This document shows positions 1 through 64,000 of a stretch of 64,000 nt of DNA, one piece after another. The notes under the pieces are model-generated. The model made no database searches, had not been told where the DNA came from, and saw nothing but the letters and a program-made list of their open reading frames with translations. The stretch is from Vulcanimicrobiota bacterium (lineage in GTDB: Bacteria; Vulcanimicrobiota; Vulcanimicrobiia; Vulcanimicrobiales; Vulcanimicrobiaceae): assembly GCA_027459645.1 (NCBI GenBank), contig DAIDHQ010000009.1:1-64000 (forward strand). Direction: 5' to 3'. Both the position numbers and the translations under genes were made by a program. Within the stretch, counting starts at the first letter, position 1; every line of letters begins with the position of its first letter.

Positions 1-130
1 TCCCATACTGTCCGATCTTTGGGAAGAGCACAATGCGGCCGAGCATCTATCTGAGCACGGACTCGAGGTCACAGGATGACGCGATGTCCCGGCCGCAGGT
101 CCCCTTCGCCAGAGGACCGCTGCCAACATA
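1..130. other. Gene-free edge sequence
   Basis: No convincing gene is seen. On the minus strand an ATG at 46-44 opens a frame that runs off the window edge (about 15 codons), but it has no clear ribosome-binding site, so it is not called. The stretch leads into the tandem repeat at 131-248, and a related GGATGAC core already occurs near 73-79. Confidence 0.4.
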
Positions 131-248
131 TCAGGATGACATTTCCTTCGACAAGCTCAGGATGACATTTCCTTCGACAAGCTCAGGATGACATTTCCTT
201 CGACAAGCTCAGGATGACATTGCTCCGCTCAGGATGACATTGCTCCCC
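131..248. repeat. 26-bp tandem repeat, CTTCGACAAGCTCAGGATGAC type
   Basis: Three identical 26-bp units (131-156, 157-182, 183-208) are followed by two shortened 20-bp units (209-228, 229-248). The short units keep the TCAGGATGACATT half and replace the CTTCGACAAGC half. The motif resembles a short intergenic repeat I recall from many environmental bacterial genomes. There are no spacers between units, so it is not CRISPR. It ends about 30 bp before the rluB start and may lie in its leader. Confidence 0.9.
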
Positions 249-276
249 TCGGAGTGACCGGGAGATTTGCCGGAAT

Positions 277-1056
277 TTGCAGGGCGATTGCCCGAGGGGT
301 GTGCATAAGAGCACTGTGCCCGCCAAAAACGAGTCCGACGGTATTCGGCTGAACAAATACATTGCGCAAGCTGGGATCGCGTCGCGCCGTCGCGCCGACG
401 ACTTAATTGCCTATGGGAAGGTGCGCGTCAACGGCAAGGTGGTGCGCGAACTCGGCACGATGATCGTGCCGGGCGATCGCGTCGACGTCAGTGGAACGCC
501 GATCGCACCCATCGAGCAAACCGTCTATCTCGTGCTGCACAAACCCGCCGGCGTTATGACGACGATGCGCGATCCGCAAGGGCGCCGCACCGTCGTCGAA
601 TTGCTTCCGAAGAAGTTGCCGCGCGTCGTTCCGGTCGGGCGCCTGGATTATGACACGGCGGGCGTCCTGCTTTTCACGAACGACGGTCATCTTGCAAATA
701 AGCTCTTGCATCCGAAATTCGGCGTCGATAAAACCTATCGCGCGACGATTGCCGGGCGCCTCTCCCCCGAAGACGTTCGCGCGCTCAACGCGGGTGTCGA
801 CGTCGGCAATTACACGGCAGCCGGCGCGAAGGTGCGCGTCGTTTCCGTTCGCGCCGCCTCGTCCGTCGTCGACGTGACGATTCACGAAGGGCGCAACCGG
901 CAAGTACGCGATATGTTCGAGGCCCTCGGGCACCCGGTCCAGACGCTCGTGCGCCTGCGCTTCGGGCCGATTTCGCTCGGCGATCTCGGCGTCGGACGCA
1001 CGCGCGAACTTACCCCGCGCGAACTGGCCGCGCTCCAGCGCGTGGCCGCCCAGTAG
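277..1056 (+). CDS. rluB: RluB/RsuA-family pseudouridine synthase
   Basis: Probably isomerises a uridine in 23S rRNA (RluB type) during ribosome assembly in the cytoplasm. An N-terminal S4 RNA-binding domain (about residues 25-85, beginning RLNKYIAQAGIASRR) is followed by the synthase domain, with the catalytic Asp in the GRLDYDTAGVLL motif and the family-typical EGRNRQVRDMFEALGHPV segment. Length of about 259 aa is normal. The start is uncertain: TTG at 277 has GGAG about 12 bases upstream, while in-frame GTG codons at 301 and 316 are also possible and would remove only non-conserved residues. The B versus E/F subfamily choice is inferred. Confidence 0.9.
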   Translation: MQGDCPRGVHKSTVPAKNESDGIRLNKYIAQAGIASRRRADDLIAYGKVRVNGKVVRELGTMIVPGDRVDVSGTPIAPIEQTVYLVLHKPAGVMTTMRDPQGRRTVVELLPKKLPRVVPVGRLDYDTAGVLLFTNDGHLANKLLHPKFGVDKTYRATIAGRLSPEDVRALNAGVDVGNYTAAGAKVRVVSVRAASSVVDVTIHEGRNRQVRDMFEALGHPVQTLVRLRFGPISLGDLGVGRTRELTPRELAALQRVAAQ

Positions 1057-1108
1057 ACCTAAGTCAGCGGGGCCGCTCTCCCGCCCCCGTCGAAACTGCA
1101 CCGCAATC

Positions 1109-1972
1109 GTGGACCGATACCAGCCTCCCACTCGCGAACTCAAACTGGCCCGCCGCGAGGCGCGTTCCGAGCGCACCGTCGTGCGCCTCGAAAGCGGCGC
1201 TTCCTTCGGCGGCGACTTACTGGCGATTGCAGCCGGCCCATGCTCCGTCGAATCGGCCGAGCAGATCGACGCGACCGCCAAAGCCGTCGCGCGGGCCGGC
1301 GCCAACCTCTTGCGGGGCGGAGCCTTTAAGCCGCGCACGTCGCCTTACGCCTTCCAGGGACTGGGGCAGCGCGGACTCGAGCTCCTAGCGGCCGCGGCCG
1401 GCCGATACGGGTTGGGCGTCGTGACCGAGGTTATGGACCCGCGCGACGTGCCACTGGTCGCGCGCTATGCGGACATGCTGCAGATCGGGGCGCGCAACAT
1501 GCAAAACTTCGCGCTCCTTCGTGAAGCCGGGGAGAGCGGCAAACCGGTTCTGCTCAAGCGCGGGCTCTCGGCAACCGTCGACGAGTGGCTCATGGCGGCC
1601 GAATACTTGCTGCTGGCCGGCAACGAGAAGGTCGTTCTCTGCGAACGAGGCGTCCGGTCGTTCGATCAGGCGACCCGCAACGTCCTCGATCTTTCGGTCG
1701 TCCCGCTCCTAGCCGAGCTCACCCATCTGCCGGTTATCGTCGACCCGTCACACGGCACCGGCATCGCGCGTTTAGTGGAGCCGATGTCCATGGCAGCGAT
1801 CGCGGCGGGCGCCGACGGCCTGTTGGTTGAAGTGCACCCCGACCCAGCGAGCGCGGTCTCGGACGGGTCCCAATCCTTGCGTCCCGAAGCGTTTGCTGGC
1901 TTAATGGAAGCGCTCGCACCGGTCGCCGCATCGGTCGGCAGGCGGTTGCCTGCTGCATCCTTAGCGGCTTAG
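1109..1972 (+). CDS. aroF: 3-deoxy-7-phosphoheptulonate (DAHP) synthase, type I-beta
   Basis: Condenses phosphoenolpyruvate and erythrose-4-phosphate, the first step of the shikimate pathway. The whole 287-aa protein is a TIM barrel with the family signatures AGPCSVES (about residues 43-50), RGGAFKPRTSPYAFQGLG (substrate binding), LLKRGLSAT and DPSHGTG near the C terminus. No chorismate mutase domain is fused at either end, so allosteric control by such a domain is not expected. The start is GTG at 1109, 52 bases after rluB, and the two genes may be co-transcribed. KDO-8-phosphate synthase is a related alternative, but the RGGAFKPRTSP motif favours DAHP synthase. Confidence 0.95.
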   Translation: MDRYQPPTRELKLARREARSERTVVRLESGASFGGDLLAIAAGPCSVESAEQIDATAKAVARAGANLLRGGAFKPRTSPYAFQGLGQRGLELLAAAAGRYGLGVVTEVMDPRDVPLVARYADMLQIGARNMQNFALLREAGESGKPVLLKRGLSATVDEWLMAAEYLLLAGNEKVVLCERGVRSFDQATRNVLDLSVVPLLAELTHLPVIVDPSHGTGIARLVEPMSMAAIAAGADGLLVEVHPDPASAVSDGSQSLRPEAFAGLMEALAPVAASVGRRLPAASLAA

Positions 1973-2057
1973 GGTAAAAGCGTTCGCGGGCACTCTTTTA
2001 GCGCTGCTCTCGTTTTCCAGATACACGTCATCTTTTAAAACTCTCCGAGGTTACTAC

Positions 2058-3365
2058 ATGAAATCGATTTCACGCCTCGTGGCGGCGGTCGCATGCTCGT
2101 CGCTCGTCGCGTCAACCGTAGTGCCGGCTCTGGCCCAATACGCGAATGAATTTTCGATCGCGAAGGTCACCAGGCAGGGGCACACGAGCCACAGCATCGC
2201 GGGCTCAGGTACGGTTACCGTCCAAGTGGAAGTCTTTCCGAACGGCAAAGGCAGAGCGGTCAAGGTCCTCCGTTCGACCAATTCCGGCGACAACGCCGCC
2301 GCGTTGGATATCGCCAATACCTCGACGTACCGCCCGGCGCGGCGCGGCTCGAAAGCCGTCACCTCGTTCTACGACTACGTCTTGAAGTTCAACGGCAAGG
2401 TCGCGGTCAATGACTCGGCCGGTCAAGGCGTGGCCATGAGCGGCGCTGCGGAGAAGGTTGACGCGCTGATTCGCAAGGGAGACTACGCCGACGCGGTTAC
2501 GCAGGCCAATTCTGCGCTGCTCTCGGCGCCCGGCAATACGGAGTTGCTGCAGCTTCTGGGCGTCGCGCAGTTCTATAGCAAGAACTACGATGCGTCCGCG
2601 TCGGCCTTCGCACGAGTGCCCAAGCTCGCGAAGGTCTTCGTGCCGGTTGCCGCACATGCGTTCGCTCAGGCTGCGGTCACCTCGACCGATCCCGCCAAGG
2701 CCCTCACCTACGCGCAGAAGGCCGTCGCAACTTCCAGCGACGCCAACTCGCAGTACGCCCTCGGCGTCGCGCAGGTCGCGAACAAACAGTACTCCAATGC
2801 GATTGCGACGCTCAAGCCGCTGCTCGCTACGTCGACCGACAAGAACGCAAAGGTTGCCATCGAGCGCGAACTGGTGGCCGCCTATCAAGGTTCCGGTGAT
2901 ACGGCAAACGCGACGGCGACGCTGAACGATCTGCAAACGCTCGATCCCAAAGCCGCAGCTGCGGCGTCGATTGGCCACTACATGCAGCTCGGTCAGGACG
3001 CGACAACCGCAAAGAACTATGCCGAGGCCCTCAAGGACTACGATTTGGCGGCAAAATCGGCAACCGGTCAGGCCGCAGTCACGGCGAACACGATGGCTGC
3101 GTTCTCCATCTTCAGAATGCCGAAACCCGATTGGGCGAAGGCGCGCGACTATGCGATGAAGGCGGTGACCGATGCTCCGAGCGATCCATACGCAAACTTT
3201 GCAGCGGGCATCGCTTGGACGGGCGTCTACGCCGGCGACCACAACAGCAGCGACAAACAAAAGGCCCTCGACTACCTTAATAAGGCCGATCAGCTCGCAA
3301 AGGCGGCTGGGAATACCGGGCTGTCGCTGCAAGTCGAAACTCAGATCAAGCAAATTCCCCAGTAA
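2058..3365 (+). CDS. Exported TPR-repeat protein with N-terminal TonB-like domain
   Basis: A Sec signal peptide (residues 1-26, cleavage after PALA) marks export to the periplasm. Residues about 30-115 resemble the TonB C-terminal fold (a GTVTVQVEVFPNGKG strand, then a STYRPARRG-like segment). Residues about 125-435 are alpha-helical tetratricopeptide-type repeats with recurring A-x-YA-x-A spacing. GAGG lies 8 bases before the ATG. It sits just upstream of exbB-exbD-exbD-tonB and is separated from them by a paired hairpin, so it probably works with that system as a periplasmic adaptor; this is inferred from context. The exact function is unknown. Confidence 0.75.
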   Translation: MKSISRLVAAVACSSLVASTVVPALAQYANEFSIAKVTRQGHTSHSIAGSGTVTVQVEVFPNGKGRAVKVLRSTNSGDNAAALDIANTSTYRPARRGSKAVTSFYDYVLKFNGKVAVNDSAGQGVAMSGAAEKVDALIRKGDYADAVTQANSALLSAPGNTELLQLLGVAQFYSKNYDASASAFARVPKLAKVFVPVAAHAFAQAAVTSTDPAKALTYAQKAVATSSDANSQYALGVAQVANKQYSNAIATLKPLLATSTDKNAKVAIERELVAAYQGSGDTANATATLNDLQTLDPKAAAAASIGHYMQLGQDATTAKNYAEALKDYDLAAKSATGQAAVTANTMAAFSIFRMPKPDWAKARDYAMKAVTDAPSDPYANFAAGIAWTGVYAGDHNSSDKQKALDYLNKADQLAKAAGNTGLSLQVETQIKQIPQ

Positions 3366-3381
3366 ATCATGCCAGGAATTA

Positions 3382-3440
3382 CCGTGAGGGTGGGCCAATG
3401 GTGCGCCCTCACGGGGCGGCAATCGGCCGCCGTTTCCTTT
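3382..3440 (+). terminator. Double hairpin between the TPR gene and exbB
   Basis: Two stems follow the TPR gene: a perfect 9-bp stem (3382-3390 with 3406-3414) and a 6-bp GC stem (3415-3420 with 3426-3431), followed by a T-rich stretch (GTTTCCTTTG). This looks like an intrinsic terminator or attenuator that would reduce read-through into the exbB operon. The T-tract is imperfect. Confidence 0.5.
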
Positions 3441-3482
3441 GTCTAGCGCACTCTACGTAACCCGGGAGGGGTCGGATAACTC

Positions 3483-4148
3483 GTGTTTAGTGGATTTTTG
3501 AGCGTCATGCAGAAGGGCGGTCCCGACATGTGGATCCTTCTGCTGCTTTCAATCACCGTCGTCGCGATCGTCATCGAGCGTCTGGTGTTCTTCGCTTCGC
3601 AGCATGGAGACACCAAAGGTCTGCTCCGCGATATCGGCAAGAAGATCTCGGCAGACGATCTGGACGGCGCGATCAAGATTTGCCAGCAACAGAAGGGCAT
3701 GCTGCCGCGCATCCTCGAGTTCGGTCTGCGTCGCGGTGAGAAGAACCGCGCCGACATCACCGACGCGCTCTCCATCGCCCTGATGGAGCACCTCAACGCC
3801 CTCGAACGTAACCTCGGCGTCATCGGTACGATCGCGGTTATCGCACCGTTCGTCGGTCTGGCCGGTACCGTTCTCGGTATCATCCACGCCTTCGACGAAA
3901 TCGCGCTGAAGGGCAACTCGTCGCCGGCCGTCGTCGCGCAAGGCGTTTCCGAAGCGTTGATCACGACCTTCGGCGGTCTCTGCGTCGCCATCGTGGCGGT
4001 TATCTTCTTCAACTACTTTAAGTCGCGGATCAAGGCGTACAACCAAGAGATGATCGTCGCGGCCAACCAGCTCGCCGAAATGCTGCACTTCCATAACACC
4101 GGCGCGCCGATCCCGACCGAACTCTACCAGCCGACTAGCGGCAAGTAG
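3483..4148 (+). CDS. exbB: ExbB/TolQ/MotA-type proton channel
   Basis: Inner-membrane proton-channel subunit that, with ExbD, drives TonB. Three hydrophobic spans are visible (about residues 15-35, 110-135 and 155-180). The conserved family core GTIAVIAPFVGLAGTVLGII sits in the second span, with a cytoplasmic helical loop between spans 1 and 2. Length of 221 aa is typical. The start is GTG at 3483 with GGAGGGG about 11 bases upstream. It is the first gene of an exbB-exbD-exbD-tonB run with gaps of about 20 bases. TolQ is the alternative, but adjacency to tonB genes favours ExbB. Confidence 0.93.
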   Translation: MFSGFLSVMQKGGPDMWILLLLSITVVAIVIERLVFFASQHGDTKGLLRDIGKKISADDLDGAIKICQQQKGMLPRILEFGLRRGEKNRADITDALSIALMEHLNALERNLGVIGTIAVIAPFVGLAGTVLGIIHAFDEIALKGNSSPAVVAQGVSEALITTFGGLCVAIVAVIFFNYFKSRIKAYNQEMIVAANQLAEMLHFHNTGAPIPTELYQPTSGK

Positions 4149-4169
4149 AGCCGGAGGAGAAGGCACCTC

Positions 4170-4583
4170 GTGTCGCTGCTCTCGGCTCAGCAAGAGTCCG
4201 ACGTCATGGCGGAGATCAACATCACGCCATTCACCGACGTACTCTTGGTGCTGCTCATCATCTTCATGATTCTGGCGGCAATTCTCGCCCCTCCCGGGTT
4301 CGAGAAACAGCTTCCGAATCACTCAAATAACAACACGACGAACCAAAATCAGAACAAAAAAGACATCAACGTCGTGGTGAACGACAAGGGCGTCATCTTT
4401 GTCGATGCGACAAAGACGGACACCGTCGGGATCTACCGCGTGATGTACGATGCGATGCGCAAGAAGGGCCATCAGCACGTTTCTATTACGGCTGACACGA
4501 AGGCTCCGTACGGCGTCATCATTCGGATTTTGGACGCCGCACAGGAAGCCGGACTCGAAGACGTCGGTTTCGTCACGTCCTAG
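4170..4583 (+). CDS. exbD: ExbD/TolR family biopolymer transport protein (copy 1)
   Basis: Single-span inner-membrane protein that couples proton flow through ExbB to TonB. The anchor (about residues 20-42) contains the conserved protonatable Asp in NITPFTDVLLVLLIIF. The periplasmic part ends in the usual VSITADTKAPYGVIIRILDAAQ segment, which matches ExbD. The linker after the span is unusually rich in Asn and Gln (residues about 50-65). The start is GTG at 4170 behind a GGAGGAGAAGG ribosome site, 21 bases after exbB. A second, divergent exbD follows, so the complex could be heteromeric. Confidence 0.93.
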   Translation: MSLLSAQQESDVMAEINITPFTDVLLVLLIIFMILAAILAPPGFEKQLPNHSNNNTTNQNQNKKDINVVVNDKGVIFVDATKTDTVGIYRVMYDAMRKKGHQHVSITADTKAPYGVIIRILDAAQEAGLEDVGFVTS

Positions 4584-4601
4584 GTGGAGGTTTAGGAACT
4601 C

Positions 4602-5018
4602 GTGGCTGTATCCACAGGCGGGGGAGAAGATGAGGTGATGTCGACCATCAACATCACGCCGTTCACGGACGTGTTGTTGGTGCTCCTGATCATCTTCATC
4701 ATTCTCGCTGCCGTAACCAAAGAACCGAAGCTTCCGGACGCGCACAACAAAAACCGCGTTCACGCTTCGCAACTCGTGGTCATCATCGACGCGAAGAACA
4801 ACATTCAGATCGGGTCGCAACAGGTGACGCTGGCGGAGGCACCGCAGGCGTTTGCGCAACTGCAAGACGCGACCCAGCATAAGTTCAATAGCGTCATCAT
4901 CAAAGCCGATCCCAAGGCTGATTATGGGACCGTCTTGCGGGTGATGGATGCGGCGAAGAAGGTCGATCTCACGACGTTCGGCCTCGCAAACCACATCGAA
5001 GGGACGCCGCAGCAGTAG
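4602..5018 (+). CDS. exbD: ExbD/TolR family biopolymer transport protein (copy 2)
   Basis: Second ExbD-type subunit. It has the same anchor with the conserved Asp in NITPFTDVLLVLLIIF (about residues 18-40), but a shorter periplasmic linker and a different C-terminal region (ADPKADYGTVLRVMDAAK). Tandem exbD copies after one exbB are common in systems that energise several TonB proteins. The start is GTG at 4602 behind GGAGG; the TCGTG context is also seen at the exbB and first exbD starts. It ends two bases before tonB, so translation is probably coupled. Confidence 0.92.
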   Translation: MAVSTGGGEDEVMSTINITPFTDVLLVLLIIFIILAAVTKEPKLPDAHNKNRVHASQLVVIIDAKNNIQIGSQQVTLAEAPQAFAQLQDATQHKFNSVIIKADPKADYGTVLRVMDAAKKVDLTTFGLANHIEGTPQQ

Positions 5019-5019
5019 G

Positions 5020-5748
5020 ATGGCAGATAAAGGCTTTATTACAACCGGTGAACGCGTTCGTAACTTCGTCGGGGTTGCGTTCCTCATTTCGATTTTCGTG
5101 CACTTCCTGCTCGCGCCGTTCTTCCCGAACATCACGAAGCAATCGGAAGACCAACAAGTCGAGAAGGTGAGCGTCAGCAAGAAGATCGTCGTGAAGATAC
5201 CAACGCCGCCACCGCCGACGCCGACGCCGAAACCGACGCCGACGCCGCCACCGCAAAAGACGCCACCTCCCCAGGTGAAGCCTCAGACGGTGCAGCCGAA
5301 GCTCAAAGTCCACGTGCCCAAGACGACGAACAACAATGCGGTTGCTTCGACCGAGCAACAGTACAACGTCACGAAGGGTTCGGAGAACGGCGTTCCTGCG
5401 GGAACGAGCACCGGAACTCCGGCTCCGGTTCCGGCAACGCCGGCGCCGACGCCGAAACCCGCGTGCGCGAATCCGAATCAGGAAGCGACGGCAACGCAGG
5501 TCATGAGTCCCGAGTATCCGCAATCGGCTCTGGACCTTGGCTTGGGTCCGGTGGCGGTCTTGGTGCAAGTCACGATCGGGCCGACTGGAAATTTGGTCGA
5601 TGCTTCCGTGTATAAATCGTCGGGGAACATGGCGATCGATCGTGCGGCGGTTCGCGCTGCACGTCAGTCGCAGTATGCGCCTAAGCTGGTCAATTGCCAG
5701 CCGACGACGGGCACGTACATCTTCCATGCCGACTTTACGCCCGACTAG
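5020..5748 (+). CDS. tonB: TonB energy transducer
   Basis: Spans the periplasm to transfer ExbB/ExbD energy to outer-membrane receptors. The anchor (about residues 17-37) carries the TonB Ser-x3-His pair (S24, H28). A long Pro/Thr/Lys-rich spacer (about 55-95) is followed by the C-terminal TonB domain (about 155-240), with the YPQSALDLGLGPVAVLVQV and VYKSSGNMAIDRAAV features. The ATG at 5020 starts one base after the second exbD stop. A longer in-frame upstream extension lies inside exbD and is rejected. Which receptors it serves is not visible here. Confidence 0.92.
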   Translation: MADKGFITTGERVRNFVGVAFLISIFVHFLLAPFFPNITKQSEDQQVEKVSVSKKIVVKIPTPPPPTPTPKPTPTPPPQKTPPPQVKPQTVQPKLKVHVPKTTNNNAVASTEQQYNVTKGSENGVPAGTSTGTPAPVPATPAPTPKPACANPNQEATATQVMSPEYPQSALDLGLGPVAVLVQVTIGPTGNLVDASVYKSSGNMAIDRAAVRAARQSQYAPKLVNCQPTTGTYIFHADFTPD

Positions 5749-5752
5749 CGAG

Positions 5753-5815
5753 GGTTCCGGTCGCTTTGCGACCCGCACATCCTGTGCGCGGAACCTTCAC
5801 CCACCTCGTGTGGGT
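5753..5815. repeat. Small three-way-junction palindrome plus flanking hairpin
   Basis: Outer arms 5753-5759 and 5789-5795 (7 bp, perfect) enclose two abutting hairpins: 5760-5772 (5-bp stem, TTT loop) and 5774-5788 (6-bp stem, TCC loop within CACATCCTGTG). A further 6-bp stem follows at 5799-5804 with 5810-5815. The layout matches a three-way junction and shares the CACATCCTGTG hairpin tip with the larger element at 9219-9366. There is no T-tract, so it is not a standard terminator. Confidence 0.75.
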
Positions 5816-5828
5816 AGCTAACGGTGAG

Positions 5829-5856
5829 CGGAGTGCTTCCTAGTGGAAGCGCTCCG
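5829..5856 (+). promoter_or_regulatory. Hairpin enclosing the GTG start of the second TonB gene
   Basis: Positions 5829-5840 pair with 5845-5856 (12-bp stem with one G-T wobble, 4-base loop TAGT). The only early start codon of the next gene, GTG at 5843, begins inside the loop. The stem would hide the translation start unless it is opened, which suggests control of translation or a wrong start choice. Confidence 0.55.
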
Positions 5857-6502
5857 TTCGCTTTTGCGTCCGCGACGGCTATTGCTCGCCGCATTTGCGA
5901 TCTCGCTGCTGCTGCATCTGGTGCTCGCGACGCGTCTGGACTGGCCGTTCGCGCCGCCGCCCGAACGCGTCGAGGCGATTCGAATGGAGCACGTGCACGC
6001 GATTCGGATCGCGAAGCTTCCCACCCCACCACCGAACACGCCGCCTCCCGTGACGCCATCGCCTCAGCCGTCGGCTTCACCGGCGGCAAAACCGAAGAGG
6101 GCCCACAACGCCTCACCGGGGCGCGGCCGGCGCGCGGTCGTTCCTCAGCGTGCGGGCGCGCCGCCCACGCCCGCCGTCACGCCCGTGCCCACGCCACGGC
6201 CATCCCCGACGGCGAGCTGTGGTGGCGGGGATACGCCCGCCGCGGTCGCCTCGGCGCCGCCCTATCCGCAGATCGCAAGCGGCGCGCGCGGCAGTGCCAC
6301 CAACGGCACGACGCAGGTCAAGGTGATGCTCGATGCGGCGGGCGCCGTTCAATCCGCGGCGGTCGCACGCAGCAGCGGCAACGGTTCGCTCGACGTGGTG
6401 GCGCTTTCGATGGCGAAAGACGCGGTCTACACGCCCGCCACGCATCTCTGCAAGCCGGTCGCATCAGCGTACCTGTTTACGGTGAAATTCGTGGCCTGGT
6501 AG
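5843..6502 (+). CDS. TonB-family protein (second copy)
   Basis: A 219-aa TonB-like protein. Its anchor (about residues 12-31) has the Ser-x3-His pair (S21, H25). A Pro/Ser-rich spacer (about 58-130) is followed by a C-terminal domain (about 135-219) with PPYPQIASGARG and VARSSGNGSLDVVALSMAKD, which parallels the first TonB. It lacks a clear ribosome site, and its GTG start lies in a hairpin loop. No other in-frame start precedes it before a stop. It probably shares ExbB/ExbD with the upstream TonB and may serve different receptors; that division of labour is inferred. Confidence 0.8.
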   Translation: MEALRSLLRPRRLLLAAFAISLLLHLVLATRLDWPFAPPPERVEAIRMEHVHAIRIAKLPTPPPNTPPPVTPSPQPSASPAAKPKRAHNASPGRGRRAVVPQRAGAPPTPAVTPVPTPRPSPTASCGGGDTPAAVASAPPYPQIASGARGSATNGTTQVKVMLDAAGAVQSAAVARSSGNGSLDVVALSMAKDAVYTPATHLCKPVASAYLFTVKFVAW

Positions 6503-6505
6503 GCC

Positions 6506-6886
6506 CTAAATCATGCCCATGTCGCGCAAGAGATGCAGCGTATCGATATAACGCTGGAGATTGTTGCGCGTTGCATCGTCGACGTCGAGAAAGGCAACGC
6601 CCGTGCGGTAGCGTTGCAGCAGCGGGTCGTACCGCGACCAGCGCACGATGCCGCGAATGCGCAAGACGGGGGTCGCGTCGCCCCGGAGTTCGACGGTTAC
6701 GTTGATGGGCTCGTCTTTGTGGAGCTCGGCGTTGGTGAGCATGGCCATCCCGCCGAGAGCGATGTCATACGTCTCGGTAAATTCGGGCGCGAAATCTTCG
6801 CCGATGCTGTACGACACCAGCAGCGAATCCCCAACGCGCTGGAAGCGGCGCTCTTGCGCACCTTCGTTGGTGGTGTTATCCTCCAC
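6506..6886 (-). CDS. PilZ-domain protein with altered c-di-GMP motif
   Basis: Small cytoplasmic protein of 126 aa, almost entirely one PilZ domain. The N-terminal arginine motif is present (RRFQRV, about residues 13-18). The second c-di-GMP motif, normally D/N-x-S-x-x-G, reads DIALGG here, with Ala for Ser. Binding may be weaker or lost. It starts at GTG 6886 with GGAG just upstream, is convergent with the second tonB gene (3 bases between stops) and divergent from uppP. HD-GYP-type proteins elsewhere in the window show that c-di-GMP signalling is plausible in this organism. Confidence 0.85.
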   Translation of the reverse strand: MEDNTTNEGAQERRFQRVGDSLLVSYSIGEDFAPEFTETYDIALGGMAMLTNAELHKDEPINVTVELRGDATPVLRIRGIVRWSRYDPLLQRYRTGVAFLDVDDATRNNLQRYIDTLHLLRDMGMI

Positions 6887-6948
6887 TGCGCTCGCCTTAC
6901 TCCGGGGTGATAGGCAATCCTGCCTATGTCGGCGTAACTGACGCCTCC

Positions 6949-7809
6949 GTGACCGACCTACAAGCCATCGTGTTAGCGTTGCTTCAGGGTGTAAGCGAAC
7001 TGTTTCCGGTTTCGAGCCTTGGGCACACGATTCTGATCCCCGCGCTGCTTCAATGGCGCAATATCAACCGTTCCGATCCGACGTTTCTCTCATTCGTCGT
7101 CGTGCTGCACTTAGGGACGGCGCTTGCGCTGATCGTCTTCTACTGGAAGGAGTGGATCGCGATCGTTCGGGCTCTGCTGGCAAGCGTCATCCGCGGGAAG
7201 CTCAGTGACGACCGCAACGAGCGCGTCGGCTGGTTGCTCGTTATCGGAACGATCCCGGTCGGGTTGCTGGGCATCTTCCTAGAACACCCGGTGCGCGACC
7301 TGTTTGGCTCCCCGGCGCCGGCCGCCGTCTTTCTGGCGATCAACGGTTTGGTGATGTTTTTTGCCGAGGCGCTTCGCCGCAGGCAGATGGCCGCGACCCA
7401 CCGTCCGGACCGCCCGATGCAGAGCCTGACGTTCCCGCAAAGCGCGCTGGTCGGATTCGCGCAGAGCTTCGCACTGTTACCCGGCATCTCGCGCTCCGGA
7501 GCGTCCATGGTCGGCGGCCTACTCTTCGATCTCGACCATGAAGACGCGGCGCACTTTTCGTTCCTCCTCGCCACCCCGGTGATTTTTGCCGCGTCGATCC
7601 TGGAGATCCCGAAGCTCTTCGTACCGGGCGCCCATGTGGTCTTGACCCAAGCGCTGGTCGGCGGAGTAATTGCCGGCATTGCGGCGTATCTGTCTGTCGC
7701 CTTTTTGACACGCTACTTCAAGTCGAACGACCTGCGTCCGTTCGGCTGGTACTGCCTCATAGTGGGGGTGGCGTGCTTTATACTCAGCCGAATGGGAGTG
7801 CTCTCGTGA
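6949..7809 (+). CDS. uppP: Undecaprenyl-diphosphatase UppP/BacA
   Basis: Integral membrane phosphatase that recycles undecaprenyl pyrophosphate for peptidoglycan and glycan synthesis; overexpression confers bacitracin resistance in other bacteria. The (E/Q)xxxE motif reads QGVSE (residues 13-17), followed by PVSSLGH; the second motif LPGISRSGAS and about eight hydrophobic spans are present. GTG at 6949 is chosen because the protein then aligns with the family start; GTG at 6907 would add 14 residues. Neither start has a strong ribosome site. The stop overlaps the GTG of the next small gene (GTGA). Confidence 0.93.
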   Translation: MTDLQAIVLALLQGVSELFPVSSLGHTILIPALLQWRNINRSDPTFLSFVVVLHLGTALALIVFYWKEWIAIVRALLASVIRGKLSDDRNERVGWLLVIGTIPVGLLGIFLEHPVRDLFGSPAPAAVFLAINGLVMFFAEALRRRQMAATHRPDRPMQSLTFPQSALVGFAQSFALLPGISRSGASMVGGLLFDLDHEDAAHFSFLLATPVIFAASILEIPKLFVPGAHVVLTQALVGGVIAGIAAYLSVAFLTRYFKSNDLRPFGWYCLIVGVACFILSRMGVLS

Positions 7810-8000
7810 AAGCCTTGGCCATCGTCCTCGCCATCGTGTTTTTCGTCGTCGGATTGCTCTATGGGATGGGAATGATCAACATCCTCACCAAGTCGGGCAC
7901 CACCCACGCGCACCACGTCAGCCACTTAGTCGTCTTCTGGGTGCTCGCGCTGCTGTGCCTCGTGTGGTTCCGCTTCCAAACCTCCGCGAACCCTCGCTAG
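7806..8000 (+). CDS. Small two-span membrane protein
   Basis: A 64-residue protein with two hydrophobic helices (about residues 3-22 and 38-57), separated by a short loop containing THAHH. The GTG at 7806 overlaps the uppP stop as GTGA, so it is translationally coupled to uppP. No known family is recognised. The histidine cluster between the helices could bind metal or haem, but this is only suggestive. The length and coupled position argue that it is a real gene rather than chance. Confidence 0.7.
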   Translation: MKALAIVLAIVFFVVGLLYGMGMINILTKSGTTHAHHVSHLVVFWVLALLCLVWFRFQTSANPR

Positions 8001-8086
8001 CGTAGGACCTCTAGGTCGAAAGTCCCCTGCGGCGGTAACCGTTCGCAACGCGAGCCGCCGCCCGAACTTCCATACCATCGACGTAC

Positions 8087-9199
8087 ATGCGCCGATGGTA
8101 CGTCTTCTTGATCTCGCTGGCGGTCGTAGCGGGATGCGGTGGCGGCGGGGGCAGTAGCCCCGTCGGACCGGTAGTCCCGACAATGGCGCCGAGCACCTCT
8201 CCCGGCGGCTCCCCGACGCCTCCGGTTGCCACGCCGACGCCGACCCCCGTCGGCGCAAGCCCCACGCCCGCGCCGCCGTCTTCACCGACGCCGGTTCCAA
8301 CCGCAACGCCGACGCCGGTTCCGACCGCAACGCCGACGCCGGTTCCAACCGCAACGCCGACGCCGGTTCCGACCGCAACGCCGACGCCGGTTCCGACCGC
8401 AACGCCGACGCCGGTTCCGACCGCGACGCCCACCCCGGTTCCGACCGCAACGCCGACGCCGGTTCCGACCGCGACGCCCACCCCGGTTCCAACGGCGTCG
8501 CCCACCCCGAACTTCTTGGTACCGAGCTGGAACGGCCATACATTAGCAACGACGATCGAGCAAACGCCGGGACCGAACGGATCGGGCACCCCCGCGGCGA
8601 TCAACGGAACGCCCGGCATGTTCACGCCCGCGACCGGCGATACGTCGACGGGCGGTCACGGTCCGCGCGGCAACGTTACCGGCGGCTTCCCGTGCAACGA
8701 ATACATGTCGGACAACTATCACATCCACATTTTCGTGGGACTCTACGTGAACGGTCAGGAGTACGCGATCCCGACCGGGACCGGAATCGTCGAGCCGAGC
8801 ATCGACGTCAACGGCGACTCACCCGGCGGCACGCAGTGCATCTACTATTCGCACACGCACGATTCGACGGGCGTCGTGCACGTCGAAAGCGACAACAACG
8901 GCGTGGTCGATTCGCCGCCGATGGATTCGAAGTACGTGCTCGGACAGTGGTTCCAAGTTTGGGGCATCACGGTAAGCAACACGCAGTTCGGTCAGTTCAT
9001 GGGCCCCGTCGAAGTGCTGACCTCCGGTCAGCTATACCGCGGCGGCGGTTCGAGCGCCATCATTCCGGAATCGGATCTGCAAGTCTGGAGCGGCGATCCG
9101 AACCAAATCCCGCTCTACTCGCACGAAGTGATCTGGTTCCTCGTCGGTCCGAACTACCCGACGTCGCTACCGAACGTCGACTTCTACGAGGAGTACTAA
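8087..9199 (+). CDS. Lipoprotein with 8-residue Thr-Pro repeats and conserved C-terminal domain
   Basis: A signal peptide with lipobox (VVAGC, Cys at about residue 17) is followed by a Gly stretch, then a Thr-Pro-rich linker holding nine TPTPVPTA-like units (about residues 67-140). The remaining C-terminal globular domain (about 190-370) has [20 protein letters not shown] and [15 protein letters not shown]. Several His and Asp residues there could bind metal. I recognise this as a widespread uncharacterised secreted domain but cannot name a function. The linker probably projects the domain away from the membrane, as in cell-surface lipoproteins. Confidence 0.8.
8285..8500 (+). repeat. 24-bp coding tandem repeat, 9 copies
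   Basis: Nine in-frame 24-bp copies encode TPTPVPTA-type units in the lipoprotein linker. Copies differ by a few silent changes (CCAACC versus CCGACC, GCA versus GCG), and two carry CCCACC in place of CCGACG. The unit is a multiple of three, so copy-number change alters linker length without frameshift. Confidence 0.97.
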
Positions 9200-9218
9200 G
9201 AAAGATCGGCCCGATGCT

Positions 9219-9366
9219 GCGCACGTAGCATTCACCCGCGAAGACGCTCATCGCGGCACATCCTGTGCCGCGCCTGCTTCGCGAGTTTCGCGCCACGGCC
9301 AAAGGAAGTTCACATCCTGTGAATGGCGCGAAACTTCGAGACTTCGCGGGTGAACGCTACGTGCGC
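9219..9366. repeat. Nested palindrome folding as a three-way junction
   Basis: Outer arms 9219-9243 and 9342-9366 are 25-bp inverted repeats with one mismatch. Inside are two hairpins. The first is 9252-9272 (9-bp stem, TCC loop). The second has arms 9284-9295 with 9324-9335, and carries at its tip a smaller stem 9309-9323 (6 bp, TCC loop). Both tips read CACATCCTGTG. It fills the gap between two convergent genes and has no T-tract. It may be a REP/MITE-like element, a bidirectional stop structure or a structured RNA. Confidence 0.85.
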
Positions 9367-9380
9367 ACCACCAGCCACAG

Positions 9381-10295
9381 CTACTTCGTGGCGATTAGAT
9401 AGATTTCGTTGGGATGCGGTTCGACGACGCGGACGTTCGGGCGAGCGTTTTTGAGCAACGGCTCGAGGTCGGTGACGCGCTGTTCGTTCGTTTGCAGAAT
9501 GATGACCGGATACTTATCCGCGGCGGAAAGAATTGTCGCGATCGCGCGGGCATAGGCGGGTGGATCGGCAGCTCGCGCGCCCAGGAGCGAATCGCGGTAC
9601 GCGTGCTCGATCGTGAAATACGGATTGCCCTGCCACCAGGCTTCCCACATCCAGATCCGCGCGTCGGCGCTTCGGAACGAGTTGCGTGCCGGCGGCGCGA
9701 GAAACAGCGCGTCGGCATCCTGGGACGACATCGTCGCGAGCACGTCGCCTTGCCGCACGGTGTTGCGGCGCATGTTGGGTATCACCCATTGTTCCGTCTG
9801 GCGGATGTACGTCCAGGCGAGTTCGCTCGGCGCGATATCTTGCATGTCGTCGGGTGACTGCGTCTTTTGCAGCCAGTAGCAGAACGCGCGCCAGAGGCCG
9901 AGCACCGCCAGTCCCGTCTGCTGGTCGCTGCGTAAATTGCGCACGTTGTCGTGCCAGACGCCGAGATAGACGCACTGTTCTTCGCTGAAGAACACGCCTT
10001 CCCACGCCTTAAACAGGTCGAGCGAGTAGATGCGTCCGGGAAGCATCTCGACGATCTCGGCAACCTCGTTGTCGCGCAGATAGGTGAGATCGTTTACGAC
10101 CAGGCCTTCGCCGACGCGCACGAACCACTCGAGCAGGTCGCCGCCGTGTACGGCGATGCCATGGCGCTTCAAGTAGTTCAGATGCGTCGGCAATCCCATA
10201 AAGGGGTCGACGATGCTCTTGCAATCGTATTCGACGAGCAGCTCGTGGAGGCGCGAAGGCGAAATGCGGCGCGTGCGTTCCTGAAGTTCGATCAT
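9381..10295 (-). CDS. Putative DNA methyltransferase-like protein (D12-related?)
   Basis: A 304-aa protein I do not recognise with certainty. The N-terminal segment IVDPFMGLPTHLNYLKRHG followed by VHGGDLLEW (about residues 33-60) resembles the AdoMet-binding DPFxG and acidic second motif of D12-class adenine methyltransferases. A later ADALFLAPPARNSF (about 195) could stand where the catalytic DPPY occurs, but it reads LAPP, so catalysis is doubtful. It overlaps the preceding gene by ATGA (10292-10295) and must be co-transcribed with the dead HD-GYP protein. A non-catalytic, nucleotide-binding role is possible. Confidence 0.55.
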   Translation of the reverse strand: MIELQERTRRISPSRLHELLVEYDCKSIVDPFMGLPTHLNYLKRHGIAVHGGDLLEWFVRVGEGLVVNDLTYLRDNEVAEIVEMLPGRIYSLDLFKAWEGVFFSEEQCVYLGVWHDNVRNLRSDQQTGLAVLGLWRAFCYWLQKTQSPDDMQDIAPSELAWTYIRQTEQWVIPNMRRNTVRQGDVLATMSSQDADALFLAPPARNSFRSADARIWMWEAWWQGNPYFTIEHAYRDSLLGARAADPPAYARAIATILSAADKYPVIILQTNEQRVTDLEPLLKNARPNVRVVEPHPNEIYLIATK

Positions 10296-11434
10296 GCGCG
10301 CGCCTTTGCCGTTTCGATCAGCGCGCGAACGACGACCGGATCGAACTGCGTGCCTGCTGCATCTTCAAGACGCTCGCCGCGATCCAATCGCTCGTAGGCG
10401 ATCGCGGTGGCGAGTATCGCCGACTCGCGCGGAATCTCGCCGTGTTTGAGCTGTTTGGGCTTTCCGGTTCCGTCGAACCATTCCGAGCGCGCCGCGATAA
10501 TCGCCGATACGTGACGCAGCGTTTCGAGCGGTTCGGCCAGTGACGCAGCGGCGGCGGCATTGCGCGCGCGGAGGTCGATGCCCAGGCGCGCCAGCGGATC
10601 GAACTGTGCGTCCTCGGTGTGCGCTTGCGTCACTTCGCCTGCGCCGAACATCCGGCACGCGAGCGAGAGGCGCGCTTTGGATGCGGCATCGGCCTGCAGC
10701 GCGCCGGCGGCGCCCAAGCACAGGCGTTCGAGGCGGCGCCAACGTCCGTTCACGGCGTTGTGCGCGTCGATGGCATCGGCCATGGCATCGAGCACGTCGA
10801 CGGCATTGACGTTCGCCGGAAGAGCTTCGATCGGAAACGGCAGCGTCTCGACTTCGCCCCCGGAAAGGTGAAACCACATCGTAAATATGCGCACGAAGTC
10901 GGGACCGAACGCGCGGCCGCTCTGCATGCCGATCGTACCGAGTGCGTCTTCGGGATCGTTCGTCCGCAAGAAAAAATCCGCGAGTGCAAGGCACTGCGCG
11001 GCGGGGGGAATTCCGTGCCAACGCAATTGGTCCGGAAAGCCGGTGCCGTCCCATGCCTCACTTTGCCAGCGAATCATGTCCGGCGTTTCGGGCGCGAGCG
11101 CGGCGAGCGACGTCGCAAAACGCGCCCCGCGCGCCGGGAGATCCCAGCGTTCGTGCGCGGCGATCCGATCGCTTAGCGTCTCGCCTTTGCGATACGCCGG
11201 GCTGCCGATGGCGCCGACCGCATGCAACACTCCGGCGACGTATAATGCATCGCGCTCCGCGCTCGACACGTGCGCGACCTCGGCAAGCGCTATCGCGAGC
11301 GAAGCCTTTCGCACGCCGAATCCGGGCGAGTTACCTACCGCGGCATCGCCGATTGCGCCATACCATCGAAGAACGTCGGCCAGTACCGACCGTTCGTCCC
11401 GAGGATCGACGCCCGAGTCCTGGAATAGCGTCAT
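10292..11434 (-). CDS. Double degenerate HD-GYP-like protein
   Basis: A 380-aa protein with two copies of the HD-GYP fold's distal signature: EAWDGTGFPDQLRWHGIPP (about residues 126-144) and SEWFDGTGKPKQLKHGEIP (about 317-335). HD-GYP phosphodiesterases hydrolyse c-di-GMP with an HD pair plus HHExxDGxGYP. Here the HD site reads LHAVGAIG instead of LHDIGKIG, and the HHE is replaced by QSE or ARSE, so all metal ligands appear lost. It is probably a binding or scaffold protein. It is the first gene of a two-gene unit, and its ATG lies only 24 bases from the divergent moaC start. Confidence 0.8.
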   Translation of the reverse strand: MTLFQDSGVDPRDERSVLADVLRWYGAIGDAAVGNSPGFGVRKASLAIALAEVAHVSSAERDALYVAGVLHAVGAIGSPAYRKGETLSDRIAAHERWDLPARGARFATSLAALAPETPDMIRWQSEAWDGTGFPDQLRWHGIPPAAQCLALADFFLRTNDPEDALGTIGMQSGRAFGPDFVRIFTMWFHLSGGEVETLPFPIEALPANVNAVDVLDAMADAIDAHNAVNGRWRRLERLCLGAAGALQADAASKARLSLACRMFGAGEVTQAHTEDAQFDPLARLGIDLRARNAAAAASLAEPLETLRHVSAIIAARSEWFDGTGKPKQLKHGEIPRESAILATAIAYERLDRGERLEDAAGTQFDPVVVRALIETAKARA

Positions 11435-11458
11435 CTCCTACGCCGTTTACATATCGCC

Positions 11459-11932
11459 GTGCAGAAACCCTCACATATTTCCGCCGACGGCGGCATTTCC
11501 ATGGTCGACGTATCGGGAAAGGCCGTCACCGCGCGAACCGCTCGCGCCGAAGCCCGCGTCCGCTTTCCGTCGGTCGCGGCGGCCGGTGCATTGCGGGACG
11601 CGACGTTGGCCAAGGGTGACGCCTTCGTGACGGCGCAGATTGCGGGCATCATGGCTGCCAAGCAAGCCGCCTCACTCATCCCTCTCGCGCACCCGCTGCC
11701 GCTCGGACGCGTCGACGTCACGTTCGCGTGGATCGACGACGAGGTGCTGCGCATCGAAGCCTCCGCGTCGACCAACGCTGCCACCGGCGTTGAGATGGAA
11801 GCGATGGTCGCCGCGAGCGTTGCCGCTTTGACGGTCTACGACATGGCGAAGGCGATCGACAAGGGCATCGTCATCGAATCGATTCGGCTGCTAGAAAAGA
11901 CCGGCGGCAAGAGCGGACACTACCAGGCATGA
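11459..11932 (+). CDS. moaC: Cyclic pyranopterin monophosphate synthase MoaC
   Basis: Converts the MoaA product (3',8-cyclo-dihydro-GTP) into cyclic pyranopterin monophosphate in molybdenum cofactor synthesis. The 157-aa protein carries the MoaC signatures MVDVSGK (residues 15-21), the LIPLAHPLPLGRVDV core and GVEMEAMVAASVAALTVYDMAKA near the C terminus, with KS-GH at the end. The GTG at 11459 gives the usual 14-residue lead before MVDVS, although no good ribosome site precedes it. It is the first gene of a pterin operon, and its stop overlaps mogA as ATGA. Confidence 0.97.
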   Translation: MQKPSHISADGGISMVDVSGKAVTARTARAEARVRFPSVAAAGALRDATLAKGDAFVTAQIAGIMAAKQAASLIPLAHPLPLGRVDVTFAWIDDEVLRIEASASTNAATGVEMEAMVAASVAALTVYDMAKAIDKGIVIESIRLLEKTGGKSGHYQA

Positions 11933-12411
11933 GTTTTACCGCCGCGCTCCTGGTACTCTCCGACCGGGCGTCGTCGGGAGCGCGCGCCGACGGATGCATT
12001 CCGGTGATGCGCGAGCGCTTGGGTGATGCCTATGAAATCGTGCGCGAGCGCGTGCTTCCCGACGATCCGAGTGCGTTGCAAGCCGAGCTCATCGACCTCG
12101 CCGATTCCGAAACGGCCTCGTTGATTCTCACCAGCGGCGGCACCGGGCTCGCGCCGCGCGACCGCACGCCGCAAGCGACCGCCGCGGTTCTGGACTACGA
12201 GGTGCCGGGAATACCCGAAGCGATTCGAGCCGCATCCGTTCCGCTGGTTAGGACGGCAATGCTCTCGCGCCTCGTCGCCGGGGTGCGCCATCGCAGCCTG
12301 ATCGTCAATCTTCCGGGAAGTCCCAAGGCCGTCGCGGAATCGCTCGACGTGATCCTTGCCGTCCTACCCCACGCGCTCGATCTGCTGAACGATCGTCCCA
12401 CCGATCACTAG
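11929..12411 (+). CDS. mogA: Molybdopterin adenylyltransferase MogA/MoaB
   Basis: Adenylates molybdopterin before molybdate insertion. The 160-aa protein is a single MoCF-binding domain with LVLSDRASSG near the start, LILTSGGTGLAPRDRTPQAT (about residues 65-84), and NLPGSPKAVAESL near the C terminus. It overlaps moaC by four bases. MogA and MoaB cannot be separated reliably from motifs alone. Linking moaC and mogA to folate genes is a sensible grouping, because both pathways modify GTP-derived pterins. Confidence 0.92.
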   Translation: MSFTAALLVLSDRASSGARADGCIPVMRERLGDAYEIVRERVLPDDPSALQAELIDLADSETASLILTSGGTGLAPRDRTPQATAAVLDYEVPGIPEAIRAASVPLVRTAMLSRLVAGVRHRSLIVNLPGSPKAVAESLDVILAVLPHALDLLNDRPTDH

Positions 12412-12429
12412 CCCCGCGTAACGAAAACC

Positions 12430-13740
12430 ATGGATTTTTCCGCCGCCGAGAACTATTTGATCGGGACGATCAACGAAACCGTTTCCCGTCGGATGCCATA
12501 CCGGCTCGAACGCATGCGCGCGTTTCTTCGGGAGTTGGACGATCCGCAGACGCGGTATCCGACGATTCACATCGGCGGTACGAGCGGTAAGGGTTCCACT
12601 TCCACGATGGTTGCGGCAATGCAGCAAGCCGCCGGAAAGCGTGTCGGACTGCACACGAAACCGCACCTGCGCTCCATCACGGAGCGCGCGCGCATCAACG
12701 GCATCGCCGTGAGCGAAGAGCGGTTCGGGGAACTGCTGGAGGCGATGATGCCGGCGATCGAACGGACCGCGGCGGAGCATGGCCGGCCGACGTATTACGA
12801 AACGCTGCTCGCGCTTGCGTTCTGCCACTTCGCCCACGAGCGCGTGGACGTTGCCGTCATCGAGGTTGGATTGGGCGGGCGGCTGGACGGAACGAACGTC
12901 CTCGAGCCGATGACGGCCGCAATCACGTCGGTCGGCTTCGATCACATGGACGTGCTGGGCGACACGATCGAAGAGATCGCCGCCGAGAAAGCCGGAATCG
13001 CCAAGCCCGGCGTCCCGCTCGTGCTCTCCGTGCAAGACGAAAGGGCGCGCGAGGTCATTCTGCATCATGCCGCCGATGCGGGAGCGCCGGTGGTTGATGC
13101 GCTCGGCCGCACGTCGATCGAGAACGTGCGCCTTCATCGTACCGGTCAGAGCTTCGCGGTGACAACACCGCGCGCAACCTACGCGATCTCTACGCCGATG
13201 CTGGGCGAATTCCAGCGGCGCAACGCGGCGACCGCGATCGCGATTACGGAAACGCTCCCCGACGCGTTTAGCGTCGAACCGAACGCCGTCGAATCCGCGC
13301 TTTCGGCCCTGACGATTCCCGGGCGGATGGAGTTTTTTCCGGCTGCTCCCAGCGTCGTCTTCGATATCGCGCACAATGCGGAGAAGGCCGTGCATCTGGC
13401 CGCATCGCTGCGGGAGAGCTTCGGCGGCAGGCGCATGACCTACGTCATGGCGATCGGCGAAAGCAAAGACGCGCGCGAAATCATTCGCGTGCTGTCCGAG
13501 CTGCCGGGAACGTTCATTTTCACGACCTTCGAAATTGCCGGACGTACGGCGATGAAGCCCCAACGTCTGGCCGCGATCGCCGAGTCGCTGGGCGCCTGGG
13601 GCCGCGTCGTCTCCGATCCGGTCGAGGCGCTGGCGATCGCGCGCCGCACGGCGGGCGCCGACGACGTCGTCGTCGTCACGGGTTCGACGTTTATCGTCGC
13701 AACGTTGCGAGAGTGGTGGCTCGAATCGGTCGCGGTGTGA
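12430..13740 (+). CDS. folC: Folylpolyglutamate synthase / dihydrofolate synthase
   Basis: Ligates glutamate to dihydropteroate or folates with ATP (Mur-ligase fold, cytoplasm). The 436-aa protein has the P-loop GGTSGKGSTSTMV (about residues 48-60), the downstream EVGLGGRLDGTNV motif and FDIAHNAEKAVHLAASL in the C-terminal domain. Length is typical. The ATG at 12430 is 18 bases after mogA, and the stop overlaps the folP ATG as TGATG. It is the first of four consecutive folate genes. Whether it performs both synthase activities cannot be decided from sequence. Confidence 0.96.
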   Translation: MDFSAAENYLIGTINETVSRRMPYRLERMRAFLRELDDPQTRYPTIHIGGTSGKGSTSTMVAAMQQAAGKRVGLHTKPHLRSITERARINGIAVSEERFGELLEAMMPAIERTAAEHGRPTYYETLLALAFCHFAHERVDVAVIEVGLGGRLDGTNVLEPMTAAITSVGFDHMDVLGDTIEEIAAEKAGIAKPGVPLVLSVQDERAREVILHHAADAGAPVVDALGRTSIENVRLHRTGQSFAVTTPRATYAISTPMLGEFQRRNAATAIAITETLPDAFSVEPNAVESALSALTIPGRMEFFPAAPSVVFDIAHNAEKAVHLAASLRESFGGRRMTYVMAIGESKDAREIIRVLSELPGTFIFTTFEIAGRTAMKPQRLAAIAESLGAWGRVVSDPVEALAIARRTAGADDVVVVTGSTFIVATLREWWLESVAV

Positions 13741-14567
13741 TGAGCGTGCGCGGCCGCCGTTTTGAGTGGGGCACGCGCACCTTCGTGATGGGGATCGTCA
13801 ACGTGACGCCCGATTCGTTTTCAGGAGACGGACGTCACGATACCGCCGAGGCGATCGAACACGGCGTCGCACAGTGGCATGCGGGCGCCGATATTCTCGA
13901 CGTCGGCGGAGAGTCGACGCGTCCCGGTTCGCAGCAGATCGACGAACGAACCGAACTCGCGCGCATTCTGCCGGTCGTCGACGGATTGCGCGCGCGCCTG
14001 CCCGATGCGGTGATTTCCATCGATACCTATAAACCTCTGGTCGCACGGGAAGCGCGCGGGGCGGGCGCGGATATCGTCAATTGCGTGTGGGCGGCACCCG
14101 ACGATGTCGTTACTACCGCCGCCGAACTGGAGATGCCGATCTGCATGATGCACAACCAGCGCGGCACGCACTATGCCGGCGCGGTGGCGGAAGAGGTTCG
14201 CGCGGTGCTGGAGCAATGCGCGCTACGGGCGATGCGCGCGGGAATCGCGCCGGAGCGCATCATGCTCGATCCGGGCATCGGCTTCGGAAAGACGCCGGAT
14301 CAAAACCTGGAGGTCTTGCGCTCGCTCGATCGCGTGACGTCGCTGGGCTACCCCACGCTGCTCGGCACGTCGCGGAAATCGACCATTGGAAAGCTGACGG
14401 GTCGTGAACCCGTCGAGCGCGTGTTCGGCACCGCTGCAACGACGGCGCTTGCAATTCACGCCGGCATCGACGTCGTGCGCGTTCACGACGTCGCCGAACA
14501 GCTCGATGTCGTGCGAGTCGCCGACGCGATCGTTCGCAACTGGAGGCCGAACGGATGGACCGGATAG
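13740..14567 (+). CDS. folP: Dihydropteroate synthase FolP
   Basis: Joins p-aminobenzoate to 6-hydroxymethyl-dihydropterin pyrophosphate; the target of sulfonamides. The 275-aa TIM barrel shows both signatures: MGIVNVTPDSFSGDG (about residues 16-30) and DILDVGGESTRPGS (about 50-63), with LDPGIGFGKTPDQNLEVLR later. The start is the ATG at 13740, overlapping the folC stop; an earlier in-frame GTG at 13713 would intrude into folC and is rejected. Its 3' end overlaps folB by 13 bases. Confidence 0.97.
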   Translation: MSVRGRRFEWGTRTFVMGIVNVTPDSFSGDGRHDTAEAIEHGVAQWHAGADILDVGGESTRPGSQQIDERTELARILPVVDGLRARLPDAVISIDTYKPLVAREARGAGADIVNCVWAAPDDVVTTAAELEMPICMMHNQRGTHYAGAVAEEVRAVLEQCALRAMRAGIAPERIMLDPGIGFGKTPDQNLEVLRSLDRVTSLGYPTLLGTSRKSTIGKLTGREPVERVFGTAATTALAIHAGIDVVRVHDVAEQLDVVRVADAIVRNWRPNGWTG

Positions 14568-14911
14568 TGTTGGAGAGCATCGTCGTTCACGGACGTCACG
14601 GTGCCTATGAAGAAGAGCGTCAGCACTCACAACCCTTTCACGTCGACGTGGTCTTGCATCTGGATCTTTCCAAAGCGGCGCAATCCGATGCGTTGGACGA
14701 TACGGTCGACTATGCGAAGGTGCACGCGACGGTCGTACGCATCGTCGAGCAAACGTCATTCGCGTTGCTGGAACGTCTGGGTGCGGAGATCCTCCGAGCC
14801 ATTTTTGCCGATGCGCGCATCGCGGAAGCCGAGGTTTCGATCGCGAAACCGAATCTGCTCGACGGTGCCACCGCACGCGTCGTGCTACGCCGCGCGAACG
14901 GGGCACGCTAG
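14555..14911 (+). CDS. folB: Dihydroneopterin aldolase FolB
   Basis: Cleaves dihydroneopterin to 6-hydroxymethyl-dihydropterin and glycolaldehyde. The 118-aa protein starts DRIVLESIVVHGRHGAYEEE, with the usual G-x-HG segment near residue 14, and includes LDDTVDYAKVHATV and AEVSIAKPNLL, all typical of FolB (a small octameric enzyme). It starts inside the end of folP and stops two bases before folK, so translation is coupled across the three genes. Confidence 0.95.
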   Translation: MDRIVLESIVVHGRHGAYEEERQHSQPFHVDVVLHLDLSKAAQSDALDDTVDYAKVHATVVRIVEQTSFALLERLGAEILRAIFADARIAEAEVSIAKPNLLDGATARVVLRRANGAR

Positions 14912-14913
14912 CG

Positions 14914-15375
14914 GTGTCTCACGTCTATATTTCCGTCGGGTCGAACCTTGACGGTCCGGTCGATCGCGTGCGCCGTGCCGTCGACGAACTGCGCCGGCTC
15001 GGAACGGTAGTCGCCGTCTCACCCCTCTATCGCAGCACGCCGTGGGGGCCGGTTCGCGATCAGCCCGATTTCGTCAACGTCGTGGTCGCGCTCGATACGC
15101 ATCTGGGCCCGCGCGAGCTGCTCGCGAACTTAAAAGCGGCCGAAATGCGCATGGGTCGTGAAACGGGCGGCGTTCGCTGGGGACCGCGAGCGATCGACTT
15201 CGACATCCTGACCTACGACCGCGTCTACGTCAACGACGCTGATTTAGTGATTCCGCATCCGCGCATGCTGGAGCGTGCTTTCGTGTTGTTCCCGCTCGCC
15301 GATCTAGACGATGCGTACGCGAACGCGCGCGATGCACTTCCCGCCGGCGAACGCGCCAGCGTCATAAAACTCTAA
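14914..15375 (+). CDS. folK: Hydroxymethyl-dihydropterin pyrophosphokinase FolK
   Basis: Activates 6-hydroxymethyl-dihydropterin with ATP, giving the substrate of FolP. The 153-aa protein begins HVYISVGSNLDGP and has LYRSTPWGPVRDQPDFVNVV followed by the HPPK signature RWGPRAIDFDIL (about residues 88-99) and IPHPRMLERAFVLFPLADL. The start is GTG at 14914. Last gene of the pterin operon; its stop overlaps by four bases the stop of the convergent glycosyltransferase gene, so both transcripts meet here without a visible terminator. Confidence 0.96.
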   Translation: MSHVYISVGSNLDGPVDRVRRAVDELRRLGTVVAVSPLYRSTPWGPVRDQPDFVNVVVALDTHLGPRELLANLKAAEMRMGRETGGVRWGPRAIDFDILTYDRVYVNDADLVIPHPRMLERAFVLFPLADLDDAYANARDALPAGERASVIKL

Positions 15376-16895
15376 GCACCGTACCACCCCAGCTGCGGCC
15401 AGATCTTCGGTAACGGCGCGATCGGATCGCTGCAGTAATAGACGGGGTCGGGACCTTGCAGCACCCACTCGTACGGATTTGCGATCGTCGTCACGAGCGT
15501 CACCTTGCGGAAGAGTTTGCGAATCGTCGCTTGCTGCGTTGCGCCGACGACGATCATCGAACTGCCGTCGTAGCCGTCGGGCCCCCACAGAAAGAAATTG
15601 TTTTGCGATCCGACGATCGTCGGCAGATGATAGCGCGGGCCGTAGAGCGCGAGCGCGCCCGCTTCGCCGTACGTGTCGGCGAAGATGCCGGTTTTCGCGC
15701 GAATCTTCGGCGGAAGCGATTCATATACCGCGGCGACCCGCGCGGTGAAGTTGTCCCAACCGAATTCCTGCGCGTAGAGCGGCTGAATAAGATGTGGCGG
15801 CGTGCCGTTTTGGCCGGTGAGGTGCAGCGCTTGCGAATAGGCGAGAAATTCTTGAACCGGCAGCACGGGAAGCGAAAACGGTACGAGCGGCAGCGTCAAA
15901 AGCAACAGCACAGCCGTTGCGGCGCTCCGGAGCGCCACGGTGCGGACCGCGCGTTCGAGCGCGGAGGCACCCGCGGCAATCAACGGCACGTAGATGGCGA
16001 TGACGTAGTAGCCCTTGCCTTCCAGCGCGATTGCCGCGGCAATGGAGAGACCGAAGGCGATCGCGATCCAGCGCACGTCGCGCATGCGCGGTGAAGCGAT
16101 AAGGGCGACGAGCCCGGTCACCCACACGATCGCGACGGCCGGACTCGTGTAGAGGAACTGTTCGGCGACGAATGCGAGCGCGTTGATCGCGAAGTTCTTG
16201 TATTCGAGCATCATGCCGCTTCGAAACGGGTGACGATGTTCGAAGTCGCCGTGAATCACTTTGAGGAACGGCCACCCATGCGTCCATTGCCACGCCAGGT
16301 TCGGTGAAACGGCTGCGAATGCCAGGAGCGCGGCGACGAGGAAGTGTGGCGTCCGGAAAACGCGCCGCTCCTTCGTGAGCAGCAAGCCGATTGCAACGGC
16401 GGCCGCGAGCAGCAGCATCGAATATTTGCCGTACATCCCGAACGTGAACGCCGCTGCGATTGCGTACCAATAGCGTGGATCGCCGCTTCGTATGAGCCGA
16501 ATGACGAGATAGACGACGATCGACCACGAAAGCGGTTCGAACGACGTCGTGACCAGCAGATTGCCCAGCAGCAGATAGGCCGGAACGAGTGCCGTCGCGA
16601 CCGCGGCAAAGGCTTGGGCAAAGCGGCCGCCGCCCAGTTCTCGCGCGATCAGCGACGCAAGCCAAACGGTCAACGCCGCGCAGATCGCGGGCAGGATGCG
16701 AAGCGCGAACGGCTCGTACCCGAACGGCGCCGCCATGAGTGCGGCGATTGCGACGAGCGGCGGTTGATCGGCGTAACCCCACGCGAGATGCTTGGAGCAC
16801 TCGATGAAGTACATCTCGTCGCCGACGAGCCCATAATTGTGCAACGCGGTCGCGTGCATAACGAACGTTGCAAGTGAGATCAGCAATCCGGTCAT
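15372..16895 (-). CDS. GT39/ArnT-like membrane glycosyltransferase
   Basis: A 507-aa integral membrane protein with about ten hydrophobic spans. The first periplasmic loop carries GLVGDEMYFIECSKHL (about residues 22-37), the D-E acidic motif expected in the GT-C/PMT family that uses polyprenyl-phosphate sugars. The GYADQPPLVA segment is also typical. A C-terminal soluble part (about 380-507) lacks an obvious partner. The ATG at 16895 overlaps the preceding gene's stop (ATGA), giving a two-gene membrane operon. Its acceptor (lipid A, protein or glycan) cannot be told from the sequence. Confidence 0.8.
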   Translation of the reverse strand: MTGLLISLATFVMHATALHNYGLVGDEMYFIECSKHLAWGYADQPPLVAIAALMAAPFGYEPFALRILPAICAALTVWLASLIARELGGGRFAQAFAAVATALVPAYLLLGNLLVTTSFEPLSWSIVVYLVIRLIRSGDPRYWYAIAAAFTFGMYGKYSMLLLAAAVAIGLLLTKERRVFRTPHFLVAALLAFAAVSPNLAWQWTHGWPFLKVIHGDFEHRHPFRSGMMLEYKNFAINALAFVAEQFLYTSPAVAIVWVTGLVALIASPRMRDVRWIAIAFGLSIAAAIALEGKGYYVIAIYVPLIAAGASALERAVRTVALRSAATAVLLLLTLPLVPFSLPVLPVQEFLAYSQALHLTGQNGTPPHLIQPLYAQEFGWDNFTARVAAVYESLPPKIRAKTGIFADTYGEAGALALYGPRYHLPTIVGSQNNFFLWGPDGYDGSSMIVVGATQQATIRKLFRKVTLVTTIANPYEWVLQGPDPVYYCSDPIAPLPKIWPQLGWYGA

Positions 16896-17902
16896 TCGGT
16901 TGCGGGGCCGCCCGGAAGCATCAACAGCGAGAGTCCCAGACCGATGACGCCGGCGAACAGGATCATGCTCGCGAGCACGCTCCAGTCCCACCACGACCCG
17001 CCGGTCAACTGCGTCGCAATCACATAAACGGCGACATACGTGGCGGGGACGGCGATCGCGTACGCGCGATAAGCCTGCGGCGGCCGCGGGAGCGGTTTCA
17101 TGCGAGCGATCAGCACGTCGCCGGCGATACCGGCGATCAAACTCATCGCGAATATCGTCGCGAGCAACGGCGATTCGTTCGTGAAGGGCAGCGCCGGAAG
17201 CGTGTTTCCCAACACCAGTAAGAGCGTGAGCGCGCCCGGACGCAGATCGAAACGCGTCGCGATAAAGAGCGCGAACGAGGCCATGATAAAGCTTTGCAGT
17301 AGCAGAACGAGCACGCCGCCGACCAGCTTGTAATAGCCGATCGCGGTGGCGGTGAAATAGTCGAACGAGAACGTACGGGCGTCGGGCGGTGCATAGGCCT
17401 TACCGGCCGCCGGATCCATCGCATAGGCGGTTGCAAAATGTACCATGACGATCCAAGATGCGAGCGAGAGAATCATCGGCAGCTGATCGCGAAGCGAGCG
17501 GAGTTCGGTGCGGTAGCGCAGCGCCGAAAACAACGGCGCGCTCGAAACCAGCATCAATCCCAGCCCGATCGTTTCGTGGGTAGGGCTCAGGATGATATCG
17601 ACGCCCTGTTCGATACCGAAGACCGAATGCCACACGAGATCGCCGGCGCCGCCGAGTAAGAACACCGGGACGCCGATCAACGGTACGCGATAGGCTTTCG
17701 GAATCTGCTTGCGCATCAGGAAGAGCACGAGGACGAGCGCGAGCATGCCTCCGTAGATCAGCGCGTGCGACCAGGTGAAGAACGTCTCGACCGGTTCGTT
17801 TTCGTGCGACCAGGCGTCGATGAAGAACGCATAGGCGATCCAGAGCGAAGCTGCGCCGACGAGCATGTCGAGCGTCGGATTCCGGGTGTCCCGCGTGAAC
17901 AT
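16892..17902 (-). CDS. Polytopic membrane protein of unknown function
   Basis: A 336-aa protein with eight to nine hydrophobic spans, and conserved-looking polar loops DLVWHSVFGIEQGVDIILSPTHE (His and Glu) near residues 100-125. It is upstream of, and coupled to, the GT39-like enzyme (ATGA overlap), so it may be a partner. The start is uncertain: ATG at 17902 (sequence MFTRDTRNP) precedes the first span and is preferred over an earlier in-frame codon at 18067, which would run through a low-complexity leader. No family is recognised. Confidence 0.65.
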   Translation of the reverse strand: MFTRDTRNPTLDMLVGAASLWIAYAFFIDAWSHENEPVETFFTWSHALIYGGMLALVLVLFLMRKQIPKAYRVPLIGVPVFLLGGAGDLVWHSVFGIEQGVDIILSPTHETIGLGLMLVSSAPLFSALRYRTELRSLRDQLPMILSLASWIVMVHFATAYAMDPAAGKAYAPPDARTFSFDYFTATAIGYYKLVGGVLVLLLQSFIMASFALFIATRFDLRPGALTLLLVLGNTLPALPFTNESPLLATIFAMSLIAGIAGDVLIARMKPLPRPPQAYRAYAIAVPATYVAVYVIATQLTGGSWWDWSVLASMILFAGVIGLGLSLLMLPGGPATE

Positions 17903-17951
17903 CAGGGGCAGCTTTGGCCGTCGGACGCAGGGCGCCTTCCCTCGAACGCGT

Positions 17952-18380
17952 ATGAGCCAGACGATGTCACGTGCGTTAGCGGCTTTGCTTTCGTCGTGCG
18001 CGCTGCTCGCCGCATGCGCGCCGATTCCGTCGAGCCCGCCGCCCAACGTGTCGACCGGTGGCGGCATGCCGGCGCAGCCGGTTTCTGCCGGGGCCGACGC
18101 GACGCCGCAGATCGTCGCGGCCCGCTTTAACTCACTCGACGTCGCTCACCCGCAGGTGTGGTCCGGCACGATCGTAACCAGCACCAACGTTGCGAGCGTC
18201 GAACTAAAGACGAATCAATTTTCGTTGAACGTACCGCGGGATCGCTTCGGTCTGTTTCGCTTTCGCATCAACGTCTTCGATCTGCCGGCCGAGTTCATGC
18301 GCCGGTACGACTTGCGCATCATCGCGCGCAACACCGCGGGCGTCAAAACGGAAGAAGACGTGCCCTTCCGCATACGGTAG
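17952..18380 (+). CDS. Small lipoprotein, unknown function
   Basis: A 142-aa protein with a lipoprotein signal (SCALLAAC, Cys at about residue 22), a Pro-rich spacer (about 25-50) and a compact beta-rich domain (about 55-142) with ATPQIVAARFNSLDVAHPQVW and RIIARNTAG. The second half resembles Ig-like or fibronectin-like strands but I cannot assign a family. ATG at 17952 is preferred; a second ATG at 17964 also keeps the signal. It is divergent from the membrane operon, with overlapping promoter regions, and convergent with the HD-GYP gene. Confidence 0.65.
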   Translation: MSQTMSRALAALLSSCALLAACAPIPSSPPPNVSTGGGMPAQPVSAGADATPQIVAARFNSLDVAHPQVWSGTIVTSTNVASVELKTNQFSLNVPRDRFGLFRFRINVFDLPAEFMRRYDLRIIARNTAGVKTEEDVPFRIR

Positions 18381-18396
18381 GCCCGGCTAACGAACG

Positions 18397-20193
18397 CTAC
18401 GAGACGTGCTTGATCAGCAGGTCTTCGTGGCGCGTGACTTCGTAGAGGCGCTTTTCGATAAAGACGTCGAGGAGAAGCGGATCGACCTTTCCGCGAGCGG
18501 CAAACTCTTTGGTGAGAATGTCGAGCGCGCGTTCGATCGACATCCCCTTCTTGTACGGACGGTCCGAAGCCGTTAGCGCGTCAAAGACGTCGCTGATCGT
18601 CATCATGCGGACCTGCGGCTTGATCGCTTCACCTTTGAGCTTGCGCGGATAGCCGGTTCCGTCGAGATGCTCGTGATGACCGTAGGCGATATCGGGAACG
18701 TCACGCCACGGCGTCTCCTGCCACGGGATCTCGCGTAAGAACAAGAACGATTGCGTGACGTGTTCTTGCATGCGGTCGCGCTCGTCGTCGGAAAGCGAGC
18801 CGCGTGGAATGCTGAGGTAGTCGTATTCGAAGGGCTCGAGCATCGGTCGCGGCCCGTCGGTATCGCGGTAGCGCAACTCGAGGGCGCGCAGCAGCGTTTC
18901 GTCGGCCGCGTCCGAAACGACGTTCGGTTCGTTGGCGTTTTCGATCTTCTCGAGCAGCGCGCGGATCGTTTCTTTCTCCTCCGCGCTGCGCGCTTGCTCC
19001 ATCGCGAGCAAGAAGCGCAGGCGAATCGTATCCAAGCGCCCGTCGGGCAATTTCTTGGCCTTCGCAAAGATGTATTCGGGCACGGCAACCTTGCCGAAGT
19101 CGTGCAAGAGCGAAGCGTAGCGCACTTCGCGGATATGTTCGGGCGTGAAATGCAGCCCCGCCAAGGGGCCGGATTCGATCCGATTGACCGCTTCGGCTTG
19201 GGCAACGGTGAGCAGGGCAACGCGTTCCGAATGGCCCTGCGTCGACTTGTCGCGAACTTCGATCGCCTTGACCGACGCGTGCACGAACCGCTCGAAGAGA
19301 TTCTGAATCGCGTCGACCAAACGCGCGTTTTCCATCGCAACGGCCGCCTGAGATGCCAGCGCCGTCAGCAGCCGCTCGTCGTGCTGGTCGTAGGGGCTGA
19401 CGATCTCTTCGGTTTGTTGCGGCGACTCCAGTTCCACGTCGAACTTGGGTTTGTGATTGATGAGCTGAATCGCGCCGATCACGTTGCCTTGCAGGTTGCG
19501 CATCGGCACGCACAGGATCGATTTCGTACGATAGTTGTTCTTGTCGTCGAAGGCGCGATTGAAGCGGTACGGCGCCGATTCAGGGATGGCGTACGCATCG
19601 TCGATGCGTACCGCTTCGCCCGTGATGCAGACATAGCCGGCGATGGAGGTCGTCGCCAGCGGCAGCAGCGCATCCAACAGCACGCCGTCGTCCTTGGGAC
19701 CGGTTTGCGCGACCGCGAAGCGCAAACGCTTTTGGCCGTCGTATTCTTCGATGACGTAGAGGCTGCCGGCGTCGGAGTACGTCAGTTCGCGCGCTTTGCG
19801 CACGATCAGCCGCTGCAGCGTCGGAAGATTGCGTTCCGACGAGAGGAGGCGCCCGATTTCGACGAGCTCTTCGCCTTCGCGGGCCGTCCGCGTCAACGCT
19901 CGCGCCGATTCGACGCGTGCGGCGGTACGCAGCGAGGCCAGCAGCGATGCGCCGCTGACCGGCGGGTGCATGATCGCGACCACCTCCGGCTCGTCGGCGA
20001 TCCAGGCGAGGGCCGAATGCTGCGGCGGGAGGATGACGATCGCATTGGCGGGCGGCGCGCCGAGGGTTTTTAGCCCTCCACGCTCGCGCAGACGTTTGAA
20101 GTCGACCGCGTGAACCGAAACGCCGACGTTTCCGAGCAGGAGCGGGAGTTCGCCGAGGTCCAGGTCGTGCGGATATAAGACCAAGGTGGCCAT
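18397..20193 (-). CDS. GAF plus HD-GYP c-di-GMP phosphodiesterase
   Basis: A 598-aa signalling protein. The N terminus (1-90) resembles a degenerate receiver. A GAF domain follows (about 115-295). The HD-GYP domain (about 305-598) holds HSERVALLTV (321), the HD pair in SLLHDFGKVAVPEYI (361-375) and HHEHLDGTGYP (506-516), then SDVFDALTASDRPYK. About 100 extra residues are inserted between the HD and GYP parts. All expected metal and catalytic residues are visible, so it probably hydrolyses c-di-GMP in response to a GAF ligand. Contrast the dead paralogue at 10292-11434. Confidence 0.92.
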   Translation of the reverse strand: MATLVLYPHDLDLGELPLLLGNVGVSVHAVDFKRLRERGGLKTLGAPPANAIVILPPQHSALAWIADEPEVVAIMHPPVSGASLLASLRTAARVESARALTRTAREGEELVEIGRLLSSERNLPTLQRLIVRKARELTYSDAGSLYVIEEYDGQKRLRFAVAQTGPKDDGVLLDALLPLATTSIAGYVCITGEAVRIDDAYAIPESAPYRFNRAFDDKNNYRTKSILCVPMRNLQGNVIGAIQLINHKPKFDVELESPQQTEEIVSPYDQHDERLLTALASQAAVAMENARLVDAIQNLFERFVHASVKAIEVRDKSTQGHSERVALLTVAQAEAVNRIESGPLAGLHFTPEHIREVRYASLLHDFGKVAVPEYIFAKAKKLPDGRLDTIRLRFLLAMEQARSAEEKETIRALLEKIENANEPNVVSDAADETLLRALELRYRDTDGPRPMLEPFEYDYLSIPRGSLSDDERDRMQEHVTQSFLFLREIPWQETPWRDVPDIAYGHHEHLDGTGYPRKLKGEAIKPQVRMMTISDVFDALTASDRPYKKGMSIERALDILTKEFAARGKVDPLLLDVFIEKRLYEVTRHEDLLIKHVS

Positions 20194-20270
20194 CCCTTAG
20201 AGTATCGGCCCGCGAAGCGGGCCGGCATAGGCTGGGAGTGGCCCGGCCGGGCGACGAATCGGTAGCGCTC

Positions 20271-20693
20271 ATGTCCGACGAGCACCAGGCCCCGCCCCTC
20301 GCCCAGCGTATCCGCGCCCTTGCCGACTACTTTGTCGGGACGGACCTCTTGCGGCTTCGCATCGAGCGGGAGAATGAAGAAATAGAACTGGGGCGGCGCC
20401 ACATGCACCCCGATCTGGTCCCCGAGATCCCCGAGGATCTTGCGGCCCATGAAGCGGCTGCGGCGCGCCTCGAACCGATCAAGGCCGATCTGGTCGGCAT
20501 CTTTCACCTGAGCCGTCCGTCGATCTCGGCGGGCGACTTGCTGGAAGGCGACCGCGAACTTGCGTACGTCGAAGCCCTCGGCATCCGCAATCCCGTTCGC
20601 AGCCGCGGCGCCGGCCGCGTCGCATCCATCATGGCCGAAGACGGACGCGCCGTCGAATACGGCCAAGTGCTTTTCGAGATCGATCGCGGATAG
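20271..20693 (+). CDS. BCCP-like biotinyl domain protein lacking the biotinyl lysine
   Basis: A 140-aa protein with the layout of acetyl-CoA carboxylase biotin carboxyl carrier protein: helical N terminus, short linker and C-terminal barrel-sandwich domain (about 68-138, IKADLVGIFHLSRPSI to VEYGQVLFEI). The biotinylation loop, normally EAMKMMN, reads EALGIRN, with Gly104 where biotin-Lys should be. It therefore cannot be biotinylated in the usual way. It lies directly upstream of accC in the same reading frame, separated by TAG. In plants, BADC proteins of this kind dampen ACCase; a similar role is inferred. GTG at 20238 is an alternative start. Confidence 0.8.
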   Translation: MSDEHQAPPLAQRIRALADYFVGTDLLRLRIERENEEIELGRRHMHPDLVPEIPEDLAAHEAAAARLEPIKADLVGIFHLSRPSISAGDLLEGDRELAYVEALGIRNPVRSRGAGRVASIMAEDGRAVEYGQVLFEIDRG

Positions 20694-20702
20694 GAGCCCG
20701 TC

Positions 20703-22055
20703 ATTTTCCAAAAGGTACTCATCGCCAATCGTGGCGAGATCGCCCTGCGCATCAATCGCGCCTGCCGGGAACTCGGCGTGCGAACCGTTGCCATTTTCTC
20801 CGAAGCGGATCGCGAGTCGCTGCACGTGCGTCACGCCGACGAAGGTTTCTGCGTCGGACCGGGACCGGTTCCGCGCTCGTATCTCAACATTCCGAACATT
20901 ATCTCGACCGCGCTCGTCACGGGATGCGATGCGATTCATCCAGGCTACGGCTTCCTGGCGGAAAACGCGCGCTTCGGCGAGATCTGTGCCGATCACGGCT
21001 TGACCTTCATCGGACCAAAGCCCGCGGTCATTGCGGCGATGGGCGATAAGGCGACGGCGAAACGCGTGATGAAAGAAGCCGGCGTAGCGACGACGCCCGG
21101 AACCGACATTCTGGATTCGGTCGAAGAAGCGAAACGCGCGGCAGAAACCGTGGGCTATCCCGTGCTGCTAAAAGCGACGGCCGGCGGCGGCGGCAAGGGC
21201 ATGCGCGTCGTGGAGCGGCCCGAGGATATGGAACGCGCGTATACGAGCGCGACCGCGGAGGCCGAGGCGAGCTTCAAAGACGGTCGCGTCTATATGGAAA
21301 AGCTCATCTTGCATCCGCGCCACATCGAAGTGCAAGTGCTGGGCGACGAATTCGGCAACGTGGTCAGTCTCGGCGAGCGCGACTGCTCGGTACAGAAACC
21401 GTCGCACCAAAAATTGATCGAAGAGTCGCCCGCCCCGCATCTGCCCGAGAAGGTGCGCGAATCGCTGCTGGAAATGGCGGTGCGTGCCTGCCGGCACGTC
21501 GGCTATACCAACGCGGGAACGCTCGAGTTCTTGGTCAGCGGCGAAAACGTGTACTTCATGGAGATGAACACGCGCATCCAGGTCGAGCATCCGGTGACCG
21601 AGATGGTCTACAGCGTCGATCTCGTCAAGGAGCAGATTCGCATCGCCGCCGGTGAAGCGCTCGGCTATACCCAGCGGGATCTCCAGTTGCGCGGCCACGC
21701 GATCGAATGCCGCATCAACGCGGAAGATGCGCGCAATAACTTTTCGCCGCAGGCCGGCACGCTGACGCGCGTCGTGTTCCCCGGTGGACCCGGCGTCCGC
21801 GTCGATACCCACGTGTATTCCGGAACGATGGTTCCGCCGTACTACGATTCGATGATCGCGAAGATCGTAGCGTTCGGCGCGTCGCGCGAAGCCGCGATCG
21901 CACGTATGGAACGCGCATTGCGTGAAACGGTGATCGAAGGCGTGAACACGACGATCGACATGTGCTTGGAGATTCTCGCGACGCCGCAATTCCGCGAAGG
22001 GCGCTACGACATCGGATTCCTGCCCGAGATGTTAACGGCGGGGGCGGCAACGTAG
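20703..22055 (+). CDS. accC: Biotin carboxylase AccC, apparently with ATT start
   Basis: ATP-dependent carboxylation of biotin on BCCP, the first half-reaction of acetyl-CoA carboxylase. The ATP-grasp enzyme shows LKATAGGGGKGMRVV (glycine-rich loop), EMNTRIQVEHPVTE and RGHAIECRINAED. The conserved N terminus (FQKVLIANRGEIALRINRACRELG) is encoded upstream of the first ATG/GTG/TTG. Reading from ATT at 20703 gives 450 aa, exactly the family length, with AGGAG six bases upstream (20692-20696). In-frame TAG at 20691 blocks any earlier start. GTG at 20778 would delete the conserved nucleotide-binding start. Confidence 0.93.
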   Translation: MFQKVLIANRGEIALRINRACRELGVRTVAIFSEADRESLHVRHADEGFCVGPGPVPRSYLNIPNIISTALVTGCDAIHPGYGFLAENARFGEICADHGLTFIGPKPAVIAAMGDKATAKRVMKEAGVATTPGTDILDSVEEAKRAAETVGYPVLLKATAGGGGKGMRVVERPEDMERAYTSATAEAEASFKDGRVYMEKLILHPRHIEVQVLGDEFGNVVSLGERDCSVQKPSHQKLIEESPAPHLPEKVRESLLEMAVRACRHVGYTNAGTLEFLVSGENVYFMEMNTRIQVEHPVTEMVYSVDLVKEQIRIAAGEALGYTQRDLQLRGHAIECRINAEDARNNFSPQAGTLTRVVFPGGPGVRVDTHVYSGTMVPPYYDSMIAKIVAFGASREAAIARMERALRETVIEGVNTTIDMCLEILATPQFREGRYDIGFLPEMLTAGAAT

Positions 22056-22463
22056 ATGCCCTCCAGAAGACAGGGGCGCGAACAGGCGCTGCAGGCGCTC
22101 TATTCGATCGTGGTCGGCCATCGCGAACCGGGCGAAGCGTTGAACGAAGTCGTCGGCGAGGGTGCGGATACGGACCATCGCACCTTCGTCCGCGATCTCG
22201 TGTTCGGAACGCTCGAACACGCAAGCGAGGCCGATCTCGTCTTCGCCCCGCTCTTGGAAGGATGGACCATCGAACGATTACCGACGATCGACCGTTTGCT
22301 CTTAGAGATGGGCACGTTCGAACTGCGTAATCGACCGGAGTTACCGGCCGCGGTCGTCATCAATGAGGCCGTCGAGCTTGCGAAGAAGTTTTCTACCGAG
22401 GAATCCAACCGTTTCGTCAATGGCGTTTTAAATGCAGTCGCGAAAGAAGCGAGCCGCTCGTAA
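22056..22463 (+). CDS. nusB: Transcription antitermination factor NusB
   Basis: Binds boxA RNA with S10 during rRNA antitermination. A 135-aa all-helical protein with the typical RQGREQALQALYSI start and a C-terminal segment (LPAAVVINEAVELAKKFSTEESNRFVNGVLNAV) that is the standard NusB signature. The ATG follows the accC stop directly. The 3' end overlaps the PBP gene by 32 bases, which points to coupled translation. Confidence 0.96.
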   Translation: MPSRRQGREQALQALYSIVVGHREPGEALNEVVGEGADTDHRTFVRDLVFGTLEHASEADLVFAPLLEGWTIERLPTIDRLLLEMGTFELRNRPELPAAVVINEAVELAKKFSTEESNRFVNGVLNAVAKEASRS

Positions 22464-24600
22464 AAAGCGCGGCGGTGCTCCGCGTTGGGTGCGCGGATTG
22501 CTCGTCGCGATTCTACTCATCGTGTTATTCGTCGCGGGAACGATCGCCGGTATCGTCGCGGCCTATTCGCGCAACCTTCCCGATATCAGCCGCATGGCCG
22601 ACTATCAACCCGCCACCTCGACGCGCATCTTCGCGCGCGACGGGACGCAACTGGCGTCGGTCTACCGCGAAAACCGCGTGTACGTGCCGCTATCGCGCAT
22701 ACCGCTCGTCATGCAGCATGCCGTCATCGCCAACGAAGACCACAATTTTTACTACCATCACGGCGTGGACTTCGGCGGCATCGTTCGCGCGGGATTTGCC
22801 GACCTCACGCATCAGGAGTTTCAGGGCGCCTCGACGATCACGCAGCAGCTCGCGCGCAAGCTCTTCCTAAACGACCAAATCTCGCTTTCCCGCAAGATCC
22901 AGGAAGCGCTGCTTGCGATGGAGATCGAGCGCTACTACACCAAAGACGAGATCCTCGAGCGCTATCTCAACATGATTTATCTCGGCGCCGGAGCCTACGG
23001 CGTCGATGCGGCCGCGCACACGTATTTCGGCGAGAGCGTCGAGAAGCTGACGCTGCCTCAGGCCGCCATGCTGGCGGGGGTAATCGCCGCGCCGTCGGAT
23101 TACTCGCCCTTCGCGAATTTTAAACTCGCGAAGGACCGGCAAGAGCACGTGCTCGACCGCATGGTCGATAGCGGCTATATCACCAAAGCGCAAGCGCGCG
23201 CCGCAAAAGCCGCCAACGTGCGGTTGGTTCATCAGCGTCCGGCGGGCCTCGAAGGCTATCTGTATCCGTACTACACCACGTACGTGATCGCGCAGCTCGA
23301 CAAACTCTTCGGCAAGCAAGCCGTCGAGGAAGGCGGCCTGCAAGTGTATACGTCGCTCGATATCCGCATGCAGAAGCTCGCTCAAGAAGCGGTCGATTGG
23401 GGCGTTCGCACGGCAAAGGCCGAGGGCATCAACGGTCATGAAGCCGCGCTCGTCGCGATTCGGCCTTCGACGGGCGAGATTCTTGCGATGGTCGGCGGCG
23501 ACGGCTTTACGTTGAACAACCAATTCAACCGCGCGTGGCAGGCACGCCGGCAGCCCGGCTCGTCGTTCAAGGCGTACGTCTATACGGCAGCCATCGATTC
23601 GGGCATTCCGCCCAATACGATCATGGACGACACGCCCGTCAGTTATCCGATGGGCGACGGCACGATGTGGTCTCCGATGGACGACGACAACACGTTCATG
23701 GGGCCGATCACCTTGCGCACGGCGCTCGCGCTTTCGCGCAACGTCGTTGCCGTGAAGCTTGCGGATCGCATCGGTCTCGATAAGGTCATCGAGTACGCGC
23801 ATCGCATGGGCGTGACGGCGCCGCTCGAAGCGAATCTGTCGCTCGCACTCGGATCCTCGGTGGTCAGCGTGCTCGATCAGGCGAGCGGCTATTCGACGCT
23901 TGCAAATCAAGGCGTACACATCGATCCCTCGGCAATTCGGCTCGTGCGCGATTCACTCGGTAACGCCGTGCTGGACAATCAATATCCGCAGGCGACCGAA
24001 GTCGTCAGCGCCGGCACGGCCTATATCATGACGAGTATGCTGGAAGACGTCATCAAGCACGGCACGGGCTACCCCAACGCGATCATCGGGCGTCCCGCCG
24101 CTGGAAAAACGGGAACGACGTCGGACTTCCGCGACGCGTGGTTCGTCGGCTATACGCCGGATCTCGTCACGGCGGTGTGGATGGGCAACGATAACTACTC
24201 GCGCATGTACGAATCGTACGGCGGGGATATTCCCGCCCGCATCTGGGCCCGATTCATGAAAGCTGCGCTCAAAGGCGTCCCCAAACACAACTTCACGTTC
24301 CCGCAAGGGCAGGTCGTCAAAGTGACGTCGTGTTCGGGCAAAACGGATCTCTATCTCAATGGAACGCAGCCGCTGAGCGGATGCGCCGACAGCCATCCGT
24401 ACCGAGCCGCGATCGCGCCGACGCCCGATGCGGCCGCCGCCGCGACGCTGCCGCCGGCGGTGTCGCCGCCGCCCGCCACATTGCCGCCGGGCGTTACCGA
24501 CGCGCCGCTTGCGACGCTCGGACCCGTGACGCCCGCGCCGGCAAGTGCCGCATCGGCTGGTGCAGCGCCGGCGCCGGCCACATCGGCGCAGCCTCGATGA
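22432..24600 (+). CDS. Class A penicillin-binding protein (PBP1a family)
   Basis: Bifunctional peptidoglycan glycosyltransferase/transpeptidase in the inner membrane. A basic tail and one span (about residues 22-44) precede the GT51 domain (about 75-245), with catalytic Glu in NEDHNFYYHHGVDF and QGASTITQQLARKLF. The transpeptidase domain has S-x-x-K at 377-380 (PGSSFK), SRN at 435-437 and KTGTTSDF at 559-566. The final 60 residues are Pro/Ala-rich and low complexity. Length of 722 aa is normal. It overlaps nusB, and its stop overlaps xseA (ATGA). Confidence 0.95.
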   Translation: MQSRKKRAARKKRGGAPRWVRGLLVAILLIVLFVAGTIAGIVAAYSRNLPDISRMADYQPATSTRIFARDGTQLASVYRENRVYVPLSRIPLVMQHAVIANEDHNFYYHHGVDFGGIVRAGFADLTHQEFQGASTITQQLARKLFLNDQISLSRKIQEALLAMEIERYYTKDEILERYLNMIYLGAGAYGVDAAAHTYFGESVEKLTLPQAAMLAGVIAAPSDYSPFANFKLAKDRQEHVLDRMVDSGYITKAQARAAKAANVRLVHQRPAGLEGYLYPYYTTYVIAQLDKLFGKQAVEEGGLQVYTSLDIRMQKLAQEAVDWGVRTAKAEGINGHEAALVAIRPSTGEILAMVGGDGFTLNNQFNRAWQARRQPGSSFKAYVYTAAIDSGIPPNTIMDDTPVSYPMGDGTMWSPMDDDNTFMGPITLRTALALSRNVVAVKLADRIGLDKVIEYAHRMGVTAPLEANLSLALGSSVVSVLDQASGYSTLANQGVHIDPSAIRLVRDSLGNAVLDNQYPQATEVVSAGTAYIMTSMLEDVIKHGTGYPNAIIGRPAAGKTGTTSDFRDAWFVGYTPDLVTAVWMGNDNYSRMYESYGGDIPARIWARFMKAALKGVPKHNFTFPQGQVVKVTSCSGKTDLYLNGTQPLSGCADSHPYRAAIAPTPDAAAAATLPPAVSPPPATLPPGVTDAPLATLGPVTPAPASAASAGAAPAPATSAQPR

Positions 24601-25862
24601 CGGGCGACGACGAACGCACCGTCTACGGCGTCAGCCGCGTCGTGGGGTACATCAAGCGGCTCATCGCCGAAAACAAGCAGCTCGCGCGGATCTCCGTTCG
24701 CGGTGAAGTCTCCGATCGCAGCGACGCCAACGGGCGCATCTATTTCGATCTGAAGGAAGGCGCCGACATCCTCAAATGCGTCGTGTGGTCGAACGCGGCT
24801 GCGAAGCTGCCGGCTTTTCGAAATGGCGATGCGGTCATCGTCGGCGGCGAGTTCACGACCTATCCCGCGCGCAGCATCTACCAACTCGACGTAAAATCGC
24901 TCGAGCTGACGGGAATCGGGCAACTCTACGCGCGGTTTGAAGCACTCCGTAAAAAACTGGAAGCCGAAGGGCTCTTCGAGCGCGCGCGCAAGCGGCCCAT
25001 GCCGCGCTTCCCTCGCCGCATCGCCTTGATTTCCGCTCGCGGCAAGGGTGCGGAAGATTTCGAAACGCAGATGCGCCGCCGCGCGCCGCACGTGCGCATC
25101 GAGTTCATCGAAACGCTGGTGCAAGGGCTGGACGCGCCGGTCGAAATCGCGAAGGCGCTCGACCGGGCCTCGGCGATGGACGTCGACGTCATCGTGCTCG
25201 CGCGCGGCGGCGGAAGCTACGAAGATCTCTTCGCATTCAACGAAGAACCGGTCGTGCGCGCAATCGTGCGCGCGAAGCACCCGGTGCTGACCGCGATCGC
25301 GCACACCGCGAATCTGCATCTCGCCGATGCCGCGGCCGACGAAGTTCGGGAAACGCCGTCGCTCGGCGCCACCTATTTCGGGGAGATCCGCGACGCCTAC
25401 GCACGGCGCTTGGAACTGCTCGTCGCGCGCCTCGATCGCAGCCTGCGCGAAAAACAGCGTCTTCGCGTGCAACGTTTCGACTACGTCACGTCGTCCTTCG
25501 ACCGCACGGCGCGCGCGTTCGTCAATCAGAAACGGCAGCGCTTGCTCGTCCTCGAACGCCGCCTCAACGCCCACACGCCGGTGCAGCGAATCAACGCGCG
25601 GGCCCGCGCGCTCCAAGCGGCGTCGTCGCAGCTCAACGTGCTCGCGCGCGGGTTCACCAAACCGTCGCTATCGCGGGTGGAGCTGCTGGCCACCAAGCTC
25701 GACCTCTACGATCCGCAACGTCCGCTCGCGCAGGGCTACGCGATGGTCTTCGCCGGTGGGAAGCTCATCCGCGACGCGGGCTCGGTGCCGGTCGGAAGCG
25801 CCGTGGAAGCTCGCCTTGCGCGCGGAACGCTTCTGGCTCGCGTCGAAGGACATCGCGAATGA
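24597..25862 (+). CDS. xseA: Exodeoxyribonuclease VII large subunit
   Basis: Catalytic subunit of single-strand-specific exonuclease VII. An OB-fold domain at the N terminus (about residues 10-105, VYGVSRVVGYIKRLIAEN onward) precedes the catalytic core with PRRIALISARGKGAEDFETQM, the DVIVLARGGGSYEDLFAFNEEPVVRAI motif and a coiled region. Length of 421 aa is typical. The ATG at 24597 overlaps the PBP stop. An upstream in-frame extension lies inside the PBP gene and is rejected. The stop overlaps xseB as ATGA. Confidence 0.96.
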   Translation: MTGDDERTVYGVSRVVGYIKRLIAENKQLARISVRGEVSDRSDANGRIYFDLKEGADILKCVVWSNAAAKLPAFRNGDAVIVGGEFTTYPARSIYQLDVKSLELTGIGQLYARFEALRKKLEAEGLFERARKRPMPRFPRRIALISARGKGAEDFETQMRRRAPHVRIEFIETLVQGLDAPVEIAKALDRASAMDVDVIVLARGGGSYEDLFAFNEEPVVRAIVRAKHPVLTAIAHTANLHLADAAADEVRETPSLGATYFGEIRDAYARRLELLVARLDRSLREKQRLRVQRFDYVTSSFDRTARAFVNQKRQRLLVLERRLNAHTPVQRINARARALQAASSQLNVLARGFTKPSLSRVELLATKLDLYDPQRPLAQGYAMVFAGGKLIRDAGSVPVGSAVEARLARGTLLARVEGHRE

Positions 25863-26065
25863 ACGACGCGACTTCGTTTGACGCCAAACTGGCCCGGCTC
25901 GAGGCGATCGTCAAGCAGCTCGAAAGCGGCGATCCCTCGTTGGACGACGCCGTGAAACTCTTCAAAGAAGGCAAGACGCTCGCCGCGGAATGCGAGCAAT
26001 TGCTGAAGAGTTCGCAAGACCAGATCGATGCCGCGATGCGTGAGGATGGCTCAGCGGCTGGATGA
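25859..26065 (+). CDS. xseB: Exodeoxyribonuclease VII small subunit
   Basis: A 68-aa helical subunit that assembles on XseA. It contains the expected LARLEAIVKQLESGDPSLDDAVKLFKEGK helix and a second helix with CEQLL. It overlaps both neighbours: xseA by four bases and tlyA by 20 bases. Confidence 0.95.
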   Translation: MNDATSFDAKLARLEAIVKQLESGDPSLDDAVKLFKEGKTLAAECEQLLKSSQDQIDAAMREDGSAAG

Positions 26066-26828
26066 CGTGGTCGCGGCGCGCAGCGGCATCTCCCGGTCGC
26101 AAGCGCGCAGCTTGATCATGGAGGGCCGGGTCCGCGTCAACGGCGCGCCGGCCACGAAAGCAGGGCAGAACGTTCGAGACGACGCGCTGATCGAAATCGA
26201 GCAGCCGCGCCGTTTCGTGAGCCGGGGCGGCGAAAAGCTCGCTCACGCGCTCGACGCCTTTACGCTCGACGTCCACGATCTCGTCGCGCTCGACGTCGGC
26301 GCTTCGACGGGAGGCTTCACCGACTGCCTCTTGCAGCGCGGAGCCGCCGCCGTTACCTCGATCGACGTCGGGTACGGACAGCTGGATTGGCGCCTGCGCA
26401 ATGACCCGCGCGTCGTCACGATCGAGCGCACGAATTTCCGCCATCTGCCCGACGCGGCATTTCCGGAGGGCTTTGATGCGATCGTCATCGACACGTCGTT
26501 TATCTCGCTGCGGACGATCCTAGCGCGCGCCGTCGGCTTTTTGCGCGAGCCGGGATGGATCGTTGCCTTGATCAAGCCGCAGTTCGAAGCCGGCCGCGAG
26601 CGCTTGGGAAGCGGCGGCGTCGTCCGCGATCCGGCGGTGCATCGCGCGATTTTGCACGAGATTCGCGGCGCCGCGCGCGAGTTCGGGCTCGTGTTGGTGG
26701 CGCTGACCGCGTCGCCCTTGCTCGGTCCCGCCGGGAATCGTGAGTTCCTCGGCGAGTTCCGCCGCGAGGGCGCCGAAGTCGATGACGAGCGGATAGAGGC
26801 GGTCCTCGGCGAAGGCGTGGCATCATGA
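26046..26828 (+). CDS. tlyA: TlyA-family rRNA 2'-O-methyltransferase
   Basis: Ribosomal RNA methyltransferase of the TlyA/haemolysin-A family. An S4 RNA-binding domain (residues 1-65, RLDDVVAARSGISRSQARSLI) is followed by an FtsJ-like methyltransferase with RRFVSRGGEKLAHAL, the AdoMet motif ALDVGASTGGFTDCLLQRG (about 81-99) and a later IKPQFEAGR. ATG at 26046 (with TGAGG just upstream) is preferred to a start 18 bases earlier. Its stop overlaps nadK by ATGA, matching the widespread tlyA-nadK-recN gene order. Confidence 0.93.
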   Translation: MAQRLDDVVAARSGISRSQARSLIMEGRVRVNGAPATKAGQNVRDDALIEIEQPRRFVSRGGEKLAHALDAFTLDVHDLVALDVGASTGGFTDCLLQRGAAAVTSIDVGYGQLDWRLRNDPRVVTIERTNFRHLPDAAFPEGFDAIVIDTSFISLRTILARAVGFLREPGWIVALIKPQFEAGRERLGSGGVVRDPAVHRAILHEIRGAAREFGLVLVALTASPLLGPAGNREFLGEFRREGAEVDDERIEAVLGEGVAS

Positions 26829-27697
26829 CGAAGCTCGCGCTCGCGTCGAAGATGATTACGCTCTACGTCGATTCGGCGCGCGAAACCGCGCGCTCGCTCG
26901 CCAACGAGGTCGCGGCGTCGTTTCGCGGCGCCGGCTACCAGATCGCGACGTGGAAAGGGCAATCGTACATCGACGATCTCGCTACGGCCGGCGCGCTCGC
27001 GCGCGAAGCGTCGCTGTTTATCACGATCGGCGGCGACGGCACGTTGCTGCGCGCGGCACGCGTGGCGACCGAATGCGGCTGTCCGCTGCTCGGCATAAAC
27101 ACCGGGCGCCTCGGGTTTCTGACCGAACTCGACTACGGCGATCCGCGGATCGCGCACTTGCCGGAACTCGTCGAACAAGGACTCGTCGTCGAAGAGCGGC
27201 TCGCGCTGCAAGCCGAGTACGGCGGGAAGACGTTCTTTGCGCTCAACGACGTCGTCGTTCGCAAAGGCGACGTCTCGCGCATCGTACCCTTCGGATTGAG
27301 CTTGAGCAACGAACACATCGCCGACATCCCGGCCGACGGCATCTGCGTCTCGACGCCGACGGGCTCGACAGCCTACTTCCTTTCGGCCGGCGGATCGATC
27401 ATCTCGCCGCAGGTCGACGCGTTCGGCATCGTTCCGCTCCTACCGCACACGCTCTTTTCCCGTCCGCTCATCGTGCCCGCAAGTTCGAGCATCGAGATCA
27501 CCTGCGATTCCGAAATCGCACACGCACACCTCGAGTGCGACGGTGACGTGCTTGCCGAAATCGGTCCAAACACCGTCGTAAAAGTGCACAAGAATCCGGC
27601 CAGCGCCCGGTTCGCTCGCCTTTCGAAGCTGCGCTTCTTCGAGCGGCTGGAGCAAAAGATGCGCTGGGGTGTTTCGATCAAAGCTGCACCGCGTTAA
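26825..27697 (+). CDS. nadK: NAD kinase
   Basis: Phosphorylates NAD to NADP in the cytoplasm. The 290-aa protein has GGDGT at residues 69-73, LGINTGRLGFLTEL and the ADGICVSTPTGSTAYFLSAGG segment, all diagnostic. It starts within the tlyA stop (ATGA) and ends 13 bases before recN. Confidence 0.97.
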   Translation: MTKLALASKMITLYVDSARETARSLANEVAASFRGAGYQIATWKGQSYIDDLATAGALAREASLFITIGGDGTLLRAARVATECGCPLLGINTGRLGFLTELDYGDPRIAHLPELVEQGLVVEERLALQAEYGGKTFFALNDVVVRKGDVSRIVPFGLSLSNEHIADIPADGICVSTPTGSTAYFLSAGGSIISPQVDAFGIVPLLPHTLFSRPLIVPASSSIEITCDSEIAHAHLECDGDVLAEIGPNTVVKVHKNPASARFARLSKLRFFERLEQKMRWGVSIKAAPR

Positions 27698-27710
27698 TGA
27701 CATCAAGGCT

Positions 27711-29375
27711 ATGCTGCGTCGTTTAGCGCTGAACAATTATGGACTGGTCGAGTCGGCGGAGATCGAGTTCGCCGAAGGTGCGACGATTTTCACCGGCGAG
27801 ACCGGCTCCGGCAAGACGATGCTTCTCGGGGCGCTCGGATTTGCTCTCGGCGAACGCGCGAGCGCGGACGCGGTTCGGCGCGGTGCTTCGCGCGCGACGG
27901 TGACGCTTGCGTTCGATCCCGACGATGCGCTGCGCGCGCGGCTCAACGCCGATGGTTTTGAATTCGATGCGGATGAAGAAGCGACGATCGTTCGCGAGGT
28001 GAGCGATGCGGGGAAGTCGGGCGTTCGCATCAACGGCCGGCCGGCGACCGCGGGTTACGTCCGCGAAATTGCCGGTGCCCTGGCGGAGATCGTCGGCCAG
28101 CACGAAGCGCAGCGGCTGCTCGCCGCGGCGCATCACGTCGAACTCCTCGACCGCTACGCAAACGCGCTCGACGCGCGGGGACGTGTCGCGGCCGCATATG
28201 CCGAGTGGACGCGATGCGTGCGAGCGCTGGCCGAACTCGAAGGCGACGCGCGACAGGCGCAGCAGCGTTACGACGAAGCGTCCTTTGCGGCCGGCGAAAT
28301 CGAAGCGCTTGCGTTAGCGCCGGGGGAGGACGAACGGCTGACCGAGCGCCGCAGATATCTCGACAACGTCGAGCGGATCGCCGGCGCATTGCGTTCGGCG
28401 CACGAGGCCCTTGCCTCGGATGAGGCCAGCGCGAGCGCCTGCCTCGGTAGCGCGGCATCGCTGCTGGGAACGATCGGCGATATGAACGCCGAGTTGGCGT
28501 CGATGGCCGAACGGGCGTCGGCATTGCAGAGCGAAGCGGCAGATCTGGCGACATCGATCGCGCGATCGCTCGACGCCACGGAGTTTGATGCGGCGGAACT
28601 CGAAGCGATCAATGCGCGCCTGGATGCAATCGACAAGCTCAAGCGCAAATATGCGCCTACGATTCCACAGCTGCTCGAGTATGCCGACGACGCGCGGCGG
28701 CTAGTCGACGATTTCGAGCATCGCGACGAGCGGCGCGTCGAATTAGCGCAGGCTCGCGATCGGGCGCGCGACGCGCTGGTCGTTGCCGCGGCAGCATTGA
28801 CGAAACTGCGCCGGTCCGCGGCCGCGCGCCTTGCCCGTGAGGTTTCGGCAGAGTTTCCTGAGCTTGCGCTTGCTTCCGGGCGTTTCGACGTCGCCTTTTC
28901 TCCGCTCGCGGACATCGTACCCGACGGCGCAGAGGCGGTGGAGTTCGCGTTCGCTGCAAACGCCGGCGAGCCGTTGCGTCCGCTTGCGCGCGTCGCTTCC
29001 GGAGGCGAGCTTTCGCGCGTGCTGCTCGCGCTCGTCGTCGCACTCGCGACGGCCCGCGATCGCAGTGCGCTGGTTTTCGACGAGATCGACGCGGGCATCG
29101 GCGGCGCTACCGCTACTGCGGTAGGTGCGCGCCTCGGGCGGCTTGCGCGCGACGCGCAAGTCGTCTGCGTAACCCATTTGGCGCAACTCGCGACGTGGGC
29201 GTCACGCCATTACGTCCTCGAGAAGCATGAAACGAAAAACAGCACGACGATCTCGGTGCGCGAACTCCACACCGACGAAGACCGAGCTGCGGAACTGGCG
29301 CGCATGCTCTCCGGCGAATCGCACGACGTCGCCCTTGCGCACGCGCGCACGTTGATGAAAGCCGCCGCAAGGTGA
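27711..29375 (+). CDS. recN: DNA repair protein RecN
   Basis: SMC-like ATPase acting early at double-strand breaks. The N-terminal ATPase half has Walker A in TGETGSGKT (about residues 28-36) and the RecN motif IVGQHEAQRLL. A long coiled coil (about 155-370) is followed by the second half with RVASGGELSRVLLAL (signature) and VFDEIDAGIGG (Walker B). Length of 554 aa is normal. ATG at 27711 has AAGG nearby. The stop overlaps the next GTG (GTGA), tying it to the LigD-type polymerase. Confidence 0.96.
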   Translation: MLRRLALNNYGLVESAEIEFAEGATIFTGETGSGKTMLLGALGFALGERASADAVRRGASRATVTLAFDPDDALRARLNADGFEFDADEEATIVREVSDAGKSGVRINGRPATAGYVREIAGALAEIVGQHEAQRLLAAAHHVELLDRYANALDARGRVAAAYAEWTRCVRALAELEGDARQAQQRYDEASFAAGEIEALALAPGEDERLTERRRYLDNVERIAGALRSAHEALASDEASASACLGSAASLLGTIGDMNAELASMAERASALQSEAADLATSIARSLDATEFDAAELEAINARLDAIDKLKRKYAPTIPQLLEYADDARRLVDDFEHRDERRVELAQARDRARDALVVAAAALTKLRRSAAARLAREVSAEFPELALASGRFDVAFSPLADIVPDGAEAVEFAFAANAGEPLRPLARVASGGELSRVLLALVVALATARDRSALVFDEIDAGIGGATATAVGARLGRLARDAQVVCVTHLAQLATWASRHYVLEKHETKNSTTISVRELHTDEDRAAELARMLSGESHDVALAHARTLMKAAAR

Positions 29376-30283
29376 CGATCCCCGCCGATCGCGACGCGGC
29401 TAAGGTCAGCGCGGGCGGCAAAGACGTGGCGTTGACCAATCTCAATAAGGTGTTCTTTTCGCAGACCGGTGCGACGAAGCGCGATCTGCTGCAATACTAC
29501 GCAGGCGTTGCGAAGTATCTATTGCCGCATCTCGAGCACCGAGCGATGGTGATGAAGCGCTATCCGAACGGCGCCGACGGCGATTTTTTCTTCATGAAGC
29601 GCACCCCGTCGCCGCATCCCGAGTGGCTTGAGACGTGCTCGATCGAACACGGCTCGGGAAGCGTGATCGAATTTCCCGAAGTCAACGATCTCGCGTCGTT
29701 GCTCTGGGTGGTCAACCTGGGATGCATCGATCTCAATCAGTGGTATGCGACCTGCGATGACGTGAACCGGCCGGACTACGTCCATTTCGATCTCGATCCC
29801 GGAAGCGCGCCGTTTGCGCGGGTGCGTGAGTGCGCGTTGCTGGTTCGCGACGGACTCCAAGCGCTCGGCTTAAAGAGCTATGCGAAGACGTCGGGATCCA
29901 AAGGCATCCACGTGTACGTGCCGATCGTGCGCGGTCCGCTCCAAAAAGAGGTGTGGACGTTCGCGAAAGCGTTTTCCGTCGCACTTGCGAAGCACGAGCC
30001 GGCCCTGATGACCTCGGAATACCGCAAAGAGAAGCGGCCGCCGGGGCGCGTGCTGGTCGATTATAATCAAAATCGTTGGGGTGCTACGTTGGCGTCGGTC
30101 TATTCGGTCCGCCCGACCGCGCGCGCGAGCGTCTCTGCGCCGGTCACGTGGGAAGAGCTCGAAGACGGAATCGAGATCGACGATTTCCGAATGGACAATA
30201 TGCTCGCGCGCATCGCCGCCGTTGGCGATCTCTGGAAGCCGCTCGTTTCGAAGCGCGGCCGCTCAACGTTGCCGCAGATATAA
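29372..30283 (+). CDS. ligD: LigD-type polymerase/primase (AEP) domain protein
   Basis: Stand-alone polymerase module of bacterial non-homologous end joining, which fills and extends broken DNA ends. The 303-aa archaeo-eukaryotic-primase fold shows the metal pair in HFDLDPG (D140, D142), YAKTSGSKGIHVYVPI (172-185) and LVDYNQNRWGATLASVYSVR. There is no ligase or nuclease domain in this polypeptide. A separate ATP-dependent DNA ligase is encoded 1.8 kb downstream (32092-33129), so LigD functions seem split. No Ku gene is in the window. It overlaps recN as GTGA. Confidence 0.92.
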   Translation: MTIPADRDAAKVSAGGKDVALTNLNKVFFSQTGATKRDLLQYYAGVAKYLLPHLEHRAMVMKRYPNGADGDFFFMKRTPSPHPEWLETCSIEHGSGSVIEFPEVNDLASLLWVVNLGCIDLNQWYATCDDVNRPDYVHFDLDPGSAPFARVRECALLVRDGLQALGLKSYAKTSGSKGIHVYVPIVRGPLQKEVWTFAKAFSVALAKHEPALMTSEYRKEKRPPGRVLVDYNQNRWGATLASVYSVRPTARASVSAPVTWEELEDGIEIDDFRMDNMLARIAAVGDLWKPLVSKRGRSTLPQI

Positions 30284-30312
30284 GCAGGCGCCTGCCGCGA
30301 AGCTGCTTTTTT
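30282..30312 (+). terminator. Intrinsic terminator after the recN/ligD run
   Basis: AAGCAG (30282-30287) pairs with CTGCTT (30303-30308), and a T6 run (30307-30312) follows. A nested 12-bp palindrome (GCAGGC|GCCTGC) can form an alternative stem. It begins inside the ligD stop codon. Confidence 0.65.
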
Positions 30313-30438
30313 GCGATCGAAACCATCGCCGTTAGGACGTTTTTACCTACGCGCCGTTCCTAGATAGCAGTCTTACTGTGACCGTGCGCGATGGTACGCT
30401 GACGACCATTCTTCGAAATCGGAGTCAGGTACCACAGC

Positions 30439-32079
30439 ATGAAGTCGCGCCTGCCGGCGATACTCGCAAGTATTGCATTCACTCTCAGCGCATGCGGCGG
30501 CGGCGGAGGCGGCGGAAGCGTTTCCCCGCCGATCGTAACGCCACCGAGCGCGACGCCGCCTGTGGCAACGCCGACCCCGGTCGGCGCGACGCCGTCACCC
30601 AAGCCTACCGCAACGCCGGTTCCTACGCCGACGCCGATCGGTGCGACGCCGTCACCAAAGCCGACGCCGACGGCTACGCCTACGCCTACTGCGGCGCCAA
30701 CGTCAACGCCCGTGCCGCAAACGCCGACACCCGCGCCAACTGCCACCCCGACGCCGGCTCCCACGGCGTCGCCGATGGCGACCTTCTATCCGGCTGATCC
30801 ACAGTCGAAGTTACGCAGCACGTACGGACGCACCGCGCTCGCGCAGATCTTCGATTATTTCCCGTACGCAAACGGGTCGACGACGTCGATGAGCACGAGC
30901 GCAATCTCGAGCGACGCGTACAGATACGATTGGGTGTGGGGCTCCGGTAACGACGACGGCATCGCGCGGCCGCAAGCTTGGCGCGGCGCAAATACGGCGG
31001 CGCTCGTGACGCGCTACTATATCACCGAAGAAGACAACATTCACGTCTCGGGCCACAATCTGCAATATTGGCAGAGCAATCATCCGGACTGGATTCTCTA
31101 TGCGTGTAAATCCGACGGAACGCCGACGCACGATATCGCCTATACGCCCGGAGATACGTTCCCCGACGTCCCCCTGAACATGCACAACCCGCAAGTGGTG
31201 CAGTATCAAATCCAAGATCTGCTCGCGTACGCGCAGGCAAACGGCTATAACGCGATCGCGCTCGATCAGGTGGTCTTCAAGAACATCATGGCCGGTGGAA
31301 ATCCGGAACTCGGGCAGACCGTGCAGCCGGGTGAATATGGCTGCGGAGTTTGGAACAACGACGGAAGCTTCACGACGGTGTATGCCAATCCGAAGGTCGA
31401 CAACTCCCAGTGGATTGCGGACTTGCTCAACTGGGTGCAGCAGGCGAAGCAGGCGGCGAATGCCGTCGGCATCGCCGTCGCCGTAAATCATCCGCCCGGC
31501 AACATCAACGATCCCAACGAACAGGCGCTGCTGCGCAGCGTCGACATCACGCTGGATGAATCCGGTTTCTCCGACTATGGAAATTATCAGAACGCGCCGG
31601 GCGTGTTCATGTCGACCTACAACTACATGGAGTACGTTCAACGCCTGGGCGACGCCATCGGCCTCATCGACAGGTGGCCGAACGACGGAACGACCGTGCA
31701 GAGCCAGCACGTAGAATACTCCATCGCCACGTACTTGATGGCGAACGAAGGCAACGCCGATCTGTACGTGGACGGCAATAACACCGTCGGTTACGGATAC
31801 GGAAGCGAGGAGTATTTCTCGCAGTATAGCGCGCAACTCGGCGCGCCGTGCGACGCCATGTACGGCGGCTCGAGCTACGATCCGAACAATCCCTATCTCT
31901 ACTATCGGCGCTTTGAGAGCGGCATGGTTTTGGTCAACGCGGGAAACAGCAGCCAGACGGCAACCCTTCCGAGCGATCACACCTACACAGACATCAACTA
32001 CCGCCCCGTCAGCAATCCGCAAACCGTCGCCCCCTTCGACGCCTACGTTCTCACGACAACCGGCAACGGTTGCCAATGA
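30439..32079 (+). CDS. Lipoprotein with glycosidase-like TIM barrel
   Basis: A 546-aa surface lipoprotein: lipobox FTLSAC (Cys about residue 19), a Gly stretch, a Thr-Pro-rich linker (about 29-112), then a large globular domain. That domain has RTALAQIFDYFPYANG, a HPDWILYACKSDGTPTHD segment, NMHNPQVVQYQIQDLL, GYNAIALDQV with a possible acidic catalytic residue, and DITLDESGFSD. The pattern suggests a putative glycosyl hydrolase TIM barrel (GHL15/GH114-like), but the family is not certain. The linker style matches the lipoprotein at 8087-9199. It stops 12 bases before the DNA ligase gene. Confidence 0.7.
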   Translation: MKSRLPAILASIAFTLSACGGGGGGGSVSPPIVTPPSATPPVATPTPVGATPSPKPTATPVPTPTPIGATPSPKPTPTATPTPTAAPTSTPVPQTPTPAPTATPTPAPTASPMATFYPADPQSKLRSTYGRTALAQIFDYFPYANGSTTSMSTSAISSDAYRYDWVWGSGNDDGIARPQAWRGANTAALVTRYYITEEDNIHVSGHNLQYWQSNHPDWILYACKSDGTPTHDIAYTPGDTFPDVPLNMHNPQVVQYQIQDLLAYAQANGYNAIALDQVVFKNIMAGGNPELGQTVQPGEYGCGVWNNDGSFTTVYANPKVDNSQWIADLLNWVQQAKQAANAVGIAVAVNHPPGNINDPNEQALLRSVDITLDESGFSDYGNYQNAPGVFMSTYNYMEYVQRLGDAIGLIDRWPNDGTTVQSQHVEYSIATYLMANEGNADLYVDGNNTVGYGYGSEEYFSQYSAQLGAPCDAMYGGSSYDPNNPYLYYRRFESGMVLVNAGNSSQTATLPSDHTYTDINYRPVSNPQTVAPFDAYVLTTTGNGCQ

Positions 32080-32091
32080 GCACGCTGGCCG

Positions 32092-33129
32092 ATGTCGCTG
32101 CCGATTCACGCGCCCTACGAACCGATGGAGATGACACAGACCGAACGCATCCCGGAGGGGCCGCAGTGGCAGTACGAGCCAAAGTGGGACGGCTTCCGCG
32201 CGCTGGTCTTTCGGGACGCCGACGAAGTCGAGATCCAATCGAAATCCGGCCAGCCGCTGGCGCGATACTTCCCGGAGATCGTCGAGCAGATACGGTCGTT
32301 GCGCGCGAAACGGTTCGTTCTCGACGGGGAACTGATGGTGCAACTCGGCGACCGTTTGTCGTTCGACGCATTGCTGCAGCGCATCCATCCCGCGGAATCC
32401 CGCATCGAACGCCTCTCGCGCGAGACGCCGGCTCGATTGGTCGTATTCGATCTTCTGGTCGACGAGCGCGGGCACGATCTGACCGGGCATACCCTGGACG
32501 AACGGCGCGCGGCGTTAACGGCTTTTGCGAAGCGCTTTTTTAAAGGCGCGTCGCTCGCGCTTTCGCCCGCGACGCAAGATCGCGCTCAGGTGGAAAGCTG
32601 GTTCTCGCGCGTCGGTAATGCGCTCGACGGCGTCGTAGCGAAGCGCCGCGATCTTCCTTACGCGAGCGGTACGCGCGCGGCGGCGGTGAAAATCAAACGT
32701 TTACGTACCGCCGACTGCGTGGTCGGCGGTTTTCGGCTGAACAAAGAAAAGGACGGTATCGGCTCGCTGCTCCTTGGTTTGTACGACGGCGAAGGAAAGC
32801 TCAATCACGTCGGCTTTACTTCGGGCTTTAAAACACGCGAACGCAGCCCGTTGCTCAAACGCTTGCGGGCGCTCGAAAAAGCGCCCGGCTTTACCGGCAC
32901 CGCTCCCGGCGGCCCGAGTCGCTGGCGCGCGACCGAGGAGCCGTGGTATCCGGTCGAGCCGAAACTCGTCGTGGAAGTGCAGTACGATCACGTGACGGCC
33001 AATCGCTTCAGGCACGGTACGAAGCTTCTGCGCTTCCGGCCCGATAAGGCGCCGCGCCAGTGCACGATGGAACAACTCGACGCCGACGCCGCCGCGACTC
33101 CGCTCGCCGTATTCACGCCGAATTCTTAG
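32092..33129 (+). CDS. ATP-dependent DNA ligase (LigD ligase-domain type)
   Basis: Seals DNA nicks with ATP. The 345-aa protein has the adenylation lysine in YEPKWDGFRALVF (K31), the downstream RFVLDGELMV (motif III), RLVVFDLLVDE, VVAKRRDLPYASG (motif IV) and AVKIKR (motif V), followed by an OB fold with RFRHGTKLLRFRPDK. The N terminus lacks a DNA-binding domain, as in ligase modules of LigD/LigC. Its separation from the polymerase by a lipoprotein gene makes this a split end-joining set. The ATG is at 32092, 12 bases after the lipoprotein stop. Confidence 0.93.
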   Translation: MSLPIHAPYEPMEMTQTERIPEGPQWQYEPKWDGFRALVFRDADEVEIQSKSGQPLARYFPEIVEQIRSLRAKRFVLDGELMVQLGDRLSFDALLQRIHPAESRIERLSRETPARLVVFDLLVDERGHDLTGHTLDERRAALTAFAKRFFKGASLALSPATQDRAQVESWFSRVGNALDGVVAKRRDLPYASGTRAAAVKIKRLRTADCVVGGFRLNKEKDGIGSLLLGLYDGEGKLNHVGFTSGFKTRERSPLLKRLRALEKAPGFTGTAPGGPSRWRATEEPWYPVEPKLVVEVQYDHVTANRFRHGTKLLRFRPDKAPRQCTMEQLDADAAATPLAVFTPNS

Positions 33130-33181
33130 CAGCTTCTTCCGGCGGCCGTACGCTCGGTATCGGGGGGACCGAGATTCAACG

Positions 33182-33692
33182 ATGCCGCATTCATCGGAAC
33201 ATAAGATTCACGCGAGCGTCCTTGTCGATTGCCCGTTTTTCGGCAGTCGTCGAGATGTTGGAGAGCGTGCTCTCCGGACGCGAGGTCTTGATGATCTCGC
33301 CGATGCACGGCGTGCGCGAACGCGTGCGCATCGGGTGGGCCATCGTCGACGATTTCGGGGATACGGTGCGCCGCCACGATGCCATCGCGATCTATTGGAC
33401 GCCCGAACATGCAATCTTCCCCTCGTTTGCCGGGACGATCACGGTGCGTCCGCACCTTCGGCGCTCGCACGTGCGCATCAGCGGAGTATACACGCCGCCC
33501 TTCGGCGTCCCCGGCGAAACGTTCGACCGGATGGCCGGACGTTATATTGCAAGCGCGACCCTGCACCGGCTCATTCGAGAACTTGGCGAAGCGATCGAAT
33601 CACGGTATCTCGTGTATCTTGAGGAGATTGGTGCCGCCCGCACCGACCGGCATGCCGGTGGTAAACGCGATCAAGTCCTTGGAGTTCACTAG
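33182..33692 (+). pseudogene. Frameshifted SRPBCC-like protein
   Basis: Two frames each carry half of one protein. From ATG 33182 the frame reads HKIHASVLVDCPF. From about 33240 a different frame continues SAVVEMLESVLSG and then runs to GTITVRPHLRRSHVRISGVY, YTPPFGVPGETFDRMAG and LHRLIRELGEAI. Removing one T from the T5 run at 33236-33240 joins them into about 169 aa resembling an SRPBCC (START-like) family. This may be a real loss, a sequencing error or slippage. The second part alone could start at TTG 33222 or ATG 33255. Its 3' end overlaps the pyk gene by 93 bases on the other strand. Confidence 0.6.
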
Positions 33693-35033
33693 GCCGGCCT
33701 GCGTCATGCGCTGTTCGGTCATATAGAGTAAGACGTCGATCGACGAGTAGCGATCGATCAGCAGCGATTCGGTTCCCCAGACGATCGAGAGACGGCGCGC
33801 GACCTCCGGCGCGGGCGTTAGCGCGATGATGCGCGCGCGCGGCCGAAACGCCGCGATGTGGTGCGCGGTGTTTCCCGTCGTCGTACCGGTCACGATGTAC
33901 GGAATGAACAACTCGTCGCTCGCGCGCGTCGCCGCTTCGGCGATCGACGTGGCGATCGTCGGGCTCACGCCCGCAAGCCGGCGATCTCGCAGCATCGCGT
34001 GCGGGTAATTCTTCTCGACTTCGCGCGCGATCTCGGCCATCGTGCGCACCGCCTCGGTCGGATATTGACCGCGCGCCGTTTCGCCCGAAAGCATGACGGC
34101 GTCGGTGCCGTCCAGGATGGCGTTTGCGACGTCGGTTACTTCGGCTCGGGTCGGTTTCGAATTGAACGTCATCGACTCGAGCATCTGCGTCGCGGTGACG
34201 ACGGGTTTGCTCGCGCGATTGCACTTCGCAATGATCGCCTTTTGCACGAGCGGAACTTGCTCGAGCGGGATCTCGATGCCTAGATCGCCGCGCGCGACCA
34301 TGATGCCGTCGGCAACGGCGATGATGTTATCGAGGTCGGTCAGCGCTTCGTGCTTCTCGATCTTTGCAAGGACCGGAACGTCGCGGCCGCGCTGCGCCAT
34401 GAACGCCTTAACGCGGTTGATGTCTTCGGCGCTTCGCACGAAGGACACGGCGACGTAATCGACGTTCTGTTCTAGGCCGAAGGCCAAATACTCGAAATCC
34501 CGTTCGGTAACGGACGTGATGTTCAGCGAGCCGTCGGGATAGTTGATGCCTTGTTGGGAGCGAAGATCGCCGCCGAACTCGACCGTAGTCTCGATGTCGG
34601 TCGCCGTTTTCGAGATGATCCGCAGCGTGATCTGGCCGTCCTGCAGATAGATTCGGTTTCCGACCGCGACGTCGCTCGGCAGATCTTTGTACTGCACGGA
34701 AATGCGCTCGGCCGTTCCGGGCACGTCGTCGGTCGTGAGCGTGAAGTGCCGCCCACGCTCCAAATGGACCGACGTGAGACCGTCTTCGAGTTTGCCCGTG
34801 CGCACTTTCGGACCGGGAAGGTCTTGCAATATTGCCGTGTGGATGCCGAGCTCTTCGGAGATGCGGCGTGCGCTGGCGACGACTTCACCGTGTTCTTCCG
34901 GGGTGCCGTGCGAAAAGTTCAAACGTAGAACGTTCGCGCCCGAGAGAAAGAGCGATCGGATGATCTCCGGATCGCGCGATGCGGGACCGATGGTTGCGAC
35001 GATTTTCGTGCGCTTCTGCAAGACGGAATCCAT
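33600..35033 (-). CDS. pyk: Pyruvate kinase
   Basis: Last step of glycolysis, phosphoenolpyruvate plus ADP to pyruvate. The 477-aa protein starts QKRTKIVATIGPASRD and contains LRLNFSHGTPEEH, LAKIEKHEALTDLDNII, the MVARGDLGIEIPLEQVP loop, KPVVTATQMLESM and TDAVMLSGETARGQYP, all pyruvate kinase signatures. It ends in GMPVGAGGTNLLKIHEIP. ATG at 35033 has AGGAG upstream; an in-frame start at 35135 lies in the divergent gene's leader and is rejected. It shares a short 41-base divergent promoter region with the next gene. Confidence 0.97.
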   Translation of the reverse strand: MDSVLQKRTKIVATIGPASRDPEIIRSLFLSGANVLRLNFSHGTPEEHGEVVASARRISEELGIHTAILQDLPGPKVRTGKLEDGLTSVHLERGRHFTLTTDDVPGTAERISVQYKDLPSDVAVGNRIYLQDGQITLRIISKTATDIETTVEFGGDLRSQQGINYPDGSLNITSVTERDFEYLAFGLEQNVDYVAVSFVRSAEDINRVKAFMAQRGRDVPVLAKIEKHEALTDLDNIIAVADGIMVARGDLGIEIPLEQVPLVQKAIIAKCNRASKPVVTATQMLESMTFNSKPTRAEVTDVANAILDGTDAVMLSGETARGQYPTEAVRTMAEIAREVEKNYPHAMLRDRRLAGVSPTIATSIAEAATRASDELFIPYIVTGTTTGNTAHHIAAFRPRARIIALTPAPEVARRLSIVWGTESLLIDRYSSIDVLLYMTEQRMTQAGLVNSKDLIAFTTGMPVGAGGTNLLKIHEIP

Positions 35034-35074
35034 AGCAGGCTCCTGCGAACTTCTGCGCGCAATACCCTCCCGGT

Positions 35075-36385
35075 ATGCAGCGCGATCCTCGAGACCGTCG
35101 CTATGTCGAACGCCTTGCGGGGAGTACTCTAGCATCGCTGCTGCTTCACGTGCTGCTTGCGCTGCTGCTCTTCACGGTTGCCATTAGCACCGCAGAGGAA
35201 GGTGCCAACGAGAACGTTGCGGGCGGAACGTTGATCACGCTCGAGCAACGTGCACCGGTCGTCGCGCAGGCTCCGTCGCAGCCTCAGCATGCCGCGCCCG
35301 TTCCCCACGCACCGATCGCGCCGGTCGTTCACCACGCGCCCGCCGCTCAGCCGGCGCATCAGCCGCAGCCGCCGCGCCGCCACGAACTCTCGAAGTTCGC
35401 GCCGACGGCTCCGCCCAACCCCACGCCGCTTCCCCAAGCATCGTTGCAACCCAACGTTCGTCCGACAGAGGCGGTCTTCGAGCCGCTTCCCCAGCAGCAG
35501 CTTCCGGCCGTACCGACGGCGGTACCGTCGGTGCAAGCCGTTGCCGTCGCAATCAAGGTGCCGCCGACCGCGGCGCCTTCGCCCGCGCCCACCACGGCAC
35601 TGACCGCCAAGCCCACGCAACGGCCCCCTGCTCCGACGGCGGCGCCGACCAGCAAACCGCAGACCCCCGCGCCGGCGGCGGCTACCGCGGCTCCCACGAG
35701 CAAGCCCGTGCCGGCCGCTCAGGAGAGCGCTCCGCCTGCCGTCAAGCCCGGCGTTGCAAGCCCAAGCCCCACGCGCGGACCTGCGGCCGCCGCGCATCCG
35801 GGAACCAACCCGCTCCAAGGAGTGAAGGGTCACGCTTCACCCGGCCCCCGAGCAGGCACGGGCGCGCAGCACGAAGCGCCGACGCGTCCCGTTCGCGTCG
35901 AGGCCGCTCCCACCGCGAAGCCGCCGGTGTCCGTTCGCAGAAAACACGCTCCGCCCGACATCAATGCAAAGCTGCGCGCTCTGCTGCCGCACAATGCGGT
36001 CAACCTGGACGAAGGCGCGCTCCATTCGCCGGTGACGATCGGCAGCACCGCGCCGACGCCCCCGCCCGCCGTGCTGGCGCTGACCAAATTCATCTTTGAA
36101 GAGCAGGGCGAAGGCGGTGATGCCAAGCTCAAGATGTGGGTGACGAACGTCCGCCGGGTCGGCATGGCGCTCTACTGCGACGGATGGATGCTGCGTTATC
36201 CGCGCGCCGGCCAGCCGCCCATGCAATCGGGAACGATGGCGCATCCGCTTGGAGGCGGCATCGTGATCGGAACGCGTCCGTTGCCGGGCGGGTTCGGGCG
36301 CCCGATCGTCGAGGCGCGCGCTTCGACCCTGTGTTCCAGGCGCAACTTGCAACCATTCGTTCCGCCGCCGGCATCGTCGCCGTAG
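35075..36385 (+). CDS. Pro/Ala-rich protein with TonB-type anchor, unknown C-terminal domain
   Basis: A 436-aa protein. The N terminus has a hydrophobic anchor (about residues 17-37) with the TonB-type Ser-x3-His pair (S21, H25). A very long Pro/Ala/Thr-rich spacer (about 60-285) rich in PTAAPTSKP-type units follows. The C-terminal domain (about 320-436) has FIFEEQGEGGDAKLKMWVT and GMALYCDGWMLRYP and is not recognised. It may be a third ExbB/ExbD-coupled transducer or a TolA-like scaffold; this is inference from the anchor. It is divergent from pyk. Confidence 0.7.
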   Translation: MQRDPRDRRYVERLAGSTLASLLLHVLLALLLFTVAISTAEEGANENVAGGTLITLEQRAPVVAQAPSQPQHAAPVPHAPIAPVVHHAPAAQPAHQPQPPRRHELSKFAPTAPPNPTPLPQASLQPNVRPTEAVFEPLPQQQLPAVPTAVPSVQAVAVAIKVPPTAAPSPAPTTALTAKPTQRPPAPTAAPTSKPQTPAPAAATAAPTSKPVPAAQESAPPAVKPGVASPSPTRGPAAAAHPGTNPLQGVKGHASPGPRAGTGAQHEAPTRPVRVEAAPTAKPPVSVRRKHAPPDINAKLRALLPHNAVNLDEGALHSPVTIGSTAPTPPPAVLALTKFIFEEQGEGGDAKLKMWVTNVRRVGMALYCDGWMLRYPRAGQPPMQSGTMAHPLGGGIVIGTRPLPGGFGRPIVEARASTLCSRRNLQPFVPPPASSP

Positions 36386-36444
36386 CGCAACGTATTCCCG
36401 CTTGAAGTGCGACTTTTCGCGCAGTAACATTGAGTTGTACCGAA

Positions 36445-36543
36445 AAGGTGCATCCTATTCAAGGAGGTGCGGTTGGAACCGCAAGATCCACCGGGCTCTT
36501 TAGCCCGCGAAGCACGCGCATAGGGTGCTGCGAGATCGCACCT
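36445..36543 (+). other. Structured leader with strong RBS and 16-codon ORF
   Basis: AAGGAGGTG (36461-36469) is a near-perfect ribosome site. Five bases after GGAGG, a TTG at 36473 opens a 16-codon frame (MEPQDPPGSLAREARA) that ends at TAG 36521-36523. The seven bases 36537-36543 (CGCACCT) can pair either with 36465-36471, masking the ribosome site, or, through GCACCT, with 36446-36451. Hairpins TGCGGTT/AACCGCA and GGGCT/AGCCC lie between. This is a switch-like arrangement in a 331-bp gap before rimP. I cannot match it to a known riboswitch. Confidence 0.4.
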
Positions 36544-36670
36544 ACGGTAGCCGGCCGTAACCGGTCGCGCGTCAGTTCGCACAATACGTAAAGCAAGGCG
36601 AGGGGTCGCGACCCACGTGGGGTTGCGGCCCGTCGTCATTTTGGGTATCCTTAATAGCGGTTGATCGTCA

Positions 36671-36693
36671 AAGCGTGGGCATGTCCCGCGCTT
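36671..36693 (+). promoter_or_regulatory. rimP leader stem-loop
   Basis: A 9-bp stem (36671-36679 with 36685-36693, one G-T wobble) with a 5-base loop containing GGGCATGTCCC-type sequence lies 22 bases before the rimP GTG. Conserved stem-loops at this place precede rimP-nusA operons in several bacteria. Confidence 0.45.
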
Positions 36694-36715
36694 CGTTGTT
36701 GTAAAAGGGGGAACC

Positions 36716-37228
36716 GTGTCTGCGTTGACCGATGCGTTCGAGCAAACGTTGGATGCGATTCTCCACGACAAGACGTTCTCGGGGGTCGAAGTCGTACAGC
36801 ACGCGGCGCGAACGCGACGCGGCATGACGACCTTCACGGTGACGATCGATCGAGAGGGTGGCGTGGATCTAGCGACGTGCGAACGGATCGCGGCGCGGAT
36901 CAACGACGCGCTCGAAACGTTCGAAGATCCGTATTCGCTCGAAGTCGAGTCGGCCGGTCTCGAACGCCCGCTCGTTCGTCCGCACGATTACGAGCGCTTT
37001 GCCGGCAAGGCGGCGCGCGTCGTGACCTCGCTGACGATCGGGGGGCAAAAGACGCACCGCGGCACGCTCGTCGGACTGAGGGGCGAAAACGTGATTCTCG
37101 CGACCGCGCAAGGGGAATTGCCCTTGCCGATCGCCACCATCAAATCGGCGAACCTGGAATACGATCCGCGCGCCGACTTTACTCGTGACAAACGTGAACG
37201 GAAGACACATGGCAGAACCGGCAGCTGA
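36716..37228 (+). CDS. rimP: Ribosome maturation factor RimP
   Basis: Helps 30S subunit assembly. The 170-aa protein has two domains: N-terminal about residues 1-85 (FTVTIDREGGVDLATCERIAARINDALE, then LEVESAGLERPL) and a C-terminal SH3-like part. The PYSLEVESAGLERPLVRPHDY stretch is diagnostic. The start is GTG at 36716 behind AGGGGGA. Its 3' end overlaps nusA by 20 bases. It is the first gene of the nusA-infB operon. Confidence 0.94.
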   Translation: MSALTDAFEQTLDAILHDKTFSGVEVVQHAARTRRGMTTFTVTIDREGGVDLATCERIAARINDALETFEDPYSLEVESAGLERPLVRPHDYERFAGKAARVVTSLTIGGQKTHRGTLVGLRGENVILATAQGELPLPIATIKSANLEYDPRADFTRDKRERKTHGRTGS

Positions 37229-38423
37229 AGAAAAACTTCTCGACGTCCTGCAGTCCATCTCGAAAGAGCGCAACATCGCGTTCGAGATGCTGTTGGAGGC
37301 GCTCGAAGCGGCGCTGTTGACCGCGTACAAGCGGCACTACGGCAGCGAAGCAAACGCGATCGTGATCGTCGACCGGCAGACGGGCGAATACCGCGTCTTC
37401 CATCGCCGCACCGTCGTCGAGAACGTCGAAGATCCGAAGCTCGAAATCGACGTGAAAAAGGCCGGTGGTCCGTATCAACCGGGCGACTTCTACGACGAAG
37501 AGGTTACGCCTAAAGAGTTCGGACGCATCGCCGCGCAAACCGCGAAGCAAGTCATCGTGCAGCGCATCCGTGAAGCCGAACGCGACACGGTGTACAACAA
37601 GTACGCGCGTAAGCTCAACGATCTCGTGACCGGCACCGTGCAGCGTTACGAACAGCGTAACATGTACGTGCTGCTCGAAGGACGCGACGAAGCGATTCTG
37701 CCGCTTTCGGAGCAAGTGCCGGGCGAAGCGTTCCGCATCAACGATTTCATTCGCGCCTACGTGCTGGACGTGCGTAAGTCGCCGAAGGGTCCGCAGGTCG
37801 TGTTGTCCCGCTCGGCGGAGGGGCTCGTGCAGCGCTTGCTGGAGCTCGAAGTTCCCGAAATCGCCGACGGCATCGTCGAGATCATGGCGATCGCGCGCGA
37901 AGGGGGAAGCCGCTCGAAGGTCGCGGTGCGATCGCTGCGCGCCGAAGTCGATCCGATCGGTGCCTGCCTTGGACCGAAATCCAGCCGCATCGCGAACGTG
38001 TCGGACAATCTGCGCGGCGAGAAGATCGACGTGATTCGCTGGGATGCCGATCCGCAAACGTTCATCATGAACGCGCTCGCGCCGGCGAAGGTTATCAGCG
38101 TCGAACTCTTCGAGGAAGACGGAACCGCGCTGATCGTGGTTCCCGACTATCAGCTCTCCCTCGCGATCGGACGCGAAGGGCAGAACGTGCGTCTGGCCGC
38201 GCGACTGACCGGCTGGCGCCTCGACATCGCGAGCGAAACCGAAGCCGATGAAGCGCGCGAGCGATATCTTGCCGAGCGCGCGGAACAGACCGGCGTTCTC
38301 GAAGAGCCGGTCGCCGAAGAAGCCGAGGAGCTCGAAGAAGAAGCACCGGCGCTTTCGGTCGACGAGGAACTGATTCGCAAGCTGGAAGAGTTCCGCCGCG
38401 AACGGCTCGGTGGCGGCGAGTAG
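37209..38423 (+). CDS. nusA: Transcription elongation/termination factor NusA
   Basis: RNA polymerase-binding factor. The order is: N-terminal polymerase-binding domain (about 1-120), S1 domain (about 135-200, LVTGTVQRYEQRNMYVLLEG), two KH domains (about 220-345, including KVAVRSLRAEVDPIGACLGPKSSRI and LSLAIGREGQNVRLAARLTGWRLDI), then an acidic tail. There are no C-terminal acidic repeats as in E. coli; 404 aa is typical outside gamma-proteobacteria. ATG at 37209 (after GGAAG) is preferred to an earlier in-frame start at 37185. Confidence 0.96.
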   Translation: MAEPAAEEKLLDVLQSISKERNIAFEMLLEALEAALLTAYKRHYGSEANAIVIVDRQTGEYRVFHRRTVVENVEDPKLEIDVKKAGGPYQPGDFYDEEVTPKEFGRIAAQTAKQVIVQRIREAERDTVYNKYARKLNDLVTGTVQRYEQRNMYVLLEGRDEAILPLSEQVPGEAFRINDFIRAYVLDVRKSPKGPQVVLSRSAEGLVQRLLELEVPEIADGIVEIMAIAREGGSRSKVAVRSLRAEVDPIGACLGPKSSRIANVSDNLRGEKIDVIRWDADPQTFIMNALAPAKVISVELFEEDGTALIVVPDYQLSLAIGREGQNVRLAARLTGWRLDIASETEADEARERYLAERAEQTGVLEEPVAEEAEELEEEAPALSVDEELIRKLEEFRRERLGGGE

Positions 38424-38673
38424 CCGCGTCCCGATTCGAACCTGCGTGGGCTGCCGTCGGCAATTCGCGCAGGGCACGCTCACCCGGTTCGTACGCCGCG
38501 CGGAGGGCTGGTCGCGCGATGGGCAGAGCCGGCAGCCGGGCAGGGGAGCGTACCTGTGCTCGGGCGACTGCGCCGCGAAAGTCGCAAAAAATCGCCGCTA
38601 CCCGGGTCTTGCAGACGCGGCTGCGGAATATGGTTTAATAACTAGTTCGGTGAAAGACAGAAATAATGGCTAA
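38410..38673 (+). CDS. rnpM: YlxR-family RNA-binding protein
   Basis: An 87-aa YlxR (DUF448) protein, known in Bacillus to modulate RNase P activity. It contains the family motifs RTCVGCRRQF (residues 10-19) and GRGAYLCSGDC (about 45-55). It starts at GTG within the end of nusA (14-base overlap), in the usual nusA-ylxR-infB position. Confidence 0.93.
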   Translation: MAASSRVPIRTCVGCRRQFAQGTLTRFVRRAEGWSRDGQSRQPGRGAYLCSGDCAAKVAKNRRYPGLADAAAEYGLITSSVKDRNNG

Positions 38674-38843
38674 CGCAGATCATGTTCTCTAACATGAGGG
38701 CAACGTCTTGACGACCTAGCGGGGACCCAAACCGGCGGTTTGGGGACCCGTGCAGATTGCGCGGGGGGCGCGGCTCGCAAAGCGAGTGCGACTGCCTCTC
38801 AAACCGTGGGGCCCCAGAGCGGGTGCGCCCACTTTGGGGATTA
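38674..38843 (+). promoter_or_regulatory. Structured infB leader (170 bp, no gene)
   Basis: The gap between ylxR and infB holds several stems: 38726-38733 with 38737-38744 (8 bp, 3-base loop), 38774-38778 with 38782-38786 (5 bp, AAA loop) and a GGGGCCCC palindrome near 38808-38815. There is no T-tract typical of a terminator. The stems could control infB expression or cover a processing site. Confidence 0.5.
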
Positions 38844-41603
38844 ATGGCAACTACGACCGGTAAGGTACGGATTTTCGAGCTCGCCAAAGAGGTCGGGCTC
38901 ACCTCGAAAGAACTGATCGCGCTGTTCAACGAGCGCTTGGGCGGAATCTTCGAAGCGAAGAACCAGCTCAGCGTCGTGCCCGATCAGATCGCGGATTTGG
39001 TGCGCGGCGTTCTCAAGCCCGCGACCGCTGCGCCCAAGAAGAGCACCACGGCAACGAAAGCACCCAAAGCCGCGGCGCCCGCTGCGCCGGCCGACGTCGC
39101 TGCCGCTCCACCCGCCCAAAAAACTGCCCCAGCTCCCGAGCAACCTCCCGTACCGCGTCTCAAGCCGGTCACCGGCACGGCGCGTCCGGCTGCGCCCAAG
39201 GCTCCCAAGGCACCCGTCGTCGCCGCTGAGGTGCCGCCGTCGCCCGAGCCCGAGGAGCCGGCCATGAGCGCGGCCCCCGCACCTGCCGTCGCAGCGCCGC
39301 CGCCGCGTCCGCCTCAGGCGCCCGCGCGTCCCGCCGCAGCTAAGCCGGCTGCCCCCGAAGCTCCGATTCCGCGCCTGAAGCCGGTCCCGCACGGTCAGTC
39401 GTCGATTGCTCCTCCGCGTCCGCGTCCCCAGCCGCAGGCGCCGAACGTCGCTTCACCCGGCCCCTCGACGGGGATGCCGGGCCGGCCTGGCGTCGCGCCG
39501 CGCCCTGGGCAAGCGCTGCCCGGCCAAGGCGGCAAAGGTCCGATTCAGCCGGGTCCGCGCGGCAACGGTCCGCTCACGCCTCCGGGGCAACGCCGCCCCG
39601 CGGGCAACGGTCCCTTCCGTCCGCTCGCCCCGGGCCAGCGCCCGATGGGGCCGCGCCCCGGCATGCCGTCGGCCGCGACCGAGGCTCCGGCGCCCTCAGC
39701 CGGCGGCCGTCCCGGCGACCGTTCGCGAAGCCACGAAGATAAGGCTGCGGCAAAAAAAGACCGCGAAAAAGAACTGCTGCTCGAAAAAGAGCGGCAACGC
39801 AAGAAGAAGGGCGGCGATCATGTCGCGGCGCCTTCGCGTCAGCTCGAGACGATCGAGATTCCCGACCTGCTGACGGTGCAAGAGCTCGCGACGTCGATGA
39901 TCGTTCCGGTCAAAGACGTCATCACCGAGCTTATTAAGACCGGCACGATGGCGACCATCAATCAGAACATTCCGAGCGACGTAGCAATCAACGTTGCGAA
40001 GAAGTTCGGGTTCAACGCCGTCGTCAAAGAAGCGGGCGAAGAAGTCACGGTCGAGCAAGAAGAAGACAAGCCCGAGATGATGACGCCGCGTCCGCCGGTC
40101 GTCACGGTGCTCGGTCACGTCGATCACGGTAAGACGTCGTTGCTCGATAAGATTCGCAGCGCGAACGTTGCCGCGGGCGAAGCCGGCGGCATCACGCAGA
40201 AGATCGGTGCATACACGGTCGAACGCAACGATCGCAAGATCACGTTCATCGATACGCCCGGCCACGAAGCGTTCACGGCGATGCGCGCGCGCGGTGCGAA
40301 GGTCACCGACGTCGCGATTCTCGTCGTCGCTGCCGACGACGGCGTCATGCCGCAGACGAAAGAAGCGATCGCGCACGTCAAAGCCGCGAACGTTCCGATC
40401 GTCGTTGCCGTCAATAAGATGGACAAGCCCGATGCGCAGCCCGATCGCGTCAAGCAACAGCTGATGGAGAACGGACTGCAGCCGGTCGACTGGGGCGGCA
40501 CGATCGAAATGGTCCCCGTTTCCGCGAAGACCGGCGACGGCATCGAGTCGTTGCTCGATACGGTGCTCCTCGAAGCCGACATCAAGGAACTCAAAGCGAA
40601 CAAGACCCGCCGCGCGACCGGCGTCGTCATCGAATCGCAACTCTCGAAGGGACGCGGCGCGGTCGCGACCGTCTTGGTACAGAACGGCACGCTGCGCGTC
40701 GGCGACATCGTCGTCGTAGGCGGCACGTTCGGTAAAGTGCGCGCGCTCATCGACGACAAAGGCAAACAAGTCAAGAAAGCCGGGCCTTCGATTCCGGTCG
40801 AAGTCATGGGCTTGCAAGACGTACCGGCCGCCGGCGACACGCTGATGGTCGTCAGCGACGAACGCGTCGCGCGTGAAACGGCCGAAAAACGCGCCGTGCG
40901 CCGTCGCGACGTTCGCATCGCGGGTTCGGGCGCGCAACGCGTCTCGCTCGAAACCTTCATGCAGATGCCGGCCGAAGGCAAGAAAACGCTCAACCTCATC
41001 ATCAAGGCCGACGGTCAAGGTTCCCTCGAAGCGCTTCGTGCTCGCATGGAATCGCTCTCGTCGGAAGAAGTCGACGTGCGCGTCATCCACGGCGGCGTCG
41101 GCGCGATTTCGCCCAACGACGTCAACCTGGCGAGTGCGTCTGGCGCCGTGTTGATCGGCTTCAACATTCGTCCGGACGAAACGGCGAAGCGTTTGGCCGA
41201 CAACGAAGGCGTCGATCTGCGCTTCTATCAGGTGATCTACGAGATCGAAGAAGACCTGACGAAGGCTATGACGGGCATGCTCGCGCCGGTCGAACGTGAA
41301 GTCACGCTCGGCCACGCCGAAGTGCGCGAAGTCTTCAAGGTCAGCAAGGTCGGTACGATCGTCGGTTGCTACGTCAAGGACGGCAAGATCACGCGCGGTG
41401 CGCGCGTTCGCGTCGTGCGCGATGCGACCGTCGTATTCACCGGCGAACTCGAGAGCTTGCGCCGCTTCAAGGACGACGTTCGCGAAGTTGCCGAGGGTTA
41501 TGAGTGCGGCATTCAAGTTGCGAGATTCCAAGACTTGAAGGTCGGCGACATCATCGAAGCCTTCATGACCGAGCACGTCGCTGCGGAGCTCGTTCGCGCT
41601 TGA
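38844..41603 (+). CDS. infB: Translation initiation factor IF-2
   Basis: GTPase that places initiator tRNA on the ribosome. An N-terminal IF2N helix (GKVRIFELAKEVGLTSKELI) is followed by a long Pro/Ala/Gln-rich linker (about residues 55-310) and a basic Lys-rich coil. The G domain has GHVDHGKTS (424-432), DTPGHEAF, NKMDKPDA and SAKTGDGI, then domains II-IV to the C terminus. ATG at 38844 with GGGGA just upstream is preferred; an earlier in-frame start at 38757 would read through the structured leader. Length of 919 aa is normal for a long-linker IF-2. Confidence 0.97.
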   Translation: MATTTGKVRIFELAKEVGLTSKELIALFNERLGGIFEAKNQLSVVPDQIADLVRGVLKPATAAPKKSTTATKAPKAAAPAAPADVAAAPPAQKTAPAPEQPPVPRLKPVTGTARPAAPKAPKAPVVAAEVPPSPEPEEPAMSAAPAPAVAAPPPRPPQAPARPAAAKPAAPEAPIPRLKPVPHGQSSIAPPRPRPQPQAPNVASPGPSTGMPGRPGVAPRPGQALPGQGGKGPIQPGPRGNGPLTPPGQRRPAGNGPFRPLAPGQRPMGPRPGMPSAATEAPAPSAGGRPGDRSRSHEDKAAAKKDREKELLLEKERQRKKKGGDHVAAPSRQLETIEIPDLLTVQELATSMIVPVKDVITELIKTGTMATINQNIPSDVAINVAKKFGFNAVVKEAGEEVTVEQEEDKPEMMTPRPPVVTVLGHVDHGKTSLLDKIRSANVAAGEAGGITQKIGAYTVERNDRKITFIDTPGHEAFTAMRARGAKVTDVAILVVAADDGVMPQTKEAIAHVKAANVPIVVAVNKMDKPDAQPDRVKQQLMENGLQPVDWGGTIEMVPVSAKTGDGIESLLDTVLLEADIKELKANKTRRATGVVIESQLSKGRGAVATVLVQNGTLRVGDIVVVGGTFGKVRALIDDKGKQVKKAGPSIPVEVMGLQDVPAAGDTLMVVSDERVARETAEKRAVRRRDVRIAGSGAQRVSLETFMQMPAEGKKTLNLIIKADGQGSLEALRARMESLSSEEVDVRVIHGGVGAISPNDVNLASASGAVLIGFNIRPDETAKRLADNEGVDLRFYQVIYEIEEDLTKAMTGMLAPVEREVTLGHAEVREVFKVSKVGTIVGCYVKDGKITRGARVRVVRDATVVFTGELESLRRFKDDVREVAEGYECGIQVARFQDLKVGDIIEAFMTEHVAAELVRA

Positions 41604-41618
41604 ACGTTTCGTCAGCCG

Positions 41619-41749
41619 CGGTTCATGCATTGATTCCCGGGACGCTCGCGTTTTTGCATCCGTGCAAAACCGCTGCTCCCTGGCTCGCGGCTACCGGCAT
41701 CCATGCCTGCGCCGCTCGTCCAGAGGCCCGTGAATCAACGCATGAAACG
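41619..41749. repeat. Nested palindrome between infB and rbfA
   Basis: Outer arms 41619-41641 and 41727-41749 match at 20 of 23 positions as an inverted repeat. Inside are two hairpins: 41652-41658 with 41663-41669 (7 bp, TCCG loop) and 41687-41715 (GCGGC/GCCGC enclosing GGCAT/ATGCC). Both tips contain GCATCC. It resembles the nested element at 9219-9366 in architecture, not in arm sequence. It sits in the 187-bp gap inside the infB-rbfA operon. Confidence 0.75.
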
Positions 41750-41790
41750 CCGTGCCGAATCGTCGAGCACTCACTCAATGGACAAAGATT

Positions 41791-42162
41791 ATGAAATCGC
41801 AGAGGCTGGCGCGCATCGATCATGAGATCCAGCGGATTCTCGGCAATCTAATCACCAAAGATCTGCGCGATCCGAGGCTCGGATTCGTCACCGTCACGCG
41901 CGTGGAGGTCAGCGACGACCTGCGGCACTGCAAGGTATTCGTCGGCATCATCGGCGACCGGCATCAGGCGCGCCAGTCGCTCGATGCGCTTTCGCATGCG
42001 GCGCGCTTCTTGCGCGGCGAGTTGGGGCATCGCATCGATCTGCGGCACACGCCCGAGCTCATCTTCGTCGAAGACCGTTCCGCGGAACGCGCCATCGCGC
42101 TTGCGAAGACGCTGCGCGAAGATGCCGAGCGTCACGCCGCGGCTTCGGAGTCCGAGGAATGA
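41791..42162 (+). CDS. rbfA: Ribosome-binding factor A
   Basis: Late 30S maturation factor. The 123-aa KH-like protein reads RLARIDHEIQRILGNLITKDLRDPRLGFVTVTRVEVSDDLRHCKVFV, the family hallmark. ATG at 41791 is preferred over a start 39 bases upstream. It overlaps the nrnA gene by ATGA (42159-42162). Confidence 0.95.
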   Translation: MKSQRLARIDHEIQRILGNLITKDLRDPRLGFVTVTRVEVSDDLRHCKVFVGIIGDRHQARQSLDALSHAARFLRGELGHRIDLRHTPELIFVEDRSAERAIALAKTLREDAERHAAASESEE

Positions 42163-43139
42163 TCGGTAGCGACGAGCGCAATTCCACGACGCAAGAGGTC
42201 GCTGACGAGCTTCGCCGGCGCTCCGCGTTCGTGATGGTCAGTCACGTGAAACCCGACGGCGATACGCTCGGAGCGGGACTGGCACTGGGCATCGCGCTCA
42301 AACGTCTCGGCAAGCGCGTCGCGTACTTCCAGCAAGATCCGGTTCCGCGCAACCTGCGGTTTCTTCCCGATACGTCGTTCGTTTCGCGCGAGGTCCCCGC
42401 GGATTTCCCGCCGGATGCGCTCTACGTGTTTTGCGACATGAGCGATTACACGCGCGCCGGCGAGTTTTTGCCGAAGATCGATCGCGCGAACATGCTCGAC
42501 ATCGATCACCACCTCGGAAACTCCCATTTCGGCGCCTTCAATTTCGTCATTCCGTCGGAGTGCTCCACCGGAACGGTGGTCGTCCACCTCCTTCGGGAAT
42601 TAGGCGTCGAGATCGATCGCGAGATCGCCACCTGTCTCCTCACGACGATCATGACCGACACCGGCGGATTCATGCATTCGAACACGACGCCGGAGGTTCT
42701 CGAACTTTCGGCGGAGCTGATCCGCGCGGGTGCCGACAAAGAAGAGATCACCGAAGAGATCTTTGCGAACAAACGCGTTGCCGCAACCCGTTTGCTCGGC
42801 CGCGTGATCGATGAAATGACGTTCGCTCACGATGGCCGCTACTGCTATTCATTCGTCGACGACCGCATGCTCGCCGAGACGCGCGCCGACGGTGAAGATA
42901 CCGAAGACGTGGTCAACGTGCTGCGTTCCCAGGAGTACGTCGAAGTCGCCGCGCTCTTTAAGGACATCGAAGGCGAACTGCGCGTGAGCCTGCGTTCGAA
43001 CGGACGCGTGAACGTTCAAGCTGCGGCGAAGCGCCTGGGCGGGGGCGGCCACTTCCGCGCTTCGGGTTTGACGTATCACGGTTCGCTCAAAGACGCATTC
43101 GCCGCCGTCGAGTCGGCGCTCGTAGCCGAAGGTCTGTGA
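42159..43139 (+). CDS. nrnA: Bifunctional oligoribonuclease/PAP phosphatase NrnA (DHH family)
   Basis: Hydrolyses short RNA oligomers and pAp. The 326-aa protein has a DHH domain with VSHVKPDGDTLGAGLAL (about residues 27-43) and DIDHHLGNSHFGAF (metal ligands), LLTTIMTDTGGFMHSNTTPEVL, and the DHHA1 domain ending in LGGGGHFRASG (about 290-303). Position after rbfA is the widespread order. The stop overlaps the next GTG by GTGA. Confidence 0.94.
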   Translation: MIGSDERNSTTQEVADELRRRSAFVMVSHVKPDGDTLGAGLALGIALKRLGKRVAYFQQDPVPRNLRFLPDTSFVSREVPADFPPDALYVFCDMSDYTRAGEFLPKIDRANMLDIDHHLGNSHFGAFNFVIPSECSTGTVVVHLLRELGVEIDREIATCLLTTIMTDTGGFMHSNTTPEVLELSAELIRAGADKEEITEEIFANKRVAATRLLGRVIDEMTFAHDGRYCYSFVDDRMLAETRADGEDTEDVVNVLRSQEYVEVAALFKDIEGELRVSLRSNGRVNVQAAAKRLGGGGHFRASGLTYHGSLKDAFAAVESALVAEGL

Positions 43140-43393
43140 ACCAGGTAGCTGGCCTCTTTCTCTTCGCTTTTGGCGCGGCCGGAGCGTGGTGGTCCTTCAT
43201 GCGATTTCCGCAAGCGCATTACACCCGTGCGTCTTCGATCTTCATGTCGCTCAGCGGCGTGCTCTTTATCATCTGGACGTTCACGCAACTGCTCGGCGTC
43301 GGGCTCGCGGCCTTCGTGCTGCTGCTGACCTCATGCGTGTGCGGGATCGTCGGAGCGGTGCGAAAAGAGACGCGCGTCCTACCGCCGCTATAA
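43136..43393 (+). CDS. Small two- or three-span membrane protein
   Basis: An 85-aa protein with hydrophobic segments at about residues 4-22, 33-52 and 55-75, and a Lys/Arg-rich C terminus. It overlaps nrnA (GTGA) and ends one base before truB, so it is expressed with the operon. No family is recognised. Confidence 0.6.
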   Translation: MNQVAGLFLFAFGAAGAWWSFMRFPQAHYTRASSIFMSLSGVLFIIWTFTQLLGVGLAAFVLLLTSCVCGIVGAVRKETRVLPPL

Positions 43394-43394
43394 C

Positions 43395-44285
43395 ATGCTC
43401 GGGTTCGTAAACGTCTTTAAGCCTGCGGGCCCGACCTCGGCGCAGATCGTCGCGCGCGTTCGGCGCATCTTCGGCGTGTACGTCGGCGACCGGCGCCTAG
43501 CGGTGGGACATCTCGGAACGTTGGATCCGCAAGCTGCCGGCGTTTTGCCCGTGGCCGTCGGCAAGGCGACGCGGTTGATTCCGTTGTTGGAAGATCAGCG
43601 TAAAGCCTACGCTGCGACGCTGGTGCTCGGACGTTCCACGACAACGCAAGACGCGCTGGGTGAAACCGTGGCGTCGGCGGCGCTCCCCGCGCACTGGGAA
43701 CGTAAGCTCGCCGACGCGCTGCCGGGCTTTACGGGCAAGATCGTGCAGACGCCCCCGATGTTTTCGGCGGTACATCACGAAGGCAAACGCCTCTACGAGC
43801 TCGCACGCGAGGGTAAGACGGTCGAACGCAAGCCCCGCGGCATAACGATTTATGGTTTGACGCTGCTCGGAACCGAACCGGGCGCGCAAAAGGGCGAAGC
43901 CATCGCGCGCATTCGCGTGGCGTGCAGCGAAGGAACCTACGTGCGCACGCTTTGCGAAGATTTGGGTGCGGCGATCGGCGTTCCCGCGCACATGGGCGCG
44001 CTCGTCCGCGAGGCGTCGGGACCGTTCGTTCTGTATGAAGCGCGTCTGCTGGAAGCGATCGCCGACGATCCGCTTGCCACGCTTATCGCGCCCGAACACA
44101 TCATTCCGTTTCCGACGATCGTGCTCGACCTCAAAGCGTCTGCGGATTTTCGGGCCGGTCGTGTCGTGGCGTTACCACAAGGCGCTCCGGCACATCACGT
44201 GTTCGTACGCGATGAATCGCGCACGCTCGTCGGCGTGGGCGAGGCGCACGGCGCGATGCTCTCGCCGCGCAAGGTGTTCGTGTGA
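43395..44285 (+). CDS. truB: tRNA pseudouridine-55 synthase TruB
   Basis: Makes pseudouridine 55 in tRNA T-loops. The 296-aa protein starts FVNVFKPAGPTSAQIV and has the catalytic Asp in HLGTLDPQAAGVLPVAVGKATRL (D44), followed by KAYAATLVLG and ARIRVACSEGTYVRTLCEDLG. Starts at ATG 43395 and its stop overlaps the ribF ATG (TGATG). Confidence 0.96.
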   Translation: MLGFVNVFKPAGPTSAQIVARVRRIFGVYVGDRRLAVGHLGTLDPQAAGVLPVAVGKATRLIPLLEDQRKAYAATLVLGRSTTTQDALGETVASAALPAHWERKLADALPGFTGKIVQTPPMFSAVHHEGKRLYELAREGKTVERKPRGITIYGLTLLGTEPGAQKGEAIARIRVACSEGTYVRTLCEDLGAAIGVPAHMGALVREASGPFVLYEARLLEAIADDPLATLIAPEHIIPFPTIVLDLKASADFRAGRVVALPQGAPAHHVFVRDESRTLVGVGEAHGAMLSPRKVFV

Positions 44286-45196
44286 TGAAGATCTACCACG
44301 AACTCTTCCGCGAAAACGATCGCCCGCTCTCGCTTGCGATTGGGTTCTTCGACGGATTTCATCGCGGACATCTGGCGATCGCGCGGACCGCGTTCTCGAT
44401 GCGCAAGCCTGGGTGGCGTTCCGGCGTGTTGACGTTCGCAAACCACCCCGCGACACACTTGCGGCCCGGCTCCGAACCGGCAATGCTGACGACCAACGCG
44501 GAACGTATCGATCTTTTCGGGAAAGCCGGATTCGAAGAGTGTTTCTTCATCCCGTTCGATGCATCGGTCGCCGGGCTGAGCGCGCAAGCGTTCCTGGAAA
44601 AGCTCGTCGACGGGCTGAGCGTACGCGCCGTCGCCGTCGGGTCGACGTTTCGCTTCGGCAACAAACGCGCCGGCGACACGGAGTTGATGCGAAGGTTTTT
44701 CGACGAACGCACGGTGGCCTTTGCGCCGGTTGCAAACGTTGAGGATGACGGTCAACGCATTTCGAGTACGCGCATCCGTGCGCTCATCGAGGACGGCAAC
44801 CTGGAACTTGCGGATCACCTGCTCGGTCACGCCTACGAGCTTCGGGGCGCAGTCGAAGTCGGTTTCGGTCGCGGGCACGACCTGGGCTTTCCGACGGCGA
44901 ATCTGCGGGTGCCCGATAAATTACTACCCAAAGACGGCGTGTATTCGGCCGTCGCTCGCCATGACGGGCGCGATTACGCGGCGCTCGTTTCAATCGGGAG
45001 CAATCCGCAGTTCGACGGCAAGCGCCGGACGATCGAAGTCTGGATGCGCGATTTTCACGCGACGATCTACGGTCACCAGCTCGCGGTTCGTGACTTGCGT
45101 TACATTCGCGAACAACGTCTCTTTGGATCGGTGGACGAATTGATGGAGCAAATGCGAAGCGATCTTGCGGCCGTGGCGTATCCGGTGTATGGATAA
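44285..45196 (+). CDS. ribF: Bifunctional riboflavin kinase/FAD synthetase
   Basis: Converts riboflavin to FMN and FAD. The N-terminal FAD synthetase domain (about 15-165) shows IGFFDGFHRGHLAIA (19-33) and GSTFRFGNKRAGD. The C-terminal flavokinase domain (about 180-303) shows GRGHDLGFPTANL and DGVYSAVAR. ATG at 44285 overlaps the truB stop; a GTG three bases earlier is equally possible. The 3' end overlaps the TlpA-like gene by eight bases. Confidence 0.95.
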   Translation: MKIYHELFRENDRPLSLAIGFFDGFHRGHLAIARTAFSMRKPGWRSGVLTFANHPATHLRPGSEPAMLTTNAERIDLFGKAGFEECFFIPFDASVAGLSAQAFLEKLVDGLSVRAVAVGSTFRFGNKRAGDTELMRRFFDERTVAFAPVANVEDDGQRISSTRIRALIEDGNLELADHLLGHAYELRGAVEVGFGRGHDLGFPTANLRVPDKLLPKDGVYSAVARHDGRDYAALVSIGSNPQFDGKRRTIEVWMRDFHATIYGHQLAVRDLRYIREQRLFGSVDELMEQMRSDLAAVAYPVYG

Positions 45197-45701
45197 TATC
45201 GTGATCAAGAGAGCCGTACTCACTGCGGCGGCGTTAGCCGCCGCCGGATGTTCGTCCGCGTCGAACGGCGGCGCGCCGCTCGCCACGGCAAAGATCGGTG
45301 CGCCCGCGCCAGCCTTCGTCGAACCGAAGGTCGGCGGCGGCACGCTTTCGATGGCGTCGCTGAAGGGCGACCCGGTCTACCTGAACTTCTTTGCGACCTG
45401 GTGCCCCCCGTGTAATCAAGAGGCACCCGACGTAAGCGCCGTCGCGCAGCAGTTCAAGAGCGCCGGTCTGCACGTCGTCGGTATCGACGTGCTCGAGAAC
45501 GCAACGAAAGCCAAGCAATTCGTCGCCGAGCATCACCTGGTCTATCCGGCGGTGGTCGACGACGGCGCCCTGCGCGATGCGTATAGCATCAACGGCCTGC
45601 CCGTCCACGTCTTTATCGCGCGCGACGGTACGGTGAAGAAGATCGTCGTCGGCGAGCTTTCGAAGGCTCAGATGATCGAGGACGTCAAGGCGATTCTGTA
45701 G
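45189..45701 (+). CDS. TlpA/ResA-like thioredoxin lipoprotein
   Basis: Periplasmic membrane-tethered thiol-disulfide oxidoreductase, 170 aa. It has a lipoprotein signal (ALAAAGC, Cys about residue 21), then a thioredoxin fold (about 40-168) with the redox motif WCPPC (NFFATWCPPCNQEAP). The cis-Pro segment is NGLPVHVFI. ATG at 45189 overlaps the ribF stop; GTG at 45201 would shorten the signal. The substrate is unknown; cytochrome maturation is one possibility. Confidence 0.85.
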   Translation: MDNIVIKRAVLTAAALAAAGCSSASNGGAPLATAKIGAPAPAFVEPKVGGGTLSMASLKGDPVYLNFFATWCPPCNQEAPDVSAVAQQFKSAGLHVVGIDVLENATKAKQFVAEHHLVYPAVVDDGALRDAYSINGLPVHVFIARDGTVKKIVVGELSKAQMIEDVKAIL

Positions 45702-45731
45702 GCCCGGCACCGTTGCGGCCCGGCGCCGGCT

Positions 45732-47651
<1,920 letters not shown>

Positions 47652-47687
47652 GCCTTCCAGTACCCGTTCGGGCGCCGGCGGTTTCGC

Positions 47688-48395
47688 TTAGGGCGCCGCA
47701 TCAAAGACGATGCTGACGTTGACGGTGACCGTCACGTTCCCGCTGTCGAACTCCGTCGGCATCGGCGCGGCGGCCGCGTTCATCTTCATGGCAAGGGGCA
47801 GAATCGGGCCCCCTCCGCCGGTCGTGATGCTGGCGATCCGGGTGAGGTGCAGGCCGGCTGCCTTTGCGAGCGACTCAGCCTGCGCTCGGGCATCCGCGAC
47901 CGCCTTTTGCATAGCCTGAGCGCGCGCCGCGGCAGGGTTGGAGAGGCCGAAGCGCACCCCGGTGATATTCGTGGCGCCCGCGCGCGTGACGGCGTCTACC
48001 ACGCTGCCGGCGTGCGACATGTTCCGGACGACGATCTGGAACGAGCGGTCGACGGTAAAACCGTAGCGCTGATAGGGCTGGGGCATCGCCGGAGCCGCCG
48101 GCTTCGGGACGTAGTTGACGTTGTAGTACGAGAGCGTCACGTCTTTGCGTGCGACGCCCGCATGCGTTGCCGCATCCACGATGGCGGCATACCGGCGATT
48201 GTTTTCGTCCATCGCCTGGCCCGAAGCGTCCGCATTGGTCACCACGGAAGCGTCGATCGTCGCTTGATCGGGCATCATCGATACCGAGCCGCTGCCGCTC
48301 ACGCTGATCTTCGCCGGTTTTCCCGGGGCCGCCGATGCGCTGAGGGCGGGGGCAGTGAGGAAGAGGCACGTCAAAATGGCTAGCGTACGTTTCAT
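47688..48395 (-). CDS. SIMPL-domain (DUF541) exported protein
   Basis: A 235-aa periplasmic protein with a signal peptide (residues 1-23, cleavage after SASA). The SIMPL domain shows [18 protein letters not shown] at the start and [40 protein letters not shown] in the middle, the family signature. It is followed by the Clp-type ATPase on the same strand, 36 bases apart. Function of the family is poorly known; E. coli relatives respond to oxidative stress. Confidence 0.88.
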
Positions 48396-48467
48396 ACGAC
48401 TCCTAACGGACGTCCGAGCGGTTTAAGTTCGCCTTTGAAGGGCAACATTTCGAAGCAGGAGGTAGCG

Positions 48468-48731
48468 ATGGGGATCATTCTCTGGATCATTTTCGGGATC
48501 ATCGTGGGCGCAATCGCCCGCTGGATCGTGCCGGGCGAGGGCCCGGGGGGCATCTTGGGCGACTTGATCGTCGGTATCATCGGCGCGGTGATCGGCGGCT
48601 GGCTTTGGAGCCTGTTCGGCCATACGGGCGTTACCGGCTTTAACATCGGCAGCTTCATCACGGCCATCGTCGGCGCGGTCGTCTTGCTCTGGATCATTCG
48701 CGCCGTTTCGGGTCGCCGGACGGTCGCCTAA
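48468..48731 (+). CDS. GlsB/YeaQ/YmgE-type small stress membrane protein
   Basis: An 87-aa protein with three hydrophobic segments and the family pattern WIIFGIIVGAIARWIVPG, GPGGILGDLIVGIIGAVIGG and a final span with FITAIVGAVVLLWIIRA. Transglycosylase-associated/GlsB proteins are small stress-related membrane proteins. ATG at 48468 has AGGAGG seven bases upstream; a start 33 bases upstream is rejected. Confidence 0.85.
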   Translation: MGIILWIIFGIIVGAIARWIVPGEGPGGILGDLIVGIIGAVIGGWLWSLFGHTGVTGFNIGSFITAIVGAVVLLWIIRAVSGRRTVA

Positions 48732-48837
48732 ACCAGACGTAAGTTGTAGAACCCCTCGCGGGGGAAGGCGTAGGCTCGAAGCAGTGCCAATACGGCTCGA
48801 ATCCTACCGCTTTCTCCTCTGAGGGGTCTCGCTTTCC

Positions 48838-49089
48838 ATGGCGTACATCATTACCGAACCGTGTATCGGCACGAAAGATAAATCGTGTGTGGACGTCTGT
48901 CCCGTCGATTGCATTCACGGCAAAGATGACGACGAGATGCTCTACATCGATCCGGAAGTGTGCATCGATTGCGGTGCCTGCGTTTCCGCGTGCCCGGTGG
49001 AAGCGATCTATGCCGACTCCGACGTGCCGGAGAAATGGCAGAACTTCATTGCGCTCAATGCCGAGTATTTCAAAAAAGCATCCGCGTAG
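48838..49089 (+). CDS. fdxA: Ferredoxin family protein (two clusters)
   Basis: An 83-aa electron carrier with eight Cys. The first group (CIGTKDKSCVDVCPVDC) is of the seven-iron type, where the spacing permits a 3Fe-4S plus a shared 4Fe-4S cluster, as in FdxA-type ferredoxins. The second is CIDCGACVSACP. The C-terminal tail (KWQNFIALNAEYFKK) is also typical of FdxA. It has its own upstream region with a GAGG-like site. Confidence 0.88.
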   Translation: MAYIITEPCIGTKDKSCVDVCPVDCIHGKDDDEMLYIDPEVCIDCGACVSACPVEAIYADSDVPEKWQNFIALNAEYFKKASA

Positions 49090-49131
49090 CGCCTGAAACT
49101 TCGAAGCTCTTACGACGGGTTGCTGCAGAAG

Positions 49132-49800
49132 ATGCAGCGACCCGTTTCATTTTCCGGCGTCACGAAGATCTACGAAGGCGGCGTCGTCGCCCTCGACGGC
49201 GTCAGCTTCGACGTCGGGAGGGGAGAGCTCGTGGCATTGCTGGGCCCGAGCGGCTGCGGCAAGAGCACCCTGCTGAACCTTGCCGGGTGCATCGACGTAC
49301 CCGATCGCGGCGAGGTGCTGATCGAAGGTACGGCGACGGCATCGCTCGGCGACGACGCGCTGACGCGCCTGCGTCGCGAGCGCATCGGCACCGTCTTTCA
49401 ATTTTTCAACCTGCTGCCCACGATCTCGATCGCCGAAAACGTCGCCCTGCCGCTCGTGCTCTCCGGCGTTTCCCGGGCGCAAACGCGCGAGCGCGTCGCG
49501 CACGTTCTCGATGCGGTCGGCATTGCCGATAAAGCCAATGCATTGCCGGGGAACGTCTCCGGCGGTCAATTGCAGCGCGCGGCGATCGCGCGCGCGATCG
49601 TTCATCGTCCGGCGATCGTCCTCGCCGACGAACCGACGGGCAATCTGGATTCCCAGAACGGTGCGCTCGTCTTGGAATTGCTGCAAGGGCTTGCGCGCGA
49701 GGGCCAGGCGATCCTGATGGCAACGCACAGCGCCGAGGCCGCGGCCGCCGCAGTGCGTCGCGTACACATGCGCGACGGGCGCGTCGAGTCCACGACGTGA
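49132..49800 (+). CDS. ABC transporter ATP-binding protein (YbbA/LolD-type)
   Basis: ATPase subunit paired with the FtsX-like permease that follows. A 222-aa protein with Walker [10 protein letters not shown], a LSGG-like signature (NVSGGQLQRAAIARAI), Walker B (IVLADEPTGNLDSQNG) and H-loop (MATHSAEAAA). ATG at 49132 is preferred over TTG at 49120. The stop overlaps the permease GTG (GTGA). LolD is a paralogue, but the context favours a YbbA/MacB-type exporter. Confidence 0.9.
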   Translation: MQRPVSFSGVTKIYEGGVVALDGVSFDVGRGELVALLGPSGCGKSTLLNLAGCIDVPDRGEVLIEGTATASLGDDALTRLRRERIGTVFQFFNLLPTISIAENVALPLVLSGVSRAQTRERVAHVLDAVGIADKANALPGNVSGGQLQRAAIARAIVHRPAIVLADEPTGNLDSQNGALVLELLQGLAREGQAILMATHSAEAAAAAVRRVHMRDGRVESTT

Positions 49801-52358
49801 GCGCGTTCGCATTACTGCTTCGGGCGCTCGTGAAGCAGCATGCGCGTCGTCACGCGCTGCGTTCGATCGTGACGCTCGCCGCCGTCGCGCTCGGCGTTGC
49901 GAGCGCTTACGCGATCGACTTGGCAAACTCGACGGCGATTGCGTCGTTCTCTTCCAGCGTCAACGTCATTGCGAACCGCGTCAACGTGCAGGTTCTTGGC
50001 ACGGGAGAGGGCTTCGACGAGCGTGCGTTGTTGCCGATTCAATCGATTCCGGGCGTCGATTCGGCGTCCCCGGTCGTCAGCGGCGACATCGTGTTGGGCG
50101 GCGGTTCGTCGTTTTCCGGTGAGATCGTACGCGTCCTGGGCGTCGATATAACGCGCGCGACGCTGCCGCCCGGCGTGCGAACCGCGCAGAGCGACGCACG
50201 GACCTTCGATCTACACGCCTTCATCGACCGCAACGGCGTCTTTATCAGCCGGCGCATCGCGCGCGCATACCATCTTCGAATCGGTTCGGTGCTGCACGGT
50301 TTCGCCGGTGCTCGCCCCGTCGCGCTGCGCGTGGCGGGCATCATTCCGCCGAACACGGTGGGCGTCGATTCCAGCGTTGCCTTTACCGATATAGCTACGG
50401 CGCAAACGATTTTTCATTCGGTCGGAAGGCTCGACCGCATCGACATCGCGGCCGATCCGGCCCGCGTGAAAGATGTCGTCGCCGCGGTCGAACGGTTCGC
50501 ACCGGCCGGCAGCCGCGTGCTCACGCCGAAGACGCGCGTTTCGGAAATCTCGCGCATGCTCGCGAGCTTCACGATGAACCTGACCGCGCTTGCGTATGTT
50601 GCGCTGCTCGTCGGCATGTATCTGATCTATAACGCCGTTGCGATATCGGTCGTGCAACGCAGCTCGGAGATCGGCACCTTGCGCGCGCTGGGAGCGACGC
50701 GCGCCGCCATCTTTCGAACCTTCGTTGCGGAAGGGGCGCTCTACGGCGTGACCGGGTCGCTCCTAGGATTGCTGCTCGGCGCCGCGCTCGCGCGCTTTTC
50801 GCTGGGCGCGGTGGAGGCGACGGTGTCGGCGCTCTACGTCGGTACGCATGCCGACGCGGTAAAGTGGAGCCTTGGCGCGACGCTGCAGAGTTTTGCGCTG
50901 GGAACGGCTCTTGCGATGGCTGCGGCCGTCGGGCCGGCCCTCGGCGCCGCGGCAACGGCGCCGGCGCGGATCATGCGTAACTCGGGCGCTGCCGAGCGGC
51001 GCATTCGCGGTTTCACAGCAGTCGCGGCACTCGCGGGAGTCGCGCTCCTCGTGCTCGCTTTTTTCGCCGCGCGTCTGCCGGCTGTTGGTGAGGGCATACC
51101 GCTGTTCGGCTATGCCGCGGGCGTGCTCGCCATTGCGGGGGCTTCACTGGAAACGCCGCTCTGCGTGTCGCTGTTAACGCGCAGCGGCCGGTTCGCGAAC
51201 GGAGCCGCGGCCGTGCTTGCGTCGGCGTTTCTACGCGCATCCACGCGCCGCATCGCCGTCGCCGTTGCGTCGTTGATGGTTGCGGTTGCCATGATGATTG
51301 CGATTGCCGTGCTCGTAGGATCGTTTCGCGCGACGATCGTCGCTTGGACGAACGATACGCTCTCGGCCGACCTCTACATCAGCGCACCGGGGGCCGCCGA
51401 CGCATCGCTGCGCGGAGCGTTTCCCCCAGGCACCGTGCGTCGCATCGGCGAGCTCCCGGGCGTTGCAGCGGTGGACACGTTTCGCGGGCTCGACGTTCCC
51501 TTGGAGGGGCGCTTCGCGCAATTGGGGGCGACGAATTTTTCGTCTGTGGTACATCGCAACAAGCTGCGTTTTTTAGGTAACGTCGACGTACGCGCGTTGG
51601 CTCGAGAGATGCGCGCAAGCAACGACGCCGTGGTGAGCGTCCCATTCTCGACGCACTTTCACTTGGGTGTCGGCGACGCGTTAGCGATTCGTACGCCGAG
51701 CGGCATCCAGCGCTTCCATATCGTTGCGCTCTACAACGATTACTCGACGGGCGGTGGGACGTTTTTTATCGATGAAGCGACGTTCGCGCGCCTGTACCAC
51801 GATCGCAACGTCGATTCGATTGCCGTGTATCTTCGGCCCGGCGCGTCACCCGCGCGCGTTCGCACGGAGATCGTTCGAGCGATCGCGCCGCTGCGCGCCG
51901 ATATCAATTCGAATGACGAGTTGCGTGCATACGCGCTTTCGGTCTTCGACCACACGTTCGCGATCACCAACGCTCTCTACGTCATAAGCATGGTGATCGC
52001 CGTACTCGGCGTCGTCAGTACGCTCTTTGCGCTGGTACTAGAACGCCGCATCGATTTCGCGTTACTGCGCTACGTCGGCCTCACGCGCGCCGGGGTGCGA
52101 AAGGTGGTCTTTCTGCAGGCGCTGCTGGTGGGCGTACTCGCCGGAGCGCTCGGCATCGCGCTCGGGATCGCGCTCGCGGCGGATTTGATCTACGTCATCA
52201 ACCGCCAGAGTTTCGGGTGGTTGATCGAATGGCATTCGCCCGGCCGCTTTTACGCGGAAGCGTTCGTGATGGTCGTTGCGGCCGCGTTGCTTGCGGCCGT
52301 CTATCCGGCGAACGTCGCGGCGCGCATTCGTACCAGTGAGGTGTTGCGTGTTGAGTAA
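49797..52358 (+). CDS. FtsX/MacB-type ABC permease (YbbP-like, 853 aa)
   Basis: Large integral membrane permease with one N-terminal span, a periplasmic domain (about residues 50-250), three to four spans (about 255-400), more spans (about 400-520), a second periplasmic domain and a final set of three spans (about 720-850). FtsX-domain segments such as IYNAVAISVVQRSSEIGTLRALGATR and STLFALVLERRIDFALLRYVGLTR occur twice, as in YbbP-like duplicated permeases. Its stop overlaps the AttH-like gene. Probably an efflux or envelope-lipid machine; the substrate is unknown. Confidence 0.9.
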   Translation: MSAFALLLRALVKQHARRHALRSIVTLAAVALGVASAYAIDLANSTAIASFSSSVNVIANRVNVQVLGTGEGFDERALLPIQSIPGVDSASPVVSGDIVLGGGSSFSGEIVRVLGVDITRATLPPGVRTAQSDARTFDLHAFIDRNGVFISRRIARAYHLRIGSVLHGFAGARPVALRVAGIIPPNTVGVDSSVAFTDIATAQTIFHSVGRLDRIDIAADPARVKDVVAAVERFAPAGSRVLTPKTRVSEISRMLASFTMNLTALAYVALLVGMYLIYNAVAISVVQRSSEIGTLRALGATRAAIFRTFVAEGALYGVTGSLLGLLLGAALARFSLGAVEATVSALYVGTHADAVKWSLGATLQSFALGTALAMAAAVGPALGAAATAPARIMRNSGAAERRIRGFTAVAALAGVALLVLAFFAARLPAVGEGIPLFGYAAGVLAIAGASLETPLCVSLLTRSGRFANGAAAVLASAFLRASTRRIAVAVASLMVAVAMMIAIAVLVGSFRATIVAWTNDTLSADLYISAPGAADASLRGAFPPGTVRRIGELPGVAAVDTFRGLDVPLEGRFAQLGATNFSSVVHRNKLRFLGNVDVRALAREMRASNDAVVSVPFSTHFHLGVGDALAIRTPSGIQRFHIVALYNDYSTGGGTFFIDEATFARLYHDRNVDSIAVYLRPGASPARVRTEIVRAIAPLRADINSNDELRAYALSVFDHTFAITNALYVISMVIAVLGVVSTLFALVLERRIDFALLRYVGLTRAGVRKVVFLQALLVGVLAGALGIALGIALAADLIYVINRQSFGWLIEWHSPGRFYAEAFVMVVAAALLAAVYPANVAARIRTSEVLRVE

Positions 52359-53400
52359 AGTGTTAGCGGCGTTCTTGATCGCGCTCTCGCCGTACACGTA
52401 CCACTTCCCGCGCGACCACTTCGCGCACGACGGATACCGCACCGAGTGGTGGTACTTTACCGGGCACCTCCGCGCGCCGGACGGACATCGATTCGGCTAC
52501 GAATTGACGTTTTTCCGCATCGGACTGGAGCCGAAGCCGTCGCATTGGGGCAAGTCCCAGAGTAAATGGTATGCCTACCAGCTCTATCCGGCGCATTTTG
52601 CCATCACCGACGTTAGCGACGGCAACTTCCGGTACGCCGAAACGCTCGCGCGCGACGCGCTCGGCCAAGGGGCGGCTTCGCAATCGGCACTGCGCGTCGT
52701 TGCAAACGGATGGTCGCTGACGGGAACTTCTGCAGTACGGCCGGTGATGCGGCTGCACGCCTTCAACGGGGGCGATGCGCTCGACTTAACGTTGCGGCCC
52801 AGCAAACCGCCGGCGATCAACGGCCAGGGCGGCATCTCGCGCAAAGGTACCTGCGCGTCGTGCGCGTCGCATTATTACTCTTTTACGCGCATCGCGACCA
52901 AGGGAACGCTGGAGTACGGCGGGGTTCGCTACGCGGTTGACGGCGTTTCGTGGATGGACCACGAGTACGGCTCCGACGAATTGCAGGCGAATCAATCCGG
53001 CTGGGATTGGTTTTCGCTGCAGTTGAACGACGGGCGCGAGGTGATGCTCTACAGGCTGCGTGAGAAAAACGGCAAAGTGACGCCGCAGTCTTCGGGTACG
53101 CTCGTCGAACGCAACGGAGCGACGACGTATCTTCCGCTTTCGGCGTTTTCGGTGCGGTCGACGGCGACGTGGGTGAGTCCTCACACGCACGCGACCTATC
53201 CGGCCGGGTGGATCGTGCGCGTACGCGGCGTCGCGCGGCCATTACGCATCACGCCCGACGTCGCCGATCAGGAACTCGCAAATCCCGGCGGGACGACGTA
53301 TTGGGAAGGTGCCGTGACCATCAGCGATGCTGCAACCGGACGAAAACTCGGCGCCGGATACGTCGAATTGACGGGATACGTCGCGCCCGTGCAGCTATGA
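52348..53400 (+). CDS. AttH/CrtC-like lipocalin-fold exported protein
   Basis: A 350-aa protein with a short N-terminal hydrophobic signal and the AttH/CrtC-fold motifs: FPRDHFAHDGYRTEWWYFTGHL near the start, HFAITDVSDGNFRYAE, GVSWMDHEYGSDEL (about residues 205-218) and WDWFSLQLNDGREVMLYRLRE. AttH-like genes next to an ABC ATPase and duplicated FtsX permease match the attEFGH-type arrangement. It probably binds a hydrophobic ligand in the periplasm. GTG at 52348 is assumed (TTG at 52351 is alternative). Its stop is convergent with pcm, overlapping by six bases. Confidence 0.82.
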   Translation: MLSKVLAAFLIALSPYTYHFPRDHFAHDGYRTEWWYFTGHLRAPDGHRFGYELTFFRIGLEPKPSHWGKSQSKWYAYQLYPAHFAITDVSDGNFRYAETLARDALGQGAASQSALRVVANGWSLTGTSAVRPVMRLHAFNGGDALDLTLRPSKPPAINGQGGISRKGTCASCASHYYSFTRIATKGTLEYGGVRYAVDGVSWMDHEYGSDELQANQSGWDWFSLQLNDGREVMLYRLREKNGKVTPQSSGTLVERNGATTYLPLSAFSVRSTATWVSPHTHATYPAGWIVRVRGVARPLRITPDVADQELANPGGTTYWEGAVTISDAATGRKLGAGYVELTGYVAPVQL

Positions 53401-54228
53401 AAGCTGCAGCGAGAAGACGGTATTCGGCCGTGCAACCACGACGTCGGCGTTTTCCAGCAACGCTTCGGTCGCATCGGCGCGTTGCGCGCCAACGATGCTC
53501 ATCGGCACGGTAGCCGCGGGAGGTGCGGCGTAGCGGACTCGGCGATTCGGAAAAAAGACTTCCGTCTCTCGTTCCGGCGGCGTGCCGCGCATCTCGAGGA
53601 ACGCGCACGGGTACGACCCATAGCTGCGTACGAGCCGGCCTTCTCGAACGAACCCGACCGCGCGTTCGCCGCCGTAGCCGACGTCGAGGGGGACGACGAT
53701 GCGCCCGCCGTCCGCGAGCAATCGCCACCATTGCGGATCGAAATCTTCGGTTCGCGCCGTCGCGATAATGCGGTCGAACGGAGGCTGCAGCGTGGCCAGT
53801 TCGGAGGCATGACGCGAGAGGACGCTCGTAAATCCGAGCGCCGCGAACCGCGACTCGGCGGCTTCGACGAGATCGGGCTCGATATCGACGGTAACGACGC
53901 GGCCGGCCGGGCCGGTCAATGTCGCGAGAAGCGCCGCATTATATCCGGTACCCGTGCCGATCTCGAGAACCGTCTGCCCGGGCGCAACCTGCAACAGTTG
54001 GAGCATCTGCACGATCATCGCGGGCTGCGAGATCGACGAGATGACGAATCCGTCGCGCTCCATGGTCGCGAGGGCCCGGTCGTCGTAGGCGTCTTCGAGC
54101 CGCACGTCGGGAATGAAGCGATGGCGCGGGACCGAGAGCACGGCCGATTTTACCGCCGCGTCGCGCAGGACGCCGTGTCGCTCGAGGGTCTCGACCAGCT
54201 GCTCCCGCAGCGCCCGATCGCGTTCCAC
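53395..54228 (-). CDS. pcm: Protein-L-isoaspartate O-methyltransferase
   Basis: Repairs isoaspartyl damage in proteins using AdoMet. A 277-aa protein with SVPRHRFIPDVRLEDAYDDRAL, SISQPAMIVQMLQLLQ and the AdoMet motif VLEIGTGTGYNAALLATLTG (about 90-110). About 60 extra C-terminal residues follow the usual domain (ending near 215). GTG at 54228 is preferred over longer in-frame options that would overlap the divergent small gene. Confidence 0.9.
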   Translation of the reverse strand: MERDRALREQLVETLERHGVLRDAAVKSAVLSVPRHRFIPDVRLEDAYDDRALATMERDGFVISSISQPAMIVQMLQLLQVAPGQTVLEIGTGTGYNAALLATLTGPAGRVVTVDIEPDLVEAAESRFAALGFTSVLSRHASELATLQPPFDRIIATARTEDFDPQWWRLLADGGRIVVPLDVGYGGERAVGFVREGRLVRSYGSYPCAFLEMRGTPPERETEVFFPNRRVRYAAPPAATVPMSIVGAQRADATEALLENADVVVARPNTVFSLQLS

Positions 54229-54271
54229 GAGTAGGCTCTTCGCGTTCCGGCGCGAAACTCCAGTGCTCGAT

Positions 54272-54529
54272 ATGAATGCAACGATCTCACCGGAGCAGCT
54301 CTCCGGATTTTTTGCCGTGGCGCCGCTGCTGCTTGGAATCATCATCTACACGGTGGCGTGGGCCTCAAAGCGCAACGAAGGACACGATCGAACCGTGCCC
54401 ATCGGCCAGACGTTTGCCTGTGCGGGTTGCGGAAAGCGCAGCGTTCGCGAGCACATGGTGCCGCAAGCGCACGAAGGCGCCGTCAGCTACTACTGCACGA
54501 AATGCGCCTCTACGGCGCGCGCCGTCTAA
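54272..54529 (+). CDS. Small membrane protein with C4 zinc ribbon
   Basis: An 85-aa protein with one hydrophobic span (about residues 14-31) and a cytoplasmic or periplasmic CAGC-x20-CTKC zinc-ribbon (50-78). It is divergent from pcm and overlaps the convergent Nfu-type gene by four bases. The earlier in-frame start at 54113 runs through pcm and is rejected. The function is unknown. Confidence 0.65.
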   Translation: MNATISPEQLSGFFAVAPLLLGIIIYTVAWASKRNEGHDRTVPIGQTFACAGCGKRSVREHMVPQAHEGAVSYYCTKCASTARAV

Positions 54530-54771
54530 ATCTGTAGAACTTGGGTGACTTCGGGGACGTCGGCGACCACGACGGCCTCGATCGCCCCTTTGAGCGTCAT
54601 CGTCGATGCAGGGCAGCCCCCGCAGGCTCCGAGCATCTGCACGTAGGCGGTTCCGTCCTCAACCTTGATCAGCCAGACTTCCCCGCCATCCGCTTGGATG
54701 CCGGGTCGTACTTTGTCGAGCGCTCTGTTGACGCGCTCCTCGATGGTCTCGCTCGTGGCCGTGCCGTCCAT
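54526..54771 (-). CDS. NifU-like C-terminal domain (Nfu) iron-sulfur scaffold
   Basis: An 81-aa Nfu-type protein. It contains the conserved RPGIQADGGEVWLIKVEDG and the CGGCPAST motif (C50, C53) that binds a bridging iron-sulfur cluster. It probably delivers clusters to target enzymes; no other Fe-S assembly gene is in the window. Initiates at ATG 54771, 23 bases from the long inverted repeat. Confidence 0.88.
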   Translation of the reverse strand: MDGTATSETIEERVNRALDKVRPGIQADGGEVWLIKVEDGTAYVQMLGACGGCPASTMTLKGAIEAVVVADVPEVTQVLQI

Positions 54772-54793
54772 AGGTCGTGTCTAGTATAACGTT

Positions 54794-54920
54794 GAGGGCC
54801 GCCTGTCGGGTGCGACATTCGGCCCTCACTAGTTCCTCGCGTCTCGGACAATCAATGTCAGGGTCCTCGCCGCTTCGTCAGAATCGTTCGGGCCGAACGT
54901 CGCACCCTCCGACAGCCCTC
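54794..54920. repeat. Long inverted repeat between aldolase and Nfu genes
   Basis: Arms 54794-54825 and 54890-54920 match over about 30 bases with small gaps (GAGGGC, TGTCGG, GGTGCGAC, TTCGGCCC blocks). A minor GACA/TGTC stem lies at 54847-54859. It fills the gap between the end of the aldolase gene and the Nfu gene start. It lacks the ATCC hairpin tips of the three nested palindromes. Confidence 0.7.
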
Positions 54921-54927
54921 TACGTTT

Positions 54928-55845
54928 CTATTGGCCGTAGCCTTTCATCAGATCGTGCATCCGCGACGACATCGAAAGCGCGTCGTCCCATTTGCGCTGC
55001 CACATATTGCGTCCGAAGATCAGGCCGACGCAGCCGGCTTCCATCGCAACTTGCGCTTTGTGAATGGTCGCATCGTCGCCCATCTTGCTGCCGCCGGAAA
55101 CGAGGACGAGCGTGCGTCCCGCGGATTTGACGACTTTCTTCAAGCCTTCGACGTCGGTAAATTGCATCGTGTTGTACGGCTTCGGAAGCACCGCAGCTTT
55201 TTCGGCTTCGTATTTGGGCTCGTTGAGTTTCACGATGTCGCAGCCGACTTCGCACGCGACGCGCGCAGCGTAATCGACGGCGTAGAGCGAATCGATGCCG
55301 CCTTTGGCTTTGATCGCCGCACCGCGGGGATAGGCCCAAATGATGAGCGGCATGCCGTAGCGTTCGCAATCGCGGCGCACTTCGTTGCATTGCGCGATGT
55401 CGACGTCTTGCGCCGGGCTTCCGACGTAGAGCGTGTACCCGACGGCGTCGGCGCCCAGACGCACGGCGTCTTCGACCGACGACGTCAGGGGGCTGAACGC
55501 GTCGTCGTCGGCGGGGACGTTGGTTTTACCGTTCACCTTGAGCACCAGCGGGACGCGGCCGGCGTAATTCTTTTGATACTTCTCGGCGAGGCCGACGTGA
55601 AGGGCGATGCCGGAGAAGTTCCCTTCGACCGCGAGCCGGTAGATCCAATCGGTATCGATCGATTCCGGGTTGTCGAAGAAATCGACGGGGCCGTGTTCGA
55701 GTCCCTGATCGATCGGCAGCACCATCAGCGTGCCGTTTGCCGGTCCGTGTTCGTACATGAGGCGATGCAAGCGCGTGCGCTTGCCCGTCGAGAGGTTCAT
55801 TTCATCGAAAGTCGGACGCCGGACGGCGGTCATGGTCGTGCTCAT
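54928..55845 (-). CDS. fbaB: Class I fructose-1,6-bisphosphate aldolase (DhnA/FbaB type)
   Basis: Cleaves fructose-1,6-bisphosphate using a Schiff-base lysine, no metal needed. The 305-aa barrel has LPIDQGLEHGPVDFF, GYTLYVGSPAQDVDI, LIIWAYPRGAAIK and the probable Schiff-base Lys in CDIVKLNEPKYEAEK. The TLVLVSGGSKMGDD phosphate loop and VGLIFGRNMWQR match the DhnA family. A related deoxyribose-phosphate or 2-amino-hexanedioate synthase use is possible. Starts ATG 55845. Confidence 0.9.
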   Translation of the reverse strand: MSTTMTAVRRPTFDEMNLSTGKRTRLHRLMYEHGPANGTLMVLPIDQGLEHGPVDFFDNPESIDTDWIYRLAVEGNFSGIALHVGLAEKYQKNYAGRVPLVLKVNGKTNVPADDDAFSPLTSSVEDAVRLGADAVGYTLYVGSPAQDVDIAQCNEVRRDCERYGMPLIIWAYPRGAAIKAKGGIDSLYAVDYAARVACEVGCDIVKLNEPKYEAEKAAVLPKPYNTMQFTDVEGLKKVVKSAGRTLVLVSGGSKMGDDATIHKAQVAMEAGCVGLIFGRNMWQRKWDDALSMSSRMHDLMKGYGQ

Positions 55846-55897
55846 GTCGGGCCGCTTCGGCCAGGAGCGCGACTCCGCCTGTTATAAAAGCGAGGCC

Positions 55898-56779
55898 GTG
55901 AACGCTTCAACCAGCATTGGATTTATCGGCCTTGGCGCGATGGGTGAACCGATGGCGCGCTCCCTGCGGCGGGCGGGATTCCCCGTCACCGCGACCGTCC
56001 ATCGGCGCCGCGAGCCGCTCGAACGCCTGCTCTTAGACGGCGTTGCCGAAGCAGCGAACCCGGCGCAGGTGGCACGGAGCAGCGACGTCGTCATCCTGTG
56101 CGTGCCCGACGCGCCTCAGGTGGAAGAAGCGCTCTTCGGCGAAAACGGCGCCGCCGCGGGTTTGGAGGCGGGCAAGGTGGTCGTCGATATGTCGACGATT
56201 TCGCCGATTGCGTCGCGGGCGTTCGCCGAGCGCCTGGCGCGTCAGGGCGTGGATTTCATCGACGCGCCCGTGAGCGGCGGGCCCGTCCGTGCCGCGGAAG
56301 GCAAGCTGACGATCATGGCCGGCGCCCAACCCGAGGTCTTCGCACGAGTGCAGCCGGTCCTGGAAGCGATGGGCACGCCCCACCACGTGGGCGGCATCGG
56401 CATGGGCGAGACGGTGAAGCTCGTGAACCAGATCATCATTTCGAACGTCATGATCGCGAACGTGGAAGGCCTGATTTTCGCGAAGAAAGCCGGCGCCGAT
56501 CTCGATGCCGTCCGAAAAGTTCTTGCAACGGCAACGGGATCGAACTATGTCCTGGAGCAATGGCTGCCGAAGATGTGGCTGGCCGGCACCTTCGAAGGCG
56601 GGTTTGCCATGGACTTGCTGCGGAAAGATGTTGCGGCAGCGCTAGATGCGGCTCGATCGATGGGACACGCGATGCCGGCCACGGGACTAGCCTATCAACT
56701 GTACACCGCTCGATCGGCGGAAGGAGACGGCGCGCTCGATTATAGTGCGATCGCCAAATCGTATGAACGGACCCGTTGA
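55898..56779 (+). CDS. Beta-hydroxyacid dehydrogenase (3-hydroxyisobutyrate/tartronate semialdehyde type)
   Basis: NAD(P)-dependent reductase, 293 aa. It has the Rossmann motif IGFIGLGAMGEPMARSL (about residues 7-23), VVVDMSTISP, DFIDAPVSGGPVRAAEGKLTIMAGA (signature) and the catalytic Lys in GMGETVKLVNQIIISN. The substrate is not decided by sequence. GTG at 55898 has GAGG upstream. An earlier in-frame start lies in the divergent leader. The 3' end overlaps the response regulator gene by 17 bases. Confidence 0.88.
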   Translation: MNASTSIGFIGLGAMGEPMARSLRRAGFPVTATVHRRREPLERLLLDGVAEAANPAQVARSSDVVILCVPDAPQVEEALFGENGAAAGLEAGKVVVDMSTISPIASRAFAERLARQGVDFIDAPVSGGPVRAAEGKLTIMAGAQPEVFARVQPVLEAMGTPHHVGGIGMGETVKLVNQIIISNVMIANVEGLIFAKKAGADLDAVRKVLATATGSNYVLEQWLPKMWLAGTFEGGFAMDLLRKDVAAALDAARSMGHAMPATGLAYQLYTARSAEGDGALDYSAIAKSYERTR

Positions 56780-57503
56780 AACCAAACCTTCACGTGGAAC
56801 CTTCGTAAAAAGCCCGGACTTCAACAAGAAGATCCTGGTGGTCGACGACGAGTCTGCGATTCTGCAGACGCTGCGATTCAACTTGGAGCGCAGCGGCTAT
56901 ACGGTCGTCACCGCAAGCGACGGTCGCAGCGCCGTTGCGATGGCGCAGCGCGAAACGCCCGATTTAATCGTGCTCGATATCATGCTCCCGGTGCTCGACG
57001 GCATCGAAGCGTGCAAAGAGATTCGTAAGTTCTCGAGCGTGCCGATCATCATGCTCACCGCCAAGGACCAAGAGATCGACAAAGTGCTCGCGCTCGAACT
57101 CGGTGCCGACGACTACGTCACCAAGCCGTTCGCGCTGCACGAATTCCTCGCTCGCGTGAAAGCCAGATTGCGCCGTCAGACGCCGATTCAAGGCGGACAC
57201 GAGGAAGCGATTTCCCTCGGCGACATCGTGCTCGATCCTTCGCGCCAGCAACTGACGGTCCGCGGCAAAGACGTCGCCCTCGCTCCGAAGGAGTTTTCGC
57301 TGCTGCGCGTCTTGATGGAAAACAACGGGCGCGTCGTCACCCGGCAAACGCTGCTCGATAAAGTGTGGGGCTACGACTTCGAAGGCGAGCAGCAGACGGT
57401 CAGCGTGCATATCCGCTGGCTGCGCGAGAAGATCGAAGAAGATTCGCGCAACCCGCGGCACATCATTACCGTGCGCTCACGCGGGTACATGTTCAAAGCA
57501 TAG
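56763..57503 (+). CDS. PhoB/OmpR-type response regulator
   Basis: A 246-aa regulator. The receiver domain (about residues 22-140) has the acidic pair VVDDE, the phospho-acceptor LDIMLPVLDG (D72) and KPF with the conserved Lys (TKPF). The winged-helix DNA-binding domain (about 150-246) has LLRVLMENNGRVVTRQTLLDKVWGYDFEGEQQTV and RSRGYMFK. The pair with the following PAS-kinase and a downstream pstB suggests a PhoB role. ATG 56763 overlaps the dehydrogenase gene by 17 bases. Confidence 0.9.
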   Translation: MNGPVETKPSRGTFVKSPDFNKKILVVDDESAILQTLRFNLERSGYTVVTASDGRSAVAMAQRETPDLIVLDIMLPVLDGIEACKEIRKFSSVPIIMLTAKDQEIDKVLALELGADDYVTKPFALHEFLARVKARLRRQTPIQGGHEEAISLGDIVLDPSRQQLTVRGKDVALAPKEFSLLRVLMENNGRVVTRQTLLDKVWGYDFEGEQQTVSVHIRWLREKIEEDSRNPRHIITVRSRGYMFKA

Positions 57504-57508
57504 CGCGG

Positions 57509-58693
57509 ATGGATCCCGTAACGGCCACAGGTATCGGCGTTTTTGCGGCGGCGCTCGGGGGCGCCGCCGGATTATTCTTCGGGCGCTCGCGCACGCGCGA
57601 GAACGGCGGCGAAGCGCCCGACGGCGATCGCGAAGAAGCGCGCCCGCGCACCGATACGGATTTCGCGCGGCTCGTGCGCGCGTTGCCGCTGGGCGTCATC
57701 GTCGTCGACCAACGCGCGCGCGTTCGCTTCGCCAATAAGGCGGCGGGAACGATCTTCGACTTCGATCCCGAACGCGCCATCGGATTGCACATTATCGCGT
57801 CGGTCCCGAACGTCGAACTCGAGCGGCGCATCGACGAAGCGATGCTGGGTGAAGCGTCGGTCGCTCCGATGATGGTCGCCAACGTCGAGCGACGCAGTAC
57901 CTATCGCGTATCGGTGTATCCGCTCACCGATCACGAACGCGCGACGGGAGTCGTCATCCTCGCCGACGACCAAACCGAAATCGTGCGCTTGGAGCATGCG
58001 CGCAAAGAGTTCCTTTCGAACGTCTCGCACGAACTGCGCACGCCGCTTTCGTCGATCAAGCTGATGCTGGAAACCGTGGTCGAATCGCCCGACGACGAAG
58101 CTGCGGATATCTTTCTGCCGCAGGTTTTGACGCAGGTCGATCGCTTGGCGTCGCTCGTCGGGCAGTTGCTCGATCAGGCGCGGGCCGAGTCCGGCCAGTT
58201 GAAGCTGAATCTGCGCGACATCGATTTAGAGGAAGTGGCGCGTCCGATTCTTGCGACGTTCGAACCGGAAGCCTCGAACAAGGGGGTGCATTTGGAATTG
58301 CGAGCATTCCGCCCGGTGCGCGTCGAAGCGGATCCGGACCGTCTGGCGCAAGTCTTCGTGAATCTGATCGACAACGCGCTGCGCCATACAAACGCTGGGG
58401 GGAACGTGAACGTGGAACTCGACGCGCACGGTAACGATGCCATTCTGCGCGTGCGCGACACCGGCGTCGGCATTCCGTATCGCGATCTACCGCATATCTT
58501 CGAACGCTTCTACGTCGTCGACCGCTCCCGAACGCGCGAGAGCAGCGGCGCCGGCTTGGGGCTTGCGATCGTCAAGGGCATCGTGGAAGCGCACGGCGGA
58601 AGCATTTCAACGGAATCGATGCTCGGCGCGGGAACGGCGTTTACCGTGCGTCTGCCGATCATGCGCTCGACGCGCTCGTGGCCCGCGCCGTAA
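57509..58693 (+). CDS. PhoR-like PAS sensor histidine kinase
   Basis: A 394-aa kinase: one hydrophobic N-terminal segment (residues 7-25), a PAS domain (about 52-160), a dimerisation helix with the phosphorylated His in FLSNVSHELRTPL (H174), then the ATPase domain with VFVNLIDNALRHTN (N box), VRDTGVGIPYRDLPHIFERFYVVD (G1/F) and SSGAGLGLAIVKGIVEAHGG (G2). It is six bases after the response regulator, so it is co-transcribed. With pstB and porin Pho boxes nearby, the natural inference is phosphate sensing. The second membrane span of classical PhoR is not seen. Confidence 0.9.
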   Translation: MDPVTATGIGVFAAALGGAAGLFFGRSRTRENGGEAPDGDREEARPRTDTDFARLVRALPLGVIVVDQRARVRFANKAAGTIFDFDPERAIGLHIIASVPNVELERRIDEAMLGEASVAPMMVANVERRSTYRVSVYPLTDHERATGVVILADDQTEIVRLEHARKEFLSNVSHELRTPLSSIKLMLETVVESPDDEAADIFLPQVLTQVDRLASLVGQLLDQARAESGQLKLNLRDIDLEEVARPILATFEPEASNKGVHLELRAFRPVRVEADPDRLAQVFVNLIDNALRHTNAGGNVNVELDAHGNDAILRVRDTGVGIPYRDLPHIFERFYVVDRSRTRESSGAGLGLAIVKGIVEAHGGSISTESMLGAGTAFTVRLPIMRSTRSWPAP

Positions 58694-58702
58694 GGAGTCG
58701 AT

Positions 58703-59149
58703 ATGCCGTTCGTACCGCGACTATTCGTCAAAACGGGCATCGTCTATCTCGTGCTCACGTTCGTGGTGGGGGCGGTGCTCTTGACGCTCGAGGCGTTAGG
58801 GCGCTCCGTGCCGTTTATCGTCGGCGTGGAGCACGCGCACATGGGTTTCGTCGGGTGGCTCGTCAACACGGTCATCGGGGTTGCTTTGTGGCTGTTACCT
58901 ATCAATCGCAAGGCGTTTCCGCAAACGCAAGGGCGCTATCCCGAAACGCCGGCGCGGCTGGCGTTCGTGCTGCTCAACGCGGGGCTCGCGGTGCGACTGA
59001 TCGGCGAGCCCTTGCAACAAAATCATCCCACCGCTGCGGTGGGCGCCCTCGTTGTTGCCGCCGCCTTCGCGCAAGTCGCGTCGATCGCCATCGTGGGCTG
59101 GATCGTCTGGCAGCGCGTCTACGCGCCGCCGATGCGACCAAACGCATAG
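58703..59149 (+). CDS. Four-span membrane protein, oxidase-subunit-like
   Basis: A 148-aa integral membrane protein with four spans (about 10-32, 46-68, 80-98, 112-135). The VEHAHMGFVGWLVNTVIGVALWLLP segment resembles part of haem-copper oxidase or NorB-type subunits. The His residues could bind a metal or haem. Only 9 bases separate it from the kinase gene. The function is not known. Confidence 0.6.
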   Translation: MPFVPRLFVKTGIVYLVLTFVVGAVLLTLEALGRSVPFIVGVEHAHMGFVGWLVNTVIGVALWLLPINRKAFPQTQGRYPETPARLAFVLLNAGLAVRLIGEPLQQNHPTAAVGALVVAAAFAQVASIAIVGWIVWQRVYAPPMRPNA

Positions 59150-59243
59150 GCACTCAAAATGCTCCGATAACGTTGCGATAATCTCCGTGTGCGAAGCTGG
59201 GCGCATGTGGCGATGCACCGGTATCGAAGGGGATGAACGGGCG

Positions 59244-59387
59244 ATGCGCCTGCAGATTCTCGCGTTTCTCGATGAGTATTGCCGTGGAATGACGCTGCGC
59301 GACGTACGGGAATGGTACGCGGACGTCTTTCCCGACGCAATGGTCTCGGCGCTTCATGCCGACGGCATGTGCCTTAATACGCCTTAA
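59244..59387 (+). CDS. Possible small ORF (47 codons)
   Basis: ATG at 59244 opens a frame reading RLQILAFLDEYCRGMTLRDVREWYADVFPDAMVSALHADG, with AGGGG about 11 bases upstream. Codon use is in line with neighbours, and an in-frame ATG at 59205 would extend it to 60 codons. Its last bases overlap the Pho-box-like element, which weakens the case. No homologue is recognised. Confidence 0.3.
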   Translation: MRLQILAFLDEYCRGMTLRDVREWYADVFPDAMVSALHADGMCLNTP

Positions 59388-59398
59388 TCTGCAGTTAA
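59371..59398 (+). promoter_or_regulatory. Pho-box-like element upstream of pstB
   Basis: Three TTAA cores at 59374, 59384 and 59395, spaced 10 and 11 bases, within GCCTTAAT, GCCTTAAT and CAGTTAAA blocks. Direct repeats at about 11-bp spacing recall the PhoP box of Bacillus (TTAACA) and the cyanobacterial SphR box (CTTAACCT). It lies about 60 bases before the pstB ATG. A second element precedes the porin gene. Confidence 0.65.
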
Positions 59399-59457
59399 AG
59401 TTATGACCGCTCGCGCGACGTAGGAGCCGTGGCGCGTTCGCTCAATCTATGTGAGAG

Positions 59458-60246
59458 ATGATCGTCACGCCCCAAGAATCCGCCATTTCTACCGCGACGA
59501 AGATCGAAACGAAGAACCTCGAGATCTTCTACGGCAAATTCCACGCCATCAAAAATGCCAATCTCGCCGTCGGTGAAAACAGCGTGATGGCGTTGATCGG
59601 TCCTTCCGGCTGCGGCAAGTCCACGTTCTTGCGCGCGCTCAATCGCATGCACGATCTTACGCCCGGCGCTCGCGTCGAAGGCCAGGTTCTGCTCGACGGA
59701 ACCAACATTTACGCAAGCGGCATCGACCCCGTGACGGTTCGCCACCGGATCGGCATGGTGTTCCAGCGCCCGAATCCCTTCCCGAAGACGATCTTCGAAA
59801 ACGTCGTCTACGGCCCGAAGATTCACGGACTGCACAATCGCAAGAAATTGCTGGAAATATGCGAGCGAAGCTTGCGCGGCGCGGCGCTGTGGGATGAAGT
59901 GAAAGACCGTCTGGACCGCAGTGCGCTCGATCTTTCCGGCGGCCAGCAGCAGCGTCTGTGCATCGCGCGCTGCCTTGCGGTCGACCCGGAAGTCATCTTG
60001 ATGGACGAGCCGGCATCGGCGTTGGATCCGATCGCAACGAGCAAGATCGAAGATCTGATCGACGAGTTGAAGAAGCTCTATACCGTCGTTATCGTGACGC
60101 ATTCGATGCAGCAAGCGGCGCGTATCAGCGACTTCACCGCGTTCTTCCTGATGGGCGAATTGATCGAAACCGCGCCCACGAAGAGCATCTTTACCACGCC
60201 CCGCGACAAGCGCACGGAAGACTACATCACGGGCCGCTACGGGTAA
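59458..60246 (+). CDS. pstB: Phosphate ABC transporter ATP-binding protein PstB
   Basis: Powers high-affinity phosphate uptake. A 262-aa ATPase with Walker [10 protein letters not shown] (48-56), LNRMHDL, the Pst-specific [25 protein letters not shown] segment, signature LSGGQQQR, Walker [14 protein letters not shown] and H-loop [18 protein letters not shown]. This motif set is PstB, not a general ATPase. It stands alone: pstSCA and phoU are not in the window. The ATG at 59458 follows a Pho-box-like region and a GTGAGAG ribosome site. Confidence 0.95.
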
Positions 60247-60327
60247 AGACACCCGACTTCTGGCATATGGCCGAGGCGCTCTTTGCTCTATAAACGAAGC
60301 GCCTAGTGAGGGGGCCTGCGACCCAGG

Positions 60328-60363
60328 TTACCCTTATTTAAGGCCTCGTTAAATGGGTCTTAA
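60328..60363 (+). promoter_or_regulatory. Pho-box-like element upstream of the porin gene
   Basis: TTAA cores at 60338, 60349 and 60360, exactly 11 bases apart, with TTAC at 60328 in the next repeat position. A possible -10 (TAGCAT) is at 60375-60380. The arrangement repeats the pstB element, which suggests one regulator acts on both. Confidence 0.7.
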
Positions 60364-60426
60364 TCTGGCCCCCGTAGCATGGGGCTGGAACCCCCACGAC
60401 CCATTGATCTAGGGAGAATATTTCAC

Positions 60427-62010
60427 GTGTTTACCAAACTCGCGCGTTTCGGCGTAGGCCTTATGGCGACGGTATTGGCGGGCACCACGTTTGCGCTGGC
60501 GGAAACATCGGCAACACCGGCAGCAAACACGGTTGCGCAGGCATCGCCTGCGCCGAAGGCCACGGCAAATCCGTTCTCATACAAGGGCTACGTCCGGGCG
60601 TATGACTTCACGCGACAGAACGCCAGCGGCGGTCTGAATGGCGCGGGCAAATCGGCATGGCCGGGCCCGAACCAGCAGTCGTTCAATGCAGCGCTCAGCC
60701 TGCACGGTGAGTACAAGTTCGACGGCGGCTTCTCGGTCGGCGCTTCGTATCTGTATGCCAACCCGCTCACCAGCTGCGATAGCGCGGCTTCGCACTTCTC
60801 GCCGCCCTGCGGCCGGAATGCGCCTCCGAATCTGAATCCCGACGACACGTTGCCGGGCTTCACGATGAACACGTTGTACGAAGGCTACCTTGCGTACAAC
60901 AACGCGCAAACCGGCGCGAAAGTCGGTTATCAGGTCTTTAACTCGCCGTGGGCCAACGCTTCGGATTCTCGTCTGAAGCCGGTTTCGTTCCTCGGCGGCG
61001 ACCTAACCTACAAGTTCAACAAGGCGTGGTCGGGCGAACTCGGCTATTTCAGCCAGTTCGAAGATCGCGCGAGCTCGCAGTTCTTCAACAGCACGCTGCT
61101 GACGTACAATCCGGTCGATGCACCGGGGTGCAGTTCGCTCGTCGCGACCAAAGGCTGCGGCCCGCTCTCGATGCTGACCAACGGCGGTTTCCTCTACGCG
61201 AAGGTGGGATACACCGGACCGAAGAGCGCGCCGTTTACGGCGAACGGTTACTTCTATGGCTTCTCGAATATCGCCAACGTCTTCTGGCTCGACGCACGCT
61301 ACCCGTTCGCGGGCAAACTGAAGCCGTTCATTGCGGCGCAGTTCGGTACGGAAAGCAACGCTGGATCGAGCCAAGTGGGCATCATCAGCTCGCAGGTGTT
61401 CGGTCTTCAGGGCGGCGTGTCGTTCACGCCGAACATCTCTGCAACGCTCGGCTTCGACACGATTCCGTCGAAGACGGCGAACGTGACGCTGCCTGCCGGC
61501 GTTGCCTGCTCGGGTTCGAACACGCTGCCGAATAACGTCGGCGCGGCCCCATACTTCCTGCCGGCTGGCGGCACGCCGCAGTGCGTCGCCGGTCCGGTCG
61601 TCAACGGTCTCAACACCGCGACCGTCTACTACGGCGGCTGGGCGTCGCCGTACACGGACAGCTATGCGACCGATCCGCTCTTCACGACGTCGATCAGCCA
61701 AGGTATGGCCGATCGCCGCGCGTTCGGTTCGGCCGGCAAGCTTGCCGTGACGTTCCTTTCGGACGACAAGCGCTTCATGGCGATGGTGTCCCGCGGGCTC
61801 TACGCGTACGGCAATAGCAGCGTGGGCGTTTCGCCGACGCAAGAGACCGACTTCGATACCATGTACTACTTCAGCAAGATGCCGAAGTCGGGACCGTACC
61901 ACGGGTTCTTCCTTCGCTACCGTTACGCGGAGCGGACGCAGAACTTCACGTACTCGGGCGGTCTGCCGCTCTTCAAGTACAACCGCTTCCAAGCGGAATA
62001 CGACTTCTGA
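60427..62010 (+). CDS. Outer-membrane porin, OprD/OprP-like size class
   Basis: A 527-aa outer-membrane channel with a signal peptide (about residues 1-25, cleavage near TFALA) and a beta-barrel region with alternating strands and aromatic girdles (YLYANPL, YEGYLAYNN, YFYGFSNIANVFW, FFLRYRYAERTQNF), ending in EYDF. A C-terminal Phe is typical of porins recognised by BamA. Four Cys in two loops could form disulfides. Its Pho-box-like leader suggests phosphate-starvation expression, but ion selectivity is not readable. GTG 60427 has AGGGAG ten bases upstream. Confidence 0.88.
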   Translation: MFTKLARFGVGLMATVLAGTTFALAETSATPAANTVAQASPAPKATANPFSYKGYVRAYDFTRQNASGGLNGAGKSAWPGPNQQSFNAALSLHGEYKFDGGFSVGASYLYANPLTSCDSAASHFSPPCGRNAPPNLNPDDTLPGFTMNTLYEGYLAYNNAQTGAKVGYQVFNSPWANASDSRLKPVSFLGGDLTYKFNKAWSGELGYFSQFEDRASSQFFNSTLLTYNPVDAPGCSSLVATKGCGPLSMLTNGGFLYAKVGYTGPKSAPFTANGYFYGFSNIANVFWLDARYPFAGKLKPFIAAQFGTESNAGSSQVGIISSQVFGLQGGVSFTPNISATLGFDTIPSKTANVTLPAGVACSGSNTLPNNVGAAPYFLPAGGTPQCVAGPVVNGLNTATVYYGGWASPYTDSYATDPLFTTSISQGMADRRAFGSAGKLAVTFLSDDKRFMAMVSRGLYAYGNSSVGVSPTQETDFDTMYYFSKMPKSGPYHGFFLRYRYAERTQNFTYSGGLPLFKYNRFQAEYDF

Positions 62011-62037
62011 TCCAACCCAAGCCAAAACGTTGGCAAG

Positions 62038-62069
62038 GCCCGCGCCTGACAAGGCGCGGGCTTTTTTTT
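62038..62069 (+). terminator. Strong intrinsic terminator after the porin gene
   Basis: A 9-bp GC-rich stem (62038-62046 with 62053-62061), loop TGACAA, followed by T8 (62062-62069). A textbook rho-independent terminator that separates the porin from tdh. Confidence 0.95.
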
Positions 62070-62090
62070 ATGTAATATCCTCTCCCCGAC

Positions 62091-63140
62091 ATGGCATCCA
62101 CGATGAAAGCGCTCTCGAAGCTCGCCCCGGAGCCCGGCTTCGTGCTGCACGAGGTACCGGTTCCGAAGATCGGTCCGACCGAAGTCCTGATCCGCGTTGA
62201 GAAGGCCGGCGTCTGCGGTACCGACGCTCATATCTACGGCTGGGACAAATGGGCGCAAGCACGCATCCATCCTCCGCTCGTGATCGGCCACGAATTCATG
62301 GGCACCGTCGCCGAGGTCGGCTCTGCCGTTCGGTCGGTGAAACCCGGCGATCGCGTCTCCGCCGAAGGCCACATCGCCGATCTCACCTGCGTGCTCTGCC
62401 GTACCGGCCAAGCCCACATCTGCGAACATGTGAAGATCATCGGCGTCGATCGCGACGGTGCGTTCGCGGACTATATCGCGATGCCCGAATACAACGTGTG
62501 GAAATTGGATCCCGCGATTCCGGATGAGTTCGCCGCGGTTTTCGATCCGCTGGGCAACGCGGTGCATACGGTGATGGCCGCCGGCGTCAGCACGAAGAGC
62601 GTCGTGATCACCGGCGTCGGATCGATCGGATTAATGGCGATTCCCGTGGCGCGCGCCGCGGGCGCCGCGAGCGTGTATGCAATCGATGTGAATCCGGCCA
62701 AGCTGGAACTCGCGAAGCGTTTGGGCGCCGACGAAACCTTCGACGCGCGTACACCCGGTCTCGTCGACGAAATCAAAGCGCGTACCAACGGCGACGGCGT
62801 GGAAGTGCTGCTCGAAATGTCCGGCAGTGGCTCGGCCATCGACGCAGGGTTGCAGATGGTGCGCAACGGCGGAACCGCCGCGCTCTTGGGCATCCCCAGC
62901 GACGACGTGAAGATCAACCTCGCCGAACGCATTATCTTCAAAGGCTTGACCGTGCTCGGCATCAACGGCCGCAAGATGTTCGAAACGTGGTATCAGACGC
63001 AGGCGCTCGTGAAGAGCGGACGCGTCGACCTGCGTCCGATCATCACGCACGTGCTGCCGTTCGATCAATACGATCGCGCCTTCGAATTGATGAAGAACGG
63101 CGAAGCCGCCAAAATCGTCCTCGACGTAAAGGGAGAGTAG
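62091..63140 (+). CDS. tdh: L-threonine 3-dehydrogenase
   Basis: Zinc-dependent NAD dehydrogenase turning threonine into 2-amino-3-ketobutyrate. The 349-aa protein has VEKAGVCGTDAHIYGWDKWAQ (catalytic Cys42), GHEFMGTV, a NAD fold GVGSIGLMAIPVARAAGA and the C-terminal FETWYQTQALVKSG. The structural zinc site usually has four Cys; here the first is Asp (D97, C100, C103, C111), with exact spacing kept. It sits right before kbl, the usual threonine-to-glycine pair. Confidence 0.95.
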   Translation: MASTMKALSKLAPEPGFVLHEVPVPKIGPTEVLIRVEKAGVCGTDAHIYGWDKWAQARIHPPLVIGHEFMGTVAEVGSAVRSVKPGDRVSAEGHIADLTCVLCRTGQAHICEHVKIIGVDRDGAFADYIAMPEYNVWKLDPAIPDEFAAVFDPLGNAVHTVMAAGVSTKSVVITGVGSIGLMAIPVARAAGAASVYAIDVNPAKLELAKRLGADETFDARTPGLVDEIKARTNGDGVEVLLEMSGSGSAIDAGLQMVRNGGTAALLGIPSDDVKINLAERIIFKGLTVLGINGRKMFETWYQTQALVKSGRVDLRPIITHVLPFDQYDRAFELMKNGEAAKIVLDVKGE

Positions 63141-63144
63141 GTCC

Positions 63145-64000
63145 GTGAACTCTGCGTTCGATGCGCAACTCAACAAAGAACTCGACGCACTCAAGGCGGC
63201 GGGAACCTACAAGCACCTTCGCCATCTGACGACGCCGATGGCGCCCGAAGTACATATGGAAGAAGCGGGCGACGTCATCGTGCTCTCTAGCAACAACTAT
63301 CTCGGGCTTTCCGATCAGCAAGAAGTGATCGACGCCGGCATCGAGGGGCTGAAGAAATACGGGGCGGGCACGGCATCGGTTCGATTTATCTGCGGAACCT
63401 TCGACATCCATCGCACGCTCGAAAAGCGCATCGCCGAATTTCTTGGGACCGAAGCCTCGCTCACGTACGTCGCCTGCTGGAATGCGAACACCGGCCTCTT
63501 CGCGACGATCTGCGGTGAAGGTTCGGGCATTATTTCCGATGAGTTGAATCACGCGTCGATCATCGACGGCGTACGTCTCGCGAGTAAAGCCAAGCGCGCC
63601 GTCTACAAGCACGGCGACATGGCCGACTTGGAAGCGAAATTGAAAGAGATGCAGGGGCTCTCGCCCGTGCTCGTCGTTACCGACGGCGTCTTTTCGATGG
63701 AGGGTTCGATCGCGAAGCTTCCCGAGATCGTCGCGCTCTGCAAGAAGTACAATGCGGTGAGCGTCGTGGACGACTCGCACGGGACCGGTGTGATGGGGAA
63801 GACGGGTCGCGGCACCATCGAGCATTTCGGTTTGACCGGGCAAGTCGACATTATCACCGGGACGCTCGGTAAGGCGCTCGGCGGTGCCGCCGGCGGTTTT
63901 GTGGCCGGGAGCGAGGCGCTGATCGACATGTTGATCCAGCGTTCGCGCCCGCAGCTCTTTTCGAACGCGCTCCCCGCGACCGTCGCGTGCAGTTCGCTCG
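63145..64000 (+). CDS. kbl: Glycine C-acetyltransferase (2-amino-3-ketobutyrate CoA ligase), cut by window edge
   Basis: PLP enzyme that converts 2-amino-3-ketobutyrate plus CoA into glycine and acetyl-CoA, following Tdh. At least 285 codons are present, starting GTG 63145 with a GGGAGAG site. Seen: LSSNNYLGLSDQQEV (family start), GAGTASVRFICGTFDIHRTLE, DELNHASIIDG, VVDDSHGTGVMGKTGRG and the PLP lysine in TGTLGKALGGAAGG. The end lies beyond 64000. Confidence 0.95.
   Translation, partial: MNSAFDAQLNKELDALKAAGTYKHLRHLTTPMAPEVHMEEAGDVIVLSSNNYLGLSDQQEVIDAGIEGLKKYGAGTASVRFICGTFDIHRTLEKRIAEFLGTEASLTYVACWNANTGLFATICGEGSGIISDELNHASIIDGVRLASKAKRAVYKHGDMADLEAKLKEMQGLSPVLVVTDGVFSMEGSIAKLPEIVALCKKYNAVSVVDDSHGTGVMGKTGRGTIEHFGLTGQVDIITGTLGKALGGAAGGFVAGSEALIDMLIQRSRPQLFSNALPATVACSSL

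Follow-up and report, generated by a model that had tools for sequence, protein, structure and literature searches.

A glycine-bearing BCCP-like protein encoded directly before accC in Eremiobacterota, a putative non-biotinylated subunit of acetyl-CoA carboxylase

The 64,000-nucleotide stretch of DNA analysed here (the window) carries, directly before the biotin carboxylase gene accC, a gene for a BCCP-like protein in which glycine takes the place of the biotinyl lysine. By analogy with plant BADC proteins, we consider it fairly probable that this product serves the biotin-carboxylase half of bacterial acetyl-CoA carboxylase (ACC) as a dedicated, non-biotinylated subunit and assembles or tunes AccC jointly with the true BCCP. 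This reading is supported by the BCCP fold, the retained N-terminal helix and hairpin, the missing biotin lysine, the position before accC, purifying selection and the presence of a true BCCP in the same genome. Against it count the lysine seen in 9 of 80 orthologues, since biotinylation is possible in those lineages, and the only moderate conservation of the helix and hairpin. The coordinates of the locus are given in table 1.

Table 1. Features of the accC locus in the window
Feature	Position	Strand	Basis
accC-linked BCCP-like protein without biotinyl lysine	20271..20693	+	ORF, Pfam/TIGR matches; start agrees with aligned relatives
N-terminal helix, residues 9-22	20295..20336	+	AlphaFold2 model, block pLDDT about 80
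Beta-hairpin, residues 28-41	20352..20393	+	AlphaFold2 model; alignment to N-terminal region of E. coli BCCP 4hr7_B
BCCP barrel, residues 67-138, thumb loop 5 residues shorter	20469..20684	+	pLDDT 95-98; Z 13.4 to 1bdo
GGC codon (Gly104), column of biotinyl lysine	20580..20582	+	Alignment
AGGAG, Shine-Dalgarno-like, 6 nt before accC ATT	20692..20696	+	Direct reading
accC, biotin carboxylase, ATT start at 20703	20703..22055	+	TIGR00514 658 bits, cut-off 626.5
nusB	22056..22463	+	TIGR01951 125 bits, cut-off 88
PBP1A-family penicillin-binding protein	22432..24600	+	TIGR02074 628 bits, cut-off 509
xseA, ORF start uncertain	24573..25862	+	TIGR00237 325 bits, cut-off 180

The initial annotation had read this open reading frame as a BCCP-like protein with the motif EALGIRN and had placed Gly104 at the biotinyl-lysine site, and both statements hold. 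The protein comprises 140 residues from an ATG start (...YVEALGIRNPVRS...) and matches Pfam Biotin_lipoyl with 29.1 bits (cut-off 22.1). A profile of 38 relatives aligns at positions 9-135 with the E. coli BCCP chain 4hr7_B (E 7.5e-14), from the BC-BCCP complex that is also the top sequence match among solved structures. Gly104 falls on the biotinyl-lysine column of this chain and is invariant in all 38 aligned relatives. The BCCP fold on which the annotation depended is likewise borne out by the AlphaFold2 model, whose barrel matches E. coli BCCP 1bdo over 75 residues (Z 13.4, rmsd 2.1) and also Arabidopsis BCCP1 9a87 (Z 12.3; Foldseek, VIA-align); a loose linker is predicted between hairpin and barrel. 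Glu39 and Arg42, in the hairpin and just after it, are nearly invariant among the aligned relatives.

With AccB (TIGR00531; E. coli 4hr7/1bdo) the protein shares the helix-hairpin-barrel layout and the place before accC. In contrast, the biotinyl lysine is missing, the thumb is shortened in families f1-f3, and the TIGR00531 score of 36.1 bits is far under the cut-off of 115.2, a strict threshold here given that the genome's own true BCCP reaches 112.5, slightly below it. The five-residue thumb gap stands out in alignments against E. coli BCCP 4hr7_B and against the hisS-linked paralogue, whose thumb is intact, and it is absent from L066, L081, L085 and L099 of other families (alignment A2), so that thumb loss is not general. 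Of the sequence features of a biotinylated BCCP, then, the window protein has the barrel fold and lacks the lysine within E-X-M-K-M/L, a TIGR00531 score above cut-off and the full thumb; of those of a BADC-like protein it has the likeness to BCCP, the missing biotin lysine and a true BCCP in the same genome. The accC-linked proteins of family f3, from the same class (L054, L055, L057-L064, L067, L070, L071 and L075), possess an additional C-terminal tail that ends in EPPR[IL] in most members and is lacking in the window family; it is possibly a docking motif.

The true carrier, which the initial annotation had placed outside the window and suggested looking for as a second accB with EAMKM, was found on contig C19 of the same genome between hisS and gmhA, with the slightly different motif EAMKL (EAMKLFNEI). 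Its model contains a helix and a hairpin in the same order as in the window protein. The genome also encodes accD-accA (contig C30), a single birA match and one stand-alone accC; each of the remaining close AccC-like frames carries a fused BCCP domain.

Orthologs of the window protein are widespread in the phylum. We sampled 89 Eremiobacterota genomes, most of them apparently metagenome assemblies (60 relatives and 29 further genomes from a phylum-wide draw). In 80 of them we located and read the accC-linked paralogue: 58 of the 60 relatives, 15 of 22 genomes in families f9-f16 and all seven additional window-family genomes. The BCCP-like gene is followed by accC in every one of the 80 loci examined. 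The paralogue was not found in nine of the 89 genomes (G003, G033, G061, G064, G066, G070, G071, G072 and G085), where completeness is 82% for G003, 63% for G033 and 82% with 7% contamination for G085. An AccC search covering the first eight of these nine found no stand-alone accC in any of them; its outcome was no match at all, weak matches to ATP-grasp proteins (21-29% identity), or frames with 48-50% identity, either larger than a stand-alone AccC or fragments. In G061, G064, G066 and G070-G072, with assemblies 86-98% complete, no AccC was found and, among the matches listed, no stand-alone BCCP (G070-G072 have further, weak BCCP matches), and it is possible that some Eremiobacterota lineages lost this acetyl-CoA carboxylase. 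When 84,980 species genomes were scanned with a pattern that required the Gly form, 104 stretches and 50 confirmed loci resulted. Their titles are mostly Eremiobacterota, Eremiobacteria or Vulcanimicrobiota; several read simply 'bacterium', while UBP12 occurs once and Rhodospirillales twice. Plasmid records listed ordinary AccC and BCCP. In the openly accessible literature searched, we found no report of a bacterial lysine-less BCCP paralogue.

The residue at the biotin site provides additional clues on function. Across the 80 accC-linked proteins it is Gly in 54, Arg in 8, Asn in 7, Ser in 2 and Lys in 9; Gly is found in 42 of 42 window-family and 4 of 4 same-order proteins read, while other families differ. 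Family f3, in the same class, has eight Lys and six Arg, and its sister sequences L054 (Lys) and L055 (Arg) are 92% identical. For the 73 rows compared on the protein tree, parsimony requires a minimum of 10 substitutions at this site and of 4 switches between Lys and any other residue. Since lysine and arginine switch between sister species, biotin cannot be the common function of the accC-linked protein. The hisS-linked paralogues, by comparison, have Lys in 55 of 55 read, a set drawn from part of the genomes (33 among the first 60); hisS adjoins 52 of these 55, the exceptions being L189, L191 and L196. The conservation of Gly that the initial annotation named as support for a dedicated role is seen among the 38 aligned relatives, and the lysine in orthologues that it named as contrary evidence is absent from 71 of the 80. 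In the other nine it is present, although eight of these belong to f3, with Arg in close relatives.

The accC-linked paralogue is under purifying selection. Ratios of dN/dS range from 0.07 to 0.24 in nine accC-linked pairs and from 0.05 to 0.18 in seven hisS-linked (true BCCP) pairs, being rough where dS is high (several pairs, up to 1.6); together with the conservation they rule out a pseudogene. The frequency of the top residue is 0.52-0.54 in helix and hairpin, 0.68 in the barrel and 0.94 in the tip EALGIRN, the most conserved stretch measured, and the N-terminal part of the true BCCP is no better conserved (0.51). The conservation of EALGIRN points to a function at the barrel tip which the hairpin model presented below does not explain. 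In the best tree a branch with SH-aLRT 95 leaves all 73 accC-linked rows on the same side. A tree constrained to group the two paralogues of the first class was nevertheless not rejected by the AU test (p 0.56) and was slightly better. We have therefore dropped a single duplication as something shown by the tree, which fits one early or several later events; the constant synteny favours one duplication over several.

Known systems suggest how such a subunit might work. The hairpin of the accC-linked protein, perhaps with the barrel, would bind AccC and join AccC dimers. The protein would stand beside the biotinylated BCCP, both contributing to AccC assembly and only one carrying biotin, so that the AccC complex might be assembled or tuned without carboxybiotin being carried by this partner. 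Such an action would resemble those of plant BADC and of the Chloroflexus hairpin that makes the BC tetramer. The accessible text of PMC11926652 describes plant BADC, which has no biotin motif and is not biotinylated, as an assembly glue for BC and BCCP by thumb capping; it also states that the AlphaFold2-predicted N-terminal helix of Arabidopsis BCCP is unseen by NMR in solution. Like the window protein, BADC combines a BCCP-like fold and the loss of the biotin motif with coexistence alongside a true BCCP and a stand-alone BC subunit. Unlike BADC, the accC-linked protein is bacterial, lies in the accC operon and is spread across one phylum, and we liken the two by analogy; binding is known by experiment for BADC and is proposed for our protein. 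Chloroflexus aurantiacus BC1 has a comparable hairpin ahead of a BCCP core, shown there to join BC dimers, but in that protein the hairpin belongs to a BC fusion and precedes a biotinylated core. According to the portions of PMC11077971 available, two BC dimers are bridged by a barrel built from four BCCP hairpins, which raises activity and does not need the BCCP core; the hairpin contacts BC through Glu, Gly and Arg residues. The same portions report that the E. coli BC-BCCP tetramer is stabilised by BCCP cores, not hairpins, and the hairpin route is thus one of two. Actinobacterial acyl-CoA carboxylases offer a further parallel in the AccE-type subunits, small non-catalytic assembly aids which, in the accessible part of PMC7835884, bind the carboxyltransferase subunit instead; the likeness drawn here to the accC-linked protein is one of proposed function.

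In an alternative scenario, which we regard as unlikely, the accC-linked protein is mainly an inhibitor: by competing with the true BCCP over AccC it would cut ACC flux under some condition. It retains the N-terminal elements and barrel of BCCP, as a competitor might, and plant BADC competes with BCCP for BC access in the accessible text of PMC7712654; that of PMC11926652, in contrast, argues that its own plant data do not fit an inhibitory model. The gene, moreover, directly precedes accC at all loci and is absent from genomes where accC is lacking, and on these grounds we favour assembly over competition: always beside accC, its product probably accompanies AccC at all times, a pattern more in keeping with a constitutive subunit than with a switch. 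The plant dispute between assembly and inhibition (PMC11926652 versus PMC7712654, as far as their accessible texts go) might find in this accC-tied bacterial twin a simple test system by co-expression. Less probable again is a departure from ACC, with the EALGIRN tip binding another protein or ligand and the accC linkage reflecting ancestral gene order only. The tip is indeed the most conserved stretch, and what was the biotin site is now mostly Gly, Asn, Ser or Arg, but the protein is absent along with stand-alone accC in eight of nine genomes, keeps the BCCP N-terminal elements and has ACC BCCPs as nearest matches.

The lysine at nine of 80 loci could also mark a second real carrier in some lineages, with a decaying remnant in others. 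This we hold to be very improbable: the dN/dS range and the 38 of 38 conserved glycines oppose decay, and the alternation of Lys and Arg in sisters as close as L054 and L055 opposes a carrier. That most genomes appear to be metagenome assemblies might suggest a sequencing or assembly artefact, an explanation with practically no remaining likelihood and refuted by replication, the residue and gene order recurring in dozens of independent genomes. Overall, by analogy, the reading offered by the initial annotation, of a lysine-less BCCP acting as a putative negative regulator or structural substitute like BADC, is supported. Annotating the accC-linked gene as accB in these genomes puts the carrier function on the wrong gene. 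Beyond the subunit reading, we put forward more tentatively, and with some doubt, that the phylum has an ACC with an obligatory heteromeric core, in which non-carrier and biotinylated BCCPs would share a hairpin barrel bridging AccC dimers. Bacteria would then have arrived at the BADC principle independently, before the classes of this phylum diverged.

The start of accC deserves comment. The stop of the BCCP-like gene lies 9 nt upstream of accC, followed by the order accC-nusB-PBP-xseA, and no sigma-70-like site was found in a promoter scan of 20000-22600. Ahead of accC there is an in-frame TAG (20691-20693) and then no ATG, GTG or TTG before 20778, while the ATT at 20703 agrees with the N-terminus of AccC relatives; together these make ATT the only credible start. 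Fusion by read-through of the stop was considered, as the two genes share one frame with a single TAG in the window, but they lie in different frames in many relatives and such an arrangement is not conserved. Of 72 accC matches in the accC-linked set, 13 have ATT or ATC at the position of the start codon, as do 21 of 50 from the genome_contigs set, and several of these loci have an in-frame stop 1-14 codons upstream with no standard start in between. This conserved rare start codon may set the ratio of AccC to the BCCP-like protein. Divergent from the BCCP-like gene, at 18397-20193 on the minus strand, lies a gene that from the look of its sequence we take to encode a GAF/HD-GYP-like protein, and matches to it were found upstream in many relatives.

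Follow-up and report, generated by a model that had tools for sequence, protein, structure and literature searches.

An apparently genuine, conserved and weak ATT start codon of the biotin carboxylase gene accC in the family Vulcanimicrobiaceae

To our knowledge, start codons outside the set ATG, GTG and TTG are retained by few bacterial genes, and of those that have been characterised most encode regulators. The accC gene examined here specifies one subunit of the enzyme for the first committed step of fatty-acid synthesis and seems to begin at ATT, which raises the question of where its translation starts and whether such a codon is an error, a tolerated oddity or a feature kept by selection. 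The window, that is the whole stretch of DNA analysed (64,000 nucleotides), lies on contig C9 of a 3.14-Mb draft genome of 47 contigs, from the phylum Eremiobacterota/Vulcanimicrobiota and very probably from the family of Vulcanimicrobium (named Baltobacteraceae in PMC9758169). The reading favoured here, with a probability of about 0.88, is that the start of accC is genuine, conserved and weak.

Direct reading of the accB–accC junction (GAG ATC GAT CGC GGA TAG GAG CCC GTC ATT TTC CAA AAG GTA CTC ATC GCC AAT CGT GGC GAG) agreed with the original prediction that the upstream frame is shut by TAG at 20691 and that AGGAG lies six bases before ATT, and revealed no in-frame ATG, GTG or TTG between TAG 20691-20693 and ATT 20703. 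The features of the locus are as follows.

20271..20693, + strand: accB, biotin carboxyl carrier protein, with the C-terminal residues YGQVLFEIDRG before the stop; start at ATG 20271 or GTG 20238
20691-20693, + strand: accB stop TAG, by direct reading; closes the accC frame four codons upstream of ATT
20692..20696, + strand: AGGAG Shine-Dalgarno sequence, overlapping the accB stop; 5-base match to the anti-Shine-Dalgarno complement
20697-20702, + strand: spacer CCCGTC of six bases between AGGAG and ATT
20703..20705, + strand: ATT, probable start codon of accC, from direct reading, relatives, codon-level conservation and the tree
20703..22055, + strand: accC, acetyl-CoA carboxylase biotin carboxylase subunit, 450 aa, TIGR00514 match; stop TAG 22053-22055
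20778..20780, + strand: GTG, first in-frame canonical start, codon 26 of accC; rejected as start
22056..22463, + strand: nusB, TIGR01951 match of 125.4 bits, over the cut-off; adjoins the accC stop without a gap

The accB product matches TIGR00531 over its C-terminal half with a score under the family cut-off, and nusB belongs, by arrangement, to the same operon as accC. Folding of the accB–accC junction gave no signal of RNA structure (z-score 0.0), and an Rfam search of the window returned no match. The 3' end of the 16S rRNA gave no match to a fixed pattern in this draft, where it may be absent or divergent, and the anti-Shine-Dalgarno sequence used throughout is therefore an assumed one.

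Regarding the protein, translation from ATT 20703 gives the N terminus (M)FQKVLIANRGE, and the 450-aa product scores 658.4 bits against TIGR00514 (cut-off 626.5), covering profile positions 2-446 of 449. Its residue 2 aligns to residue 2 of the biotin carboxylase structure 1bnc, and the alignment of solved biotin carboxylases to AccC begins at residue 2. Conservation sets in at the same point: among the seven nearest relatives (the genome itself included) the majority residue is held at 43-47% over the twenty codons preceding ATT (47% in the nearest ten) and at 98% in codons 2-26, where third positions vary about as in the remaining gene. Profile, structure and onset of conservation thus agree with the earlier claim that ATT 20703 yields the conserved N terminus of a 450-aa AccC.

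The codon itself is ATT in all seven of these relatives, and none of the 13 internal isoleucine columns invariant among them is ATT throughout, seven being ATC throughout. In the weak-start accC genes of the family (those beginning with ATT, ATC or GTT), ATT and ATC stand at 20:10 at the start position against 217:694 inside the gene (odds ratio 6.4, P 1e-6, with related genomes counted as independent), and because of this skew the start codon is unlike an ordinary isoleucine codon. A scan for coding potential over about 864 kb of the genome, independent of the junction reading, also flagged accC. On these comparisons there is little reason to doubt that ATT 20703 is the true start codon of accC.

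Strong AccC matches were found in 91 of 99 genomes of the same family, and the start region was counted in 89. The homologous codon is ATG in 33, ATT in 20, GTG in 19, ATC in 10, TTG in 3 and GTT in 2 of these, the other 2 being CGC, with GTG next after it, and AGC, with GTG just before it. Weak starts are therefore present in 32 of the 89 genomes, across about a dozen genera, with ATT in g1, g2, g5, g6, g7, g14, g20, g24 and g31 and ATC in g5, g8, g22, g23 and g34; beyond the genome studied, 19 species of the family carry ATT and 12 more carry ATC or GTT. In 21 of the 32 weak-start genes no in-frame ATG, GTG or TTG precedes the upstream stop. The GTT starts belong to two related species of genus g5 (L142 and L143, in G012 and G013). 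The cultured Vulcanimicrobium alpinum (very probably genome G086, locus L146) has ATG at accC, and this ATG against the conserved ATT or ATC of its relatives offers a natural comparison for why a poor start codon is kept. No ATT-, ATC- or GTT-type accC start was detected in 14 loci of another family of the class (f3), in four of another family of the same order (f2), in six from other families of the phylum or in 78 loci of other phyla. Comparison of the codon in related genomes, which had been proposed as a check, hence points to a conserved weak start and not to an error, the codon being confined to one clade with canonical starts outside it. A search of open-access papers found nothing relevant on an accC gene with an ATT start.

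Three readings would do away with an ATT start altogether. An error of sequencing or assembly, or a mutation private to this genome, concealing a true ATG or a damaged gene, would be in keeping with a draft in 47 contigs and with the rarity of ATT starts, a single AUG-to-AUU switch having been recorded among 61,358 ancestral AUG starts in other genomes (PMC5622118); it is refuted, with a practically negligible probability left, because the weak codon is conserved across independently assembled genomes, those of the 31 further species given above, and the remaining accC frame is intact and conserved. Initiation further down, from GTG 20778 or from the TTG that some relatives carry as codon 6, would produce a shortened AccC and can point to the GTG as the first canonical in-frame start and to the presence of that TTG in 20 of the 32 weak-start genes. 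Both candidates were rejected: the 25 residues lost from the GTG start are conserved as protein and present in solved biotin carboxylases, the form beginning there scores 608.6 bits, under the TIGR00514 cut-off, with the first 26 profile positions missing, and TTG is missing at codon 6 from 12 of the 32 genes, the window having CTC there, so that a downstream start is very improbable. An AccB–AccC fusion made by ribosomes that read through the accB stop or shift frame, with ATT as an internal isoleucine codon, could draw on the accB TAG, which in the window is in frame with accC. It is equally improbable, because the relative frame and spacing vary among weak-start relatives: accC lies in one frame relative to the accB stop in 17 of them and in the others in 8 and 6, and the accB stop and the accC start are 1 to 27 bases apart wherever accB was located among the weak-start genes. 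Moreover, the codon belongs to the near-start set and amino-acid conservation ends at ATT. With the ATT start retained, gene finders restricted to ATG, GTG and TTG would make AccC 25 residues too short here, or over-extend it where the upstream frame of a relative is open.

Regarding the history of the codon, a quick maximum-likelihood tree of AccC, from which the first codon was left out (107 rows), places all 32 weak starts in one clade of 55 rows (SH-aLRT 90) with a total branch length of 7.5 substitutions per site. Inside this clade 5 switches between weak and canonical starts are enough, against a mean of 17.8 and a minimum of 11 with shuffled labels, and interchanges between ATT and ATC number 7 among 30 rows, about equal to shuffled labels. 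The pattern fits a weak start gained about once at the base of the clade, followed by exchange among ATT, ATC and GTT and by a few reversions to ATG or GTG, a direction of change that we infer beyond what the parsimony counts show. Since about 40% of the clade's rows carry ATG or GTG, the weak start can be dispensed with over time.

The Shine-Dalgarno sequences differ between the two classes, matches of at least 4 bases being present at 31 of 32 weak and 17 of 55 canonical starts (odds ratio 69, P 3e-10, with related genomes counted as independent). Only 4 well-supported independent pairs could be drawn from the tree; the longer match goes with the weak start in about 2.3 of them and never the reverse, which is not significant with so few pairs.

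A further reading accepts the weak start and takes it for tolerated drift, with strong coupling to accB, a codon identity of minor consequence and no benefit in regulation or dosage. The movement among ATT, ATC and GTT, the several reversions to ATG or GTG and the nearness of the accB end wherever it was located are what such drift would leave. Against it, ATT is one transversion from ATG, yet only the 5 changes of class occurred over the branch length of the clade; ATT is preferred to ATC against the codon usage of the gene; the Shine-Dalgarno matches are longer at weak starts; and AUG starts elsewhere are under purifying selection (PMC5622118). Drift of this kind is unlikely, and the comparison of relatives argues with good confidence that the weak start of accC has been kept by selection.

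AUN codons are paired by fMet-tRNA with a third-position mismatch, and IF3 discriminates against them. The AUU of accC would be read in this manner, with initiation enabled by AGGAG and by termination of accB translation nine bases upstream, to which it may be coupled, so that accC translation would be weak and in step with accB. An altered initiator tRNA was considered and rejected, nothing odd being seen among the typed tRNAs (three with a CAT anticodon and one Ile-GAT; only part of the 46 predicted tRNAs were typed). To judge from characterised cases, ATT would initiate well under the level of ATG and keep AccC low relative to AccB from the same mRNA, and a low set-point for AccC appears reasonably probable. 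Since IF3 rejects this class of codon, AccC output would be expected to drop at high IF3 and to climb at low IF3; by the same analogy, the chance that accC is IF3-sensitive in the cell is put slightly above even. That this sensitivity is the selected purpose of the weak start is possible and rather doubtful, a lower AccC output with a better balance with AccB being an equally simple benefit, and sequence does not distinguish selection on the low AccC level from selection on IF3 sensitivity.

The original prediction had described ATT starts as very rare, with E. coli infC and pcnB as known cases; the known starts other than ATG, GTG and TTG are more numerous than these two, including sigR with GTC (PMC5472188) and cvfC1 with AUU and ccpN and citZ with AUA (PMC13009471). 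Escherichia coli infC shares with the accC studied here an AUU start with a Shine-Dalgarno sequence, of the codon class disfavoured by IF3, but it is the regulator's own gene in an IF3 feedback loop, whereas accC has a metabolic function, sits downstream in its operon and is a candidate for regulation. E. coli pcnB is, like accC, a non-IF3 gene with an AUU start, which is taken to limit expression (Binns and Masters 2002, as cited in PMC13009471), and differs from it in function and operon context.

In Streptomyces, sigR starts at GTC, or at GTT in 2 of 34 species, is repressed by IF3 in measurements, and owes to its GTC start the ratio to its operon partner RsrA (PMC5472188). It resembles accC in having a non-canonical start that is kept across a bacterial group though the codon itself shifts somewhat (GTC and GTT there; ATT, ATC and GTT here), a strong Shine-Dalgarno sequence and a start missed by standard annotation, and the GTT of its two species recurs as the accC start of L142 and L143. 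The two differ in that sigR is regulatory with IF3 repression measured, while accC encodes an essential enzyme subunit for which such repression is predicted. Staphylococcus aureus has AUN starts with extended Shine-Dalgarno sequences in cvfC1 (AUU), ccpN (AUA), citZ (AUA) and infC (AUA), and in reporter assays in poor medium its AUU and AUA starts yielded about 10% of the output from AUG; the cvfC1 and ccpN starts are conserved between species, and the citZ AUA is found only in one strain lineage (PMC13009471). This set is like the family studied here in combining an infC AUA with a central metabolic enzyme (citZ) in one organism; it comes from a different phylum and different genes, and the accC weak start, unlike that of citZ, spans many genera. 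By its distribution among relatives, the non-canonical start of accC is a conserved one; it belongs to an essential metabolic gene, and its evolutionary record is unusually broad and well resolved.

IF3 was found in 84 of the 99 family genomes, that of the window included. The start of infC is ATA in all 29 readable loci of relatives (within L201-L230) and in the genome itself (G000:C6 about 183280, L279), and in several infC loci a stop just upstream closes the frame, leaving no canonical start. Because infC starts at ATA family-wide, IF3 probably controls its own synthesis here as in E. coli, by analogy, and AUN starts are tolerated by the organism. Control of accC by IF3, as suggested in the original prediction, is plausible, and the invariant ATA of infC in the same family lends it circumstantial support. 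It is a speculative and rather unlikely extension that infC (ATA), accC (ATT/ATC) and pth (ATC/ATA; see below) form a small IF3-controlled set in this Eremiobacterota clade that couples fatty-acid synthesis and peptidyl-tRNA recycling to the condition of translation initiation; if it were true, membrane synthesis would track ribosome capacity.

The coding-potential scan, run in pieces over 27% of the genome and 818 genes, flagged 28 genes, accC included, in which the coding signal begins before the first canonical start, a count without false-positive control from a survey that detects only genes set to lose at least 8 codons. Separately from accC, the gene named by eye as pth, peptidyl-tRNA hydrolase (G000:C6:149689-150258, L301), sits just after an apparent rplY/L25 gene and has an apparent ATC start with GGAGG 8 bases upstream, and in relatives (L302-L330) an apparent ATC or ATA start is present in several genera. 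Four pth loci of genus g5 (L313, L316, L317 and L327) contain neither ATG, GTG or TTG nor any AUN codon in the stretch from the upstream gene's in-frame stop to the GLGNPG motif; at L327, GAGGAG and the stop are followed immediately by GTC. Three other genes, likewise named by eye, have candidate non-canonical starts: in an hflX-like GTPase gene (G000:C22 about 197268, L290) the coding region opens about 40 codons ahead of the first canonical start, with a candidate CTG and GAGG upstream; an RsbU-like phosphatase gene (G000:C30 about 40086, L263) has a candidate ATC or adjacent CTG six bases after GGAGG; and in a gene for a PASTA-domain-like protein (G000:C30 about 163925, L269) a candidate CTG lies seven bases after GGAGG and overlaps a TGA as CTGA.
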